Positions 1 to 64,000 of a stretch of 64,000 nt of DNA are shown here, piece by piece. This stretch comes from Pseudomonadales bacterium (lineage in GTDB: Bacteria > Pseudomonadota > Gammaproteobacteria > Pseudomonadales > Azotimanducaceae). The stretch is taken from positions 17,895 through 81,894 of the forward strand of contig JAHRVQ010000021.1 in NCBI GenBank assembly GCA_019090615.1. The letters run 5' to 3'. Positions within the stretch are counted from its first letter, which is position 1, and each line of letters starts with the position of its first letter. The translations under genes were made by a program, and so were the position numbers. The notes below the pieces were generated by a model, which saw nothing but the letters and a program-made list of their open reading frames with translations, searched no databases and was not told the origin of the DNA.

Positions 1-478
1 TCACCTTTACAAGATTGGCTTTGAACGAGCCAATTCTACGGTCAAACTCTTTTGTCTGAGTGTCACTTAATTCAAATTGACGTTGCAATTTTGTTATTGC
101 CGGACGATTTTCACGATGTGCAATTTTCCACAATTTATCAATCTCAAGTACATTGGTTTGCTGTTGTTGTGCCATGGACTTAAAAGCTGAGGTGGATTTA
201 CCGGTGGTCACAGCCAGTTCATTTTGAAGGTTATTAATATTAGACTGAGATATTTCAAGCAATTCATTCGACTGCTCAAGTTTTTTTTGTAGCTCCACCA
301 TTTGGAAGCCACCGACGGCCATCATAATTGCCATCAACACCAGGCTAAAAACCAACAGGCCGTTAAAACTACTTTGTCTGGGCGCCTCAGAACGGTTAGA
401 GCGCTGGAAAGACGCGACCTCATCTTGTTCAGGTTTAATAGCAGAAATTAATTCGACGTCATTTGTATTATTACTCAT
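1..478 (-). CDS. Hypothetical single-pass membrane protein with coiled coil (C-terminus outside the window)
   Basis: An open frame runs leftward from an ATG at 476-478 to the window edge, giving 159 codons with no stop. The N-terminal 40 residues are polar. Residues about 40-60 form one hydrophobic segment (GLLVFSLVLMAIMMAVGG). A Leu/Glu/Gln/Asn-rich stretch follows (VELQKKLEQSNELLEISQ) that should form a coiled coil. I do not recognise the family. The layout suggests an inner-membrane protein with a periplasmic coiled-coil domain. The terminator at 532-563 separates it from the upstream gene, so it probably has its own promoter. Confidence 0.7.
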   Translation of the reverse strand, partial: MSNNTNDVELISAIKPEQDEVASFQRSNRSEAPRQSSFNGLLVFSLVLMAIMMAVGGFQMVELQKKLEQSNELLEISQSNINNLQNELAVTTGKSTSAFKSMAQQQQTNVLEIDKLWKIAHRENRPAITKLQRQFELSDTQTKEFDRRIGSFKANLVKV

Positions 479-531
479 TATAAATTAATAACTACTCCTG
501 CAAGTACGCAACACAACTAGAGATTGTTAAT

Positions 532-563
532 AAAAAAAAGGCTCCTGATAAGGAGCCTTTTTT
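532..563 (-). terminator. Intrinsic terminator (A/T tracts on both sides)
   Basis: GGCTCC (540-545), loop TGATAA, GGAGCC (552-557). Eight A lie on the left and six T on the right, so it could act in both directions. It sits 26 bp past the stop of the minus-strand gene at 589-1263 and is its likely terminator. Confidence 0.85.
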
Positions 564-588
564 CACGCTTTCAAGATCCGGTCAAACT

Positions 589-1263
589 CTACAGGATAGC
601 AACAACACCGTAAAGAACAGCCGTCAAAACAAAACCAGAAGTTATAACACCAGAAACTGCTGTCATAGGGCCCTGCTTACCAAATAATGCGTTGGCTTCC
701 AGACCAAAGATTATAACCAATGCAACGATCATTGCCGTGGTATTGGTCTCGTCAGTTGCACCACCATTAGGCAGGTGAGCAGATGAGCCCATAAAAAACA
801 GCATAGGCAAAGAGAACAAAGTATTAGTTCTTGATGCCAGGGCCGCTTTAGGTGCCGCCGCCGCTGCTTCAGGTATTGCCGAACCACCTTGTGCAACCTG
901 AGTTGCTGAGGCAATCAGTATCTTTTGATTCGGCCAGATTATCATCCACACATTAAGGAACATTAACGTACCCATAGTTGCGCCAAGAACGATGTCTACC
1001 GTCAAATATTGATGCCTGACAGCCAACAGCGCAACACCGGTCAGGAAGGTGAACATTGCACCCCAGCGGAACCACCAGAGAGCCCGTGGGACTAGTTTCT
1101 GAAACGCTCCTGACTTATGCGAATCTTCAGCTTCCTTGAAATACTCTCCTTGCACAAAGTTAAAATAGTAAAGTAAACCAATCCAGGTAATACCTGCTAA
1201 AAAGTGTCCCCACCGAAACAAGTAATCTAAACCACCTGCGGTAAATAATGCTATATCTGTCAT
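589..1263 (-). CDS. PuuD-like (urate hydroxylase N-terminal family) integral membrane protein
   Basis: A 224-residue, very hydrophobic protein with five to six predicted membrane segments. The opening (GGLDYLFRWGHFLAGITWIG) and the motif VPRALWWFRWGAMFTFLTG match what I know of the membrane domain of the PuuD/urate hydroxylase family. Full-length PuuD adds a C-terminal cytochrome c domain, which is absent here: no CxxCH is present. Many marine gammaproteobacteria carry such short versions, and urate oxidation cannot be assumed. An Ala-rich loop (IPEAAAAAPKAALAS) lies mid-protein. It appears monocistronic, with a terminator 26 bp after the stop. The family assignment is by motif recognition only. 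Confidence 0.7.
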   Translation of the reverse strand: MTDIALFTAGGLDYLFRWGHFLAGITWIGLLYYFNFVQGEYFKEAEDSHKSGAFQKLVPRALWWFRWGAMFTFLTGVALLAVRHQYLTVDIVLGATMGTLMFLNVWMIIWPNQKILIASATQVAQGGSAIPEAAAAAPKAALASRTNTLFSLPMLFFMGSSAHLPNGGATDETNTTAMIVALVIIFGLEANALFGKQGPMTAVSGVITSGFVLTAVLYGVVAIL

Positions 1264-1486
1264 GCCCTCTCCTAATTGTCAGGGTAATGTTATCCTTATA
1301 ATTGGTATGGGATAACTGTAAGTTTATACTCTATAATGATGATAACATTGAATTTTTTGAAAAACTATCAACAAATATAATCATTCAATGCGGCGCAGGT
1401 ATCTTTACTTTCTAACGACTAATCGATGCTTATAGCCTATTCTTTTCAAGGACGAAAATTCATTTCCAGGGCAGGAAACACCTTCT

Positions 1487-2851
1487 ATGCGAAAACCACT
1501 CATAACCCTTCTTATTCTAGGCTTATCTTTATCCACCTTTTCTGCAGTAGCTGCACCTGGTGTGTCAAACAACTCAGGCACGAAACTCTCCGTAGATAAG
1601 GACTGGAGCGTATACAGCACTATTGACCTTTTCGCTTATAGTGAACCGGTCTCCGTTGACCAATTTGCCAGCGATTTTGAAGGTAGTCTAAAAGATGGTG
1701 AAACTGCTTTCACACATAACGTTTTTTCTACCGGAATAAGATGGCGCAATTTCACCCTGGGTTATGTGCACCGGTTTGACTATGTCACGGAATTTACCGA
1801 GGATACTGCGTTTATTCACCATAGTGAGAAAAACAACAACCCCATACCAGGCGATAGAGATTACGACGTTTTGCTGGATGTCGAGCGGCTTGAGGCCAGC
1901 GGTATTCGCCTCGGCTACCACTACCAGATCAAACCAGGGTTAACCATTAGCTCTAACTTTTCCTATTATAACGAATTATCTGGGCTGCAATCCGGTAAGG
2001 CGGGCGTGAATGGTGATTTGACCCCCTTCGACGCACAATTTAAAGCGGCACTTGAGACCGCCACTGCCGATCTGGAAATACTGGTTGAGCAATTTAACGC
2101 AGGCGGGCGCGATTTCCCATCCCTTGACGGCGTCATTGGCCAACTAAGAACCAGTGTGGAACAAGTCAACGCCAGCTTATTGATTGACTACGCCTATGAC
2201 GACCCGAAATTTAGCGAAGACGAATATCGTCAGCCGACCATTAATGGCCCAGCGAATCCTGTCATTTCAGGGGTATCCTTCGAAGAACCCGACGGCACCG
2301 GATATTCACTGGATATAGGCATCGATTGGCAAGTGAACGACCGGCTTAAATTAAACCTGCAGCTTATCGACATTATCAATCGTTTTAACTGGGATGATGC
2401 TCCGCAGACTGTAGTGAACTTTAATCTTAACCCTTTGTTACTGGACGCATTAGATTTAATCCAGGACATATCAGCAGGCGAAAGAGTCCAGGTTAATCAA
2501 TTAATCGACGACCATCTCTCTGTGAGCATTATCAACGATGATTACACCCAAAAACTAAACTGGCGCGGCGACTTCTCTGCAAGCTACTCGCTTAACAGAA
2601 CCATACCCCTATATCGGTGGCAGCCTAACGTTTCAGTTATCGGTGGTGTCTACCATACAGATACCCAGGACTTTCCGCGTATTGGCTTCAGCTTGAACGA
2701 CAATTTCAAGCTCGAATATGACTTTGGCGGTGATGCCATTATTGTTTCGCTAGTCGGCAAATACGGATTTATTCAGCTTATTTCAGATAGCTTCGATTTA
2801 GAAGAAGCATATGACTTCGGCATAACTATGGGTATTAATTATCAATTCTAG
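1487..2851 (+). CDS. Predicted outer-membrane beta-barrel protein, unknown function
   Basis: 454 residues. The N-terminus is a clear signal peptide (MRKPLITLLILGLSLSTFSAVAA, with probable cleavage after AVAA). The body alternates polar and hydrophobic residues and is rich in aromatic and Gly/Asp turns. The last strand ends in Phe (GITMGINYQF), the C-terminal aromatic expected of BAM-inserted barrels. A central stretch (about residues 175-235) looks helical and may be a plug or periplasmic domain. I do not recognise a named family. It stands alone, followed by a weak GC hairpin. Confidence 0.75.
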   Translation: MRKPLITLLILGLSLSTFSAVAAPGVSNNSGTKLSVDKDWSVYSTIDLFAYSEPVSVDQFASDFEGSLKDGETAFTHNVFSTGIRWRNFTLGYVHRFDYVTEFTEDTAFIHHSEKNNNPIPGDRDYDVLLDVERLEASGIRLGYHYQIKPGLTISSNFSYYNELSGLQSGKAGVNGDLTPFDAQFKAALETATADLEILVEQFNAGGRDFPSLDGVIGQLRTSVEQVNASLLIDYAYDDPKFSEDEYRQPTINGPANPVISGVSFEEPDGTGYSLDIGIDWQVNDRLKLNLQLIDIINRFNWDDAPQTVVNFNLNPLLLDALDLIQDISAGERVQVNQLIDDHLSVSIINDDYTQKLNWRGDFSASYSLNRTIPLYRWQPNVSVIGGVYHTDTQDFPRIGFSLNDNFKLEYDFGGDAIIVSLVGKYGFIQLISDSFDLEEAYDFGITMGINYQF

Positions 2852-2884
2852 ATATCAATTTACGGACAGCGGCGCACACGAGCT

Positions 2885-2914
2885 TTGGTTTTCCCCCACT
2901 CGGGGGCGTCGTTT
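2885..2914 (+). terminator. Possible weak terminator
   Basis: CCCCC (2893-2897), ACTC loop, GGGGG (2902-2906), followed after CGTCG by TTTT. It lies 40 bp beyond the stop of the barrel-protein gene. The stem is short and the T tract is offset, so confidence is moderate. Confidence 0.45.
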
Positions 2915-2951
2915 TAACTGTAGTTTCTGACCATAGTGAGGGTCTATTCGC

Positions 2952-3000
2952 CAATCATTTTTGACAATCATTTTTGACAATCATTTTTGACAATCATTTT
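2952..3000 (+). repeat. 13-bp tandem repeat, 3.8 copies
   Basis: The unit CAATCATTTTTGA occurs at 2952, 2965 and 2978, and a truncated copy begins at 2991. It lies in the 340-bp gap between the barrel protein and the GGDEF-EAL gene, 190 bp before the next start codon. The rest of this gap (3001-3191) shows nothing I can name. Confidence 0.9.
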
Positions 3001-3191
3001 AAACCAGGATCTCAGACAGAGGCTATAGTTTAGAAATATTTGAAAGTAATGCCCTGCAGTTCGGCGATTTTCCGGCACTTAAAACTTAATCGAATCATAA
3101 TAGCAACTAATCAAACCACTCGTTCTAAGCTACCCGTTTCTGTTGAGTATACTCAATAATGAACAATCCCTAATCTACCAGTCTTCAAATA

Positions 3192-5396
3192 ATGCCTACA
3201 TACCTGAGCAAAATATTGATCGTTGACGACCAAGCTGCCAATCGTCTAGCCATCAAATACATGCTTGAAAAAATCAACATAAAAATTTTTGAGGCCGCTT
3301 CAGGTAAGCAGGCCCTGTCACTAATCCTGAAACATGATTTTGCCGTTATACTCATGGACGTAGTAATGCCAGGGCTTGATGGTTATGAGACTATCCGTCT
3401 AATCCACAGCACCGAACGTTTCCAACAAATCCCCATCGTAATGGTGACCTCTTATGGCACCAAAGAACAATATATCAAAGCCTACGAAGCAGGCGCGGTT
3501 GATTATGTAACCAAACCCGTGGAGCCAATCGTACTCACTAATAAAATCAATCAATTTGTTGAACTCAGTCAGCAGCGAGAAGCCGCTCAAATAGCTCAAA
3601 GAGAACAGGCCATGGTTGCCGCCAGTATGGAAGGCTTACTAAATTCTGCTGGCGAGGGCATATTAGGCATAAATCTAACGGGTGAAATTACTTTCGCAAA
3701 CCCAAAAGCTTGCGCATTGCTGCATGCCCGGAAAGAAAAATTAACTCAAAAAAATATTCAGATTTTTTTCACTTCCGCTGCCAGCCAAGAAATAAATACC
3801 GAACCTGATACTGAGGCGCTTTCTACTAATATTTTTAAATTGTTACGCCGAAAAAGCAGTTTGACGGACACCAATGAGCGCTGGATGACAGTAACAGGAG
3901 AGACATTCTACGTCGAATATAGCTGCGAAATCATCCGCAACAATAAGGGACAGCAAATCGGCGGCGTTGTTACCTTTCAAAACATATCAGAACGTAAAGC
4001 TATCGAGGATAGACTGACACGTTTAGCCAACTATGATCCGCTGACCAACCTGGCAAACCGCGCCTATTTCCACGACACCCTCACTAAAGCGATGGCACGC
4101 TCCAGACGCACGGACAGCAAGCTGGTCTTACTTTTCCTTGACCTTGACCATTTCAAAGATATCAATGACAACTTAGGTCACGATGCCGGCGACCTGTTAC
4201 TAAAAATAGTGAGCCGACGAATCAACCAATGCATACGTGAAGGCGACGTTGCAGCCCGAATCGGAGGAGATGAATTCGCCGTAATTATATACGACATAGA
4301 CTCACTCACTGGCGTTGTCCAAATTGCAGAAAAAATTATTACCACAGTAAACCAGCCCGTCGACCTGTTTGGCACCGATATTACCACCAGCACCAGCATT
4401 GGAATTGCGATATTCGATGACTACAAAACTAACCTCGATGAACTCGTCAAGGCCGCAGATATTGCCATGTATACCGCAAAAACTAATGGCCGCAATCGAT
4501 ACCAGTTTTTTAAACAAAAAATGCAACAACGAGCAACAAAAAAAAGTCGTATTCAAGTGACATTGGCCCAGGCACTCGATGGCAACGAGTTATCAATCAG
4601 CTACCAGCCGAAAATATCGCTCAAAAAATCCCGCGTAATCGGCCTCGAAGCACTCATCCGATGGACTAATAGTAACGGAGAAATAATTGCTCCTAAAGAT
4701 TTCATACCTGTCGCCGAAGAATCAGGCCAGATCCACGCGTTAGGGGAATGGGTATTCGAACGTGTTTGTAGACAAATAAAGTCCTGGCAGGACTTACCCG
4801 GTTTCGATGGCTTATCAATTTCTATCAATATCTCTGCCCTACAACTCAAGGCTGGTGGCTTTCATCGACAGGTAGAAGGAATATTAAATAAACATGAAAT
4901 AGAACCAGGACGCCTTGAACTGGAACTTACAGAAACTGCCATCATGAGCAAACCACTGATCACTGCACGTGAACTACATTTTTTACATGAACTAGGAATA
5001 GGTATTTCTATTGACGATTTCGGCACCGGTTATACCTCATTAAACTATCTGAAACGATTTCCGATTGACGCATTAAAGATTGACCAACGTTTTATCTCTG
5101 CTATTGGCCTTGATGATCGTGACGAAGATGTTATCAAAATTGTTATGGCCATTGGCCGTACCCTGGGTATAGACGTCATTGCTGAAGGCGTGGAAACCAA
5201 TGCTCAACTGGCTTTTCTGTATTCTATTGATTGCGATCTGGTACAGGGTTATTTTTTTAGTGAACCATTAGATCAACAGGGTACCACTAAAATGCTTGAA
5301 GCAATTGGCACAACTTATAGCGATCGTTTTGACAATTTTAAGCGGTATATTAATGACAACAATCTGCAGCCCTTACACGCCGGTAAGTTACATTAA
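3192..5396 (+). CDS. Response-regulator diguanylate cyclase/phosphodiesterase (REC-PAS-GGDEF-EAL)
   Basis: 734 residues. Residues 5-125 form a receiver domain with acidic D12/D13, phospho-acceptor D56 in ILMDVVMPGLDG and a conserved K in YVTKPVEP. A PAS-like sensor follows at about 150-270 (ILGINLTGEITFANPKA). The GGDEF domain is at about 280-440 with an intact GGDEF motif at 358-362. The EAL domain is at about 455-710 with the EAL motif at 486-488 and DDFGTGYTSL. Both catalytic motifs are intact, so it could make and degrade cyclic di-GMP, although one activity usually dominates. It is cytoplasmic with no membrane segment. No cognate histidine kinase lies beside it. Confidence 0.95.
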   Translation: MPTYLSKILIVDDQAANRLAIKYMLEKINIKIFEAASGKQALSLILKHDFAVILMDVVMPGLDGYETIRLIHSTERFQQIPIVMVTSYGTKEQYIKAYEAGAVDYVTKPVEPIVLTNKINQFVELSQQREAAQIAQREQAMVAASMEGLLNSAGEGILGINLTGEITFANPKACALLHARKEKLTQKNIQIFFTSAASQEINTEPDTEALSTNIFKLLRRKSSLTDTNERWMTVTGETFYVEYSCEIIRNNKGQQIGGVVTFQNISERKAIEDRLTRLANYDPLTNLANRAYFHDTLTKAMARSRRTDSKLVLLFLDLDHFKDINDNLGHDAGDLLLKIVSRRINQCIREGDVAARIGGDEFAVIIYDIDSLTGVVQIAEKIITTVNQPVDLFGTDITTSTSIGIAIFDDYKTNLDELVKAADIAMYTAKTNGRNRYQFFKQKMQQRATKKSRIQVTLAQALDGNELSISYQPKISLKKSRVIGLEALIRWTNSNGEIIAPKDFIPVAEESGQIHALGEWVFERVCRQIKSWQDLPGFDGLSISINISALQLKAGGFHRQVEGILNKHEIEPGRLELELTETAIMSKPLITARELHFLHELGIGISIDDFGTGYTSLNYLKRFPIDALKIDQRFISAIGLDDRDEDVIKIVMAIGRTLGIDVIAEGVETNAQLAFLYSIDCDLVQGYFFSEPLDQQGTTKMLEAIGTTYSDRFDNFKRYINDNNLQPLHAGKLH

Positions 5397-5456
5397 AGAA
5401 CCACTAACTAATACAAACTTGCCAATAAACTAATCAGCCAGATACGGAACGTTCAG

Positions 5457-5846
5457 TCAATTTGGCTCAAAAGCCATCGATTGACTTTTTGCTAGCCAAT
5501 TCATTGCTAATTGTGCTGACTTAAATCGGCGTATATTTTTATCATCTGCAGAATAACCCGAATACAGCCTGATTAAGCCCCAGGCCACTGGGTCTTTTAC
5601 ATAAACTGCAGTTTTATTAATAGCTGGCGCCAGGTAATCACCTATTTTAGGTTTCACCAATCCGCGGGTTAATTTAATTTTAGCAATCAGCACCAAATCA
5701 ATGAAATGGTTAAAGGACTGGTCAATAGATTCGTCGGCTTGCAGTTTTGCCCGATGGTCCATCCACTCAGTATCATTCAGCACACCTGAGGCGCGAATGA
5801 TAACTAATTTTTGCTGATGATCAACAGTATATTGGCAGGCCATCAA
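5457..5846 (-). CDS. Small hypothetical protein, possibly SpoIIAA/STAS-like
   Basis: 129 residues, soluble, with no signal peptide. The opening (YTVDHQQKLVIIRASGVLNDTEWMDHRAKL) has the beta-strand/helix pattern of small SpoIIAA-like (STAS-fold) proteins in which a strand of the form V.I.A.G.L precedes a helix. That placement is tentative, and no catalytic residues are evident. It is convergent with the c-di-GMP gene and 87 bp downstream of the GNAT gene on the same strand, so the two could be co-transcribed. Confidence 0.6.
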   Translation of the reverse strand: MMACQYTVDHQQKLVIIRASGVLNDTEWMDHRAKLQADESIDQSFNHFIDLVLIAKIKLTRGLVKPKIGDYLAPAINKTAVYVKDPVAWGLIRLYSGYSADDKNIRRFKSAQLAMNWLAKSQSMAFEPN

Positions 5847-5933
5847 AAACTGAGCTCAAATTTTCAGAAAACGCACCCTACTCGAAGCGGCAAACTAATT
5901 CAAACTTTTTATCCCATAAACGGTTTTACCTGT

Positions 5934-6404
5934 CTAAATATCCCTGAGCCAATAATGACGATAGGGCCCATCCAGACCGGTGCCATCAACCAGCCCAATC
6001 CAGTCATGACGTTCGTAAAAGTTGCAGGCCTTTTTATTAGCGATCAATGATTTGAGAGACAATGGCAATCCATAGCGGGCAACACAGGCCGCGATCAAAC
6101 GTTGACCCAAACCCACAGATTGATATTCTGGTCGGATATAGAGATGATGGATAAAACGTTCCTGTTTCCACACTGAGACAAAACCAAGTAATCCATCAGT
6201 CTTGTTCACCACCAACTGCACTTCTTCGCCGACAATTAACGCCCTTAGTTCACCCTCTGTTACATCTTTAGCTACAAAACATGCCACAGGCGCCCGCGCC
6301 TGATTATAGATCTCGACCATTGCGGCCAGATCTTTTTCCTCATAATCCCTGATGCGATTCGAATTAATTAACCTTGCCCCGCCCAATAAGTATGACTGGT
6401 TCAA
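5934..6404 (-). CDS. GNAT-family N-acetyltransferase
   Basis: 156 residues with the GNAT order: an N-terminal strand-helix (IRDYEEKDLAAMVEIYNQA), then VSVWKQERFIHHLYIRPEYQSVGLGQRLIAACV, which contains the acetyl-CoA-binding Q/RxxGxG/A motif (QSVGLGQRL). The C-terminal strand has CNFYERHDWIGL. The substrate is unknown. The first 17 residues precede the conserved fold, so a later non-ATG start is possible, but this is the only good ATG. Confidence 0.85.
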   Translation of the reverse strand: MNQSYLLGGARLINSNRIRDYEEKDLAAMVEIYNQARAPVACFVAKDVTEGELRALIVGEEVQLVVNKTDGLLGFVSVWKQERFIHHLYIRPEYQSVGLGQRLIAACVARYGLPLSLKSLIANKKACNFYERHDWIGLVDGTGLDGPYRHYWLRDI

Positions 6405-6445
6405 AAATCACCCAATCAAACAACAGATAGTTCTAAAATTATTCC

Positions 6446-6477
6446 ATAAAAAAAGCCCTGCAATGCAGGGCTTTTTA
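6446..6477. terminator. Bidirectional intrinsic terminator
   Basis: GCCCTGC (6455-6461), AAT, GCAGGGC (6465-6471), flanked by an A tract and a TTTTT tract. It is placed downstream of groEL on the minus strand, about 190 bp past its stop. Confidence 0.8.
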
Positions 6478-6641
6478 ATTTACATCATCCAGACCGTTGA
6501 AAAAAACCACCTAAGGCAAATCACCCCAATAGTAATTCTCACCAGATCGGCTGAATGAGCCTCCATATTCGCGTAACAATAAATCAAGTCACAACTAATC
6601 TATAGTCACGCAATATATAGAAACGGAGTAAACGGTTCCGC

Positions 6642-6664
6642 AAATATAGTCAAATTGACTATAT

Positions 6665-6666
<2 letters not shown>
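6642..6666. repeat. 12-bp perfect inverted repeat overlapping the groEL stop codon
   Basis: AAATATAGTCAA at 6642-6653 and its reverse complement at 6655-6666 are separated by one base. The second arm runs into the TAA of groEL (6665-6667). It is AT-rich with no T tract of its own, so it could be a 3'-end stabiliser or a binding site. Confidence 0.7.
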
Positions 6667-8344
<1,678 letters not shown>

Positions 8345-8365
8345 CTAGAGTTAACGTACGTTGAT

Positions 8366-8653
8366 TTAGGCAATCACACCAAATACTTCGCTTTCGTTCA
8401 TGATGAGCAATTCTTCACCATCAAGCTTCACAGCACTACCTGAATACTGGCCAAACAGGACCTTGTCACCAACATTCAGGTCCACTGGTTGAACAGAACC
8501 ATCTTCTGATTTTTTACCAGGGCCAACTGCTAGCACTTCACCTTGTGAAGGTTTCTCAGTTGCGGAACCAGGAAGAACAATACCTCCTGCTGATTTTGTT
8601 TCTTCTTCGGTGCGGCGTACTACCACACGATCTTGCAATGGGCGGATGTTCAT
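8366..8653 (-). CDS. groS: Co-chaperonin GroES
   Basis: 95 residues, standard for the family. The start [20 protein letters not shown] and the mobile-loop region ([20 protein letters not shown]) are diagnostic. It caps the GroEL cavity. It is the first gene of the groESL operon, transcribed leftward, with its 5' region (8654-8830) carrying a CIRCE inverted repeat. Confidence 0.99.
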
Positions 8654-8777
8654 TAATGTCTCCGATTTTAGGTACCAACAGCGATGGATAAGACCAACTG
8701 ATTGGTTTTCTTAGTAAACCAAGCTAATCCTGGGCAACTCACCATCCTCACTAAAAAAAATGGTATTGGCGCAACAA

Positions 8778-8804
8778 CTAGCACTCTCCTACTTGGAGTG
8801 CTAA
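8778..8804 (-). promoter_or_regulatory. CIRCE operator (HrcA site) of groESL
   Basis: CTAGCACTC (8778-8786), nine-base spacer, GAGTGCTAA (8796-8804). The published consensus is TTAGCACTC-N9-GAGTGCTAA, so only one base differs. It lies 125 bp upstream of the groES start. The inference is that an HrcA repressor encoded elsewhere controls the operon. I saw no convincing sigma-32 promoter motif beside it. Confidence 0.92.
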
Positions 8805-8870
8805 TAATAGGGATGAATCATTCATATTCAACCCATCCGGCTGAAAATCACAAAAAATAAATGGTACCTA

Positions 8871-9179
8871 ATGGCGGATTCCAGGCAAAAAATCGAACGC
8901 CATGTTTGGCAAATCATCAATGCCATCCCCAGCGGTCAGGTCGCAACCTACGGCCAGATCGCTCAGCTTGCTGGCATGCCCAATCAATCTCGACTAGTGG
9001 GTAGAATCTTATCCAGACTGCCGCAGGACACCCGCTTGCCGTGGCATCGAGTAGTCAATAGTCAAGGTAAAATAACCAATCCTAACGCTGAACGACAAAG
9101 CCAACGGCTAAAACAGGAAGGCGTTTTACTAGTCAACAATCGCGTTCGCCTTAGCAGCTACTTATGGCGACCAGGCTAA
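8871..9179 (+). CDS. Alkyltransferase-like protein (ATL, MGMT family without the catalytic Cys)
   Basis: 102 residues. It contains the helix-turn-helix DNA-binding core of O6-alkylguanine DNA alkyltransferases (VATYGQIAQLAGMPNQSRLVGRIL) and the active-site strand as PWHRVV instead of PCHRVV, with Trp at residue 58 replacing the alkyl-acceptor Cys. Such ATL proteins bind O6-alkylguanine and flag it for nucleotide excision repair rather than removing the alkyl group. It is monocistronic and divergent from groESL. The substitution is visible directly; the repair role is family knowledge. Confidence 0.93.
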   Translation: MADSRQKIERHVWQIINAIPSGQVATYGQIAQLAGMPNQSRLVGRILSRLPQDTRLPWHRVVNSQGKITNPNAERQSQRLKQEGVLLVNNRVRLSSYLWRPG

Positions 9180-9216
9180 AGGAATACCGTACGGGAAATT
9201 GCCAACCTGGAGCATT

Positions 9217-10599
9217 CTATCCTGGAGCAGCGCTTTCGCTAACTCGCCCATCACGACGGATCAGCACGAGCACCAGTAAAATTGCGGGTATGCCAAGCCC
9301 AGACGCAACCAGAAAAAACACAAAATAGTCATAGTGCTCAACTACCAGCCCAGAGAAACCACTCATAAATTTACCCGGCAGTGTCATCAAAGAACTAAAT
9401 AAAGCATATTGAGTGGCGGTATAGGCCCTGTTTGTCAAACTTGATAAATAAGCAACCAAAGCAGTGGCAGCGAACCCGCCGCTCAAATTATCCGCACTAA
9501 TCACCACGGCTAACCAGCTAAGCTCAGGGGTTAATAAAGACAACATAGCAAACAATAAATTGGTCGCAGCAACGGCAATAGCCCCCAATAGCAAGCAATT
9601 CAAAATGCCCCATTTAACCACCAGAATCCCACCGATAGCAGCGCCAGAAATCGACATAAAAAAACCAAAAATCTTAGCTACATTGGCTATTTCAATCTTG
9701 CTATAACCCAGGTCAAGATAAAATGGATTAGCCATAATTCCCATCGCAATATCACTGAGCCGAAACACCGCGATAAACAATAGAATAACCAGCGCAAACC
9801 GGCCATTGCGGGTGAAAAAATCAACAAAAGGCTGGATCACACCCTGTACAAAAAATAACCGCCAATTTTTTACCTCGGTTTTCTCTGGTGACGCTAACAG
9901 CGACTTGTCGTCAGCAGATACAGGGCCCTGTGGCTCTCGAATACATAAAACCGTGATACATCCAACGCCGATCAAGGTCGCCATAAGCTGATAAGCTACT
10001 ACCCAACTGAAATAGGTCGCAAGGTATAACGCACCCGCACCCGCTACCAGCAACGCTAACCGATAGCCAAAAATATACGTTGCAGACATGGCCCCCTGAT
10101 AACGTTCGTCCATTGCCTCGATACGATATGCATCAATTGCAATATCCTGGGTCGCTGATGAAAATGCCACCAGAAAGGCAAACCCAGCAAGGATAAAAAG
10201 ATCAGCCGCGCCCACCAGAGACATACCCAATAAACCCAGACCAATACCCAGTTGGCCGGCCAACATCCAGCCACGCCGTTGCCCCAACCATCGGGTCAGC
10301 CCAGGGACTGCCAACTGATCAACCACCGGCGCCCAGATCACTTTAATTGAATAGGTAATACCGACCCAGGCAAAAAAGCCAATGGCACTGCGAGTAATAC
10401 CCTCGTCATGTAACCATGCTGTGAGGGTGGTAAATACCAACAAATAGGGCAAACCACTGGCAAAACCCAAAAATACCATCGCAAATACACGGGGTTTTGT
10501 ATATACAGCGAACACTTCTAGCCAGGACAGGGCCTGACCAGGCTCTGGCCGGATCTGCTGTGACGCTAACTTTTTCCGCCCAAAATTAAAAACAGCCAA
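9217..10599 (-). CDS. AmpG-like MFS permease (muropeptide transporter family)
   Basis: 460 residues with about 12 to 14 hydrophobic segments. Family marks are FLGFASGLPYLLVFTTLTAWL near the N-terminus and SSATQDIAIDAYRIEAM in the middle, typical of AmpG, which imports anhydromuropeptides for cell-wall recycling. AmpD and AmpE are encoded 7 kb away in this window, which fits a recycling function. It begins 2 bp after the yajQ stop on the same strand, so the two are probably co-transcribed. Substrate assignment rests on family resemblance. Confidence 0.85.
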   Translation of the reverse strand: MAVFNFGRKKLASQQIRPEPGQALSWLEVFAVYTKPRVFAMVFLGFASGLPYLLVFTTLTAWLHDEGITRSAIGFFAWVGITYSIKVIWAPVVDQLAVPGLTRWLGQRRGWMLAGQLGIGLGLLGMSLVGAADLFILAGFAFLVAFSSATQDIAIDAYRIEAMDERYQGAMSATYIFGYRLALLVAGAGALYLATYFSWVVAYQLMATLIGVGCITVLCIREPQGPVSADDKSLLASPEKTEVKNWRLFFVQGVIQPFVDFFTRNGRFALVILLFIAVFRLSDIAMGIMANPFYLDLGYSKIEIANVAKIFGFFMSISGAAIGGILVVKWGILNCLLLGAIAVAATNLLFAMLSLLTPELSWLAVVISADNLSGGFAATALVAYLSSLTNRAYTATQYALFSSLMTLPGKFMSGFSGLVVEHYDYFVFFLVASGLGIPAILLVLVLIRRDGRVSESAAPG

Positions 10600-10601
10600 A
10601 T

Positions 10602-11087
10602 TTATTCCCTGAAGTTTTCAAACTGAAGCGGCACATCAATATCTTCATGACCCTTTAGAAAGGCCATGACTTTTTGTAGATCATCGCGCTTTTTACCGGT
10701 AACTCTTAGTTTTTCCCCCTGTATCGCTGCTTGCACTTTCATTTTTTTTGCTTTTATTAGTTTTACGATTTTACGCGCCAGGTCCGTTTCTATGCCCTGG
10801 CGAATCAATACAGTCTGTAATATTTGTTTACCGCGCGGCCTTGGATCTTTAATTTCCAGGACCCGCACGTCGATCTTTCGCGCCACAAGTTTTGCACGCA
10901 ATATATCCAACATTTGCTCTAATTGAATATCTGCTTGCGCTTCCAGCTCTACCTCTGACTCGACACGAGTGAATTTTGCATCTACACCACGAAAATCATA
11001 ACGTGTACTTAATTCTCTATTTGCCTGATCCACAGCATTGGAAATTTCAAATGAATCTACCTCAGAAACCGCATCAAAAGACGGCAT
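10602..11087 (-). CDS. yajQ: YajQ-family nucleotide-binding protein
   Basis: 161 residues, the normal length. It starts MPSFDAVSEVDSFEISNAVD and contains STRYDFRGVDAKF and the C-terminal KVMAFLKGHEDIDVPLQFENFR, all hallmarks of YajQ (UPF0234). Family members bind nucleotides, and one in Xanthomonas binds cyclic di-GMP to control gene expression. It heads a likely two-gene operon with the AmpG-like permease. Confidence 0.97.
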   Translation of the reverse strand: MPSFDAVSEVDSFEISNAVDQANRELSTRYDFRGVDAKFTRVESEVELEAQADIQLEQMLDILRAKLVARKIDVRVLEIKDPRPRGKQILQTVLIRQGIETDLARKIVKLIKAKKMKVQAAIQGEKLRVTGKKRDDLQKVMAFLKGHEDIDVPLQFENFRE

Positions 11088-11174
11088 GTCTATTTTCCCC
11101 CATATTCATTACAATATAATAACTTGAGTTATTCAGCATATCAGATTAAATCAACCGATTAACGACCCTAAAGC

Positions 11175-12122
11175 ATGTTTGAAGTACCGATTGTTATAAT
11201 TAAAAAAACAACCACGGACGAAAAATTCTTCGCTACCCTCTTGGCTGCATTTCCTGACAAGCGCTACTACAGTAGCGGCATACAGGCGCTTCAGTCGCTC
11301 GAACAAAACCCAGCAGCGCTGGCAGTTATCGAGTCAGAAACCGAAGACATGGAGGGTATTGAGATAGCCGAAGCTATCCGCGATATAGATGCGGAAGCCA
11401 GCCAATTCACCTATATTGTAATTTATGGCGGTGAACCCACGCCAATGCTAGAGCATGCTTTTAGCTTATATGTTGATGCTAATATTCCAGCCACCTTACC
11501 GCACACATTATCTCAGGTAGTGGCCGCTGGCTGTCGCCTCTCAAAAGAAATTGGCACTATCAAAAACCATAATTTGCAATTACAGGCGTCAAATCAGGAA
11601 CTAGAACATAGTCAACTGCTTGACCCTTTGACCGGCCTTGGGAATCGTAAATATGCCGAGCTATGTCTCAGAGATTCAATCCGTCAAATCGAGTCCCGTG
11701 GTGGCGCAGTTTGTGTTCTAGTCATATCCATACTCAACTTGCCAGCCATCGTTAAACGTTATGACAATCAAATCGGCAAAAACCTTGTTGTCGCGATTGG
11801 AGAAAAAATCACCAATCTGGTCCGCCCACTCGATCTCGTCAGTTACTACAAACCGTACCATTTCGTTCTGGTCTTAACCCAGCCCAATATTGAAAACTGC
11901 ACCGCTGCTTGCTATCAGCGTATATACGAAGGTATTAAACTCAAAAGTTTCCCCACTGCAGCAGGCTTTTTAAACGCGGATATAGCTATGAGCATCTGTG
12001 CCAGCCATGCAGAACATGGCGCACCTGACCCTGACCACCTGATGAAAATTGCCGAGCAACATTTGGAATTATCACAGCAGCAAGAAAACATCTATGTACA
12101 CCACCTTACGCCAGCTCAATAA
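11175..12122 (+). CDS. Degenerate REC-GGDEF protein (probably catalytically inactive)
   Basis: 315 residues. The first 120 resemble a receiver domain, but the phospho-acceptor position reads AVIESETEDMEG rather than a conserved Asp. Residues about 140-300 are GGDEF-like, beginning with the typical LDPLTGLGNRKYAE. The GGDEF signature itself is replaced by YYKPYHFVLVL, so cyclase activity is not expected. It may act as a c-di-GMP or GTP binding or protein-interaction module. It is divergent from yajQ across an 87-bp gap. Confidence 0.8.
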   Translation: MFEVPIVIIKKTTTDEKFFATLLAAFPDKRYYSSGIQALQSLEQNPAALAVIESETEDMEGIEIAEAIRDIDAEASQFTYIVIYGGEPTPMLEHAFSLYVDANIPATLPHTLSQVVAAGCRLSKEIGTIKNHNLQLQASNQELEHSQLLDPLTGLGNRKYAELCLRDSIRQIESRGGAVCVLVISILNLPAIVKRYDNQIGKNLVVAIGEKITNLVRPLDLVSYYKPYHFVLVLTQPNIENCTAACYQRIYEGIKLKSFPTAAGFLNADIAMSICASHAEHGAPDPDHLMKIAEQHLELSQQQENIYVHHLTPAQ

Positions 12123-12159
12123 CCTGCTCTAAGCCAGTGCCAAGCCTAACGACTGCGGT

Positions 12160-13437
12160 CTATAGTAGCAATCTTCGGACATCACCAAGTACCTGCGCTA
12201 GATAAGTGGTAAAACGAGCAGCCTCCGCGCCATCAATCGCTCGATGATCATAGGACAGAGATAACGGTAAGAGCGTGCGCGGGATAAATGCTTCACCATC
12301 CCAGACTGGGCCAATCTTAGATTTAGAAACACCCAATATCGCGACCTCAGGGGCATTAACAATGGGCGTAAATTTTGTACCGCCTATTCCGCCCAGGCTT
12401 GAAATAGTAAAAGTCGCTCCCTGCATCGCGTCCATCGGTAATTTTTTATCTCGCGCAAGGCCGGCCAACGCGGCACATTCGTTACCTAATTCAACCAGGC
12501 CTTTTTTATCAGCATCCTTTAGCACAGGCACCACTAACCCTTCGGCTGTTTCCACAGCAATACCCACGTTATAATATCTTTTTAAAATCAGATTTTCATA
12601 ACCAGCCTCAATGGAGGCATTAAATTGAGGGAATTTAATCAGCGCATTAACGCAGGCCTTGATCATAAACGCTAAAGGTGTGAGCTTTATTCCCGCGTTA
12701 GCCATTTCCTGATTTTGCGACTTTCTGAATAACTCCAATTCTGTAATATCGGCTTCATCAAACTGAGTAACATGTGGCACATTTAACCAGCTACGATGTA
12801 AATTGCGCGCCGTTGCACGCTTGATTCTGGACAAAGGCTGATATTCAATACTGCCAAATTTTGTAAAATCGACTTCAGGTATGGCAGGAATACCACTACC
12901 TGAAACAGGTTGTTCTTTTTTCGACAAACGTTTCTTAACGAATGCTTGCAGGTCCTCTTTTAAAATACGCCCCTTTACCCCAGAACTTACAACCAATGTT
13001 AGGTCAATACCATACTCCCGCGCGCGTTTTCTTACCGCGGGGCCAGCATGGACATTATTTGCGGCAGGCTCTTTATGCGCTGAAGGCTCTTTATGCGCTG
13101 AAGGCTCTTTATCCGCTGAAGGCTCTTTATGTAGAACCGCTGAAGGCTCTTTATGCGCTGAAGGCTCTTTATGTAGAACCGCTGAGGGCTCTTTATGCGC
13201 TGAGGGCTCTTCCTCAAGCGTGAGTATAAGATTGCCTTCTTCTACCTTGTCGCCTTCTTTCACTGCAATAGTAAGTATTACACCGGCAGCAGGGGAAGGA
13301 ATTTCCATACTAGCCTTGTCAGATTCAAGGACAATAAGCGAATCATCCACCGCCACCACATCACCCGCTTTAACGAACAACTCGATGATTTCAATTTCTT
13401 CCGCCTCACCAACATCTGGCACTAAAACTTGAAACAC
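12160..13437 (-). CDS. aceF: Pyruvate dehydrogenase E2 (dihydrolipoyl acetyltransferase)
   Basis: 425 residues. Residues 1-75 are one lipoyl domain with lipoyl-Lys K41 in SDKASMEIPSP. Residues about 85-135 are a repetitive linker (EPSAHK units). A peripheral E1/E3-binding domain follows (AVRKRAREYGIDLTLV, then VKGRILKEDL). The C-terminal catalytic domain ends with the active-site motif SYDHRAIDGAEAARF. It transfers acetyl groups to CoA in the pyruvate dehydrogenase complex. Many gammaproteobacterial E2s have two or three lipoyl domains; this one has one. It starts 28 bp after aceE on the same strand. No E3 (lpd) gene follows. Confidence 0.95.
   Translation of the reverse strand: MFQVLVPDVGEAEEIEIIELFVKAGDVVAVDDSLIVLESDKASMEIPSPAAGVILTIAVKEGDKVEEGNLILTLEEEPSAHKEPSAVLHKEPSAHKEPSAVLHKEPSADKEPSAHKEPSAHKEPAANNVHAGPAVRKRAREYGIDLTLVVSSGVKGRILKEDLQAFVKKRLSKKEQPVSGSGIPAIPEVDFTKFGSIEYQPLSRIKRATARNLHRSWLNVPHVTQFDEADITELELFRKSQNQEMANAGIKLTPLAFMIKACVNALIKFPQFNASIEAGYENLILKRYYNVGIAVETAEGLVVPVLKDADKKGLVELGNECAALAGLARDKKLPMDAMQGATFTISSLGGIGGTKFTPIVNAPEVAILGVSKSKIGPVWDGEAFIPRTLLPLSLSYDHRAIDGAEAARFTTYLAQVLGDVRRLLL
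13067..13212 (-). repeat. In-frame tandem repeat encoding the AceF linker
   Basis: About eight imperfect copies of an 18-bp unit (plus strand GGCTCTTTATGCGCTGAA), some carrying a 6-bp-longer variant with TGTAGAACC. They translate to repeated EPSAHK or EPSAVLHK on the minus strand. They lie between the lipoyl and binding domains, where E2 proteins have a flexible linker. Near-identical copies imply recent slippage or unequal exchange. Confidence 0.85.
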
Positions 13438-13465
13438 AATCTACACTCCTTGCAAGATGTTGGGA

Positions 13466-16144
13466 TCACGAAATACTAGGATCTGGCTTTTCAGGATTAA
13501 TCTCAAATTTCTTGAGCGCTTCAGAAACAATATGGCTATCGATAATATTATCTTCTACCAGTGCAGTCAGCGCGGCAATGGTGATGAAATAACGATCAAT
13601 TTCAAAAAAATGTCTAAGCTTTTGTCGTGAATCGCTGCGACCAAATCCGTCTGTGCCCAGCACAGAATAGGTACCTTGTATGTAATCGCGTATCTGTTCT
13701 GGGTAATTTTTCATGTAATCTGTAGCGGCAATCACTGGGCCATTAGTCTCACCAAGACATTGTTCAACATACGAAATCTTCGGTGTTTCTTCAGGATGCA
13801 ACATATTCCAACGCGAGACCGCCATCCCATCGCGACGCAATTCATTAAAACTGGGCACACTCCAAATATCTGCATCGATATCGAACTCATCTTTCAGTAT
13901 CTTTGCTGAAGCAATGACTTCCTGCAAAATGGTCCCAGAACCCAACAGCTGCACCACTTTTTTAGAGACTTTTTTGCTGTTCTTCTTAAACAGATACATA
14001 CCCCGAATTATCCCTTCACGACAGCCTTTTGGCATCGCAGGTTGAACATAATTCTCGTTCATTATTGTGATATAAAAATATTTCGGCAGCTTCTTAACAT
14101 ACATCTGCTCCAGCCCATGCTGAATAATTACCGCTAATTCATAACCAAAAGTTGGATCATAAGACACACAATTTGGCACTGTACCGGCAAGAATATGACT
14201 GTGGCCATCCTGATGTTGCAGCCCTTCGCCATTTAAGGTTGTTCTGCCCGAAGTACCGCCTAACAAAAAACCTCTGGCCTGTAAATCGCCAGCGGCCCAA
14301 CATAAGTCGCCCACCCGCTGAAAACCAAACATCGAATAAAACACATAGAACGGTATCAGCGGGCAATTGTTATTACTATAAGAAGTAGCAGCAGCAAGCC
14401 AGGCAGCAAAAGCACCGCCTTCGTTAATCCCCTCTTCCATTACCTGGCCTTTTTTATCCTCGCGATAATACATAATTTGGCCAGCATCAGTGGGTTCGTA
14501 CAATTGTCCCACCGAAGAATAGATACCCAGCTGTCGAAACATACCTTCCATACCAAAGGTGCGCGCCTCATCAGGCACAATGGGTACGATTCTGGCGCCA
14601 ATATTTTCATCTTTGATCAACGCAGAAAGTATCCGTACAAAGGACATAGTAGAAGAAATTTCTCGCTTGCCAGTACCCTTTGTAATCGCCTCAAGAGATT
14701 TCAAATCAGGAACTTTAAGGGCTTCAAAATCCGGCGACCGAGCGGGCAACGAACCACCAAGCGCCTCGCGCCGCGCCTTTAAATAACGCATCTCCGGGCT
14801 GTCTTCTGGCGGGCGATAATAAGCAACCTGCTCCAATTCTGCATCCGCCAATGGGATATCAAAACGATCTCTAAACTTTTTTAATTCTTCAATTTCAAGC
14901 TTTTTAACCGAGTGGGTAATATTCTGCGCTTCTCCAGCTAAACCTAAGCCATAACCTTTAACGGTTTTCGCCAAAATGACAGTCGGTTGCCCCTTATGCT
15001 TAACAGCTGCATCATAGGCGGCATAGACCTTATAGGGGTCATGGCCGCCACGGTTGAGCCGGTAGATATCATCATCAGTCAAGTCTTCAACCAGTTTCAA
15101 AAGCTCTGGATATTTGCCAAAAAAGTGTTCACGCGTATAGTCACCACTGCGGCTTTTATAAGACTGATAATCTCCATCAACCACCTCATCCATCCGCTGC
15201 TGCATAATGCCGTGTTTATCCTTTTCGAACAAAGGATCCCACATACGGCCCCAGACCACCTTGATCACATTCCAGCCAGCGCCGCGAAACACCCCTTCAA
15301 GCTCCTGGATGATTTTACCATTCCCCCTCACAGGCCCATCTAGCCGCTGCAGGTTACAATTGACAACGAACACCAAATTGTCCAGATGCTCTCTACCAGC
15401 GAGTGATATCGCACCCTGAGATTCAGGCTCATCCATTTCGCCGTCCCCGGCAAAACACCATACCTTGCGATCCTGTGCACTGGATAACTCCCGATTATCA
15501 AGGTATTTCATCACATGAGCCTGATAAATAGCCTGCAACGGGCCCAAACCCATCGATACTGTGGGAAATTGCCAATAGTCTGGCATTAACCAGGGATGCG
15601 GGTAAGAAGACAAACCATCGCCGGCCGTTTCCTGACGAAATTTATCTAACTTCGCTTCACTAATTCGACCTTCAAGAAAAGACCTGGCATATATACCGGG
15701 TGCGCAATGACCCTGTATATAAATTAAATCGCCGCCATGACTATCCGTTCGGGCTCGGAAAAAATAATTAAAGCCGATATCATATAATGTCGCACTGGAC
15801 TGAAAACTGGAAATATGCCCACCCAGACTGGGGTCCTTGATGTTGGCTCGCATCACCATTGCCATGGCATTCCATCGAATAAGCGAACGTATTCTCCGCT
15901 CCATAAAAAGATCACCTGGCATTCGTGCTTCTATTTCAACCGGGATGGTATTTCTATACGGGGTATTAACAGAGTAAGGCATCTGAGCGCCGGTTTCAGT
16001 CACTATGGCGGATAATCGCTGTAGTAGATACTGGGCTCTTTCAACCCCCTCGTTCTCTATAATCGATAGAATTGAGTCCAGCCACTCTTTGGTTTCCTGT
16101 GGATCTTCATCCGTCGAATTTGTATCACTTTCCATTGAATTCAT
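13466..16144 (-). CDS. aceE: Pyruvate dehydrogenase E1 component (homodimeric type)
   Basis: 892 residues, the normal length of the homodimeric AceE. Visible marks are the N-terminal ETKEWLDSILSIIENEGVERAQYLL, the thiamine-diphosphate motif GDGEMDEPES and the substrate loop HCAPGIYARSFLEGRI. It decarboxylates pyruvate and acetylates the lipoyl group of AceF. It is followed by aceF and preceded on the same strand by ampD-ampE, 206 bp upstream. I saw no PdhR-like operator in the 16145-16349 gap, only two direct copies of CACTGCACTTCAT near 16219 and 16238. Confidence 0.98.
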   Translation of the reverse strand: MNSMESDTNSTDEDPQETKEWLDSILSIIENEGVERAQYLLQRLSAIVTETGAQMPYSVNTPYRNTIPVEIEARMPGDLFMERRIRSLIRWNAMAMVMRANIKDPSLGGHISSFQSSATLYDIGFNYFFRARTDSHGGDLIYIQGHCAPGIYARSFLEGRISEAKLDKFRQETAGDGLSSYPHPWLMPDYWQFPTVSMGLGPLQAIYQAHVMKYLDNRELSSAQDRKVWCFAGDGEMDEPESQGAISLAGREHLDNLVFVVNCNLQRLDGPVRGNGKIIQELEGVFRGAGWNVIKVVWGRMWDPLFEKDKHGIMQQRMDEVVDGDYQSYKSRSGDYTREHFFGKYPELLKLVEDLTDDDIYRLNRGGHDPYKVYAAYDAAVKHKGQPTVILAKTVKGYGLGLAGEAQNITHSVKKLEIEELKKFRDRFDIPLADAELEQVAYYRPPEDSPEMRYLKARREALGGSLPARSPDFEALKVPDLKSLEAITKGTGKREISSTMSFVRILSALIKDENIGARIVPIVPDEARTFGMEGMFRQLGIYSSVGQLYEPTDAGQIMYYREDKKGQVMEEGINEGGAFAAWLAAATSYSNNNCPLIPFYVFYSMFGFQRVGDLCWAAGDLQARGFLLGGTSGRTTLNGEGLQHQDGHSHILAGTVPNCVSYDPTFGYELAVIIQHGLEQMYVKKLPKYFYITIMNENYVQPAMPKGCREGIIRGMYLFKKNSKKVSKKVVQLLGSGTILQEVIASAKILKDEFDIDADIWSVPSFNELRRDGMAVSRWNMLHPEETPKISYVEQCLGETNGPVIAATDYMKNYPEQIRDYIQGTYSVLGTDGFGRSDSRQKLRHFFEIDRYFITIAALTALVEDNIIDSHIVSEALKKFEINPEKPDPSIS

Positions 16145-16349
16145 CTATTCCCTGCCTGAATTTATTAAGCCAAACGTATTCACCCGAACTTGTGAATTTG
16201 AACCAGTGCATTGAAACCACTGCACTTCATCTAAGACACTGCACTTCATTAAGACTCTTCACTTTAAACACCCACGGAAAACATGACCTTAATAACTATA
16301 GGCCAACATACCAATACTGGCGCGCAGATACTACTCTTTATAAACCGCG

Positions 16350-17171
16350 CTAGCCAGCAACGATAGTCACTACAGCCGCAATGCCTAACCAGCCATATAT
16401 GGCTCGATCAAATAGCTGTTCGAGAGCACTGAGATCACTTTCTCCCTTACTGGCAAATACGGCAATGTTGTCAACATATTGTTTATCAATCCCAGCAATC
16501 GCTATATCCCCTATGCGTATCAAATACGCCGCATGACTTTCCTGGCTGGCGAAAAGACCCTGCCGCCACTCGCTAAGCGCGGGGCCGAAATTACCCACCA
16601 AAGCAAACAACAAAGCGGTAATACGCGCCGGTACAAACTGCGCCCAAAAGACGATGGCCTCCACCAACGGTTCTTCAGTATCAGTTTGTTCTAATAAATC
16701 CAGGTATTTCACTGAAATGGAATAAAGAAGTGCGCCGACGGGGCCCATTACCAGGAACCAAAATAGCACCGGAACCAGCCCTTCGAACATTGCCTGCATA
16801 TTATCCAATAAAAAATCTTCCTGATTCTGCACAGCATCCATTAGATCAGCCTCATCGGTCAGCGATTGTAACCAGACAACATGCTCGTCCGTCGCACTAA
16901 CAAAACTCTGCGTTTTTAGAGCAAAAACCAATACTAAAACCGAAATTGAAAGGGCTACCAGACCAAAAAGCGCATTACTGAATAGACTTAAAATAACCAG
17001 TACTAGTCCAGCAGGTAAACTTACACATAACCCATACCTTACGTAGGGGCTAATATTCATTGCCCACAGCCAACGCTTAAAACCCCTGCCCGGAATCAGG
17101 GATTGCACCGGGTTATCACCATACCAATGCCGATAAACAAAATATAAAATCAAAATGGCGAGAAAATTCAT
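16350..17171 (-). CDS. ampE: AmpE, membrane modulator protein
   Basis: 273 residues with about four membrane segments. It starts MNFLAILILYFVYRHWYGDNP and contains FWFLVMGPVGALLYSISVKYLD, typical of AmpE (CobD/CbiB-related). Its role is poorly defined; in enterobacteria it is co-expressed with AmpD and linked to beta-lactamase regulation. Its ATG overlaps the end of ampD by 4 bp, indicating translational coupling. Confidence 0.93.
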   Translation of the reverse strand: MNFLAILILYFVYRHWYGDNPVQSLIPGRGFKRWLWAMNISPYVRYGLCVSLPAGLVLVILSLFSNALFGLVALSISVLVLVFALKTQSFVSATDEHVVWLQSLTDEADLMDAVQNQEDFLLDNMQAMFEGLVPVLFWFLVMGPVGALLYSISVKYLDLLEQTDTEEPLVEAIVFWAQFVPARITALLFALVGNFGPALSEWRQGLFASQESHAAYLIRIGDIAIAGIDKQYVDNIAVFASKGESDLSALEQLFDRAIYGWLGIAAVVTIVAG

Positions 17172-17743
17172 TGGCTACTCCCCGCGCGATTAGGAGCCTG
17201 AACACGGAGCCCACGACGAAAACGGCACCAGTCAAAACTTACCCCTGGATCTGTTTTTCTACCCGGCGCTATATCCGCATGGCCCACAAATGCCGCCGTG
17301 GTTAAACACCAGGAAGACTGCATCAGGCCGCTAATCGCCCTCAACTTTTGATATTGTAGTTCGGAATAGCCTCCCTGATCAGTACCTTCTAATTCGATCC
17401 CCACAGAAAAATCATTACAATTTTCTCTGCCTTCGAAACTGGATACTCCCGCATGCCAGGCCCGATAATTAAATGGCACAAACTGAATTACCTGACCACT
17501 ACGACGTATAAATAAATGACTGGAAACCTTGACACCAGCTAACCCGGCAAAATCTCCGTGCACCGAACAGTCAAGCTGATTACAAAATAACGCTTCTACG
17601 AAATCAGAGCCAAAATGGCCTGCAGGCAGGCTAATGCCATGAATCACCACCAGCGATATTTCATTCTCAGGCCTTTGATCGTAGTTAGGCGAGGCTACCT
17701 GACGGGCTATGTCTAACTTTCCTGAAGTAATTTTCACAAGCAA
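17168..17743 (-). CDS. ampD: 1,6-anhydro-N-acetylmuramyl-L-alanine amidase AmpD
   Basis: 191 residues. The amidase_2 fold is shown by VVIHGISLPAGHFG, FRAWHAGVSSFEGRENCND and FVGHADIAPGRKTDPG; the His and Asp residues in these motifs are the zinc ligands. It cleaves the amide bond between anhydromuramic acid and the stem peptide in the cytoplasm, which recycles murein and lowers the AmpR inducer level. It overlaps ampE by 4 bp and is near divergent nadC, an arrangement known from other gammaproteobacteria. Confidence 0.95.
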   Translation of the reverse strand: MLVKITSGKLDIARQVASPNYDQRPENEISLVVIHGISLPAGHFGSDFVEALFCNQLDCSVHGDFAGLAGVKVSSHLFIRRSGQVIQFVPFNYRAWHAGVSSFEGRENCNDFSVGIELEGTDQGGYSELQYQKLRAISGLMQSSWCLTTAAFVGHADIAPGRKTDPGVSFDWCRFRRGLRVQAPNRAGSSQ

Positions 17744-17878
17744 CTCCTTTTTACTCGCTTCCTACTCGGCATAAGAATAACATCTAAGCCCGCTTTCCTT
17801 AAGAATAAGTGCATTAGGAGCAAGCCCGATGCAGCCCTGCTATACTCGCCACATTAATTTCGCTAAATATTAAAAATC

Positions 17879-18385
17879 ATGGGGACAAATAGAATCGGCC
17901 AATTTATGATGGCAATTGCCTGTATTATAGGCCTTGGTTTTTTAACGCAGTTTTTCTCAGGTATCGAAACCCAGCGACACAACCCCAATCAGTCTCCCCC
18001 TACGAATATTGCTATCGACGCCATAGAAGTACATCTTTTAGCCAATAAACAAGGGCATTATATTGTCTCTGGCACAATCAACCATCGTGCTGTTGAATTT
18101 TTACTGGATACTGGCGCCACTGATGTTGTCATTCCCGCCCATCTTGCAGACCAGCTCAAGTTACAAAAAGGACGCCCCCAACAAGCGTATACTGCCAACG
18201 GAACAGTAACAGTATATAATACTTCGGTGGACGAATTAGGTATTGGCGACATCACACTTTATAATGTTTCTGCCAGCATTAACCCTGGGATGAAGAGCCC
18301 CGGCATTTTACTGGGTATGTCTGCACTCAGGCAGGTAGAATTAATACAACGCGGCAATGCGCTGACGTTGCGCCAACTCTTTTAG
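17879..18385 (+). CDS. Membrane-anchored retropepsin-like aspartic protease (clan AA)
   Basis: 168 residues. A single N-terminal membrane segment (FMMAIACIIGLGFLTQFF) is followed by a one-domain retropepsin fold with the active-site motif FLLDTGATDVVIPA and a later GILLGMSALRQVEL strand. Bacterial members of this family are single-domain and presumably dimerise to form the active site. The substrate is unknown. It is 17 bp upstream of nadC on the same strand and probably co-transcribed. Confidence 0.88.
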   Translation: MGTNRIGQFMMAIACIIGLGFLTQFFSGIETQRHNPNQSPPTNIAIDAIEVHLLANKQGHYIVSGTINHRAVEFLLDTGATDVVIPAHLADQLKLQKGRPQQAYTANGTVTVYNTSVDELGIGDITLYNVSASINPGMKSPGILLGMSALRQVELIQRGNALTLRQLF

Positions 18386-18402
18386 CTTGTAACGAGTACA
18401 GC

Positions 18403-19263
18403 ATGTCTGACACCAACCATTTAATTGACCTCAAAGAAAGTGTAGCTTTTGCCTTACAGGAGGATATTGGCAGCGGCGATATTACCGCCGAACTGATCAA
18501 TTCAGACACTGAAGTAACTGCCCAGGTCATTAGCCGTGACCAGGCGATTATTTGCGGCCAGCAATGGGTTAACGAAGTTTTTACCCGTATCGATCCCAGT
18601 CTAACGCCAGACTGGATGATTGCGGAAGCCGAGCTAGTTACCCCGGACCAACCGCTTTTTAAAATAACAGGCAATGCCAGAAGCATCCTTACCGGCGAAA
18701 GAACAGCGCTGAATTTTCTCCAGACCTTATCCGGCACTGCCACAATTACCCACCACTATAGCCAACTAATCGCCCATACCAGTACTCGTTTACTGGATAC
18801 TCGCAAAACCCTGCCTGGTCTTCGGCGGGCGCAAAAATATGCTGTCACCTGTGGTGGCGGCAAAAACCACCGTATCGGGCTTTTTGATGCCTACCTGATC
18901 AAAGAAAATCATATTTATGCCTGTGGTTCTATAACCAAAGCCATTACCAAAGCCAAAAGCCTGCACCCTGAACGGCGCATTGAAATTGAGGTCGAAAACC
19001 TTGAGCAGCTTAAGGAAGCTATCGATGCGCAACCTGACTGGATTATGCTGGATAATTTTTCCTTGCAGGATATGGCCACCGCGGTACTCACAACCAATAA
19101 ACTCAGCAAAGTCAAACTTGAAGCCTCTGGCGGCATACATAAAGACGCCGATCTCATCGCAATTGCAGAAACTGGGGTCGACTATATCTCTATCGGCGCC
19201 CTCACCAAAAATACCACAGCTGTCGACCTGTCCATGCGAATCATCGACAACTCACATCCCTAA
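18403..19263 (+). CDS. nadC: Nicotinate-nucleotide pyrophosphorylase (carboxylating), quinolinate phosphoribosyltransferase
   Basis: 286 residues, the standard length. Diagnostic stretches are LQEDIGSGDITAELI, the PRPP/quinolinate site LLDTRKTLPGLRRAQKYAV with CGGGKNHRIGLFDAYLIKEN, and LEASGGI near the C-terminus. It converts quinolinate and PRPP to nicotinate mononucleotide in de novo NAD synthesis. The nadC-ampD neighbourhood is conserved in gammaproteobacteria. Confidence 0.98.
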   Translation: MSDTNHLIDLKESVAFALQEDIGSGDITAELINSDTEVTAQVISRDQAIICGQQWVNEVFTRIDPSLTPDWMIAEAELVTPDQPLFKITGNARSILTGERTALNFLQTLSGTATITHHYSQLIAHTSTRLLDTRKTLPGLRRAQKYAVTCGGGKNHRIGLFDAYLIKENHIYACGSITKAITKAKSLHPERRIEIEVENLEQLKEAIDAQPDWIMLDNFSLQDMATAVLTTNKLSKVKLEASGGIHKDADLIAIAETGVDYISIGALTKNTTAVDLSMRIIDNSHP

Positions 19264-19277
19264 CCGGTCGCGATACG

Positions 19278-20255
19278 ATGAATTACGCTCCTATTGCACT
19301 CTTTGTCCATCAAAGACCCGAATTTACCCGCCAGACAATTGAAGCATTACGCGCTAATCCCGAGGCTATCGAAACAGAGCTGGTTATATATGCGGACGCC
19401 ATTGATAACGAAGCATCAAAAACAAACGTCGAATCTACTCAACAGTTAATTGCCACCACCACAGGCTTCAAAGCAGTCAAAGTCATTCATCGGCAGCAAC
19501 ATATGGGCCGCGCCCGTTCTATCCTCACTGGAGTGAGCGATATGTTGCGCGAATATAAATCTGTGATCGTTGTTGAGGATGACCTGCTGACAGCCGCGGG
19601 CTTCCTCCAGTTTATGAACCAGGCACTAAAAATATATACCAACGAACGGACGGTGGGCACTATTCACGGCAACCAGCAGTTCTTGACCTCGGCACAGGAA
19701 ACACCCTTTTTTTTGCGTTATTTCAATTCGGCAGGCTGGGCGACATGGAATGATCGCTGGCAATTGTTTGAACACGATGCGAAAAAACTGCTAGATGTTT
19801 TGCAGGCAACCGAGCAAATTTCTGACTTCAATTTAGACAATAGCTTCCAATTTAGCCAACATCTTCAAACCACCATAGACAATCCACAACCAAACTGGGA
19901 AACCTGCTGGTATGCATCACTTTTTATCGAAAGAAAATTATCACTCTATCCTCCACAGTCATTAACAACAAAAATCAGTACCATAGACAGTGAAAGCAAT
20001 GACGACGCCGCTGCAGATCAAAAATCAGCACCGCATCTCAACCATCAACAAGATAACACCACCCCTGATACGGTATTTATCAGCCCAACCCTGTCGACCG
20101 TTGCCTCAGAGCTTGCAATCGTAGAAAGTGTCGATAACAGAATTGCACTAAGCGACTACCTTCGTAGTCAAACCAAAAACATCCACGAACTATCAAAAAA
20201 CCAGCGCCCTACAACGTCGTTGATCCGTCGACTAGGTATGTTTTTCCATCGTTAG
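19278..20255 (+). CDS. GT2-like glycosyltransferase (HlpA-type)
   Basis: 325 residues. The start (APIALFVHQRPEFTRQTIEALRAN) is the beta-1 nucleotide-sugar strand of small GT-A enzymes. VVEDDLLTAAGFLQFMN carries the acidic metal-binding pair, and NSAGWATWNDRWQLF is typical of this group. The C-terminal 70 residues are low-complexity. The donor and acceptor are unknown. The last 24 bp overlap, convergently, the polymerase/ligase gene on the other strand. Confidence 0.8.
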   Translation: MNYAPIALFVHQRPEFTRQTIEALRANPEAIETELVIYADAIDNEASKTNVESTQQLIATTTGFKAVKVIHRQQHMGRARSILTGVSDMLREYKSVIVVEDDLLTAAGFLQFMNQALKIYTNERTVGTIHGNQQFLTSAQETPFFLRYFNSAGWATWNDRWQLFEHDAKKLLDVLQATEQISDFNLDNSFQFSQHLQTTIDNPQPNWETCWYASLFIERKLSLYPPQSLTTKISTIDSESNDDAAADQKSAPHLNHQQDNTTPDTVFISPTLSTVASELAIVESVDNRIALSDYLRSQTKNIHELSKNQRPTTSLIRRLGMFFHR

Positions 20256-22103
20256 TAACAACAACGCTGTAGTTTCTATATCATGTTGCCGCCGTGCCTC
20301 GCGAAGTATTGCGACAAATAATTCCTGTCGGAATTCCTTATAACCGTCATATCGAAGGCCTACCCACGGTAACGCCTCCACCACTAATAGTTGATAGGCC
20401 GCTTCAGCCTGACCCTGATGTTTGAGCAACTTTGCAAGATTCAAATAACGGCGCACATAACAGGGACCAAACGCCAGACCTTCTGTCAACAATTTTAGAG
20501 GCGTTTGCTGAATGCCTTCTACCTGCATTAACCAGGGGTTCTGTAGCAGTAAATCTGCATACAACTCACGCACCTGATAATAATAAGGGTTAAGCTCAAT
20601 ACCAATTTCGTATTCTTTGGCGGCCACAATAATCAACAAGGCTCGCTGCTCTGCCTGCGAATTATCATATTGCTCTGCATAGCTGCTATGTATTCTAGCC
20701 AGACCAAACCTGGTGGCTGCCACATTCGGCCTTAGTTTACTCACCAAGCTGAGCGTATCGAACAGATCTACACCCTGACCTTTGTTATCGGCATTGGTCG
20801 GCACAACACCGCCCTTATACACCAGGTCAAAAGCTACAAAATCCAGGGTTTTCACACCAACAATATAAGCTGTCACCGTCAAGGTACCAATAAACGCCAA
20901 GCCAGGGGATTTGAGCTGGACAGATCTATACACTAATAAATCATTCAACCATAACAAGCGCGCCAAACAACATGCCAACAAAATTTGATTGGTTAACATA
21001 TACAACGTAAAGCTCATCAGGGCATGCACCAACACAGTGGCCATCGCCACCACTAATATGATCGACTCAATGTTTTTTAAGCCGCCGTACTGATAAAAAT
21101 GCAGCAAATTTCGACCCAGGAGATAAATCAGGAAAATAACCAGCGATAAAACGATCGCCAGCATTACCGGCCCCCCTTCTGCTAGTAACTGGATATAGTC
21201 GTTGTGTACATAGTTGCCTGCCGTTTTAATGTCGCCCAGGTTTCTATAAACAGGATACAACGCCTTAAACGACGCAATGCCACTACCAACAAACGGATAA
21301 TCAGCATACTGATCCAACCCTGCTTGCCATTGTGCAATACGTTGTGACCAGCCTATGGACTCAACATCTAAGGTATACCCCTCGTCATGACTGGTGGCTT
21401 CTTCTGAGGTACGAATATTATTGGTGAGCGCATAGCTCAACAAAGCAGTTAGCACAATTAGCCCAGCTTTTTTTCTTAGCTGCACAGACAGACACATTAC
21501 CAGCCCAACAAAGCTTAGCCCGGCAACAAAATTCAAACTGCCTATTCGGCTGTAACCACAAAATATACCCACACTGACCAGACTTAATAGCAGCAAGATA
21601 CTGATACTGGCCTTACCTTCCTGGCGCACCCAAACAGATAACAGTAAAAAATAAAACAAATTCAAATGCGACACCCAGGCATTCGGGTCAATGCCGGGGC
21701 CAGAAGCACGCCCATGCTGGGTAATAAATTCGGCAATACCCCAAACCGCCAAAAATATGCCGCTTATACTCAACAATCGAATCAAGCTTAGCCAGCGGCT
21801 ATCCGTCAGCCCACCCAGGGCTATCAGCACCAATGGGAATGAAAAGAACACCCAAACCAGCTGCATGCTGTTTTCTACTGAGCGACTGATGAAAAGATTG
21901 AATATCAGGTAGCCGCTATATAAAACAACCCATGTATGCACATGAGACCAGCAAATATCAGCCCCTGAAAAAACTGCTTTAAGCTGCCATTGATTAACCA
22001 GCAGCAGCAGAATACTGGCACAGAATAAAAAAATCGCGCTATCTGCGCCGTGATAAAAAATACCCGTGGCGAAGGCAATCGCTACAGAAGCTATTTCAAC
22101 CAT
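20232..22103 (-). CDS. O-antigen ligase/polymerase-like membrane protein (PglL/Wzy_C family)
   Basis: 623 residues. About twelve membrane segments fill the first two-thirds. The conserved periplasmic-loop motif YVHNDYIQLLAEGG is present, and ARIHSSYAEQYDNSQAEQ begins a helical TPR-like C-terminal region. Proteins with this layout ligate or polymerise glycans on lipid A or on pilin; which applies is not evident. It is 1 bp from the hydrolase gene on the same strand, giving a possible two-gene transcript. Confidence 0.82.
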   Translation of the reverse strand: MVEIASVAIAFATGIFYHGADSAIFLFCASILLLLVNQWQLKAVFSGADICWSHVHTWVVLYSGYLIFNLFISRSVENSMQLVWVFFSFPLVLIALGGLTDSRWLSLIRLLSISGIFLAVWGIAEFITQHGRASGPGIDPNAWVSHLNLFYFLLLSVWVRQEGKASISILLLLSLVSVGIFCGYSRIGSLNFVAGLSFVGLVMCLSVQLRKKAGLIVLTALLSYALTNNIRTSEEATSHDEGYTLDVESIGWSQRIAQWQAGLDQYADYPFVGSGIASFKALYPVYRNLGDIKTAGNYVHNDYIQLLAEGGPVMLAIVLSLVIFLIYLLGRNLLHFYQYGGLKNIESIILVVAMATVLVHALMSFTLYMLTNQILLACCLARLLWLNDLLVYRSVQLKSPGLAFIGTLTVTAYIVGVKTLDFVAFDLVYKGGVVPTNADNKGQGVDLFDTLSLVSKLRPNVAATRFGLARIHSSYAEQYDNSQAEQRALLIIVAAKEYEIGIELNPYYYQVRELYADLLLQNPWLMQVEGIQQTPLKLLTEGLAFGPCYVRRYLNLAKLLKHQGQAEAAYQLLVVEALPWVGLRYDGYKEFRQELFVAILREARRQHDIETTALLLLTMEKHT

Positions 22104-22104
22104 A

Positions 22105-22938
22105 TTAGCCTGGTAAATTAAGAAAAGTATTAATAGTAGGCCAGGCAGCTTTATCCTGAATCAGGAACATATGCCCACCTTCAAACCATTCAAGCTGGCT
22201 ATTTGGGATTTTTTCGGCCATAACATGCTGGTTATTCAATGGTGCCAAAGCATCATATCGTCCTGCACAAATAAGCGTTGGCATGGTTATATCAGTCAAT
22301 CCTAAAACTGCGTCATGATGGCTACGAGCAATTAACTGTTTGCGCGCGCCAGTTTTAAAAGCCTTAAGTTGTTGATCCTCATGCCGCATAGCTATAGCGT
22401 TGTCAATCAACTGCTCAACCTTTGCGGCATTAGCCACCTGCCACGCGGTATCATGTCGAGTGTCATTAATAGACATTAGTCGGCTAATACGTTGCCGCTC
22501 ATCCAGGTCTTCTGGTAGCTCATGCAAAGGGTAACTTGATAGTTCCGGACCACCAGGAGAGGTGCAGCATAATACCAACTTGCGTATTCTGCCGGGATGC
22601 CGCGCAACCAGATGCTGGGCAACCATACCACCAAAAGATACCCCAACAATATTTGCCTGCGGCCAATCAAGTTCATCCATCAGCGCCGCCGCATCATCTG
22701 CATATTGTGCCATAGTATATTCTGCACCAGGCTTCTCAGTTTGCCCTAACCCGCGTTGATCATAAGCGACAACTTTATTAGCCGTTGGCAATGGCCCATT
22801 CATTACATTAGGTTTACTGCGCAAATCCCCGCCGGTACCACTAATAAACAGCAATGGCAGGCCTTCACCGAGCATTTCATAATAAATTTTTATTGGTGTA
22901 TTTGATGTAAAAGGCATTAGTTGGCCACATTTTTCCAC
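22105..22938 (-). CDS. Alpha/beta-fold hydrolase
   Basis: 277 residues. The fold is seen from PLLFISGTGGDLRSKP (oxyanion region), the nucleophile elbow GVSFGGMV, and C-terminal FEGGHMFLIQDKAAW with the catalytic His. It resembles 3-oxoadipate enol-lactonase-like hydrolases, but the substrate is unassigned. An alternative start is the Met at residue 8 (22917); neither has a good Shine-Dalgarno. Confidence 0.85.
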   Translation of the reverse strand: MEKCGQLMPFTSNTPIKIYYEMLGEGLPLLFISGTGGDLRSKPNVMNGPLPTANKVVAYDQRGLGQTEKPGAEYTMAQYADDAAALMDELDWPQANIVGVSFGGMVAQHLVARHPGRIRKLVLCCTSPGGPELSSYPLHELPEDLDERQRISRLMSINDTRHDTAWQVANAAKVEQLIDNAIAMRHEDQQLKAFKTGARKQLIARSHHDAVLGLTDITMPTLICAGRYDALAPLNNQHVMAEKIPNSQLEWFEGGHMFLIQDKAAWPTINTFLNLPG

Positions 22939-23168
22939 ATTATTATTTAATAACTACCTTAAATTGATTTTAGATCATCATGCCTAAATCAGAATATCGA
23001 AAAAACAACCCCCTGAAAGGTTTGCTTATAGTCTAGCAAAACTAGTTTTGCCGACCCCCAACACTATAGGTTATAGCGCGAAGTGATGCCAACATCTATT
23101 CTGTCAGCTTACCTGAGCCTCACTCACTGACAGAGTAAACCTTTAGCAACGCCAACATTTAACCAATT

Positions 23169-24287
23169 TCAGGTTATATGCGGATACATTCGGTCTAGCC
23201 ATAGCTGGTTAAGGTGCCAGATCGATTCTTCAAACAAAGAGAGCCTTCCCTGCCGGGTTACACTGGCTTGTAATCCTTTCCAGACACCTGCGTTAACTTC
23301 TGTGTCTTCAGCATGGATCATGCTCACAGCCGCTTTCAACTCGGCTCTATTGTCTTCATTCATAGCAGCTGCAATTTCTGGAAAGGCCAGCACATGAATT
23401 CGAAGCCGCATTTTATCAGCAGCAACTGGCTCCAGTTGATACCAGAAGGCACCACTAGCTGAAGCCGCAAACAATAACGCCGGATAGACACAGGCCGCGA
23501 AAAGTTCATCTCGTTGTTCAGGTTTAAGGTTCGGAAACATATTTACGCCACCCTCAACAGCTTGCCCCGGCATGCGTAAAATCGACCAGGGTTCATATCT
23601 GTTGTATTCAACAAACGCTTTTTTGGCGGGGTATACCGGCTGGAACGTATGTTGATGAATACCAATATGATGGTAGGCTTCCATAAAATTTTCAACCAGA
23701 ATTTTCCAGTTGTAGGCAGCGGGAAACTCAAGGGTTTCTATGACTTCAAGGCGGCTAAAGTCATAGTCTTCCAGGCGAGCGGCCAACTGTTTTAATTGCC
23801 CTGCTAAAGGTTTAGGTTGATCCGCCTGGCTTACAAAAACAAACCCCTGCCAGATTTCAACGGTAAAACCTGGTAACTGGCACTTACCCTTATCAAAACC
23901 GACGACACCCTCCATCATCGGCGCACTACGGAGGCTACCATCTAGTTCATAAGTCCAATTATGATAAGGACAAGTGAAACGTGTAGTATTGCCATCACCT
24001 TCTATAATCGCCATCGACCGGTGCAGGCAAACCCTGGATAAGGCGTGTAATTCGCCCAATTTATCCCGCACAATCACAATCGGCTGTGCAGGTAGATCAA
24101 TACTAACAAAATCACCTACTGCAGAAATTTGTTCCTGACGGGCCACGCATAGCCAATCTGTCTTAAATATCTTTTCCAGCTCAGCATTAAATACCGAACC
24201 CACGAAATATGATTCTGGCGGCAAGGTCCAGGCATCGTTCACCGGCTGGCGGACTTTGCGCAATGCCTCAAGGTCAATGACCGTCAT
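23169..24287 (-). CDS. Rieske non-heme iron oxygenase, alpha-subunit type
   Basis: 372 residues. The N-terminal Rieske [2Fe-2S] domain has CLHRSM, then CPYHNW, which is the CxH...CxxH pattern. The catalytic domain has NFMEAYHHIGIHQH with the two Fe-binding His residues. Such enzymes hydroxylate aromatic, steroid or quaternary-amine substrates using separate reductases. None is adjacent, so electron supply must come from elsewhere. It fits the catabolic flavour of the region, but the substrate cannot be read. Confidence 0.9.
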   Translation of the reverse strand: MTVIDLEALRKVRQPVNDAWTLPPESYFVGSVFNAELEKIFKTDWLCVARQEQISAVGDFVSIDLPAQPIVIVRDKLGELHALSRVCLHRSMAIIEGDGNTTRFTCPYHNWTYELDGSLRSAPMMEGVVGFDKGKCQLPGFTVEIWQGFVFVSQADQPKPLAGQLKQLAARLEDYDFSRLEVIETLEFPAAYNWKILVENFMEAYHHIGIHQHTFQPVYPAKKAFVEYNRYEPWSILRMPGQAVEGGVNMFPNLKPEQRDELFAACVYPALLFAASASGAFWYQLEPVAADKMRLRIHVLAFPEIAAAMNEDNRAELKAAVSMIHAEDTEVNAGVWKGLQASVTRQGRLSLFEESIWHLNQLWLDRMYPHIT

Positions 24288-24498
24288 ATTACTACCCTCC
24301 TACTTTTGCATCCTGGCCGATCAAAAGTATGGCCAATTTATTCAGTCAAATTATTCTGTATAATTAATCTGATAACTGAGCCAGATAACATACAGGCCAG
24401 AGATATAACCAGAGTTAGCCGGCTTCGTACAGCCCTCAATCAAACTGATTGCCGCTGGACAAAAAACACATTCATGATATCAAATAAAATTTCTCCCG

Positions 24499-24981
24499 AT
24501 GAACAAATCAAAATTAATAACAGAAATTATCCAGCAACTCGAAACAGCTTATCAAAAAGCAGTAGCAGCAGCCGACCAGGCACGTGATACTGCAACAGAC
24601 GCGGAAAATATTGCCGAAAACAAATATGACACCTTAGGTCTTGAAGCCGCGTACCTGGCACATGGCCAATCCCAACGAGCGGCAGAACTTAAAGCTGATC
24701 TCAATGCTTTTAACAGCCTCACCACCGCTAACTGCAATATTGAAGATGAAATAACGGTTGGCACCCTTATCGTTTTAACCGACATCAATGACGATATGCT
24801 GTATTTGTTTTTAGGTCCCGCTGCGGGCGGCTTAAAGGTAAAATACCATAACCAAGAGTTTCTAGTCATTAGCCCTTCAGCACCACTGGGCAGCGCCCTA
24901 TCAGGACACTATGTGAACGATGAAATAGTGCTTACACTTGCCGGCATTACTCAGCATTTTGACGTAACGGCCATCTATTGA
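24499..24981 (+). CDS. GreA/GreB-family transcription elongation factor-like protein
   Basis: 160 residues. An N-terminal coiled coil of about 80 residues (LETAYQKAVAAADQARDTAT) is followed by a FKBP-like domain ending SPSAPLGSALSGHYVNDEIVL, which matches the Gre C-terminal signature (SP.SPLG.AL.G...GD). Gre factors enter the RNA polymerase secondary channel and stimulate transcript cleavage. The acidic tip residues are not clearly aligned here, so this may be a Gre-like regulator rather than GreA itself. Confidence 0.75.
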   Translation: MNKSKLITEIIQQLETAYQKAVAAADQARDTATDAENIAENKYDTLGLEAAYLAHGQSQRAAELKADLNAFNSLTTANCNIEDEITVGTLIVLTDINDDMLYLFLGPAAGGLKVKYHNQEFLVISPSAPLGSALSGHYVNDEIVLTLAGITQHFDVTAIY

Positions 24982-25059
24982 TAACACAATATTATTCTGA
25001 GTCACACTTTTCAGGCACATTGCGACCCCAATAAAACATGAATAATAAAACATGAATAA

Positions 25060-25115
25060 TAAAAAGGAAAAAGGCCTGACCCTGTCGCTATTCAAACAGG
25101 ATTAGGCCTTATTTT
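25060..25115 (-). terminator. Terminator of the first TonB-receptor gene, beside a 14-bp duplication
   Basis: AAGGCCT (25071-25077) pairs with AGGCCTT (25104-25110), with an inner CCTGT/ACAGG stem. On the minus strand T tracts follow. Just to the left AATAAAACATGAAT is tandemly duplicated (25030-25057). Confidence 0.75.
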
Positions 25116-25147
25116 AACCGCCAGCAATGATGAACTAGCGATCGGTT

Positions 25148-27448
25148 TTAGTTAAAGCGGTACTTAAACTCCAGACCAATGCGGCGACCCTTTGCAAGCG
25201 TTGAAAGGTGCGCACTATTACCTAAACTACCGAGGCGGGTGCTTTGGGTGCGGATCACCTCGTCGGTCAAGTTTCTACCATATAAAGACACCTCCCACGC
25301 ATCACTACCGGGGATCAGAGTGATATTTGCATCAAAAGTATTGACCTCCCCTCGGTCCTGAGTATTTTGAGTATTTGTCACATTATCACGATGAGCATAG
25401 ATCAACTGCGAACTGACATTATAACCTCTAACAACAATATCGTGAAGAATACCGACATTATAGGTTAGCTCTGGCGCATTCGGTAAGGGCGTATTCTCAT
25501 CTTCGCCGTTAACAGTTCTGTCCAGGTTAATGTCCACATTGGCCTTGGTATATTGCGCATTGTTATAACCAAAAGCCAGCGTGAAAGTCAGCGAATCCGT
25601 TAGGAAGACTCGACTATCAATTTCTACACCTTCATAGAGTGCATCAGCCGAGTTTGCGCCCACCTGGCCTAATGTATCTGGGTCAAATTCATAGCGCTGC
25701 AAATCAGTCGCTTCTAGTCTGAAGACCGCCATATTAAAACGTAAATTTTCGTTAACATCCCACTTAATACCCACTTCAACCTGATCCATGCGCTCTTCAT
25801 CTAGCGCCTGTCTTTCATCCGCTACATTGGTGCGGCGCAAATTATAATTACCCGCCCGATAACTGGTTGAAACATGGCCGTACAACAGCATATCCTCAGT
25901 TCTCCGCCAGGATGCGCCCACCTTATAGGACACATTACTCCAACTATCATCATCCTCGAAATCAAACAAACAACTGCCATCACCAACGACATACCCACAC
26001 CGCGCTATGGTAGGCCCATCGGCGACTGATGAAACACCCTGATTTGCTGCATAAGCGTAACTTTTTGTCGCCTTATCCTCTTCCGTCCAACGCAAACCGG
26101 CCGAAAGGGTAACTGCATCACTAATTCTATAATCAACGTTGGTAAACACACCCAGAGTTTCAGAATCCTGCAAACCACCAACACTACGGTTCAGATAAAA
26201 CTGGTTAAACGGTGGACCCGGGGCAAAACTCGGCGAGACTAACAATAGAGCCTGAGAAGATTCATCTGTTATCTCGACATCCAGATAATACACACCCGTG
26301 GTAAGGTCAAAATCGCCAAAGCTACCGAAATAACGTAATTCATTACTCCAAAGCTTCACCTCATTATTATTTGCAGCTGGAAAAGTAGTAAAAGCAGTGC
26401 CATCAATATCACCAAGGCTACCCTGCTCCTGTTCACGCCAACCCGCTATGTTCGTGATAGTACCGTCACCAAAGGCCACATCAATGGTGGTCGTTAAGGA
26501 AACTGAATCGACCCGCAGGTCAGCAAATGATTGAAGCCCGAACGGCCCACTACCATCCATTTCAGAGGTCACGTCATGTGATTCTCTGTCAAACAATGGC
26601 AAACTACCATCCTTCCAGACGTTGCCTTCAGGGTTTCTGCTAGACCTATCCGTCGCCTGGTAGACAGCGCCATCACTGTCCTGATCGAAATACTCCAGTT
26701 CCAGCAGGAAATTGACGTTATCTGTAGCATCCCAGGATAATCCGCCGCGCAGGATCAAGGTTTCACTCAGACCCATATTGTTGCCATTGAATTCATTTTC
26801 AAACCAACCAGAATCGTCATTATAGTAGGCGGCGAATTTCCCATTCAAGCCTTCTGTTAGCGGCCCCGAAACAAACCCGCTATAGGTCATATCTTCTCCG
26901 GTACCTTCCAGACGAGAATCTCCACGGATACTAACATTGGCCTCAAATTCCTCAGTGGGCTTTTTTGTGTTCATTAGCACTGCACCACCGACAACATTGC
27001 GCCCTTGTAACACCCCCTGGGGACCACGCAAAATTTCGATGCTAGCCAGGTCAAAGGTATCAAATACAACACCTGCACCTGTAGGGATATAAACCCCATT
27101 AACAAAAACACCAACGGTTGGATCTACTGACAAAATCGAAGTAGATGGAGATAAACCACGAATCGAAAAGAATTGCGTTCCCTTGCGGGTAATTGGCTGC
27201 AAATTTGCGTTAGGCACCATCATACCGATGTCCTGCAAATCTTTGAATTTTAGCGCTTCTAATTGTTCTCCATTAAATGCGCTAATAGCAATAGCCACGT
27301 CCTGAACACCCTCAACAACATTGGCCTTTTTTGTAGCAGTGACAATTACCTCTTCCATAAGCGCCTCTCTTACGGATTCGGCACTCGCCATAACTGACAT
27401 TAACATTACGCATAGCAATGCGATGACACGTACAATAGCTGACAACAT
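25148..27448 (-). CDS. TonB-dependent outer-membrane receptor 1
   Basis: 766 residues. Signal peptide (IVRVIALLCVMLMSVMASA), a TonB-box-like EEVIVTATKK, a plug domain (VDPTVGVFVNGVYIPTGAG, EILRGPQGVLQGRNVVGGAV) and a 22-strand barrel ending in aromatic Phe (GLEFKYRFN). It imports an unknown ligand through the outer membrane using TonB energy. The plug reads LLQGRN rather than the usual LFGRN. It is divergent from the SDR gene. Receptors of this class in similar bacteria often sit with terpenoid or aromatic catabolism genes rather than siderophore genes. Confidence 0.93.
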   Translation of the reverse strand: MLSAIVRVIALLCVMLMSVMASAESVREALMEEVIVTATKKANVVEGVQDVAIAISAFNGEQLEALKFKDLQDIGMMVPNANLQPITRKGTQFFSIRGLSPSTSILSVDPTVGVFVNGVYIPTGAGVVFDTFDLASIEILRGPQGVLQGRNVVGGAVLMNTKKPTEEFEANVSIRGDSRLEGTGEDMTYSGFVSGPLTEGLNGKFAAYYNDDSGWFENEFNGNNMGLSETLILRGGLSWDATDNVNFLLELEYFDQDSDGAVYQATDRSSRNPEGNVWKDGSLPLFDRESHDVTSEMDGSGPFGLQSFADLRVDSVSLTTTIDVAFGDGTITNIAGWREQEQGSLGDIDGTAFTTFPAANNNEVKLWSNELRYFGSFGDFDLTTGVYYLDVEITDESSQALLLVSPSFAPGPPFNQFYLNRSVGGLQDSETLGVFTNVDYRISDAVTLSAGLRWTEEDKATKSYAYAANQGVSSVADGPTIARCGYVVGDGSCLFDFEDDDSWSNVSYKVGASWRRTEDMLLYGHVSTSYRAGNYNLRRTNVADERQALDEERMDQVEVGIKWDVNENLRFNMAVFRLEATDLQRYEFDPDTLGQVGANSADALYEGVEIDSRVFLTDSLTFTLAFGYNNAQYTKANVDINLDRTVNGEDENTPLPNAPELTYNVGILHDIVVRGYNVSSQLIYAHRDNVTNTQNTQDRGEVNTFDANITLIPGSDAWEVSLYGRNLTDEVIRTQSTRLGSLGNSAHLSTLAKGRRIGLEFKYRFN

Positions 27449-27944
27449 CTATCTCTCCCCTAATTATAGTTAAAACTGCATATAGCTAAAAACTACACAT
27501 ACAACTTTTTACCACGTGTGGAGCCGTTCGCTCACCATAATACAGGAAACATAACAATCACAAGCAATTTAAATGATAAGTAAAAATCATAAAATCATAT
27601 ACCCGTCGCCAGGCGTACTCACAATAGTATCTTTATCAAAAAAATTTACTCGCCAGACCGGACAAACTTTTTCACCACAGAACCAGCACTTTGAGATCGG
27701 CATATACCACCCTGCAAGCCCAAAAAAATTTGCACCCCATTGTCAATGGAACTGGTACTATTGAAACACTCTGCCAACTCGACAGTAACTATCGGGAAAA
27801 TTGACAGAACATAACGCGCTACAGGCGGCATATAAATCGGCATTTAAATCAGCATTGTGCACTGTGATAGCATTGCACAAGCAGCCAGTGATTATGACTG
27901 CCATACTCAATATCTTTAATATCTTTAATAACAGGGAACAAAAA
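27449..27944. other. Divergent intergenic region between receptor 1 and the SDR
   Basis: About 500 bp. It must hold both promoters. An in-frame extension of the SDR frame reaches back to 27801, but it has no Shine-Dalgarno and no conserved residues. TATCTTTAA is directly repeated at about 27911 and 27920. I saw no other gene. Confidence 0.6.
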
Positions 27945-28811
27945 ATGTCTGAACTTAGATACGACGGAAAGATTGCAATTGTAACTGGCGCTGGCGGCGG
28001 CCTCGGCAGATCACATGCATTGTTGTTGGCATCACGCGGCGCCAAAGTAGTAGTCAACGACCTCGGCGGCGATGTATCCGGCGAAGGCGGCTCTTTATCT
28101 CCGGCACAAAAAGTTGTCGAAGAAATCAAAGCAGCCGGTGGTGATGCAGTTGCCGACGGCAATACAGTAGCAACTCAGGAAGGTGGTGCAGCTATTGTAA
28201 AAACCGCACTCGATACTTTTGGCGGGGTACACATTATTATCAACAATGCTGGTATCCTGCTGGATAAGTCTTTCACAAAAATGACATCCGAGCTTTTTGA
28301 CCCGGTTATTGACGTACACCTTAAAGGCTGTGTATGGACCACTCAGGCGGCCTGGGAAACTATGCGCCAGCAAAACTTTGGCCGTGTCATCAACACCTCT
28401 TCCTCTTCAGGCCTATATGGCAATTTTGGCCAGACAAACTATTCTGCCGCCAAGATGGGTATAGTAGGCTTAACCAGAACCATGGCCATTGAAGGTGCCA
28501 AATACAATATTAAATGTAACGTACTAGCGCCCGGTGCCAGGACCCGAATGACAGAAGACCTGCTCGGTGAACGGGCCAACAATATGGACCCTGGCCTGGT
28601 TTCACCTATTGTTGGTTATCTGGTCCACGAAGACAGCACCATCAGCGGCGAGATTTACGCTTCTGCCTCTGGCCATGTAGCCCGCGTTTTTGTCGCAGAA
28701 ACCAAAGGCATTACCGACCGTGACAATATGAGCCCGGAGTTTATTCAGGAGCATATTGAACAGATCCGCAACGAAGAAGGCTATAAGGTACCTAAATCAG
28801 CGATGGCCTAA
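27945..28811 (+). CDS. Short-chain dehydrogenase/reductase (HSD17B4-like N-terminal type)
   Basis: 288 residues from the ATG at 27945, chosen because ACAGGGA lies just upstream and the Rossmann fold begins directly (YDGKIAIVTGAGGGLGRSHALLLASRGAKVVVNDLGGD). The cofactor motif TGAGGGLG, the NNAG motif and the catalytic YSAAK are intact. The GGD after the second strand is typical of the (3R)-hydroxyacyl-CoA dehydrogenase module of multifunctional enzyme 2, implying NAD+ use and an acyl-CoA or steroid-like substrate (inference). Confidence 0.93.
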   Translation: MSELRYDGKIAIVTGAGGGLGRSHALLLASRGAKVVVNDLGGDVSGEGGSLSPAQKVVEEIKAAGGDAVADGNTVATQEGGAAIVKTALDTFGGVHIIINNAGILLDKSFTKMTSELFDPVIDVHLKGCVWTTQAAWETMRQQNFGRVINTSSSSGLYGNFGQTNYSAAKMGIVGLTRTMAIEGAKYNIKCNVLAPGARTRMTEDLLGERANNMDPGLVSPIVGYLVHEDSTISGEIYASASGHVARVFVAETKGITDRDNMSPEFIQEHIEQIRNEEGYKVPKSAMA

Positions 28812-28916
28812 AATAGCAAATTTAACAAGCACTGACTGTAAAATACCTGACCCCAAAAACCTTCACTTCAAAAATGAAGCAAAGTATTTTTCGTCAAGAC
28901 CAGCCTGATCAATGCA

Positions 28917-28955
28917 CGGGAAATCGCAAACATGCTTTATATTTGCGATTTCCCG
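28917..28955. repeat. 14-bp perfect inverted repeat
   Basis: CGGGAAATCGCAAA (28917-28930) and its reverse complement (28942-28955) are separated by an 11-base loop. It lies 105 bp downstream of the SDR stop in a 550-bp gap. It has no adjacent T tract, so it is a hairpin or binding site rather than a textbook terminator. Confidence 0.85.
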
Positions 28956-29248
28956 AACAGCGATAACATCTTCCATTAGTGCAAGCACCCCTTACCAGTG
29001 GTTCTCTGACAAAATTTACCAGCTGAACATCTTCCGCCCTATTTCAAACAGGCAACATCAGGCAGTATAATATCGAACCCGACTATAACATTGCTATAAC
29101 CAGACCATCGCTGCAACAACAACCCCCTTGGCAAGGGACATTATCTGATGTAGCATCGCAAATAATTTGGCAATACAACATAAAATAACAAACAACTCTC
29201 GCAGACGACACTCGTCGGTCTGCGTGGCAACAAACAACAAAAGCTATA

Positions 29249-29285
29249 AAGCGATAAGCGGTAAGCGATAAGAGGCAAGCGATAA
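29249..29285 (+). repeat. Three AAGCGATAA repeats at 14-bp spacing
   Basis: AAGCGATAA occurs at 29249, 29263 and 29277, exactly 14 bp apart, with a variant AAGCTATAA directly before (29241). It lies 80 bp upstream of the receptor 2 start. This could be a regulator-binding array or simple slippage. The remaining part of the 28812-29363 gap shows no gene. Confidence 0.85.
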
Positions 29286-29363
29286 CAGGTCATTAACATT
29301 TAAATTAGAGCGGTTTTATTTTGCACTTTGTTTTATGAGTAATATTCACGGAGAAGGGATATC

Positions 29364-31616
29364 ATGAAGAAGTTGTATAGAATCAAGTCATTCGCAATAG
29401 CGATGACGGTTGCAGTTGTTTCAGGGAACGTTCCAATCGTTACGGCAGCTGACGCTACCAAACGAGCAAGCGCGGTACTTATGGAGGAGGTACTGGTTAC
29501 TGGCCGAAAAAAGAGTGACGCCGAGTTATTACAGGACGTACCTGTCGCTATCACCGCAGTATCCGGCGAACAAATAGAAGCAATGTTCGCCACTGACCTC
29601 ACCGATATAGGCTATCAAGCCCCCAACGTGTCACTTAATCCAGTGGCAACCATCCCAAATTATGCAAACTTTGTTATTCGTGGCTTTGGCCTGAATGGCT
29701 CCGTTTTATCTGACGACCCATCGGTTGGCGTTATCATAGACGGCATGTACCTCGGTGTACCAGCCGGTGTGGTCACCAATACCTTTGACCTTGAGGGCAT
29801 TGAAATCCTTCGCGGCCCACAGGGCACCTTATTTGGTCGCAACGTAACCGGCGGTGCGGCATTATTAACAACCCGACAACCTGCAGAAGAGTTCAGTTTT
29901 CGCGCCAGAACAATATACGGCAATGATTCAAACAAACAGATCATGGTATCAGTGGACGCACCGATGGCCGATGACAAAGCCTATAGTCGGATGACAATTC
30001 TGTATTCCGAACATGGCGATAGCTACGATAATGTCGTCGAAGGGCCCGGCGACCTTGGCGAGAAAGACCTCCTGGTGATTCGCCCCAAATTACGCCTGAC
30101 ACCCACTGAACACCTAACCATTAACCTAAGTGCAGAATATGGTGATGGGGACGCAGAACCAGGTGCGCGGCGATTTCTCTTTAATGCTTTCAAAGGCACA
30201 ATCGGCGGGGTAGCTGTCAATAGCGGCATCCCAAGTGTAGTGTCCAATAACAGCAATAAAGTCTCTGTGGACTTTATCCCGGAAGTAACTACCACCTGGA
30301 AACATGCAATTGCCGAAGTTATCTGGCATTTCACAGACCGCTCTACTTTAAAATCAATCACCTCCTGGCGCGATCTAAAACAATCTAATATCGCCCAGGA
30401 TATCGACGGCACCGGCATCGATTTTTTTAACTTCAGGGATGGCTTTATCAACCAGGAACAGTATTCGCAAGAATTTATCCTAACCACCGAAGTAAGGGAC
30501 AACATTGAACTAACAACCGGCGTCTATTATTTTGAGCAAGAATATGACTATGGCGAACAACGAGAAATTGGTAAAGATTTCGGTCTTGGCGGCGGTCCAG
30601 GAATAGCGCTTGATCAGGCCGGCGTTGGCACCATCGAGCATGATACATCTGCGGTATTTGCGCAGGCCGATTTTCTGCTGAATGACAACTGGATAATGAA
30701 TATAGGTGCGCGTATGACCTGGGAATCCAAAGATGCAGCGCTTGCCAGACGACTCACTGGCGAATGTAGGGCAGGCACCTCAAATGGCACATTACCAAAC
30801 TGTGTTAATGCATTTTTTGATGATGAATCCTGGAGTAATTTCACCCCTAAAATTGGCGTCCAATACACATTAAACGACGACACCCAAACCTATGCGTCCT
30901 TCACCAAAGGGTTTCGTAGTGGTGGTTTCAATATTCGCGCCACTAGCGAATCATCCACCGGCCCCTATGAAGAAGAAAAAATAGACGCCTGGGAAATCGG
31001 CTTAAAAACCGATTTTCTGGGTAATCGTGGCCGTTTGAACCTGGCCGTATTCCTCAACCAATTTGAAGATTTACAGCGCACTTTGCTTAACGCCGACGCC
31101 AATCAGGAAATTATTAATGTCGGCGAAGGAGATATCTGGGGCGCAGAAATGGAATTATCCTATCTGGTCGGCGACAACCTGCTACTCCAGGCGACCTTTG
31201 GTTATGTTGAATCTGAATTTGACGAATTTACTGACCTTGACGTAGACGGTATACCTGGCGCCGACCCAGAACTGGCAAAGAACCTTGAAATTGCTCATGT
31301 ACCGCATTTTACCAGCAATTTGACAGCCACCTACGACCTATCGGTACCCATTGGCTGGATTTCACTTCGCGGTAACTATTCATTTACTGGCGACTCTTTT
31401 GCAGACGATGCCAATCGATATGAAATCAGCGGTTATGAGATGTGGAACGCCAGCGCCACTCTGGTCACTGACGATAGCAATTGGAGCTTTTCACTGTTTG
31501 GCAAAAACCTGACCGATGAAGTCTATTACCAGTCTGTCTTTCTTTTTGGTGTTCTCGATGTAGCTGACCTCGGCGCACGGAGGTCCTTCGGCATCTCCGC
31601 AACCTATGAATATTAA
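29364..31616 (+). CDS. TonB-dependent outer-membrane receptor 2
   Basis: 750 residues, ATG preceded by GGAGAAGGG. Signal peptide (FAIAMTVAVVSGNVPIVTAA), TonB-box-like MEEVLVTGRKK, plug with VGVIIDGMYLGVPAGV and EILRGPQGTLFGRNVTGGA, and a barrel ending in Tyr (ISATYEY). The ligand is unknown. Its plug is closest to receptor 1 among the four (both have VPAGV/VPTGAG-type loops and place a FDLE segment before the ILRGPQG motif). It is followed by an 11-bp hairpin. Confidence 0.94.
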   Translation: MKKLYRIKSFAIAMTVAVVSGNVPIVTAADATKRASAVLMEEVLVTGRKKSDAELLQDVPVAITAVSGEQIEAMFATDLTDIGYQAPNVSLNPVATIPNYANFVIRGFGLNGSVLSDDPSVGVIIDGMYLGVPAGVVTNTFDLEGIEILRGPQGTLFGRNVTGGAALLTTRQPAEEFSFRARTIYGNDSNKQIMVSVDAPMADDKAYSRMTILYSEHGDSYDNVVEGPGDLGEKDLLVIRPKLRLTPTEHLTINLSAEYGDGDAEPGARRFLFNAFKGTIGGVAVNSGIPSVVSNNSNKVSVDFIPEVTTTWKHAIAEVIWHFTDRSTLKSITSWRDLKQSNIAQDIDGTGIDFFNFRDGFINQEQYSQEFILTTEVRDNIELTTGVYYFEQEYDYGEQREIGKDFGLGGGPGIALDQAGVGTIEHDTSAVFAQADFLLNDNWIMNIGARMTWESKDAALARRLTGECRAGTSNGTLPNCVNAFFDDESWSNFTPKIGVQYTLNDDTQTYASFTKGFRSGGFNIRATSESSTGPYEEEKIDAWEIGLKTDFLGNRGRLNLAVFLNQFEDLQRTLLNADANQEIINVGEGDIWGAEMELSYLVGDNLLLQATFGYVESEFDEFTDLDVDGIPGADPELAKNLEIAHVPHFTSNLTATYDLSVPIGWISLRGNYSFTGDSFADDANRYEISGYEMWNASATLVTDDSNWSFSLFGKNLTDEVYYQSVFLFGVLDVADLGARRSFGISATYEY

Positions 31617-31663
31617 CCACTAATCCATCTTGTTAGTACAGACTGTCACGCTCACCTACTTGG

Positions 31664-31704
31664 GCTGCGGCCAATTATTCAGCCACTAAATAGTTGGCCG
31701 CAGC
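31664..31704. repeat. 11-bp inverted repeat after receptor 2
   Basis: GCTGCGGCCAA (31664-31674) and TTGGCCGCAGC (31694-31704). It lies 48 bp past the stop and is a likely transcript-end hairpin although the T tract is missing. The rest of 31617-32076 holds no gene I can support apart from the Fur-like site. Confidence 0.75.
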
Positions 31705-31996
31705 GTATTATTGGAACGGCATTATCTTTGACCTAACGATCATTATGTTGGCCCTATATACCCTTCAATCTTCACTACCCAGGCCCTGTGATTAAGGCAG
31801 ACTAACACTTAATCACAGCGAAAATAAAACCATAACCCCACCTGCGGCAAACCCATTAACAACAATAATTGAGCGCACCAACCAAATTCAATCGGTAACA
31901 ACCAGCGCTGCTGGCCGAACCTGTAGCCTCATCCATCCGCACACCCTCTATTAACTGCGCACATTCAACACTTGACCATAACAGCACATTCTGTTT

Positions 31997-32015
31997 ATTA
32001 TTACGAATCATTATC
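31997..32015 (+). promoter_or_regulatory. Possible Fur box
   Basis: ATTATTACGAATCATTATC matches the 19-bp Fur consensus at 13 positions, with the right half (AATCATTATC) perfect. It lies 62 bp upstream of the small gene at 32077. Iron control of that gene and the peroxiredoxin is an inference. Confidence 0.45.
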
Positions 32016-32076
32016 ATTTAGATTACGTAACACAGCACCCAATCCTATTCACAATTGAAGACCCAAGGAGCCTCCC

Positions 32077-32343
32077 ATGAAACCCGATCAAACAGCCGCA
32101 TCTCAACCCCTGGACATGCTGGTTAGTTCACTCCTGTATTTAATGACACGTTACAACCATCACCGTTGCCCAAAAGTTCACCAGGCGATTGCCAGCCATC
32201 TCATAATGCTACGTGACCACCCTGGCGCCAGTTACTCTGTTGCCATGGTCAATACTGCTCGACGACTTGCCAACGAATGGAGCGCGGCAGCTGAAATACC
32301 CCTGCAAAAGGTTGCAACAAAGACCCCATTGACGGTTCATTAA
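32077..32343 (+). CDS. Small conserved-looking hypothetical protein
   Basis: 88 residues with a strong Shine-Dalgarno (AAGGAG, 9 bp upstream). It is helical and soluble. The central part (LLYLMTRYNHHRCPKVHQAIASHLIMLRDHP) has His and Cys residues that might bind metal. I do not recognise a family. It precedes a peroxiredoxin by 110 bp on the same strand and follows a Fur-like site, so a role in iron or oxidative-stress response is possible but unproven. Confidence 0.65.
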   Translation: MKPDQTAASQPLDMLVSSLLYLMTRYNHHRCPKVHQAIASHLIMLRDHPGASYSVAMVNTARRLANEWSAAAEIPLQKVATKTPLTVH

Positions 32344-32372
32344 TCGTTTCGATTCACCATTAACACAATCTC

Positions 32373-32411
32373 GCGTCCCTAATGCAGTTATTGTCACTGC
32401 ATTAGGGACGC
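32373..32411 (+). repeat. 16-bp perfect hairpin between the small gene and the peroxiredoxin
   Basis: GCGTCCCTAATGCAGT (32373-32388), 7-base loop, and the exact reverse complement (32396-32411). No T tract follows (CCCCCAAC). It could act as an attenuator, a processing site or an mRNA-stabilising structure ahead of the peroxiredoxin start at 32454. Confidence 0.88.
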
Positions 32412-32453
32412 CCCCAACAGCACCAAATAACAAACTTCCTCAAGGCCAATTTA

Positions 32454-33056
32454 ATGAATATGATTAATAAAGAAGCTCCCAACTTTGTCGCCGCCGCTGT
32501 TTTACGAGACGGCTCAATTAAAGAAGATTTCTGTCTGCATGAAGAGATTAAAGATCGCTTTGCGGTATTATTTTTTTACCCGCTAGACTTTACCTTTGTT
32601 TGTCCATCCGAGTTAATTGCTTTCAGTCATCGGGCCGAAACCTTTGCAAAACGCGATACAGTTTTGATTAGTGTATCCATCGATTCCGAATTCACCCACT
32701 TAGCCTGGCGTAATACGCCAGTTGAAAAAGGCGGTGTAGGACCTATCAACTACCCGATGGTTGCCGATCCGTCGCACCGAATTGTAAATGACTACGGAGT
32801 TCAGGCAGCCAGTGGTGATGTTGCGCTGCGGGCGACATTCTTAATCGACCAAAAGGGCCTAATCCGCCACCAGTCAATAAACGACCTGCCTCTGGGGCGA
32901 AACGTCGATGAATACATCCGCCTGGTCGATGCCCTGCAATTTCATCAGTCGCACGGCGAAGTTTGCCCAGCCGGATGGCAATCGGGTGAAGCAGGCATGA
33001 CCGCCAACCCAGAAGGTGTAGCAAGCTATTTGGCCCAACATGCAAAATCATTATAA
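32454..33056 (+). CDS. Typical 2-Cys peroxiredoxin (AhpC/TSA family)
   Basis: 200 residues, the family length. The peroxidatic Cys lies in DFTFVCPSELIAF and the resolving Cys in GEVCPAGW. FYPLDFTF and the Arg in RATFLID complete the active site. It reduces hydroperoxides with thiol donors in the cytoplasm. No AhpF or thioredoxin reductase gene is adjacent. Confidence 0.95.
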   Translation: MNMINKEAPNFVAAAVLRDGSIKEDFCLHEEIKDRFAVLFFYPLDFTFVCPSELIAFSHRAETFAKRDTVLISVSIDSEFTHLAWRNTPVEKGGVGPINYPMVADPSHRIVNDYGVQAASGDVALRATFLIDQKGLIRHQSINDLPLGRNVDEYIRLVDALQFHQSHGEVCPAGWQSGEAGMTANPEGVASYLAQHAKSL

Positions 33057-33172
33057 ATACCAGCCATAAATAGCCGGCGTACTAAGGACAGCAACCAGAC
33101 AAAACCTTTAACCATGATTTAACCATATTAGTATCAACCGCTGAAAAGTGCCGTCCCACAAAACACAAACTA

Positions 33173-33241
33173 TTGACAAGCCAATCCCATACCATTCATT
33201 ATGCAACCCAATAGTTGCATAATGAATGGTATGGGATTGGC
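33173..33241 (+). promoter_or_regulatory. Promoter overlapped by a 28-bp perfect inverted repeat
   Basis: The arms are 33180-33207 and 33214-33241 with a 6-base centre (CCAATA). The left arm contains CATACCATTCATTATGCAAC and the right arm is its exact complement. A consensus -35 TTGACA lies just outside at 33173, and CATTAT at 33197 (18-bp spacing) is a candidate -10 inside the left arm. The predicted start of transcription falls in the centre, so the structure more likely works as a DNA operator than as an mRNA hairpin. The right arm also carries the likely Shine-Dalgarno (GGGATTGG) of the gene at 33245. Confidence 0.7.
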
Positions 33242-33244
33242 CGC

Positions 33245-33646
33245 ATGAATATTCGTAAAACAAGGCTCTATGACGCCAACATCGAAGATGTCTGGCAAGC
33301 GATTACCGACGAAAAAAAATTGACCGAATGGTTTATGCCGGCCCGGTTCAAAGCCGAACCAGGTTATCAGTTTGAATTTCAGGACCAACCGCAAGGCAAA
33401 TGGGATGGTCGGTTATGGGGCGAAGTTAATGAAGTCATCGAGCCACATAGGTTATGTTATTCCTGGATTGGTAATCAGATGAACAATAAGACATTGGTTG
33501 AATGGACCCTCAAAAAAACACACCAGGGCACTAAAGTCACCCTTGAACATAGCGGCTTCAAGGGCTTTAACGATAGCCTTATTGGTTTTTTTCATCGCTT
33601 TGGCTGGCGCAAATACTTTAGTGGGCTGGATAAATTCCTCCTCTAA
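33245..33646 (+). CDS. SRPBCC (AHSA1-like) domain protein
   Basis: 133 residues from the ATG at 33245. An upstream ATG at 33215 is in frame but lies inside the palindrome and adds no conserved residues. The fold is recognisable from IRKTRLYDANIEDVWQAITD, LTEWFMPARF, GEVNEVIEPHRLCYSW and TKVTLEHSGF. SRPBCC proteins of this group are often encoded with an ArsR-type repressor, as here. The ligand is unknown. Confidence 0.85.
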   Translation: MNIRKTRLYDANIEDVWQAITDEKKLTEWFMPARFKAEPGYQFEFQDQPQGKWDGRLWGEVNEVIEPHRLCYSWIGNQMNNKTLVEWTLKKTHQGTKVTLEHSGFKGFNDSLIGFFHRFGWRKYFSGLDKFLL

Positions 33647-33656
33647 AACATTGAAT

Positions 33657-33959
33657 GTGGACATTTTTAAAGCGATTTCAGATGACAAACGACGCGCTAT
33701 TATCAGCCTGTTGGTCACTCAGGGCCCGTTGACCTTTTCTGCCATAAGCATGCACTGTCACGCTAGCCGGCAAGCCACCAGCAAACACCTCATGGTTCTC
33801 AACCAGGCAAAACTCATTGATATTGAAAAGAAGGGCCGACAGAAAGTATGTCGCGCTAATCTCAGTAGACTTAATGAGGTAATCGAATGGGCCGAGTTCC
33901 ATCATACCCTGTGGGAGCAAAAACTCGATTCACTGCAAACTTTTCTTAACGGTAAATAA
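33657..33959 (+). CDS. ArsR/SmtB-type winged-helix regulator
   Basis: About 100 residues from a GTG at 33657 (TTG at 33651 is the alternative); no ATG is available in frame near the fold. DIFKAISDDKRRAIISLLVTQGPLTFSAISMHCHASRQATSKHLMVLNQAKLIDIEKKGRQ is covered by the typical ArsR helix-turn-helix order, with SRQATSKHL as recognition helix. There is no Cys-rich metal site. The gene directly follows the SRPBCC gene and probably represses the pair through the upstream palindrome (inference). Confidence 0.85.
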   Translation: MDIFKAISDDKRRAIISLLVTQGPLTFSAISMHCHASRQATSKHLMVLNQAKLIDIEKKGRQKVCRANLSRLNEVIEWAEFHHTLWEQKLDSLQTFLNGK

Positions 33960-34125
33960 ACGCTGGCAAATAAGCATTACCTAAACAGGATCATAATGGT
34001 ATGGTACGAATATGATATGACGCCTAGCCAACGCCCAGTAATTAAGGGCAAAGAATCAGCACCTGCGCTTATTTCAGATCTTTTTTGCCTAACGATTAAG
34101 CTCGGCCCAGCACGGACTAATTACA

Positions 34126-35448
34126 ATGACTTCTGCCCAGGACTACAACCCCTTCTCCAAAGAGACCATTGAATGCCCCTATGATTTCTATGCCGCCATG
34201 CGCAACGAATCACCAGTAATGCAGGTTGCGGACGGTGTATTTTTTGTCAGTAGTTATGATTTGATTCGACAAGTGCTAGTAGATACCAAACGATTTTCAT
34301 CATCAAACGGCGCCGCTTTCTTAAATTTCCAGGGCGAACAGGGGCTTGCGCCGCCAACGATGCCACCCCCAGACATCGCCAATATATTAGCTCAAGGGCC
34401 AAGACCGCGTAACACCTTACTAACGGCCGACCCGCCTGAACATACCCGTTATCGCTCATTAGTAAACCGCTCCTTATCACCACGACGAGTAGCTAAACTA
34501 GAACCAGCTGCAATCAGGGTGGCAGATGCATTAATCGATACATTTATTGATCGTGGCGAAGTAGACCTGGTGGAAGAATTCACCCAAATGGTCCCACTTA
34601 CCGTCGTAGCAATAGCCTTAGGCGTACCGGAAGACCAGCTTGAAAATTACAAACGTTGGTCCATGGACGCAGTAAAAGTACTTGCTGGCACTGTATCCCA
34701 TGAAGAACGCATCGAATCTGCGCAGGCTTCTGTCGACCTGAGCAACTTCCTCGCCCAACAGGTTGAGCAGGCAAGAAAAAACCCACAAGGTGGGCTTGTC
34801 GAGGATTTAATTAACGCCCATATGTTGTTAGATGAAGATGTCGACGGCGGCCAGGATAGCTATCGAGGCCTGGATACAGACGAAATTGTCAGCGTCCTGA
34901 ATCAACTGTTAATCGCCGGCCAGGAGACTGTCAATTATTTGCTTTCATCCACCTTGCTACTGCTTTTACAGAACCCAGAACACCTCGCCAGAGTAGAAAA
35001 AGATCACGGGCTGATTCCAGCTGTATTGGAAGAAGCCCTGAGGCTGGAGTCACCGATTCAATCCATTGGCCGTTTTGTACTAGAAGACTTAGAATTAGGC
35101 GGCATTGCAATACCAAAAGGCGCTAGATTAGTCATCCTCTACGGCTGCGGCAATCGAGATGAGAACCGGTTTGAAGACGCAGCAACTTTTAGCTTGAACC
35201 GAACTGACGCGCGCAATCACGTTGGCTTTGGCGCTGGGCCTCATTACTGTGTCGGCGCCAACCTTGCGCGGATGGAAAGCCGCATCGCACTTGAGCGGTT
35301 ATTTGCAAGAATAACCAACCTTCAGCCCACAGGCGAACTGCAACAACTCAGCCACCAATATAACTTTATTTTCAGGGCGCTAAATGCCCTGCCCCTGCGC
35401 TTCGATAAAAAACCCGCGCCCGACGAAGAACAGGAAGCAGCACTATGA
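34126..35448 (+). CDS. Cytochrome P450 monooxygenase
   Basis: 440 residues, bacterial soluble class. The oxygen-binding I-helix reads LLIAGQETVNYLL, the K-helix ExxR is EEALRLES, and the heme loop is FGAGPHYCVGANLARME with the axial Cys. The CYP family cannot be assigned by eye; the insertion GAAFLNFQGEQGLAPPTMPP is distinctive. It overlaps the following ferredoxin gene by 4 bp, so electrons likely pass through that ferredoxin; no reductase is adjacent. Confidence 0.96.
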   Translation: MTSAQDYNPFSKETIECPYDFYAAMRNESPVMQVADGVFFVSSYDLIRQVLVDTKRFSSSNGAAFLNFQGEQGLAPPTMPPPDIANILAQGPRPRNTLLTADPPEHTRYRSLVNRSLSPRRVAKLEPAAIRVADALIDTFIDRGEVDLVEEFTQMVPLTVVAIALGVPEDQLENYKRWSMDAVKVLAGTVSHEERIESAQASVDLSNFLAQQVEQARKNPQGGLVEDLINAHMLLDEDVDGGQDSYRGLDTDEIVSVLNQLLIAGQETVNYLLSSTLLLLLQNPEHLARVEKDHGLIPAVLEEALRLESPIQSIGRFVLEDLELGGIAIPKGARLVILYGCGNRDENRFEDAATFSLNRTDARNHVGFGAGPHYCVGANLARMESRIALERLFARITNLQPTGELQQLSHQYNFIFRALNALPLRFDKKPAPDEEQEAAL

Positions 35449-35639
35449 AACCTGCAATCGACCTAAGTTTATGCATGCGAACTGGACAATGTTTTTACCT
35501 GCATCCAGGGTATTTTAAAGAAGGTGCAGACGGGTACCCTATAATCATTAAAAGTTTAACCACAGAAAGTGCCACCCTCAAAGAAAATATCCTCGACTGC
35601 TGCCCAGCGCAGGCCATCGTATTTGCAGAACAGCAATAG
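35445..35639 (+). CDS. P450-associated [3Fe-4S] ferredoxin
   Basis: 64 residues. Cysteines are C10 and C16 (CMRTGQC) and C52-C53 followed by Pro (DCCPAQAI). Three ligand cysteines with CP at the third position are typical of the single-cluster [3Fe-4S] ferredoxins that serve bacterial P450s. The adjacent extra Cys (C52) is unusual. The ATG overlaps the P450 stop, so the two are translationally coupled. Confidence 0.92.
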   Translation: MKPAIDLSLCMRTGQCFYLHPGYFKEGADGYPIIIKSLTTESATLKENILDCCPAQAIVFAEQQ

Positions 35640-35893
35640 TACAAACTTGAATAAGGTTTAATACATAACTGTGGCTATTAATTCGCACCATTAACTCATA
35701 CCTATAGCTAACACGAATAGCTCACACGAATAGCAAACATAATTAATCTGCGCTATTAATAAGCTCTATTTATGAGCACTATTTATATGCTCTACAAATA
35801 AGTACATGGTAGTACTCCTGCAGCAATATTAACGCTAATATGCAGCATTGCTAATAGCTGCCGCCTGGCATAAGTTTTTCACATTAGACCCAT

Positions 35894-36739
35894 ATGCCAG
35901 TAAAAATCGCCTTACAGAAAATAACCCACAAGCGCATAACCACGGCTTACCGAGACAGCGGCGGACCGGGCATACCCTTTTTAATCGTCCATGGTTTTGC
36001 CGGCTCCATGCTCGACTTTGAAGATGAACAATCCCAATTGGCACAAAATCGGCGAGTAATTCTTGTTGACCTGCGCGGTCACGGACATTCAACCAATAGC
36101 GGCAATGGCGACCACTATAACTTCGAAACACTTACCGACGATCTCTTGAGTTTCATCGCGGCTTTGGCAATCGACCGACTTGATATCCTCGGTCATTCTA
36201 TGGGTGGTATGGTGGTAATACGCGCCCTACTGGCAAAACCTGAATTATTCAGATCTGCACTATTAATGAACACAGCCGCAGAACCCATAAAGGGTGGCAC
36301 CAAATTACCACCAGACCTTTATCCCACCATTAGGAAAAAGGGCGTGGAAATGCTGTTAGCGGGTATTCGTAGCCAGGCGAGTTATCCCGCCACCCAAAAA
36401 GGCATAGATCATTTGGGTAAAAACGAGTACTTGCGGCGCATTAAAGCAAAACTCAGCCAAATGGACCCAGAAGCATTTATTGCCCTACAACTCCGTCTAA
36501 CAGATCAACAAAACCAATTAAACCAACTGCAATCTTTAACAATGCCAGTGACAATATTGCTCGGCGCAGAAGACAAACCCTTTATCAATCGTTCGCGGCG
36601 TATGCATAACAAGATTAAAGGCTCAATCTATGTGGAGATTGCTGGGGCTGCTCATTCACCCCAGTATGAAAACCGTATTGGTTGGCATGCAGTAATTAGC
36701 ACCCACTTCGAGCGTATTGACAGCAAAAATACCGACTAA
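35894..36739 (+). CDS. Alpha/beta hydrolase
   Basis: 281 residues. It has PFLIVHGFAGSMLDFE (oxyanion region), RVILVDLRGHGHS, the nucleophile elbow LGHSMGGMV and a C-terminal AAHSPQYE with the catalytic His. The substrate is unknown; ring-cleavage or ester hydrolysis in the same pathway as the P450 would be reasonable. The 255-bp gap before it (35640-35893) contains degenerate CACGAATAG repeats and no gene. Confidence 0.87.
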   Translation: MPVKIALQKITHKRITTAYRDSGGPGIPFLIVHGFAGSMLDFEDEQSQLAQNRRVILVDLRGHGHSTNSGNGDHYNFETLTDDLLSFIAALAIDRLDILGHSMGGMVVIRALLAKPELFRSALLMNTAAEPIKGGTKLPPDLYPTIRKKGVEMLLAGIRSQASYPATQKGIDHLGKNEYLRRIKAKLSQMDPEAFIALQLRLTDQQNQLNQLQSLTMPVTILLGAEDKPFINRSRRMHNKIKGSIYVEIAGAAHSPQYENRIGWHAVISTHFERIDSKNTD

Positions 36740-36820
36740 ATCCACCCAGGGTCCGCTACGCATTCCCTAAGGCAGTGCCCCAATGCTTCGCCGTTTTGAA
36801 CCCTTGCTACCTTTATTCTT

Positions 36821-36895
36821 CAGATACGCATTGTTCAGATACATATTGTTCAGAGACGCATTGTTCAGATACATATTGTTCAGATACGTATTATT
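36821..36895. repeat. 15-bp tandem repeat, five copies
   Basis: The unit CAGATACGCATTGTT and variants (CAGATACATATTGTT and others) run from 36821 to 36895, between two convergent genes. The copies differ at one to four positions, so the array is not brand new. Confidence 0.9.
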
Positions 36896-36907
36896 CAAAT
36901 ACTGAAT

Positions 36908-37567
36908 TTAGCGACCAGCAACATCACCAAAATCCAGCTCCTGCTGTTTGAATGCAACGTCACCAATATGTTCTGGTGCCTGCCAGAGCGGCTTATTAGT
37001 TTTATAATTATCAATAAGATGATCGATCGCCTCAAGAGATAGCTCGTCCAGACACAAACCGGGGGCTTCTTTCACACCACCGCCTGCCCTGAATTCAAGC
37101 AACTCTACGCCAGCTGGACCGGCAGTATATTTATAGGGTTGGCCATTTGGTAAAAAGAAGGTCGAGCCCTTTCCCAGACGTTTATTACCCATAGTAATTT
37201 CCCCGGCCACAACGTAGTACAGGCAATCGCCATATTTCGGGTGACTATGCCGGAACAGCTCGAAATTCGCACCAAACCAGACATGCACAAGGTTCATACC
37301 CTTTGGCCCACGCTGGGCAAATAATGGGGTGGTCGCGGCACCGCCCTGAAATGCCGCCGCCATTTCAAAAACCTTCTCACTGGTAGCTTCTACGCCATGC
37401 TTTTCAGCCAAAGCGCTGTAATCAAAATTTGCAGCAATGGCCTCTTTTTTAACTTTCGCATCGGGATTGGGTTTATTCACCCGTGGATTAACCTTCATCT
37501 TAAAAGGACCCCGTTCGGACACATAACCACGAGTAACAACCTCGGCTTGCTTCAATCGCTCACTCAT
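36908..37567 (-). CDS. Cupin-domain protein
   Basis: 219 residues. The cupin motifs are FRHSHPKYGDCLYYVVAGEITMG (with potential metal-binding His) and the later GQPYKYTAGPAGVELLEFR. The N-terminal 70 residues are extra. The start is supported by AAGGAGATGAG. Such proteins range from dioxygenases to sensors; no function can be assigned. It probably belongs to the surrounding catabolic set. Confidence 0.8.
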   Translation of the reverse strand: MSERLKQAEVVTRGYVSERGPFKMKVNPRVNKPNPDAKVKKEAIAANFDYSALAEKHGVEATSEKVFEMAAAFQGGAATTPLFAQRGPKGMNLVHVWFGANFELFRHSHPKYGDCLYYVVAGEITMGNKRLGKGSTFFLPNGQPYKYTAGPAGVELLEFRAGGGVKEAPGLCLDELSLEAIDHLIDNYKTNKPLWQAPEHIGDVAFKQQELDFGDVAGR

Positions 37568-37685
37568 CTCCTTGTTCCTTTTGGTATTGCTATTGGCATA
37601 GCTTGTAACATTACTCTTAACATCGCTTTTATACTATCGGAATTACATTACCAGCTGTCAATTAATATATTCCACTTAAAAAAAT

Positions 37686-37714
37686 CAAAAAAAAGCCCCG
37701 CTAAAGCGAGGCTT
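37686..37714 (-). terminator. Terminator of receptor 3
   Basis: On the minus strand AAGCCTCGC, TTTA loop, GCGGGGCTT followed by an eight-T tract. It lies 19 bp past the receptor 3 stop. Confidence 0.9.
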
Positions 37715-37732
37715 AACAAAACACAATATTAT

Positions 37733-40033
37733 TTAATCCAGAAAGGCACTTACTGTCACCCCATAGGTTCTACCAATGGCCAAAAAGGTACTGACGGTAT
37801 CACCTTGAACCGGCGTATTAAAACCGACATTTGAACGCACCGTATTACCCAGGTTTCTACCCCAAAGCATCGCGCTATATTTACCCGATGGAGACGTGAA
37901 ACCTACTTGAGCATTCCACTTATTATAAGCGCCGCGAATTTTCTCTTCGATCAGATCAGAACCGGTATTGGTTTCACCCACATGCGACCAGTTGATATTT
38001 AGCGCATAAGTCCAGGCACTACCAGGGAGATTATCTTCAACAAACAATGCTCCACTACCTTGCCATAATGGCGCCAGGTTCAATCGTCTACCAGCCAGAT
38101 CATTCGTTTCATCAGCGAGCGCGGGCTTATCATCGCCATATCGCGCATCCGCATAGGTCACCCCAAAAGTTAGCGTCATGATTTCTGATAAGGCAAAAAC
38201 GCTCTCAAGCTCAATACCCTTACTAATCACTTTATCGGTATTGGTAATAATGAAACCGTCACCGGTAAAGGTGTTTAACTGAAATGACTCGAAACGTGTA
38301 TAAAACAGTGCTGAATTTAACGTTAAACGATAATCAAATAAATTACTTTTTAGACCAAGTTCAAAACCCGTAGAAACTTCTGGATCAAATGTTTCTTCTT
38401 CTAAGTCAGCAGCCTGCTGGTCCAAATTAATACCACCTGATTTATACCCGCGAGAAACACCAAAGTAGGTATTAACATCCTCGAATAATTGATAAGCAAC
38501 CTTTACAGTACCAGTAAACTCATCATCCTCAATGGTGACGTCAAAGCTATTGTTGTTACACCAGCTTCCGGGGCTAGGCCTAACGGCACAAAAAGGGTCA
38601 TTAATAGCAGTCCCAGGTGCTGCACCATTGATGATGCCGCCGCCTTCCTTTTTCTCATGGGAAAACCTGACGCCTAGAGTAAATGCCAATTTATCCGTCG
38701 TATGCCAGACATCATGGGTAAACAACGACCAACCGGTGGTTTCAGTCTCATAGACACCATCATATCCCTGGTTCCTTTCATTCCCGTCTAATTCGCGCCG
38801 ACCAGAAGGGTTACCTTCCCAGGTGCTAGCAGGAGCCGCACCTCGATTCAATGTAGCAATATACGCGGGACCTGCGCTGGCAAAAGTAATCACCTCGTCT
38901 GAGTATAAGTCTTCAGAGTAAATATAAGCCCCAACAAAGAAATCAAACTTGTCTGCGGTAGCAATAAAATGAAACTCCTGACTAAAATTGTCAAAGGTAT
39001 TTACTGTATCAAGCGTACCTAGAATATCAGCGGATGAAAAATCCGGGTCAGTTGAACGATGCACTCTGAACTCTCGATAACCTGTTAGAGATTTCAAGGT
39101 GATATTTTCACTAAAATCCCAGCTCAGATCGAGCGAAACGCCCTGATCTTCAGTTCTTTCAAAAGGTTCATAATTTACCCCTGCTTTTGGCGTTGAATCC
39201 TTATTCAGTAAATTCGAATTGCCACCCAGCCCTTGAACTAGCGGACTTCTCGAACCAAAGAATATATAGGACGCAACACAACAGGTCTCGTCTTTTTCAG
39301 TATAATCAACGATCAAACGGGCCTCAATTTCATCGGTAGGCACCCAAAGCACCTGCCCTTTAAGGCTATAACGATCTCTGTCCTGATACACGTCATTAGT
39401 ATTGATATCCTCGACAAAGCCATCACGTTCATTCCAGCTATAGGAAAGTCGAAAGGCTAATTCTTCGGACACAAAAGTATTCACAAAACCTTTGATATTT
39501 TTCGAATCATAATTACCCGCTGCAAAACTAACGCTGGAGTTATTTTCGAATTGCGGTTTATTGGTGATTACATTTACCGCGCCGGCAACCGTATTTTTAC
39601 CAAACAATGTGCCCTGTGGCCCTCGCAGAATTTCTATCCGCTCGATATCACCAAGATCAGAAAAAGCCTGACCAGCTCGACTTCGATAAATACCATCAAT
39701 AAAAGTGCCAACGGCAGCTTCAAGGCCCGGGTTACTACCGGCTGTACCAACACCACGAATCCTGATTGAACCACCTTGCGCAGAATTACTAGACTGTTGG
39801 ATGGCGATACTTGGCGACACCTCCATCAAACCATGAAAATCCTGCACGCCACGTTTAGCAAGGTCACGACCAGTAAATGCGCTCACTGCAATTGGCACTT
39901 CCTGAATAGACTCTTCTCGCTTAGTGGCGGTAACGACCACCTCTTCCATTGTTCTCGAGCCTTTATCTGACGCGAGCGCTAGATTGAACGGCAGGGCTAA
40001 AGTTAGCCCCACCAGTGTTACTATCTTTCTCAT
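37733..40033 (-). CDS. TonB-dependent outer-membrane receptor 3
   Basis: 766 residues. Signal peptide (IVTLVGLTLALPFNLALA), TonB-box-like MEEVVVTATKR, plug (SIAIQQSSNSAQGGSIRIRG, EILRGPQGTLFGKNTVAGAV) and barrel ending in VSAFLD. It is a close paralogue of receptor 4 (44090-46399) along the whole length, including a shared DETCCVAS/DEACCVAS cysteine pair in an early barrel loop, which may form a disulfide. The ligand is unknown. Confidence 0.94.
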   Translation of the reverse strand: MRKIVTLVGLTLALPFNLALASDKGSRTMEEVVVTATKREESIQEVPIAVSAFTGRDLAKRGVQDFHGLMEVSPSIAIQQSSNSAQGGSIRIRGVGTAGSNPGLEAAVGTFIDGIYRSRAGQAFSDLGDIERIEILRGPQGTLFGKNTVAGAVNVITNKPQFENNSSVSFAAGNYDSKNIKGFVNTFVSEELAFRLSYSWNERDGFVEDINTNDVYQDRDRYSLKGQVLWVPTDEIEARLIVDYTEKDETCCVASYIFFGSRSPLVQGLGGNSNLLNKDSTPKAGVNYEPFERTEDQGVSLDLSWDFSENITLKSLTGYREFRVHRSTDPDFSSADILGTLDTVNTFDNFSQEFHFIATADKFDFFVGAYIYSEDLYSDEVITFASAGPAYIATLNRGAAPASTWEGNPSGRRELDGNERNQGYDGVYETETTGWSLFTHDVWHTTDKLAFTLGVRFSHEKKEGGGIINGAAPGTAINDPFCAVRPSPGSWCNNNSFDVTIEDDEFTGTVKVAYQLFEDVNTYFGVSRGYKSGGINLDQQAADLEEETFDPEVSTGFELGLKSNLFDYRLTLNSALFYTRFESFQLNTFTGDGFIITNTDKVISKGIELESVFALSEIMTLTFGVTYADARYGDDKPALADETNDLAGRRLNLAPLWQGSGALFVEDNLPGSAWTYALNINWSHVGETNTGSDLIEEKIRGAYNKWNAQVGFTSPSGKYSAMLWGRNLGNTVRSNVGFNTPVQGDTVSTFLAIGRTYGVTVSAFLD

Positions 40034-40500
40034 GTATTTCCCCTAATTAACGTTAAATATTATTATCTGTATCTTTCCTGTCTAACTAAGGGAAACGCTT
40101 ATTCAGAATTTTTATAGTTTTCGCCGAACGGTAATGCTTGAATTTCCTGCAATCAATGCGGAAAATTGTTCCTTAGTATCAAACAACAATTCCCACCAGG
40201 ATCTCAAAATAGTATCCGTAACACTCAACCCCTAACAAACAACATTAGCTACATATTTCTTATCGCTTGTTTCAGTCTATGATGGCCAACTGGTACTTTC
40301 AATGGAGTCGCAACAGAAAATTCACTCTTGATCTAAGGCCATTCACAAAGATTATATAAATTGCTGCCACTGCATCATCTTTGATATAGCTTAAGCCAAT
40401 AACCATAGAGAAATTTGCCTTCCACTTACAATCGCACCCAATAATTATATAAACTACCCAATACTGCCGAGAGGCGCATGAGTTCAGGACAAAAATTAAC
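40034..40500. other. Intergenic region without a recognisable gene
   Basis: 467 bp between the divergent receptor 3 and GST genes. It is AT-rich and presumably holds both promoters. The short frames present have no Shine-Dalgarno and no recognisable fold. Confidence 0.6.
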
Positions 40501-41127
40501 ATGCTCGAAATATATTGTTGGACCACGCCTAATGGCTATAAACCACTGATGTTCGCCGAAGAAGCAGGTATTGAATACCGCACTATCGGGGTAAATATCT
40601 CTACCGGTGCACAGCATGAACCAGAATACCTAAAAATTTCCCCCAACAATCGCATACCGGCCTTGATTGATCACCTGCCCAGCGATGGCGGCGATCCAGT
40701 CAGCCTATTTGAGTCCGGCGCTATGTTGCAGTATCTTGGAGCTAAAACCGGCAAACTTTACGCAGAAAGACAACGCCAACGCGGCGCAATAGACCAATGG
40801 TTACACTGGCAAATTGGCGGCTTTGGGCCAATGATTGGACAATATATGCATTTCCTTCGATCCAACGAAGACTCCCAGTACGCGCTGCAACGATACCACC
40901 AGGAAGGCCAACGACTATATCGTGTACTGGATCAACAACTAAAGGGGCGCGAATTTATTTGCGGCGAGCAATACACAATAGCTGATATTGCTATCTATCC
41001 CTGGATTGTATACTCGGCAGCAGAATTTCAGGATTACGAAAATGTTACGCGTTATCAAAACACCATTGCTCAACGCCCCGCAACCCAGCGGGCCTATGAA
41101 AAAGGCGCACTTCTGCGCAAACAATAA
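40501..41127 (+). CDS. Glutathione S-transferase (YfcG/Nu-like)
   Basis: 208 residues. The thioredoxin-like N-domain opens LEIYCWTTPNGYKPLMFAEEAG and has ISPNNRIPALIDH and SLFESGAMLQYLG for glutathione binding. The C-terminal helical domain has QWLHWQIGGFGPMIGQ. The pattern TTPNGYK matches the disulfide-reducing YfcG/Nu-class GSTs. A role in detoxification or glutathione-dependent catabolism is possible. Confidence 0.92.
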   Translation: MLEIYCWTTPNGYKPLMFAEEAGIEYRTIGVNISTGAQHEPEYLKISPNNRIPALIDHLPSDGGDPVSLFESGAMLQYLGAKTGKLYAERQRQRGAIDQWLHWQIGGFGPMIGQYMHFLRSNEDSQYALQRYHQEGQRLYRVLDQQLKGREFICGEQYTIADIAIYPWIVYSAAEFQDYENVTRYQNTIAQRPATQRAYEKGALLRKQ

Positions 41128-41257
41128 CTACCAGACAAGAATTACCAGGCAAGAATTACCAGCTAATAGTTACCAAACTATTTGGCCATCTGCCCTGATA
41201 ACCACATGCCAGGGGTTTATCAGGGCGCCTCCAACTAAAACCCATTAATCAAGCCCT

Positions 41258-41740
41258 TTATGGATAACCCCAGCAAACATAACACGCGATAAAATAGATT
41301 AAACTTGAACCCAGACAAGCCACAACCCGAACATGATTCCAGCCCGTCCACTTGACCTGATATGCCTGCCACACCTCACAGGCATTATCAGCCTCTGGAT
41401 CCAGCCGCGCCAGTCTATTATTTAACGGGACATTAGCGACAGCCATCACCAACAGTGAACCCATCAGATACACCATACTGCCAGCAATAAAAATCGCAGC
41501 TACAACAACCGGCAAATAAATAAACGCATAGATTGCAAAACCCAGAAAAACTACCGGCAGCCCAAAAAATAGTAGCGAAAAGGACCAGCAAAATACGTCG
41601 ATATTTACCTGTTGCATGGCCTTGATGCCCTCGCTAGATTCGATATTCGACAAGGCAGTCATAACAAACGAAGAAAAAGCGTAAAACACCCCGCCCATAA
41701 GGGTTGCAGCAAAAGCTAGCAGCATACTAACAACTAACAT
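41258..41740 (-). CDS. DUF1772 / anthrone-oxygenase-like membrane protein
   Basis: 160 residues from the ATG at 41740, giving four membrane segments (MLVVSMLLAFAATLMGGVFYAFSSFVM at the start, then three more) and the expected family length. The frame is open upstream to 41998, but the extra 86 residues are antisense to a TetR-like remnant and look non-coding. Conserved features are YAFSSFVM and NVPLNNRLA. The family contains proteins called anthrone oxygenases, though enzyme function in bacteria is unclear. Confidence 0.78.
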   Translation of the reverse strand: MLVVSMLLAFAATLMGGVFYAFSSFVMTALSNIESSEGIKAMQQVNIDVFCWSFSLLFFGLPVVFLGFAIYAFIYLPVVVAAIFIAGSMVYLMGSLLVMAVANVPLNNRLARLDPEADNACEVWQAYQVKWTGWNHVRVVACLGSSLIYFIACYVCWGYP

Positions 41741-41826
41741 CCAGCTAACATGGCCAACCGCAGCGCCATTTGCACCTACAACAAGGATTTTGAGCGAAGA
41801 GGACACACCTGACTTGAGCACTTTTT

Positions 41827-42099
41827 TTGCTGAGGGAAACAGATGCTGCGGCCGCGATTGCCTGGAAAAACCGGATGACGGCAATGCGTGACGGCTGTCG
41901 CGCAACCATTGACATGTTGCACGTAGAAAACACCCTTGCAGACCAATGGACACGCGACACTGCCACCGATACGTTGTGGACTTTATTGTCCATTTCAAAC
42001 TGGGAAAGCTTTACTATTGAATGCGGCTGGTCAAACCAGCAATATATAGAAAATATCAAATCAATAGCAGAGCGAACATTGCTAAAAAATCAGCGCTAA
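41827..42099 (+). pseudogene. C-terminal remnant of a TetR-family regulator
   Basis: The 90-residue frame starts only with TTG after an in-frame stop at 41815. Its end (DTLWTLLSISNWESFTIECGWSNQQYIENI) and middle (RATIDMLHVENTLADQWT) match the ligand-domain tail of TetR/AcrR proteins. No helix-turn-helix domain is found upstream in any frame; that DNA is occupied by the DUF1772 gene on the other strand. It looks like a 5'-truncated gene. Confidence 0.65.
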
Positions 42100-42125
42100 A
42101 CTGAATATTTAGCGCTGATTTTTTT
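42084..42125. terminator. Strong bidirectional terminator
   Basis: AATCAGCGCTAAA, CTGAATA loop, TTTAGCGCTGATT, with an A tract on the left and seven T on the right. It lies at the end of the TetR remnant and 59 bp past the amidohydrolase stop on the minus strand. Confidence 0.92.
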
Positions 42126-42183
42126 AACACACTAACAACTTAGGGGCCTAACGATATTTAGCAACCCCAGCTGCACAGCACGC

Positions 42184-43884
42184 CTAAATTGCCTGTTGCT
42201 GACCACGAACCAGCTTACCAGGCAGCGCCCCAGTCGCTTCACCGTTTTCATAAATCATCTCGCCAGCAACAAAGGTTGCCAAAATACCGGCAGCATTTTG
42301 TAAAAAGCGTTTGCCACCAGCCGGCAGATCATGAACGATATGCGGTGTCATCAGGTTAAGGTTTTCAAAATCAATGATATTAATATCCGCCTTCATACCA
42401 ACTGCTAGCAAACCACGGTCATTTAACGAATATAACTCCGCAGGCTGTCTGGTTAAAATGTGAATGCCCTGCTCAATGCCAAATGCCTGTTGTTTTCTAA
42501 CCCAGTTAATCAACAGATAAATATTGGCACTGGTATCACAGATGGAACCAACATGCGCGCCACCGTCGCCCAGCGCCACCACGGTATTAGGGTGTTGGAT
42601 CAGCTCAGAGATATTGTCGGAGAAATTAGCCACCGGAATATACACCAGACTATTGCCGTTGTTAGTCAGAAAATAATCATATAACCAGGCCTCAGCATCG
42701 GTACCTGCCTGTTGCGCCATATAACCGATCGAGTCAGTTTCATTTGGCAGATAGTTGATAGGTTCTTCCATGGCATACATTTTGTTAAACCGTTCACCAA
42801 TGATCTGCACAAATATATGCGGATCGTCATTTTTTTCGCTGAGGATTTGTGTCCGCAGCGCAGGGTCTTTAAGGCGTTCAATTTTTTCATCCCAGGCAAG
42901 GTTCTCTAATGCTTTAAATGATGGCCGATCATAAAACGGACTCATTGAGGCACAATGACCCATCATAATACCCACAGGCCGCGCAATGACCTGGCCGCGA
43001 ATATCCAGCCCATCAGCCTGGGCGGCTTCGATACGGTCTAGATGTTGCCGCCAAAGATCAGGCGTCGCATCAATATCTAACAACGTGAATGTGCCTTTGG
43101 CACCGGTTTTTGCCGCTGTATCGCGCAAGATACTGAATTCATCATCAGCATCATTCCAGTCAGCAATTAATTGAAAGACATGGCCCTGGTCACCTGACAA
43201 CTCTTCACCCAACTGTTTAAGCTCTGTACTGACAGCCTGAAAAGTAGGTCCAAAATCACCGGTACTGCTTCGATGAACCAGGGTTCTGGAGGTCGAAAAA
43301 CCCACTGCACCGGCAGCGACACTATCTGCCAGTAACTCACGCATCTGTTTTATATCGTCATCGGTTGCTGTTTCACGATTAACACCACGTTCACCCATCA
43401 CATAAACCCGCAGCGGGCCATGAGGCACCAGCGCCGCAACATCAATATCACGTGCCTTTGAATCAACAAAATCCAGGTAATCTGCAAAACTCTCCCACTC
43501 CCAGGGCAAGCCCTCATTGAGCGCAGTTTCGGGGATTTCTTCAACCCCCTCCATCAATTGAATCAGCACATTACGGTCAGCGGGTTTGCATGGCGCAAAA
43601 CCAACCCCGCAATTGCCCATAACCACCGTGGTAGTACCAAGGCTTGAAGACGGATTTAAGTGCTCATCCCAGGTTGCCTGGCCGTCATAGTGGGTATGTA
43701 CATCGACAAAACCTGGCGTTACCAGCATATTACTGGCATCAACAATTTTGTCTGCGCCAGCATCCAGATTAGGCGCGATACAGGCGATTTTACCGTCCTT
43801 TACTGCGATATCCTGCTGACTAGAAGGACCCCCGCTACCATCAACCAGGGTGCCGTTGCGAATAATTAGATCGTAATGTGTCAT
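42184..43884 (-). CDS. Amidohydrolase-family protein (N-acyl-D-amino-acid deacylase-like)
   Basis: 566 residues. It has the metal-site strand VTPGFVDVHTHYDG, then GTTTVVMGNCGVGFAPCKP, typical of the D-aminoacylase branch, and a late ALGDGGAHVGSICD with the catalytic Asp. The C-terminus returns to the small beta-sandwich (DINIIDFENL). These enzymes are zinc hydrolases acting on N-acyl or cyclic amide bonds; the substrate is unknown. It is monocistronic with a strong terminator. Confidence 0.92.
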   Translation of the reverse strand: MTHYDLIIRNGTLVDGSGGPSSQQDIAVKDGKIACIAPNLDAGADKIVDASNMLVTPGFVDVHTHYDGQATWDEHLNPSSSLGTTTVVMGNCGVGFAPCKPADRNVLIQLMEGVEEIPETALNEGLPWEWESFADYLDFVDSKARDIDVAALVPHGPLRVYVMGERGVNRETATDDDIKQMRELLADSVAAGAVGFSTSRTLVHRSSTGDFGPTFQAVSTELKQLGEELSGDQGHVFQLIADWNDADDEFSILRDTAAKTGAKGTFTLLDIDATPDLWRQHLDRIEAAQADGLDIRGQVIARPVGIMMGHCASMSPFYDRPSFKALENLAWDEKIERLKDPALRTQILSEKNDDPHIFVQIIGERFNKMYAMEEPINYLPNETDSIGYMAQQAGTDAEAWLYDYFLTNNGNSLVYIPVANFSDNISELIQHPNTVVALGDGGAHVGSICDTSANIYLLINWVRKQQAFGIEQGIHILTRQPAELYSLNDRGLLAVGMKADINIIDFENLNLMTPHIVHDLPAGGKRFLQNAAGILATFVAGEMIYENGEATGALPGKLVRGQQQAI

Positions 43885-44035
43885 GGGATTGCCTCAGATC
43901 GGGTAAATTTTGATCAATATATAAAAATATACCCCTAAGGTATCACTTAAATCGGCGGGGATACAGCGAATGACTTTAGGCACCCTGGCAACACCCAGCG
44001 CCAGAGATGATATATATTAGTCAGCAACTCACTGG

Positions 44036-44062
44036 CAAACCAACCCGGTTTTAGCGGGCTGG
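44036..44062 (-). terminator. Possible terminator of receptor 4
   Basis: CCAACCCG (44040-44047) and CGGGCTGG (44055-44062) form an 8-bp stem on the minus strand with one G-U pair, followed by TTTG. The T tract is weak. Confidence 0.45.
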
Positions 44063-44089
44063 CTTCCAGAAAACCGTAGCCTGTCGAAT

Positions 44090-46399
44090 CTAGTCGAGAT
44101 AAGCGCTAAAGGTCACCCCGTAGGTCCGGCCAATGGTAAGGAACGTGCTAAAACTACCACTTTGCAGCGGTGTCGCAAAAACGATATTATTTCTCGACGT
44201 ATTACCCAGATTACGCCCCCATAAGTTAGCCGTATACCTGCCAGACGGCGACGTCACACCCAGCAGGGCATTCCATTTGTTGTATGCACCACGCACTTTT
44301 TCTGGCGCAAGATTAGACCCCGTGTTCACCTCACCTACATGGGACCAGTTAACATTGGCAGCGTAAGTCCAATCCGTACCTGGCAAATTGTCCTCGACAA
44401 ATAACGCTGCACTACTCTGCCATAGCGGCGACAAATTAAGCCTTTTACCCGCAACATCACTGGTGGCGTCAGCAAGGATTTCGCCCTTATCCACATATCG
44501 CGCATCGGCATAGGTCACGCCAAAAGTTAGACTGACCGAGTCTGATACCGCATATACACTTTCTAACTCCAACCCCTGTGAAACAGCGCCTTTGACATTG
44601 GTTATAAAAAAACCAAAACCATCAAATGCATTTAACTGAAAATCTCTAAATTCAGTATAAAATAAGGCCGTATTTAATCTCAAACTACCGTCTAACAAGG
44701 TGCTCTTTACGCCCAACTCCCAACTGGTGGAAAACTCCGGATCAAAAGTTACACCATCAACCTTCAACGCCTCCTGGTCGAGGTTAAACCCACCCGCCTT
44801 ATAGCCTCTGGAAAGGCCAAAATAGGTATTTATATCATCACCAAATTGATACGCGGCCTTTATGGTGCCGGTATATTCTTCCTCGGTAATATCGTCTTTA
44901 AAACTCGGATTATTACAAAACGTTGACGGCACAGGAACAATACCGCAAAAAGGATCGTTGACTGGCGCCGCGCCAACAGCGGCACCATTGATAATACCCT
45001 GGCCTTGTTTTTCTTCATGAGAAAAACGCACCCCCAGGGTAAATTCCAACCGGTCAGTTGCATGCCAGGTATTATTGGTAAACACCGACCAGCCGTCAGT
45101 CTTTGAATTAAAATCAGAATCAAAACCCTGATTTAACACATGGCCTGGCACTTCCTGCCGATTAGATGGGTTACCCTCATAAATAGCTGCCGGCACGTCT
45201 AATCCTGACAACGCCAATAAGGCCGACAGATAGGCAGGCCCATCCGTTGAAAAAACAACGATTTCATCAGAAAACATATCCTCGGTGTAAAAATAGGTAC
45301 CAACGAACCAGTCAAGTTTGCCAGTAGAACCAATCAAATGAAATTCCTGACTGAAATTTTCAAAGGTATTGGTGGTATCGAGGGTGGATAATATATCAGC
45401 GCTGGAAACATCCGGATCGACACCCCGCCGCATATCGTATTCGCGATAACCCGTTAACGACCTGAAACTAACATTATCACTAATATCCCAGCTCACATCC
45501 AAAGAGATACCCTGATCCTGAATGTCAGTAAACGGCGGAAAATTCAGCCCTACCTGCGGGTCTGAATCATTTTCGAATAAATCCGTATTACCCCCCAGCG
45601 GCACTGCAAGCAACCCTGTTACAGCGCCTATCTGGGTAAAGGATGCCACGCAACAAGCTTCGTCTTTATCGGTATAATCAACAATAAGCCGGGCCTCTAC
45701 TTTATCCGTAGGCACCCATAATACCTGAGCCTTAATCGAATATCGGTTCCTGTCATTATAGGCATCACTGGTATTGGTATCTTCTTCAAAACCATCCCGC
45801 TCGTTCCAGCCAAATGACATCCTGAAGGCCCACTCATCGTCTATATGGGTATTAACAAAACCCTTTGAGACCCGCGAATCATAGTTACCCATACCCACGC
45901 TAAGCTGGGCATTTTTCTCAAATTGCGGTTTATTGGTGACCACACTAACCGCGCCCGCTACGGTATTTTTACCAAACAAGGTGCCCTGGGGGCCCCTGAG
46001 TATTTCGATTCGAGCCACGTCACCCAAATCGGAAAACGCCTGTCCCGCACGACTGCGATAGATGCCGTCAATAAAAGTGCCCACAGCCGCTTCAAGGCCA
46101 GGGTTACTGCCAGCGGTGCCGACCCCACGAATTCTAATTGAGCCACCTTGACCAGAATTACTCGACTGTTGGATCGCGATACTGGGGGATACTTCCATTA
46201 AACCATCAAACTCAATCACCCCTCTCTTTGCCAGCTCATCACCGGCAAAAGCACTGACAGCAATGGGTATATCCTGTACGTCTGCCTCTCTTTTAGTAGC
46301 AGTCACAATAACTTCTTCCATCCGCCTTTCATCTTCTGCCTGCACAGCGCCCACCGTGAAACACGAAAACAAACCGATAACCACAAATAATCTTTTCAT
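44090..46399 (-). CDS. TonB-dependent outer-membrane receptor 4
   Basis: 769 residues. Signal peptide (LFVVIGLFSCFTVGAVQA), TonB-box-like MEEVIVTATKR, plug with SIAIQQSSNSGQGGSIRIRG and EILRGPQGTLFGKNTVAGAV, and barrel ending in FSAYLD. It is highly similar to receptor 3 over the full length; differences concentrate in extracellular-loop regions, consistent with a duplicated receptor adapting to related ligands. Confidence 0.94.
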   Translation of the reverse strand: MKRLFVVIGLFSCFTVGAVQAEDERRMEEVIVTATKREADVQDIPIAVSAFAGDELAKRGVIEFDGLMEVSPSIAIQQSSNSGQGGSIRIRGVGTAGSNPGLEAAVGTFIDGIYRSRAGQAFSDLGDVARIEILRGPQGTLFGKNTVAGAVSVVTNKPQFEKNAQLSVGMGNYDSRVSKGFVNTHIDDEWAFRMSFGWNERDGFEEDTNTSDAYNDRNRYSIKAQVLWVPTDKVEARLIVDYTDKDEACCVASFTQIGAVTGLLAVPLGGNTDLFENDSDPQVGLNFPPFTDIQDQGISLDVSWDISDNVSFRSLTGYREYDMRRGVDPDVSSADILSTLDTTNTFENFSQEFHLIGSTGKLDWFVGTYFYTEDMFSDEIVVFSTDGPAYLSALLALSGLDVPAAIYEGNPSNRQEVPGHVLNQGFDSDFNSKTDGWSVFTNNTWHATDRLEFTLGVRFSHEEKQGQGIINGAAVGAAPVNDPFCGIVPVPSTFCNNPSFKDDITEEEYTGTIKAAYQFGDDINTYFGLSRGYKAGGFNLDQEALKVDGVTFDPEFSTSWELGVKSTLLDGSLRLNTALFYTEFRDFQLNAFDGFGFFITNVKGAVSQGLELESVYAVSDSVSLTFGVTYADARYVDKGEILADATSDVAGKRLNLSPLWQSSAALFVEDNLPGTDWTYAANVNWSHVGEVNTGSNLAPEKVRGAYNKWNALLGVTSPSGRYTANLWGRNLGNTSRNNIVFATPLQSGSFSTFLTIGRTYGVTFSAYLD

Positions 46400-46570
46400 A
46401 ACGAGGTATTCCCCTTATTAATTGATTTAGTTGCATCATTTTTTTGGTTCTAATCGCAAACTTTAATATCTTCAGGAGATCGACAGGATTTAATAAATTA
46501 CAGAGTCAATAACTATTTATAATGCTGATGACTATTAATCATTTTAACCCATCACTACGGAGCTTATGAT

Positions 46571-46753
46571 ATGACATTCATAATATCAATGCGTTATTTT
46601 GGCGCAAGCAATCTGCCACTACAAAAACAGAGGCAAGCACCTTCCAGGCAGGCCGGAGTATTAACTGCAATCAACCAGCATCTGTCACCCCGCCATGAAA
46701 AACCAGCAACAAAAAACCCACAATCGATTACCGCGAAAACCACGGTGAAATAG
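46571..46753 (+). CDS. Possible small hypothetical protein
   Basis: 60 residues. ATG preceded by CGGAG at 9 bp. It is basic and rich in Gln, Pro and Ala, with no recognised family. Composition does not prove coding. It lies in a 627-bp gap between receptor 4 and serA, where little else is visible. Confidence 0.3.
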   Translation: MTFIISMRYFGASNLPLQKQRQAPSRQAGVLTAINQHLSPRHEKPATKNPQSITAKTTVK

Positions 46754-46802
46754 CCAGGCACGGCAAAAAGCGCAAAATAATTACGCACTAAGGAAATTTA
46801 AA

Positions 46803-46901
46803 ATGTATACCCGCCTGAACGGCGAAAAAAGACGCAACCTTAAGATTGCCCTGGCCGCCAGAGAACTTGCGCTGGCCCAAGGTATAACTAGCGCCTTTTA
46901 A
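46803..46901 (+). CDS. Possible 32-residue small protein
   Basis: The frame MYTRLNGEKRRNLKIALAAR... ends at TAA 46899-46901. AAGGAA lies about 8 bp before the ATG, a credible ribosome site. It is a basic amphipathic helix (KIALAARELALAQ). No family is known to me. It is 50 bp downstream of the other small frame and may share a transcript. Confidence 0.4.
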   Translation: MYTRLNGEKRRNLKIALAARELALAQGITSAF

Positions 46902-47026
46902 AGACAGCCATCTAACGGCGCCCAGTCAGCATCAGCCATTCGGGACTGCCTGACGCCACCAGCACAACCAAACCAAAATCAACACCCCTTGCAGGCGCTA
47001 AAAGGGCAGGAGTAAAAGGATTGACC

Positions 47027-48253
47027 TCAAAACAACACCCGACATTTAATGGTGCCGGGGATGGCACGCAAAGACTTCAAAGCGATGTCACTATAATTAT
47101 GATCGACATCCACCACCACATAACCCAACGCATCTTCGGTCTGCAAATATTGCCCTGCGACATTAATATTAAACTCAGAAAAAACGTTATTAATTTGGGT
47201 CAAAATACCCGGCTTATTTTCATGCACATGCAGTAAACGATGATGCTCCGGGTGAGCCGGCAGAGCTACTTCTGGGAAGTTAACCGATGAAGAAGTGGTG
47301 CCATTATCGCTGTATTTAATCAGCTTTTCTGCCACTTCCTGGCCAATATTGGCCTGCGCTTCAAGGGTACTACCGCCCACATGCGGGGTAAGAATAACGT
47401 TATCGAATTCACGCAGGGGGGACACAAACTCTTCGTTATTTGACCGTGGTTCAGTGGGAAACACATCAACCGCAGCACCCAGCAAATGTCCTTCACGTAT
47501 AGAATCCGCCAATGCATCGATATCAACCACTGTGCCCCGTGATGCATTGATCAGGATTGCACCAGACTTCATTTGTTGGAGCTGAGCTGCACCAATCATA
47601 TTATGCGTAACGGCTGTTTCTGGCACATGCAGGCTGATTACATCACTCATAGCAAGTAATTCTGCAAGGCTGCTGATTTGCGCCGCATTACCCAACGGTA
47701 ATTTGCTGGAAGCATCATAGAAATACACCTTCATACCAATCGCTTCGGCCATCACACTTAATTGCGAACCAATATTACCGTAGCCAATAATGCCCAGGTT
47801 TTTACCGCGTATTTCATAAGAGTTTTTTGCTGATTTCATCCATTGGCCGCGATGCGCATGGGCATTTTTTTCTGCCACTCCGCGCAACAAAATAATCGCT
47901 TCCGCAATAACCAGCTCTGCCACACTGCGGGTATTAGAGAAAGGCGCATTAAAAACGGCAATACCTTTAAGTTTGGCCGCAGTCAAATCCACCTGATTGG
48001 TACCAATACAAAAACAGCCAATAGCAATCAGCTTTTTCGCCTCATCAAGCACAGACTGATTAAGCTGGGTGCGTGATCGAATACCGATAAAATGTGCTTT
48101 GGCTATTTTTTGCTTCAATTCCTGCTCAGGCAAAGCGGTATCGATACATTCAACATTGTGATAGCCGGCCTGATTAAAGGCTGCCAGCGCTGAAGGATGA
48201 ACCCCTTCCAATAATAAACAATGGATCTTTTCCTTATTTAGAGAAGTTTTCAT
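47027..48253 (-). CDS. serA: D-3-phosphoglycerate dehydrogenase
   Basis: 408 residues from the ATG at 48253, chosen because AGGA lies 10 bp upstream and the length then matches the E. coli-type enzyme; the open frame extends to 48310. The NAD site is LGIIGYGNIGSQLS, the catalytic region is ILTPHVGGSTLEAQANIG, and the C-terminal ACT domain (LLHVHENKPGILTQINNVF) gives serine feedback. It commits 3-phosphoglycerate to serine synthesis and, in this enzyme type, can reduce 2-oxoglutarate to D-2-hydroxyglutarate. It is divergent from the gene at 48418. Confidence 0.97.
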   Translation of the reverse strand: MKTSLNKEKIHCLLLEGVHPSALAAFNQAGYHNVECIDTALPEQELKQKIAKAHFIGIRSRTQLNQSVLDEAKKLIAIGCFCIGTNQVDLTAAKLKGIAVFNAPFSNTRSVAELVIAEAIILLRGVAEKNAHAHRGQWMKSAKNSYEIRGKNLGIIGYGNIGSQLSVMAEAIGMKVYFYDASSKLPLGNAAQISSLAELLAMSDVISLHVPETAVTHNMIGAAQLQQMKSGAILINASRGTVVDIDALADSIREGHLLGAAVDVFPTEPRSNNEEFVSPLREFDNVILTPHVGGSTLEAQANIGQEVAEKLIKYSDNGTTSSSVNFPEVALPAHPEHHRLLHVHENKPGILTQINNVFSEFNINVAGQYLQTEDALGYVVVDVDHNYSDIALKSLRAIPGTIKCRVLF

Positions 48254-48417
48254 AGCGAGCAATCCTGGGAAAGTGACCCCTGTACTGAGCATAGGCTGCT
48301 TTAAGGGCACTGGAAATTTGGTTTAGTAAAGTACACGTTGAAAACGGCACTTGAATCAGGGCCGGCATGATAACATAGCTGCCCAGATCAATTAATCATT
48401 CAGGACCCCGCGAATTA

Positions 48418-49818
48418 ATGAGCGCACTATCCTCTGAGCAAATTATTCAACAAATTCGCCAGCTTGTGGGCAAAGTCTATACCGACCCAGAAGATCTTAA
48501 ATTTTATGGCTGCGACTGGACTCGACAATTCAGCCCTGCACCACTCGCTATTGCGCTGCCAAAAAATATCGCCGAAGTGCTGGCGCTGGTCAAATTTGCC
48601 TACGCCGAGCGCGTCGCACTGGTACCCTCTGGCGGGCGCACCGGTTTAAGTGGCGCGGCGGTCGCCACTAATGGTGAAGTGGTGGTGGCATTTGACCTGA
48701 TGAATCAGATTATTGACTTTAACCCAAAAGACCGGCAACTGGTGTGCCAGGCTGGGGTGATTACCCAGTCCATACATAGCTATGCTGCTGACCAGGGGTT
48801 ATTTTATCCGGTCGATTTTGCCTCTAGCGGCTCAAGCCAGATTGGCGGCAACATCAGCACCAATGCCGGTGGCATTAAGGTCATCCGCTACGGCCTGACC
48901 CGACAATGGGTAGCAGGTCTAAAAGTTGTAACCGGCGAAGGCAAGTTATTAGACCTTAATAAAGGCCTGGTTAAAAACGCCACGGGTTATGACCTCAGGC
49001 AACTATTTATCGGCGCAGAAGGCACATTAGGATTAATTGTCGAAGCCACAATCCAGTTAATTCGGCCCAGCAACGACCTGCATGTTATGGTGCTTGGGCT
49101 GGCAGAATTTACCGGCATCATGGCCGTGTTGCAGCTATTCCAGCAAAAAATTGACCTGACCGCGTTTGAATTCTTTTCCGATAACGCCCTTGACTATGTC
49201 ACCCGCCACAACAAAATATCAAGACCCTTCGCCGAACCCACGGCCTATTATGTCTTGCTTGAGTTTGAAAGCGTCGCCGACCACCAACTCAACCAGGCGC
49301 TGGCACTGTTTGAGACCGCGGTGGAAGATGGCCTGATAGTGGACGGGGTGCTAAGCCAAAATCAAACCCAGGCACAAAACTTATGGAAATTACGCGAATA
49401 TATTAGCGAGTCGATTTCACCTTATACGCCTTATAAAAATGATATTTCGGTAAAAATATCCAGAGTGCCACTACTCATAGAAGAGGTTGATCAACTGGTC
49501 ACAGAACATTACCCTGACTTTGAAATCGTATGGTTTGGCCATATCGGCGATGGCAACGTACATTTGAATATCTTAAAACCAGACACAATGGCCAAAGAAG
49601 ATTTTTTTGCCCGCTGCAAAAAAGTCAGTCAGTGGGTTTTTGAACTGGTAGAAAAACATGACGGTAGCATATCTGCCGAACATGGCGTTGGTTTACTAAA
49701 AAAACACGGCCTGGGCTACAGCCGCAGCGATGCTGAAATTGGCTATATGAAAGCGCTCAAAGCCGTATTTGACCCAGCCAACATTCTTAACCCAGGGAAA
49801 ATATTTCCTGACAGCTAA
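48418..49818 (+). CDS. FAD-linked oxidase, probable D-2-hydroxyglutarate dehydrogenase
   Basis: 466 residues. The N-terminal PCMH-type FAD domain has VPSGGRTGLSGAAVATNGEVV, SSGSSQIGGNISTNAGG and GAEGTLGLIVEATIQL. The C-terminal domain has WFGHIGDGNVHLNIL with metal-binding His and SAEHGVGLLKK. It belongs to the GlcD/D-lactate/D2HGDH family. Divergent pairing with serA favours D-2-hydroxyglutarate as substrate, because SerA generates it and coupling of the two enzymes has been shown in Pseudomonas. Confidence 0.88.
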   Translation: MSALSSEQIIQQIRQLVGKVYTDPEDLKFYGCDWTRQFSPAPLAIALPKNIAEVLALVKFAYAERVALVPSGGRTGLSGAAVATNGEVVVAFDLMNQIIDFNPKDRQLVCQAGVITQSIHSYAADQGLFYPVDFASSGSSQIGGNISTNAGGIKVIRYGLTRQWVAGLKVVTGEGKLLDLNKGLVKNATGYDLRQLFIGAEGTLGLIVEATIQLIRPSNDLHVMVLGLAEFTGIMAVLQLFQQKIDLTAFEFFSDNALDYVTRHNKISRPFAEPTAYYVLLEFESVADHQLNQALALFETAVEDGLIVDGVLSQNQTQAQNLWKLREYISESISPYTPYKNDISVKISRVPLLIEEVDQLVTEHYPDFEIVWFGHIGDGNVHLNILKPDTMAKEDFFARCKKVSQWVFELVEKHDGSISAEHGVGLLKKHGLGYSRSDAEIGYMKALKAVFDPANILNPGKIFPDS

Positions 49819-49848
49819 CCTGATGACCCTTAACTGAAACCAGTCTGC

Positions 49849-52407
49849 CTACTGTGGCAGCGCAGACAGTGTACGGGTTTCATACTCACGACTTCGCTCA
49901 AATATCAGCTCACCATCACGTAGCCGGGTTTCGCCGCTAATCTTTCCCTCAGCGGAATAGTTGTAACTATAGTTATCTTCGAAAACGCCATCACCGTCAC
50001 GGTCGAGCTTTATAAAACTCACCTGGTCATTTTCATATTCAAATTCTCGCGTGGCGAGCCGCTCTGGCGCCATGAAAAAAGTACCGATAACAGGCTCGTT
50101 CTGTACACGGACAATTCGACCAGCTTCGTCATACACAATATTATTGCTATCCGCGCAACTCTGTGGCGGTATCAAAGGTTGATTGTCTCGGCTATTGGTA
50201 GAAAAGGCACTACCAATCACCAACGCACTACCCGCTGGTGAAATACCAGAATCAACGACTTCTAGCACATCAGTTTCTCTGCGTTCACAAAGCACAAGCT
50301 GGCCTTCAGTGTTAAAATGGAATCTACGCTCTTCCTGCATAATGAGAATCCCTGGGCTCAGTAAAATAAGACTTCCGAGGTCTGGTACTGGAAAACCAAC
50401 TTCATAGTCATAATCAACAAACATTGTTTCAAGCTGACCCTGATTGTAACTGTAATCAATTGTCTCCGTGACAATTGAACGCAGGAAAGGGTCCCGGCCG
50501 ATATATATATCACTGGACCTGATGACCTTAGTGTTCGCCAAAAGATTCCCTTCAGTATCATACTCATAACTGTTTGCTTCGGCCCGTAGCACACCATTTG
50601 GACGAATTGTCAATAACGGCCCCGATATCCCAGATAGATCTATGGACACAGCGGGACCAACTAGAATCGGCGTGATCGGACCCAGATCCAGCCCGCCACC
50701 ACCAACATTAATTGTAAGGTTAGCACTGCCGTCATTTATAATTTGGGCAGGAAGATTGTTGGCGCTGTCCAACTCAAGAATGCCACTATCAACATCCACC
50801 TTTACAAGGTTGGCCATAATAACTTCGTTAATGAAAACCTCAGCAGCAGAGACATCAATTACTCCCCGCACTTCGATCAAACCCTCCAAAGTAATACTCC
50901 CCTCAGACCTCAACGTTACATCATTCGCTACAATTTCTTTGATAAAAATATCCGCTTGACAGTTAATATCGATATTGCAGGCATTTTCATCAATCAAAAT
51001 GCTACAGCCCTGCGCAATTAGCGCGCTATGTGATTCATCATCGATGCTGACACAAACCTCATCTGAATCGTTCGTTATGGTAAGGGCGCGCTGGCCAGTT
51101 AAGTCATTCCCGGTTTGAACGGGTGCATTACCTGACACTGCGCTATTTACCAAAGCACTTGCTACCGAAGCACTAGTAGCCAAAGCACTAGTCGCCGAAG
51201 CACTGGTTGTCACTGGACTTGCCAGGGCATCATCAATGCGCGCTTCTATAACAGTACCTGCATCAAAACTGTTAAACCGCGTTAAATTTGGCAGTGGATG
51301 GAAAAACTCCCCTTGCGGACCTGACCCAGAAAAACTAATCGTCGATTCGCTAGTACTATTAATGACATTACCCACTGCATCATAGGCATAACTAATGTCA
51401 ACCAGAGCTGTATCATCCTGGGTCACCAGATAACGGCTAATGCCAAATTGCGGATCATATTCAAAGCTTTGTACGGTTGCCGAGGCATTGTCTACCGCAG
51501 GGAATTGCTCTATGACGGAACTCACCTTGCCCTGGTCGTTATAGGTAATGGCTACGGTACGTTGCACCGCATCGTCTTGCGGATTGACATCCGATATCAT
51601 GATTAAATTACCTGCATCGTCATACACATATTCGATAATCTGGTCATCCTGCCCATCGCCATCATTATCGATTAAATCCCTGACAGGTAAAATAACGTCA
51701 ACGTCCTGAACCAGGGTAACCAGCAAATGATTAATCGCCGCCGTGGGCGAACGATAGACACCGCCATTTTCGTTCACCAGCCGACGATAGTCACCCTGGG
51801 CGAAGGTCGCAGTACTCACATCAAAATCCAGTGTTTCTTCAACCAATGTCTCGCCCAGGCCAACAAGGTCTATACCATTTTCAGGGTTATTATCCTGATC
51901 CAGTGATTGCAAAAAAACCAACCGATTAATCAGCGCCGCCTCAACCCCCGCAGCTTCCGCCGCCGCAACATTATCTACGCCTAATAAAGCCAGTGGCGAC
52001 AATGTTGCCGCACCAACGGCGCTGCCGAGCTGAATACCCCCAATAGAAAAGCTGACAGTTTCGCCGGGCAAGTATTCGAACTCCCCAGCAGCATTGGTTA
52101 TACCCGCTTGAGAATTAGTTTCAAACTGCAAGCCATTCACGGCCGAGTCAACAAAACTACCGGTCTGCACCGTAGGCTGCACACTAGCTGACGACGAACC
52201 GCCACCACCACTACAGGCGGACAATAATGCCATCGCTGAAATTGACACTGCACATGCTAGTAAGGCGGGAATTTTTGCAGCCAACGTTAACGGGCTCAAA
52301 TTGCGGGGGACGGTATTTTCAACTTTACTTGTTGTAGTTATGCGAAGTGCAGTATTTTGCAAACCCGCCACAACCGCCCCCACAAAAAGTGCTGGATTTT
52401 TGTACAT
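49849..52407 (-). CDS. Large secreted lipoprotein with YD-repeat-like segments
   Basis: 852 residues. A hydrophobic stretch ends in the lipobox LLSAC with Cys65 followed by SGGGGSSS, a typical lipoprotein tether. The 45 residues ahead of the signal sequence suggest a later start, but no good alternative ATG is present. Several segments (YVYDDAGNLIMIS, YEYDTEGNLLANT, FEYENDQVSF) resemble RHS/YD repeats, and DNDGDGQDD resembles a calcium-binding loop. The middle (about residues 410-590) is a beta-helix-like region. Location should be outer membrane or surface; function is unknown. Confidence 0.8.
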   Translation of the reverse strand: MYKNPALFVGAVVAGLQNTALRITTTSKVENTVPRNLSPLTLAAKIPALLACAVSISAMALLSACSGGGGSSSASVQPTVQTGSFVDSAVNGLQFETNSQAGITNAAGEFEYLPGETVSFSIGGIQLGSAVGAATLSPLALLGVDNVAAAEAAGVEAALINRLVFLQSLDQDNNPENGIDLVGLGETLVEETLDFDVSTATFAQGDYRRLVNENGGVYRSPTAAINHLLVTLVQDVDVILPVRDLIDNDGDGQDDQIIEYVYDDAGNLIMISDVNPQDDAVQRTVAITYNDQGKVSSVIEQFPAVDNASATVQSFEYDPQFGISRYLVTQDDTALVDISYAYDAVGNVINSTSESTISFSGSGPQGEFFHPLPNLTRFNSFDAGTVIEARIDDALASPVTTSASATSALATSASVASALVNSAVSGNAPVQTGNDLTGQRALTITNDSDEVCVSIDDESHSALIAQGCSILIDENACNIDINCQADIFIKEIVANDVTLRSEGSITLEGLIEVRGVIDVSAAEVFINEVIMANLVKVDVDSGILELDSANNLPAQIINDGSANLTINVGGGGLDLGPITPILVGPAVSIDLSGISGPLLTIRPNGVLRAEANSYEYDTEGNLLANTKVIRSSDIYIGRDPFLRSIVTETIDYSYNQGQLETMFVDYDYEVGFPVPDLGSLILLSPGILIMQEERRFHFNTEGQLVLCERRETDVLEVVDSGISPAGSALVIGSAFSTNSRDNQPLIPPQSCADSNNIVYDEAGRIVRVQNEPVIGTFFMAPERLATREFEYENDQVSFIKLDRDGDGVFEDNYSYNYSAEGKISGETRLRDGELIFERSREYETRTLSALPQ

Positions 52408-52896
52408 ATTTTAACTTACTGCCTCTTTTTTAATCAGTTCAAGCTATTAACAACAGCGTACAACCATATCAGTAGTACGCCTGCGATGATGACTAGTTTA
52501 TAACATAGAAAAGGTCTAAAAACAGGTCCAGTCGAATCGATTTCAGATTCTAATCCGACATACAAAAACAGACAAAAAAAAGAAAAAATGCGCAGACAAA
52601 ATTTAAGGTGGGATAAAATCGAATTAATCGATTTGTTGGCATTAATAGATCGACAGGCGGCGAATACAATACCACTTGCCATCGTCTAACGACGTGATTA
52701 GCTCTCTTAGATATCACTCTCAATCCATTCGTTATTGGTCACAATAAATTTAATAGGACAACGGCATAAACACTGATGAGGAGTAATCGTGCCTATAGCA
52801 TTCACATCAGGTATAGTTTGTCTATATCGGCCTGGCTAAATCAGCTCGACAGCTGCCAACTCGCAGTTTAAAACGTGCCACCATTGGAGGATAGCA
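52408..52896. other. Intergenic region upstream of the lipoprotein and the selenoprotein
   Basis: About 490 bp between divergent genes. A minus-strand frame of 82 codons (52434-52682) with one or two hydrophobic stretches exists but has no Shine-Dalgarno and no recognisable family; I do not call it. The region presumably carries both promoters. Confidence 0.5.
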
Positions 52897-53427
52897 ATGA
52901 TTGAATTTCACGACCCGCAGGCAGATGTGGCAATAGAACACATCCCCTATACGCTAGGTATTAATTTTGCCGCTGATAACTCAACCGAACTGGGACTACT
53001 CGCCAACGGCTTCCCTGATTCTGAAAACTTCCTCAGTCATATCGGCGCACTACTCAGCGAATCCAGCCCAAACATCAATTTACATCACTACAATAAAGGC
53101 AACGCCTCTATCCCGGCCAGTGACAAAATCCTTGGCCAGATTAAAAGCCAGTGCCAGGCCGTCATCACCGCCTGGGGACACTGAGGCAGTTGCACCACCG
53201 GCACCGTGCGTGACGGCATCGCAATTGCAAAACTGGGTATACCAGCTGTAGCCCTGGTAACTGAACAATTTTGGCCGCAAGGCGACTTTGTGGCCAATTC
53301 ACTAGGTATGCCCGACATCCCAAGAATACGCCTGCCGCACCCTGTCTCAGGCACCGGCAACAGCAATATGCGCGAAGTCGCCAAAGCAGTGCTGCCCCAA
53401 ATATTAACCGCGCTTAAGGGAAACTAA
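52897..53427 (+). CDS. UGSC-family selenoprotein (in-frame UGA read as selenocysteine)
   Basis: 176 residues if the TGA at 53182-53184 is read as Sec96. GGAGG precedes the ATG. The frame continues past the TGA without another stop to TAA 53425-53427. The sequence around it is AWGH-U-GSCTTGTVRDG, matching the U-G-S-C motif after which the UGSC (seleno)protein family is named; in homologues without selenium the position is Cys. A hairpin starts 16 nt after the UGA. C99 would be the redox partner. The function of the family is not established; a thiol/selenol redox role is inferred. Routine annotation would split this gene in two. The 3' gene overlaps by one base, indicating coupled translation of the full-length product. 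Confidence 0.85.
53198..53216 (+). promoter_or_regulatory. Candidate bacterial SECIS element
   Basis: Immediately downstream of the UGA the mRNA can fold as CCG (53198-53200), a G/A mismatch, CAC, loop CGUGC, GUG, CGG (53214-53216). The stem spans nucleotides 17-35 counted from the U of UGA and has a G-U in the apical loop, as expected for SelB recognition in bacteria. Confidence 0.6.
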
Positions 53428-54485
53428 TGGCTATGCTCGAAGCCGCAGATGAGACTGCCGCATTAGAAATGCTACATTCAAACGGTTGCACTGATGGCCT
53501 GCCGGTGATTATACCGACGCACTCAAGAGTCGCGCGGATGGTTTTAGCCACGGCCCAGGACGCCGACATGGTGCTAGGTACCATGGGCCCCGCCGGCGGC
53601 ACGGCAACCATTGAAAAAATTGCCGTAGCGGCCGTCATGGCGGGTTGCCTGCCGGATTATATGCCGGTGGTTATCGCCGCCGTCAAAGCCATCATAGACC
53701 CAGTATTTGACCTAACTGAAATGCAGGCTACAACCCACTGTACGGCGCCGCTAATTATCGTCAATGGCCCAGCAAGACACGCATGCGGGCCCATCGCATC
53801 TGGTTTTGGCGCACTGGGACCAGGCCACCGTGCAAACGCCTCTATAGGCCGCGCACTTCGTCTGGCGATGATTAATATTGGCGGTGGCCGCCCCGGCGAA
53901 TCCGATATGGCGCTACTGGGCCATCCAGGCAAGTTCACCTATTGCCTGGCTGAAGACGAAGAAAGCAGCCCCTTTACGCCCTTACATGTTGCACTCGGCT
54001 ACGACCAGCAAGACAGCCTGGTGACCGTGATTGGTGCCGAAGCGCCACATTCTGTATTGTTTTCCGGCGATGGCGATGATGCAGAGAATCACCTTAAACT
54101 ACTTCAAACCCTTGCCATTGGGTTATGCAACATTGCCACCAATAACGCCATTTTGGGCAAAGGCGCAGCCACAGTCATACTTAACCCTGATCATGCGCAA
54201 ATCCTTGCCAAAGCCGGCCTGGACCGCAGCCAGGTTGCCGCACAACTGTATCAATATTGTGTGCATTCAAGAAAACAACTGGCCCTGCTCACTTCAGGTT
54301 TTGCCAACAGCAAGTCGGATTCTGACCAGAAATACTGCTTTGAATCACCCGACAAGATCATAATAATTACGGCCGGCGGCGGCGGCTTATATTCCACCGT
54401 GATGCCATCCTGGTGTGCTGGCGCGCATAATAATTCTGCCAGCAGCCAGGTTGTCGAGATGAATCAGTTTTGTGAAATACCCTAA
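53427..54485 (+). CDS. Conserved-looking partner of the UGSC selenoprotein, function unknown
   Basis: 352 residues. The ATG overlaps the selenoprotein stop (TAATG). The protein is Gly/Ala-rich with regularly spaced motifs: NGCTDGLPVIIPT, GTMGPAGGTATIEKIAVAAVMAGCLPDYMPV, GALGPGHRANASIGRALRLAMINIGGGRPGESD and GHPGKFTYCLAEDEESSPF. I do not know a biochemical function. Cys residues in NGCTDG, AGC and TYC could take part in redox chemistry with the selenoprotein. Tight coupling suggests a two-subunit system. Confidence 0.8.
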   Translation: MAMLEAADETAALEMLHSNGCTDGLPVIIPTHSRVARMVLATAQDADMVLGTMGPAGGTATIEKIAVAAVMAGCLPDYMPVVIAAVKAIIDPVFDLTEMQATTHCTAPLIIVNGPARHACGPIASGFGALGPGHRANASIGRALRLAMINIGGGRPGESDMALLGHPGKFTYCLAEDEESSPFTPLHVALGYDQQDSLVTVIGAEAPHSVLFSGDGDDAENHLKLLQTLAIGLCNIATNNAILGKGAATVILNPDHAQILAKAGLDRSQVAAQLYQYCVHSRKQLALLTSGFANSKSDSDQKYCFESPDKIIIITAGGGGLYSTVMPSWCAGAHNNSASSQVVEMNQFCEIP

Positions 54486-54517
54486 GCAAAATTTGCGCCC
54501 AGGCACCCTGTTAGACA

Positions 54518-54907
54518 TCAGTCCGTGGCAAACGCATACGCCTTGATTTCTATCAAATGCTGGTTTGGGTCATTAAAATACACTGTCAATGCCTCACCTC
54601 TTGCCCCGGTTACCATCGCCGGGCCAGTGCCGCTGCCGACATTATCATAGGCCGCACCATAATCTATATTCGCCGCTTGCACTCGTCGAAAAATTTCATG
54701 GAAATTTAATTCAGAAACAGCAAAAGCATAGTGTTCAAACCCAGGCGTACCAAATGCTGCAAGTTGTATCTGAAAACACTCAGACACTTTAATCACGGCA
54801 AAAGGCCCATCCATACCGGCGAAATGAAACCCCATGACGCCGGTATAAAATTCAAGGCTCGGCTCAAGATCATTGACCTTAAGAATAAAGTGGTCGAGTT
54901 GCGTCAT
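54518..54907 (-). CDS. VOC-family (glyoxalase/dioxygenase superfamily) protein
   Basis: 129 residues. It opens QLDHFILKVNDLEPSLEFYTGVMGFH and ends LTVYFNDPNQHLIEIKAY, the two beta-alpha-beta-beta-beta modules of the vicinal-oxygen-chelate fold. Metal ligands H5 and the late Glu are present. The substrate is unknown. It is convergent with the selenoprotein partner gene. Confidence 0.9.
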   Translation of the reverse strand: MTQLDHFILKVNDLEPSLEFYTGVMGFHFAGMDGPFAVIKVSECFQIQLAAFGTPGFEHYAFAVSELNFHEIFRRVQAANIDYGAAYDNVGSGTGPAMVTGARGEALTVYFNDPNQHLIEIKAYAFATD

Positions 54908-55416
54908 CTCACACTCCAGTTTGGTCTGCTTTAAATCGCTTTAAGCACCAGGTTGGCCGCCTATCATTGAGTAGCTGAGGCTATCAATTGCCTCCTCGTT
55001 TAACCCTTGATAGCATACCAAACCCAGCCCGCTCATAAAACTATCACATAAAATGGCCACCTAAAATGGCCACCTAAAATGTGGCACATTAAACAGCCAC
55101 ACCAAAATTGTATGAAAAACGTACACTTTGACCTCACTGGCTGCAATTTTATGTCAAGCGCACATCTTGCAAGCTCACACATAATGACCAATTAATCGCC
55201 GCATCTAGCAACCCCCGCGCTAGCCTGGACACATTCAAAAGCCGCAAACGACACATTGGCTTATCACCACCAACGGCCTTTATTATTCGCTTGCGGCAGC
55301 ATTTGACCAAGTATTTTAGAGGCAGATAAAACTAGTTAGCAAAAATCGGCTTGCGCATCTACTGAACCTGTGCAATTCTTAAAGCCTGTATCTAACCGTT
55401 ATCACTGTGCCACGTA
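54908..55416. other. Intergenic region ahead of the WYL/CRISPR locus
   Basis: About 510 bp with no gene I can support. It contains a short tandem repeat of TAAAATGGCCACC (two full copies from about 55049) followed by AAAATGTGGCAC. It is the left boundary of the CRISPR locus. Confidence 0.6.
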
Positions 55417-56415
55417 ATGGATATTAACCACGTCTACGCTTTACACCATCTGCTATCTGATCGCCGCTCACCCCTGCCTTTAAACGACATTTTGCACTCG
55501 TTGGAAATAAAAAAGGCGACTTTTCACCGCATCAAAGCCTATATGCTAGATTGCCTTATGGCGCCCATTCGCAATCAAAAAGGACAGGGATATTATTATG
55601 ACAATCAAACCGATCAGCCACCTTATGAGCTGCCTGGGCTCTGGTTCACGCCGCAGGAACTCACTGCACTGTCTTTATTAGAACAGCTACTCGAAGCCAG
55701 TCAACCTGCAATATTACCGAAACTACTGCTGCCCGTTAAAGAAAAAATGGCACAATTAATGGCAAACCAGGGCATTAACCAACAGGCCTATCAAAAACGT
55801 CTCCGTATCGTGCCGCAATGGCAAAGGCCCTGCGACCCCACTACCTTTACGCTGATATCCCAGGCGCTGCTACAACGCAAACAATTGCATATTAGTTACT
55901 ACACACGCGATACCAATATTCAAAGCCAACGCACCATCAGCCCCCAACAACTGGTTTACTATCGAGACAACTGGTATCTGGATGCCTGGTGCCATGCTAA
56001 AAATGCACTGCGCACCTTTGCAATGGATCAGATCCAGACCCGTACCGCCGGTGATAAGAACCAAACGCCTCATCAACAGGCAACAGATAACCAGGCGATA
56101 GATATAGCCGCCGAGCAACTTGAACAACACTACAGCAGCAGCTACGGCATATTCGCCGGGCAAGCCACCGATATAGCCGCATTAAAATTTTCTGCGCAGA
56201 TTGCCGGCTGGGTAAGCCGCGAACAGTGGCATCCCGATCAAACCGGCGAATGGGATCACAATGGCGCTTACCACCTTAAAGTGCCCTACCATAACCCCAC
56301 CGAATTAATCCTCGATATTTTGCGCTACGGGCCAGATGTGGAGGTGCTTGCACCACGTTCACTACGCCAGGCAGTAAAGGAAAAAATATCTGCCGCATTA
56401 GAACAATATTTATGA
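55417..56415 (+). CDS. WYL-domain transcriptional regulator
   Basis: 332 residues. The N-terminal winged helix (VYALHHLLSDRRSPLPLNDILHSLEIKKATFHRI) is followed by a WYL domain (residues about 140-220: QLHISYYTRDTN, PQQLVYYRDNWYLDAWCH) and a C-terminal WCX module (GPDVEVLAPRSLRQAVKEKI). WYL regulators are often encoded with CRISPR-Cas and other defence genes and may sense nucleic acids. It sits 116 bp upstream of cas1 in the same direction; a 7-bp inverted repeat (AGTCTCA, 56415; TGAGACT, 56427) covers its stop codon. Confidence 0.93.
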   Translation: MDINHVYALHHLLSDRRSPLPLNDILHSLEIKKATFHRIKAYMLDCLMAPIRNQKGQGYYYDNQTDQPPYELPGLWFTPQELTALSLLEQLLEASQPAILPKLLLPVKEKMAQLMANQGINQQAYQKRLRIVPQWQRPCDPTTFTLISQALLQRKQLHISYYTRDTNIQSQRTISPQQLVYYRDNWYLDAWCHAKNALRTFAMDQIQTRTAGDKNQTPHQQATDNQAIDIAAEQLEQHYSSSYGIFAGQATDIAALKFSAQIAGWVSREQWHPDQTGEWDHNGAYHLKVPYHNPTELILDILRYGPDVEVLAPRSLRQAVKEKISAALEQYL

Positions 56416-56530
56416 GTCTCAGGATATGAGACTTAACTGTGGCAAGCTTTGGTTATCAACAAATTTTCTTCAAAACAACCATCAATAGCAGGCCAACCCA
56501 GACCACCCACTCTTTTAATAAGACCCACAG

Positions 56531-57550
56531 ATGGACCAACTCACCGACCTGAAAGCCATACTCCACTCCAAACGGGCCAATATCTATTATTTGGAATACT
56601 GCCGAGTCATGCAAAAAGATGGCCGAGTGCTCTACCTGACCGATGCAAAATCAGAAAAACAATACTGGAACATACCAATCGCCAATACCACTGTCATTTT
56701 GTTAGGCAATGGCACCTCCATCACCCAGGCCGCGATGCGCATGCTGGCTTCCGCCGGGGTATTGGTCGGCTTTTGCGGCGGCGGTGGCACGCCTTTATTG
56801 ATGGGCAACGAAATTGAGTGGCTGACACCACAAAGCGAATATCGACCCACGGAATATATGCAGGGCTGGATGCAGTTCTGGTTTGACGACGCCAGCCGCC
56901 TGGCAGCCGCTAAACAGCTACAACGATCTCGGCTGCAATATATGCAGACTATATGGGTCAAAGACAGGGACTTGCAGGCAGAAGGGTTTAATGGCAAAGA
57001 CTCGCAACTCATCGGTGCGTTAGAAAATGCCGGCGCGAGAATACAGCATGCAAAAAAAGTCGGCGAGCTATTACAAAGTGAAGCCCAGCTCACCAAACAA
57101 CTGTATAAATTTGCCGTCAACCAAACTAAACATGGCGACTTTGTCCGCGACCGAGATGCCCATGACACGGCCAATGCATTCCTCAACCATGGCAACTACC
57201 TGGCCTATGGACTTGCCGCCACCACCCTATGGGTACTTGGCATCCCCCACGGTTTTGCAGTCATGCACGGCAAAACCAGACGCGGCGCACTGGTATTCGA
57301 TATCGCCGACCTAATAAAGGACACCCTGGTATTACCCTGGGCCTTTATCTGCGCCAAAGAAGGCGCCACCGAGCAGGAATTTCGCCAACAATGTTTGCAG
57401 GCTTTTACCCAACATAAAGCCCTCGATTTTATGTTTGAACAGGTAAAAGATCTTGCCCTCAACCACCCTGCTCAGCCGCCCGCCGCTGATGCCCCGCAAA
57501 CTGAAAACCCACAAATCAACAACCCCGATGCAAAAGGCCCCGCCCAATGA
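56531..57550 (+). CDS. cas1: CRISPR-associated Cas1 (type I-F)
   Basis: 339 residues. The I-F Cas1 catalytic set is visible as E184 (QSEAQLTK), H246 (AVMHGKTRRG), D257 and D260 (VFDIADLIKD), with the same H-to-D spacing as in Pseudomonas Cas1. With Cas2-3 it integrates new spacers. The last 30 residues form a Pro/Gln/Asn-rich tail (HPAQPPAADAPQTENPQ) that is not part of the usual fold. Its stop overlaps the cas2-3 start (ATGA). Confidence 0.97.
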   Translation: MDQLTDLKAILHSKRANIYYLEYCRVMQKDGRVLYLTDAKSEKQYWNIPIANTTVILLGNGTSITQAAMRMLASAGVLVGFCGGGGTPLLMGNEIEWLTPQSEYRPTEYMQGWMQFWFDDASRLAAAKQLQRSRLQYMQTIWVKDRDLQAEGFNGKDSQLIGALENAGARIQHAKKVGELLQSEAQLTKQLYKFAVNQTKHGDFVRDRDAHDTANAFLNHGNYLAYGLAATTLWVLGIPHGFAVMHGKTRRGALVFDIADLIKDTLVLPWAFICAKEGATEQEFRQQCLQAFTQHKALDFMFEQVKDLALNHPAQPPAADAPQTENPQINNPDAKGPAQ

Positions 57551-60453
57551 TGGTGACCTTTGTATCTATGTGCCAAAAGAAAGCCCTGAATAAAACCCGC
57601 CGCGTGCTGGATTCGTTTGCAAATCGTATTGGCGACAATACCTGGCAGACCGTCATCACCCAGGAAGGCCTGCAGGCTGTTAAGAAACTCTTAAGAAAAT
57701 CTGCTAGTAAGAATACCGCAGTGAGTTGTTTTTGGGTTAGGAGCCGTAGCCGTAGTGAATTCATTTGGTCGGTAGGCAATAAAAACAAATTTAATAGTGA
57801 AGGAATTGTACCGGTAAATTACACCAATAATGTTGATGCGCTAAAAATGGATACAACCAACGTGAATATAGAAAACTACTATGCGAACACAAAAAAACAA
57901 CCACTCGACCAGCATTTGTTTGCTGTTGGGTATGTGGCTTATTGTTTATGCAAAGAACTGCTGGATGACGAAAAACTTGCGCAAGCGGTTTTTCTAGCGG
58001 GATGCTGGCATGATTTCGGCAAAATTGACCCAGGGTTTCAAGCCTGGATTACCAATAAAACAAAGAAGAAGTTGATTGAAAGCATTCCCGAAGAGGGCCA
58101 ACATATCGACAAACCCCCTGCGTTTTCTTTCGAAAAACACCCACGACATAATGAAATATCACTATTACTTTATTACCTGTTTGATGATGAAGATGACAAA
58201 TCGGTCAACAAGGAGAATAAGAAACTCATTAAACATACCGTCTACTGGCATCATGCGAAACCCATTCGAAAAGAAGAATTTTCAAAATTAGAAATCATTT
58301 ACAACAAGCTATGCTCAACGCTTGACGATAAATCTATCGACTTCCTCTCACCGATGGTCAAAAACATACATAGCGCTATAAAAGGTATCGCAGAAGCCTA
58401 CGATAGTGATTTGAATATTACAGACATTCTCAAGCGCGCAAATAAAGAAAACTTAGAAGAGCTAAGAATTCCACTACCCGACTACAAAAGCTATGGTGCT
58501 CACGATGATATTGAGCCCTACGTTTTAGATATACAGCGGAACGCCAAAAATAATATCGCTCGGTCAGTAGTAGTCAGCGCCGACAGGCTTGTCTCGGCAC
58601 TAGATTGCGAATCACTAAATGCCCATATTGAACAAAAAACACTATCAGACATCGCGAACAGCGCACTCTTGACCGAACGCGGTTTGATAACAGAAATTAA
58701 AACCTGCCTCGAAGGGTTTGAAGCAACTTATCCTAATAGCGATAGAAATAGACAGCAGAAAGAAGCGGCTCATAAGTTATCCGATGAAGAAGTTGTAGTA
58801 GGCGTACTGAACGGCCCAGCAGGTTGTGGTAAAACCAAAATTGCGCTGGAATGGGCCGCCAACAATTATGCGAAAAAAATCATTTGGATATGCCCAAGAA
58901 TACAAATTTGCCAAGGCCTGATTAACGATTTAACGAGTACGGAATATTTACCAAACACAAAAATAGAAATTTGTACCGGTGAATTTAAGACCCTTTACCA
59001 AAACGGACAACAGTCACCAACACCCAACATGCAAGAGTTCTCAGGTGATATTGTTCTAACCACTATCGATCAGATTGTTAACACGATCACTACCCATACC
59101 AGAGTGGATGGCCTGGTGCAGTTTATGAACGCACATATCGTTTTTGATGAATATCACGAATATATACCAATGAACGGATTTAACCTTTTATTTGCTGAGT
59201 TAGTTGCATGCAAAAAACTACAAAACAATCAATGTAAAACTTTGTTAGTTTCTGCAACGCCTAATTTTAATTTCGTCCATGAGTTGTTAAAAATAGATGA
59301 TATTGTCGGTATTGAGAGTTTCAACAAAAGCCAATATAAAATTGAATTTGTTGATTTTGATAGCAAGCAAGAAGATGAAACAAACCCGTTATATTCTCGC
59401 CAGGAAGCGAGCACATTTGTCGTCAGTAATACTGCTATCGCCGCTCAAAAAAGCTTTATTAGAAACCAAAATAACGAAAACGCTATTCTAATTCATTCAA
59501 AATTCACGCCGTCACATAGAAAAGAGTTGTTCGACAATGTACTGGCCTCTTTTAGACAAAACGGCAGCAAAAAATTCGACATTTTGCGTTCTGGCCCAAT
59601 TGTACAGGCATCATTAAATATTACTTGTCAAAAAATGGTGACAGAGTTTACCAATGCAGAAAACTGGCTGCAAAGAATGGGTCGCCTGGATCGGTTTGGT
59701 GAGAACTCAGAACCCAACCTATATATATCTGCGGTGACTGAGCATGTAAAAAATGGCAAATCACTTGGAAATGCAAAATTTTTAAGCGGCTTATATTGTT
59801 TACAGAGCAGCAAAGCATGGTTTGATTTTTTACAAGAAAACTTGCCGGACGATGGGGTTGTTAGCATTTCAAAAATGTATCAAATTTATAAGGACTTTTA
59901 CAATGATGAAGCCAGCCTTACTGCAATTGAGCAAGATTTGATCTTAGCGTTAAAAAAGAGTGTCCATATAATTGAGCAAAAGATTACTGACCCGATCTCT
60001 TTTCCTGGAAAAACCAAACAACCCAAAGGGCAGATTAAAATCAAAAATAACTCATTACGTGGCAATAATCGTTTTGTACAAATGGCTGTGATCAATGTAG
60101 GCAATGGAAAAACACAATTCCCTGATTCCTACGCCTATGACGAAAATAATTCTCCAGATCAATTAACCATTGGAGTTGAAGTAATTTGTGGGGGCGGAAG
60201 AAGTGAGAGGAACCTTTTATCATTTATGGCAAAAAAACACCACAACATTAAAAGAACATCAGAAAAACCCTATAATGACAACGCCCTCCTTGGAGAAGCG
60301 CGCTCACCCGAAACTCCTATTTATTTAAGCTACACACCAGAAGATTTAGGACAGATTTCCGCAGACCCTAACCCTTACGCCATTTATTACGCTTTGGGTG
60401 CAAACCAGGCCATCGGCGTACTTGCCATAAACGATATATCGCAAATCGATTAA
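57547..60453 (+). CDS. cas3: Cas2-Cas3 fusion nuclease-helicase (type I-F)
   Basis: 968 residues, somewhat shorter than the usual 1050-1100 of I-F Cas2-3. Residues 1-90 are the Cas2-like domain, followed by a linker. The HD nuclease has H123 and WHDFGKID with H155-D156. The SF2 helicase has Walker A GPAGCGKT (423-430) and DEYH (534-537), then SATPNF and QRMGRLDRFG. It degrades targeted DNA after effector recruitment and partners Cas1 in adaptation. The catalytic motifs appear intact. Confidence 0.97.
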   Translation: MMVTFVSMCQKKALNKTRRVLDSFANRIGDNTWQTVITQEGLQAVKKLLRKSASKNTAVSCFWVRSRSRSEFIWSVGNKNKFNSEGIVPVNYTNNVDALKMDTTNVNIENYYANTKKQPLDQHLFAVGYVAYCLCKELLDDEKLAQAVFLAGCWHDFGKIDPGFQAWITNKTKKKLIESIPEEGQHIDKPPAFSFEKHPRHNEISLLLYYLFDDEDDKSVNKENKKLIKHTVYWHHAKPIRKEEFSKLEIIYNKLCSTLDDKSIDFLSPMVKNIHSAIKGIAEAYDSDLNITDILKRANKENLEELRIPLPDYKSYGAHDDIEPYVLDIQRNAKNNIARSVVVSADRLVSALDCESLNAHIEQKTLSDIANSALLTERGLITEIKTCLEGFEATYPNSDRNRQQKEAAHKLSDEEVVVGVLNGPAGCGKTKIALEWAANNYAKKIIWICPRIQICQGLINDLTSTEYLPNTKIEICTGEFKTLYQNGQQSPTPNMQEFSGDIVLTTIDQIVNTITTHTRVDGLVQFMNAHIVFDEYHEYIPMNGFNLLFAELVACKKLQNNQCKTLLVSATPNFNFVHELLKIDDIVGIESFNKSQYKIEFVDFDSKQEDETNPLYSRQEASTFVVSNTAIAAQKSFIRNQNNENAILIHSKFTPSHRKELFDNVLASFRQNGSKKFDILRSGPIVQASLNITCQKMVTEFTNAENWLQRMGRLDRFGENSEPNLYISAVTEHVKNGKSLGNAKFLSGLYCLQSSKAWFDFLQENLPDDGVVSISKMYQIYKDFYNDEASLTAIEQDLILALKKSVHIIEQKITDPISFPGKTKQPKGQIKIKNNSLRGNNRFVQMAVINVGNGKTQFPDSYAYDENNSPDQLTIGVEVICGGGRSERNLLSFMAKKHHNIKRTSEKPYNDNALLGEARSPETPIYLSYTPEDLGQISADPNPYAIYYALGANQAIGVLAINDISQID

Positions 60454-60631
60454 AATTATCACCTATAAACAAAGCTCCGGTGAGTGAAAACAGCCACCTC
60501 ATAACCCACAAAGCGATCAGGCCAACATTTTACCAACATGCTGTATAGCGCTTCGCCCATTTACTTTAGATTGTCATGCCACCCAGCACAATTGTTAAAC
60601 CCTTTCCAGAGGCATGCAAGTTTGATCGCGT

Positions 60632-60666
60632 TTCAAGTCATGGTCCCAGCTTGACCATGACTTGAA
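60632..60666. repeat. 14-bp perfect inverted repeat between cas2-3 and the crRNA-like element
   Basis: TTCAAGTCATGGTC (60632-60645), loop CCAGCTT, GACCATGACTTGAA (60653-60666). It lies 179 bp past cas2-3 and 8 bp beyond the 3' end of the minus-strand pseudo-array, exactly where a two-sided transcription barrier would be expected. There is no T tract on either strand. Confidence 0.85.
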
Positions 60667-60673
60667 CACTCTT

Positions 60674-60749
60674 GGTCAGTGCTGCCTGTTCGGCAGTGAA
60701 ATTTAGAAATTAGAAAATAGTTTTCTAAGCTACTTGTACAGTAGTCGCC
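60674..60749 (-). ncRNA. Predicted crRNA-like regulatory RNA (two degenerate I-F repeats and a 20-nt pseudo-spacer)
   Basis: Read on the minus strand. Repeat 1 (60749-60722) matches the array repeat at 20 of 28 positions; its hairpin CTACT-GTACA-AGTAG replaces CTGCC-GCACA-GGCAG with two compensatory base-pair changes, and the 8-nt handle CTTAGAAA is unchanged. The pseudo-spacer (60721-60702) is ACTATTTTCTAATTTCTAAA. Repeat 2 (60701-60674) matches at 21 of 28, with hairpin CTGCC-GAACA-GGCAG intact. Cas6f cleavage after each hairpin would give 8+20+20 = 48 nt. The spacer is exactly 12 nt shorter than the normal 32, equal to two 6-nt Cas7 steps. The pseudo-spacer matches the site at 60814-60835. 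Transcription of this RNA is inferred. Confidence 0.85.
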
Positions 60750-60751
60750 AG

Positions 60752-60779
60752 ATTTTACGCCTTGGCGAATATTTGTTCA
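60752..60779 (-). promoter_or_regulatory. Candidate promoter of the crRNA-like RNA
   Basis: On the minus strand TGAACA (60779-60774, four of six to the -35 consensus) is followed after 16 bp by TAAAAT (60757-60752, five of six to the -10). The predicted start, about 60745, falls one or two bases before the first hairpin, so the transcript would begin at repeat 1. A CGCC/GGCG palindrome lies inside the spacer. Confidence 0.4.
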
Positions 60780-60813
60780 TCAGGGTTGTCGGATTTATTC
60801 TTAACGGATTTTA

Positions 60814-60835
60814 AATAGAAATTAGAACATAGTGG
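60814..60835 (-). promoter_or_regulatory. Predicted target (protospacer plus CC PAM) of the crRNA-like RNA upstream of cas7fv
   Basis: On the minus strand CC (60835-60834) is followed by ACTATGTTCTAATTTCTATT. Compared with the pseudo-spacer, positions 1-5 and 7-18 are identical; position 6 differs, as do 19-20. CC 5' of the protospacer is the type I-F PAM. Position 6 is the flipped base that type I crRNAs do not pair. The site is 95-116 bp upstream of the cas7fv ATG and overlaps or adjoins -35 positions for candidate -10 boxes TATAAA (60841) and TATAGT (60856). Confidence 0.85.
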
Positions 60836-60866
60836 CTTTTTATAAACTTATAAAATATAGTGATTA

Positions 60867-60886
60867 ATGAAACGATAAATATCGTT
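60867..60886 (+). promoter_or_regulatory. 7-bp palindrome with an embedded three-codon frame, cas7fv leader
   Basis: AACGATA (60871-60877), AA, TATCGTT (60880-60886). ATG AAA CGA TAA (60867-60878) lies across it. This could be an operator (for the WYL protein or another regulator), a leader structure, or chance. Confidence 0.45.
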
Positions 60887-60929
60887 AAGACAATCAGCTT
60901 ACTTTTCAACATCACAATAGGGATAAGAC

Positions 60930-61931
60930 ATGAATATCATCACAGGAATAAAGAGCGTCGACTTTAAGATCATGGCACTTGGTCACGGCGCAGTGAACTG
61001 GAATGGCCCTACACAGCTCCGTAGCGACAATAAAATTGTTGAAAACCACAGCCTGCCAAAGCTCCGGGGTTACACAAACCTTACGGGTAAAATAAGTGAC
61101 GAAGGCTTTAGTTATAAAAAGAATATTGCGGATATTGATTTCAAGCAAACGCCCCTATATATCAGCCAAAATTGCATACGGCATCATCTTTTTCGAGACC
61201 AGGCATTTGATATTCACTATGCGAACGAAAACAAAATAAATGACCTAAAGGGTGTTTTAGCGTCAATGACTGGTCTAGTTAGAGGATACGTTATTGCATC
61301 AAGTCAATGTAAACGAACCAGTCCATTATTGATGGAAGACTTTGTTGATGAATTGGGCAACGGTAATTTTGAACAAATGGGGCGATCGGGCGGAAAAGAT
61401 GACAAAGCGGCCGCTACAGAAATTGACGGAAAAAAGGTAAAAGCAAAAAAAAGCACCTCCTTTTTTTCAAAAACAACCTTTGGGGATACAAAGTACACCT
61501 CTTACGGCTCAATCAGTATTGAACAATTACAATTTATCTCCCTGGATAAAAAGTTTGACCGCTGTGCCATGGTTATAAAAGAAGGGCAAGGAGAAGAAGT
61601 AGCGCAAGCCGTCCAAGACTACGTCCAATCACTCGACCCGAAATTAAAGCCACAAGCCACATTCCATCAAAACTATGTCCGAGGCGGGACTATTTTCGAA
61701 GAAGGAGAAAATGGTATTTTATTGAACAACGATGCTATACAAGCATTAGTTGAACACGCCTTACAAATGATCAGCGAACTTTCTATTCGTCAGGCAAAAT
61801 CGTATATGTATGTAGACGAAATATTGGTTGACTACAATGACAGCCACAAAATGATGCGCATTAAGCATAGCGAGGGCGATATCGATGAGCAGTCTAACTC
61901 AGATTTCGCCACTTACTTTTACGCAAAATAA
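60930..61931 (+). CDS. cas7fv: Cas7fv, crRNA backbone subunit of the type I-F2 effector
   Basis: 333 residues; AGGGAT precedes the ATG. The N-terminus ([20 protein letters not shown]) and [16 protein letters not shown] loop fit Cas7fv of the minimal I-Fv system known from Shewanella putrefaciens. Several copies coat the spacer part of the crRNA in 6-nt steps. It is the first gene of the cas7fv-cas5fv-cas6f operon and is separated from cas2-3 by 476 bp that contain the crRNA-like element. No cas8f gene is present. Confidence 0.9.
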
Positions 61932-61942
61932 AGGATGGAATT

Positions 61943-62983
61943 ATGAAAATAATCATAGATTATGAATCCTGTTGGCGTAATTCATTTTTGGATGGTGATA
62001 ACAATGTACCTTTGCCAAAAAAAGGACGGAAATTCGTTGCTTCCATGACAAACCTTAGAAAACCTGAAAATTTCATCAAGCGAGAAATTACCATTGATAC
62101 TGTGATGGGGTTGTTAAACAGATTAATAGGTGATCAAAGAAAACTCTACCAGGCAAGAACAAGTGAAGGTTATTATTTTAAAGATATCGATCTACCCGAT
62201 CACCCATCAATCCATTTTCAAGACCTGGTAAATAAAAAAACTGAAAATAGTGAAATGACCTATATTCGAAATATTTCAGGGAGTACAGATCAGAATTCAT
62301 TTACTGGAGCAATAAAAAGTAATGACATAATGTTTTCATCTGATTACTCCGCCGAATTTTGGGGCGTTCTAGCCCTGGAATTTGAAGAGCCATGTGATTT
62401 CATTATTTCAAATAATCGAGTAACAAAAAGCATCGAGACAAACCCAGTCGCGATTATTTCAAGACTAGAAGCATTGAACAAAGAAAAAACCGTTAAAAAT
62501 GAAGGCTTCGCAAATGAGGCAGTAAAAACACTGACTCAAAACTTTGAAGCTGTCGAATACTTAAACAGAAAAGACGAAATAATTCCAATCAGTCTATATT
62601 GTTCGTCGCTTTACCTGCAGCTAGAACGCCTGTCCGGCAGGTTCAATTTGGATTCTGCTAAAACGAAAGCCGGCGGTATTAGCGGCATTTCTAAACGAGG
62701 CTTCACCACCAAAGACTTTATGAACCGTTTCACTACTGGAGAGAAAAAGAAAATATGGGGAAACCCCTATATTCGTAAAGAACGAATTAAAGGGGCTGGT
62801 GAGGTCACCTCATTAATGACCAAAGCCAGCGGCCAACTTGAAATCAATCTCGATATTAGCAGGGAGAAGGCGAAAGAAATAAAAACCATGATCGACAATG
62901 CTGGCGTCTCCAGCTTCTATCTTGGTAAAAAAGGACTAGCCTATATATCCGCGCCAATTGACACCAGGGAGTTGAGACGATGA
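61943..62983 (+). CDS. cas5fv: Cas5fv, handle-binding and PAM-recognising subunit of type I-F2
   Basis: 346 residues; AAAGGATGG precedes the ATG. The opening ([20 protein letters not shown]), [16 protein letters not shown] and [19 protein letters not shown] match the Cas5fv sequence type. In the I-Fv structure Cas5fv caps the 5' handle and carries an extra helical domain that replaces the missing large subunit and reads the PAM. It is 11 bp after cas7fv and overlaps cas6f by 4 bp. Confidence 0.9.
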
Positions 62984-63531
62984 ATTTTTATATCAATATA
63001 AAAATAATTCCCGATGCAGAAATGCGACAAAACGTTTTGTTAAACAAAGTTTATAGCAAACTACACAAAGCACTTTTTACACTAAATTCGACCAATATAG
63101 GAATTAGTTTCCCCGCCTACGAACTCATGTTGGGCGATATTATTAGGCTCCACGGAGACAAGGACAGTCTCGCAGCGTTACAGCAAACAAACTGGCTTGG
63201 CGGCCTAATAGGTTATTGCGAGGTAAGTGTTGCTAAAACCATCCCCAATCAAGTGCTTTATAGGACAGTGTCACGTAAACAATCCAATATGACGGAAGCA
63301 AAATTGAGGCGACTCATAAAAAGAGGATCAATATCCAACGACGATATAAAATCTTATAAAGCTAAAATGTTTGCACAAGGATTAGACGATCCCTATCTGG
63401 AACTTGAAAGCGCATCAAATGGCTATAAACACCGGCGCTATATTCAGTTCGGGCAATGTAGTCAACACGCGCAAGTAGGTATATTCGATCAATTTGGATT
63501 AAGCAAAACTGCCACCGTCCCGTGGTTTTAA
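62980..63531 (+). CDS. cas6f: Cas6f (Csy4) crRNA-processing endoribonuclease
   Basis: 183 residues, the family length. Catalytic H29 (KLHKAL) is at the same position as in Pseudomonas Csy4. The segment [18 protein letters not shown] aligns with the Csy4 active-site serine region (S144 or S146 here). The Arg-rich helix [15 protein letters not shown] matches the hairpin-groove-binding helix. It cuts repeat RNA 3' of the CTGCC/GGCAG hairpin and should also process the crRNA-like RNA, whose hairpins keep the closing C-G and A-U pairs. Confidence 0.96.
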
Positions 63532-63818
63532 TCCGTAAGTAAATAAGACCCAAATATACGTTGCATGACTGACCTGCGCTACGCGACCGAATATCACAGG
63601 GCTAATTGCGAAACCTAAAAATGCTACAACAAATAGGTTACCTGCGATTAACCAGATCGTAACCCAGGGTGTCAGATACTTAATTTACCCAATAAAAAAC
63701 GCTCTTTAAAAATTCAATTAAAAATCAATAAGTTACATCATCGGTCAAATTCATTGGTTAAATCGCCATTTTTTGACTAAGTGATTGTTGTAACTTATTT
63801 TTTTGCTGTTATATTCCT
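63532..63818 (+). promoter_or_regulatory. CRISPR leader region
   Basis: The 287 bp between cas6f and the first repeat contains no gene and becomes AT-rich in its last 120 bp (for example AACTTATTTTTTTGC at 63792). By position and repeat orientation this is the leader that should carry the array promoter and IHF-dependent integration signals. Confidence 0.7.
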
Positions 63819-63906
63819 GTTCACTGCCGCACAGGCAGCTTAGAAAAATCGGCGCACTAGCTTGTCATTGTCCAACAAGTTCACTGCCGCACAGGCAGCT
63901 TAGAAA
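63819..63906 (+). CRISPR. Type I-F CRISPR array, two repeats and one spacer
   Basis: Two identical 28-bp repeats (63819-63846 and 63879-63906) begin GTTCACTGCC, contain the CTGCC-GCACA-GGCAG hairpin and end CTTAGAAA. One 32-bp spacer (63847-63878) starts AATCGGCGCACTAGC. Sizes fit I-F exactly. No third repeat occurs at the expected position (63939) or before the window end. Further arrays could exist elsewhere in the genome. Confidence 0.98.
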
Positions 63907-64000
63907 AATTTTTAGAATTCCTGAAAATTTAATAGAGAGGCTTCACTTTTTTGAAGATGTAGGGTTTGATTTTAAGGTGAAATCTTTTGAATTCCTCTAC

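Follow-up and report, generated by a model that had tools for sequence, protein, structure and literature searches.

A probable CreR-type guide cassette between cas2-3 and cas7fv, predicted to control the effector genes of a minimal type I-F2 CRISPR-Cas locus

A crRNA-like cassette that lies between cas2-3 and cas7fv of a minimal type I-F2 CRISPR-Cas locus very probably encodes a CreR-type guide RNA, with which the I-F complex would repress its own effector genes cas7fv, cas5fv and cas6f. This reading is based on the comparison of sequences: the spacer of the cassette matches a CC-flanked site just upstream of cas7fv, the match is retained in related loci, and guides of the same design are found upstream of csy1 in I-F1-type loci. 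CreR is known in types I-B, I-E and V-A, and type I-F is not among the subtypes named as shown in the sources consulted (PMC13131331, PMC12737573). No description of CreR in type I-F was found in the literature searched; the primary CreR paper may contain I-F cases.

The locus, its guide cassette and the target site

The window, i.e., the 64,000-nt stretch of contig JAHRVQ010000021.1 (GCA_019090615.1) that was analyzed, carries cas1f, cas2-3, cas7fv, cas5fv and cas6f in this order from cas1 to the array (Table 1; coordinates are window positions). As Cas7fv, Cas5fv and Cas6f are present and the operon has no Csy1, the locus was assigned to type I-F2 (I-Fv). It resembles the I-Fv system of Shewanella putrefaciens CN-32, which was compared by description only, in having the same kinds of Cas7fv, Cas5fv, Cas6f and Cas3, an 8-nt CUUAGAAA tag and a 20-nt 3' end of the mature crRNA, and a GG/CC PAM; His29 is essential in the Cas6f of that system, and no guide in its cas operon is mentioned in the part of the source consulted (PMC4605320). 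Two more arrays with I-F-type repeats, containing GGATA and GCACA loops, are located elsewhere in the same genome (contig C19, 23221-24563 and 29341-29963; L002 and L003), and none of the ten ORFs tested near them matched a cas family.

Table 1. Coordinates of the I-F2 locus, the guide cassette and predicted elements in the window
Feature	Position	Strand	Basis
cas1f	56531..57550	+	TIGR03637, E 8e-147
cas2-3 (I-Fv type), preceding the gap with the cassette	57547..60453	+	PADLOC Cas3fv, 1335.7 bits
Degenerate repeat 2: hairpin intact in its 20-nt part (60682-60701), degenerate trailing handle (60674-60681)	60674..60701	-	
Predicted mature guide RNA, 48 nt: 8-nt handle, 20-nt spacer, 20-nt 3' hairpin end	60682..60729	-	modelled on I-Fv crRNA ends (PMC4605320)
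Guide spacer, 20 nt; positions 1-5 and 7-18 match the target	60702..60721	-	
Degenerate repeat 1: hairpin CTACTGTACAAGTAG and 8-nt handle CTTAGAAA (60722-60729)	60722..60749	-	
Guide promoter-like site TGAACA-16-TAAAAT	60752..60779	-	consensus match; 3 such sites found by the scan vs 1.8 in shuffles
Target: CC PAM (60835-60834), protospacer positions 1-18 (60833-60816)	60816..60835	-	
Predicted cas7fv promoter: -35-like GTGGCT (60832-60837), 18 nt, -10-like TATAGT (60856-60861)	60832..60861	+	-35 by eye
cas7fv	60930..61931	+	NF040577, E 6.6e-141; PDB 5o6u
cas5fv	61943..62983	+	PDB 5o6u chain F, E 1.4e-134; PADLOC Cas5fv
cas6f (csy4)	62980..63531	+	TIGR02563; PDB alignment; His29 present
Array: two repeats GTTCACTGCCGCACAGGCAGCTTAGAAA (63819-63846, 63879-63906) with one 32-nt spacer between	63819..63906	+	

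The gap between cas2-3 and cas7fv is 476 bp long and contains the cassette on its minus strand. As a preliminary description of this DNA had claimed, two degenerate I-F repeats with preserved hairpins are present there, the stem of the first (CTACT/AGTAG) differing from that of the array repeat (CTGCC/GGCAG) by two compensated pair changes; the second has an intact CTGCC/GGCAG stem and has lost its handle. The cassette is thus a crRNA-like gene with degenerate repeats beside cas genes, one of the features by which CreR is recognized. Among the seven loci with such a cassette (the window and six relatives, see below), invariant columns account for 13/15 of the repeat-1 hairpin, 7/8 of the handle and 16/20 of the repeat-2 core, compared with 0/5 of the 5' flank of repeat 1 and 0/8 of the repeat-2 handle. 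Conservation therefore tracks the predicted mature RNA, the pattern expected if Cas6f cuts at the foot of both hairpins. Pairing between handle and seed is predicted in the free guide RNA of the window (60682-60729; z -4.5) and, in all, in four of the five I-F2 guides folded (window, L008, L019 and L067; absent in L023, with L041 and L112 outside the set). On reading the sequence, an inverted repeat of 14 bp that has no T run was noticed next to repeat 2, toward cas2-3 (60632-60666).

The spacer matches its target at 17 of the first 18 positions, position 6 being the sole mismatch, and the CC PAM is directly adjacent, all of which had been proposed earlier and was recovered here. The target site is 94 bp upstream of cas7fv. 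When the whole genome (4,881,849 bases) was scanned for CC followed by exact matches at positions 1-5 and 7-18, only this site was returned; allowing up to three mismatches yielded three further places, one of which is the guide itself, with AA in place of CC, so that the guide's own gene would escape targeting. When the 180 nt beside cas7fv were shuffled 20,000 times with dinucleotides preserved, CC together with the ten seed letters appeared once, and the same control gave 0, 0, 0, 1 and 0 occurrences for five relatives (L112 left out).

Promoters and terminators are consensus matches throughout this work. All seven loci have a TAAAAT or TACAAT hexamer immediately 5' of repeat 1. On the other side, the -35-like GTGGCT of the window overlaps the complement of the PAM, and a TATAAT-like hexamer leading into cas7fv is located 18-20 nt past the PAM complement, with 6/6 letters in the six relatives and 5/6 in the window (shuffles reach 6/6 in 0.8% and 5/6 in 14%). 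The predicted cas7fv promoter of the window is weak, GTGGCT being a poor -35 and TATAGT a 5/6 -10, and it is absent from the list of the promoter scan. A guide match to a cas promoter, which is also characteristic of CreR, was found together with a PAM in 7/7 loci, the promoter itself being predicted. In L023 and L041, terminator-like sites separate the cassette from the gene upstream of it, so that cas7fv likely depends there on the targeted promoter. The scan found none between cas2-3 and cas7fv in the window, and in L008 and L067 none was found to precede the cassette on the plus strand, so upstream read-through could bypass repression in these three loci.

Cassettes in I-F2 relatives

An alignment scan for Cas7fv in a collection of genomes from 84,980 species identified 155 relatives, the best 80 of which were kept and, with one viral contig, gave 81 loci. 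In 68 of these, cas7fv starts no more than 20 bases from the end of the upstream gene. The cassette was found in five of the 81 (L008, L019, L023, L041 and L067) and not in the other 76; the titles of the five records read Methylococcales, Methylococcaceae, Methylovulum, Crenothrix and Methylococcaceae, respectively. These cassette-bearing relatives are methanotrophs, and the order to which the genome of L023 (and Methylovulum) belongs is the Methylococcales. A gapped pattern search of 311 genomes of this order, 40 of which have Cas7fv, detected the cassette in six genomes (the sixth being that of L112/L088) and not in the other 34 Cas7fv-containing genomes; these six and the window constitute the seven loci compared here. 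A motif match in another genome of the order (L087) was rejected, as it had neither a second repeat nor a cas context within 400 bases.

Across the seven loci, the target is matched in all 70 cells of guide positions 1-5 and 7-11, compared with two of seven at position 6 and one of seven at position 12. Where the guides differ within the seed, the targets differ in the same way: position 5 is C in both guide and target of L019 and L067 and T in both elsewhere, and position 11 is T in both for L023 and A elsewhere. L023 and L041 have almost identical cassettes, and the only difference within their mature guides, at position 11, is mirrored in the target; it looks like a compensatory change, although the change in the target forms the edge of a five-base block. 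Random re-pairing of guides and targets preserved all matches in 48 of 5040 orders, a figure that is no probability, since the seven loci are related and their matches are not independent. Thus, wherever two pseudo-repeats were found between cas2-3 and cas7fv of an I-F2 locus, spacer and target still match, the joint changes at positions 5 and 11 included; both pseudo-repeats persisting next to a lost match, which the preliminary description had named as evidence against a guide, were seen in no locus.

The long cas2-3/cas7fv gaps of L005, L006, L027 and L082 contain no such element, and the apparent long gap of L009 proved to be an artefact of failed ORF detection. Beyond the five guide loci, a search for ectopic repeats in the 81 loci gave scattered weak hits, array-like repeats and a lone repeat in L036; the latter (4898-4925, in a record titled Deltaproteobacteria) is a single degenerate repeat in the cas2-3/cas7fv gap without a partner. 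Among mobile elements, four Cas7fv records are from plasmids, and in the two inspected (L134 and L135) cas7fv begins one base past cas3; no Cas7fv match was found in phages, and the one Cas7fv locus among viral contigs (L085) lacks the cassette. In two relatives, a toxin-antitoxin-like pair is encoded on the cas strand between cas2-3 and the cassette (L023, 4121-4752; L019, 3965-4590), with a PIN-domain protein in L023 and similar frames in L019.

In a Cas7fv tree of 82 rows, separating six rows with a guide from seven rows with a gap but no guide requires at least five changes (the other 69 rows being uncounted). L023 and L041 share a cassette yet have Cas7fv proteins in different groups of the tree, so the cassettes likely move by recombination. 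The Cas7fv of the window is nearest to a Methylomonas sequence (85%), and a second Cas7fv was found in none of the four other genomes of the host's genus and in none of the 205 other genomes of its family, which suggests that it arrived horizontally.

Guides upstream of csy1 and the length of spacers

A covariance model built from six I-F2 guides detected, in further genomes of this order, mini-CRISPRs with short spacers, many of which sit between a cas2-3-sized ORF and the effector operon. As array repeats also score with this model (922 matches; 108/311 genomes), matches were not counted as guides without inspection. The genes were identified as Cas3f, Csy1, Csy2, Csy3 and Csy4 in L158 and as Csy1 in L156, and the type of the other I-F1-type loci was deduced from gene sizes and a Csy1 search. 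All csy1-like places in the 311 genomes served as the denominator (75, with 73 scanned), the weakest of which, at 25-28% identity, may be other I-F types. By strict rules, a guide is present in 23 of the 73 (loci within L156-L175 and L176-L248), and relaxed rules that include the target match added six (L187, L190, L194, L196, L198 and L211), some of them with another repeat-1 hairpin.

All 23 guides lie on the strand opposite csy1, and together they carry 20 different seeds. Every one of them has, on the side facing csy1, a target flanked by CC that shows no more than one mismatch when position 6 is disregarded (16 with none and 7 with one). Controls reached the same threshold in 14 of 1594 pairings of guides with regions from other loci and in 15 of 1150 with shuffled guides. 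Within positions 1-15, mismatches are concentrated at positions 6 and 12 (26/46, vs 9/298 elsewhere); position 12, which had no part in the choice of targets, is mismatched in 12 of the 23 loci, compared with 0, 1 and 1 at positions 13, 14 and 15, and the match fades past position 16-17. In 15/23 loci, the -35 motif TTGA begins 0-2 nt beyond the PAM complement (vs 2.3% of shuffles). The -10 hexamers have 3 to 5 of 6 letters, hardly above shuffles and indistinguishable from chance. The target is located 52-82 nt before csy1 in 18 loci and at 105, 195, 281, 302 and 901 nt in the remaining five. In L163 (6025-6086), a guide that has its own CC-flanked match (mismatches at positions 6 and 9) precedes a 1117-aa cas2-3-sized ORF instead of csy1. 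Downstream of the guide, and on its strand, an ORF of 161-163 aa with a GNAT acetyltransferase domain occurs in L163, L169, L170 and L173, and in L169 and L170 it lies between the cas2-3-sized ORF and the guide.

In an I-F1 system, the length accommodated by the backbone has been described as L = 6N-4; complexes with truncated spacers form R-loops, cutting by Cas2/3 takes place only with spacers of full length or longer, and complexes shortened by at least 18 nt no longer hindered phage, as far as the source was consulted (PMC7296934). The 20-nt spacer of the window corresponds to N = 4. The earlier proposal of a spacer that is 12 nt, or two Cas7 steps, short fits the window; in the six I-F2 relatives, spacers are 12-14 nt long, the length at which I-F1 complexes stopped hindering phage. 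Among the 30 loci of both kinds, the lengths of 27 spacers deviate by at most one base from 14, 20, 26 or 32. Shortening this ladder by one base gives an equally good fit (27/30), whereas shifts of 2 or 3 bases fit 3/30 and shifts of 1 or 4 bases fit 16 and 14; the 6-nt step is thus supported, with its exact phase defined to within one base. One I-F1-type locus (L232) has a 32-nt spacer with a partial match only.

Proposed control of the effector genes and alternative readings

Transcription, processing, loading, repression and relief may be pictured as follows. A transcript would begin at about repeat 1 from the minus-strand promoter-like site, and Cas6f would cut at the foot of both hairpins to release a 48-nt RNA with the CUUAGAAA handle and a 3' hairpin, the form known from I-Fv crRNAs. 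The complex loaded with it, its backbone shortened by the 20-nt spacer, would recognize CC, pair with positions 1-5 and 7-18 and flip out position 6. As the site lies at the predicted -35 region, its occupancy would block RNA polymerase, and since the R-loop would stay below full length, Cas2-3 would probably not cut, to judge from the I-F1 truncated-spacer data. Array crRNAs or anti-CRISPRs that occupy the complex would relieve repression and allow more effector to be made, by analogy with CreR in other subtypes. Autorepression of the operon had been proposed in the preliminary description; relatives support its match between guide and promoter, and the predicted repressed unit has to be narrowed from the whole operon to cas7fv-cas5fv-cas6f, as the targeted promoter comes after cas1 and cas2-3. 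Against the CreR-type reading count the poor cas7fv promoter of the window, the possible read-through, the 12-14-nt spacers of the I-F2 relatives, the many Cas7fv loci without a cassette, the chance-level -10 matches and five distant targets of the I-F1-type loci, and the handle-seed fold predicted for the free guide RNA of the window.

The cassette is comparable to CreR, as described in the sources at hand, in its predicted crRNA-like RNA and its partial match to a predicted cas promoter and, if the prediction holds, in the absence of toxin coupling and in autorepression relieved by crRNAs or Acrs. It differs in that the guide is divergent within the cas2-3/effector gap, only the effector half is behind the targeted promoter, and spacers are shorter than 32 nt and vary in steps of about 6 nt. 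Archaeal and bacterial CreA guides also have two divergently degenerated repeats and a seed of positions 1-5 and 7-11 with 6 and 12 free, but they were tested in the haloarchaeal type I-B Cascade and repress creT, according to the part of the source consulted (PMC8501985).

With moderate confidence, the finding may be generalized: both I-F1 and I-F2 systems may carry a recurrent "private thermostat" consisting of a truncated-spacer guide and a matching promoter between the cutting and the effector genes. Such a device would exert feedback on the effector complex only, and co-drift of guide and promoter (reflected in the different seeds of the I-F1-type loci) would spare neighbouring systems. 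Spacers that vary in Cas7 steps of about 6 nt would permit binding without calling Cas2-3, the cassette appears to be exchanged independently of cas7fv, and the handle-seed pairing predicted in most of the I-F2 guides folded may make the guide a weak competitor and hence a sensor of free complex. If the CreR-type reading is right, RNA-guided self-control would extend to type I-F, including the minimal I-F2, whose complex has already been made into a compact genome-editing tool, as reported in the part of the source consulted (PMC12714560). The thirty natural guide-promoter pairs would serve as a ready collection of mutants for short-match I-F binding that presumably does not involve cutting, with positions 6 and 12 free and length changing in 6-nt steps. 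The reading also offers a testable reason for split operons and may provide a natural reporter of anti-CRISPR activity and of unoccupied effector complex.

The closest competitor of the CreR-type reading is a toxin guard of the CreTA kind, in which the guide would be an antitoxin (CreA) repressing a small toxin RNA, creT, encoded between the target and cas7fv, and would make the CRISPR system addictive. The nearest published anatomy that was found, one not named in the preliminary description, is indeed the I-F1 CreTA of Acinetobacter sp. WCHA45, LoGeW2-3 and ANC3789, which is nearly identical in its cas3-csy1 gap, two pseudo-repeats, CC PAM, divergent guide and, in WCHA45, 20-nt spacer; as described in the part of the source consulted, its target gene is a conserved 33-bp mini-ORF, creT, with a Shine-Dalgarno site, and the guide binds downstream of the start point (PMC10097628). 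In favour of this rival, the leader of the window contains a four-codon ATG frame and a small hairpin. Unlike in Acinetobacter, the site here borders on the predicted -35 region and is followed by an effector gene. Furthermore, the six I-F2 leaders (the window and five relatives, L112 left out) have no mini-ORF in common and, by eye, no Shine-Dalgarno site at upstream starts, and at the distance from csy1 seen in 18 of the 23 I-F1-type loci, a leader of only about 15-45 nt would remain if the -35 is as predicted. A creT in the form of a conserved mini-ORF with a Shine-Dalgarno site under a promoter was thus not found, a test that reaches ORF toxins and not a toxin RNA without an ORF. As no mini-ORF is common to the leaders compared and there is little room in most I-F1-type loci, the cassette was placed with CreR on features testable in sequence, and a CreTA toxin guard is considered improbable and much less likely than CreR-type control.

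It is still less probable that the cassette is the decaying, functionless remnant of a shrunken array that had taken up its spacer from the cas7fv promoter in the past. Degenerate repeats, a single spacer, a self-target and the degenerate handle of repeat 2 would all be expected of a remnant, but decay is unlikely to spare exactly the predicted mature RNA, the seed match has been kept with co-changes in seven I-F2 loci, and the arrangement recurs with 20 seeds upstream of csy1; relative to CreR-type control, a remnant is much less likely. A role in immunity or competition, either as a regulatory decoy or as a Racr-like RNA mimic used as an anti-CRISPR, is equally doubtful. The two repeats are of the kind bound by Cas6f and the complex, and the promoter match could be a side effect of shared ancestry of both stretches. 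Racrs, however, have been described as solitary repeat mimics in viral genomes (PMC10651486, in the part consulted), whereas the element here lies inside a cas operon and combines two repeats with a targeting spacer; its target is flanked by a PAM, mismatches fall at positions 6 and 12, and an 18-letter form of the conserved motif had no exact match in IMG/VR viral contigs. Chance similarity in A/T-rich intergenic DNA, in which single seeds do recur (as in the cross-locus pairs with at most one mismatch), has a negligible probability and is much less likely than the CreR-type reading, given at most one hit in 20,000 shuffles per locus and matches in 7/7 and 23/23 loci, and conservation already refutes it.

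A WYL/WCX-domain protein encoded directly 5' of cas1 (window 55417-56415) is a possible second regulator, acting on the cas1/cas2-3 half of the operon.
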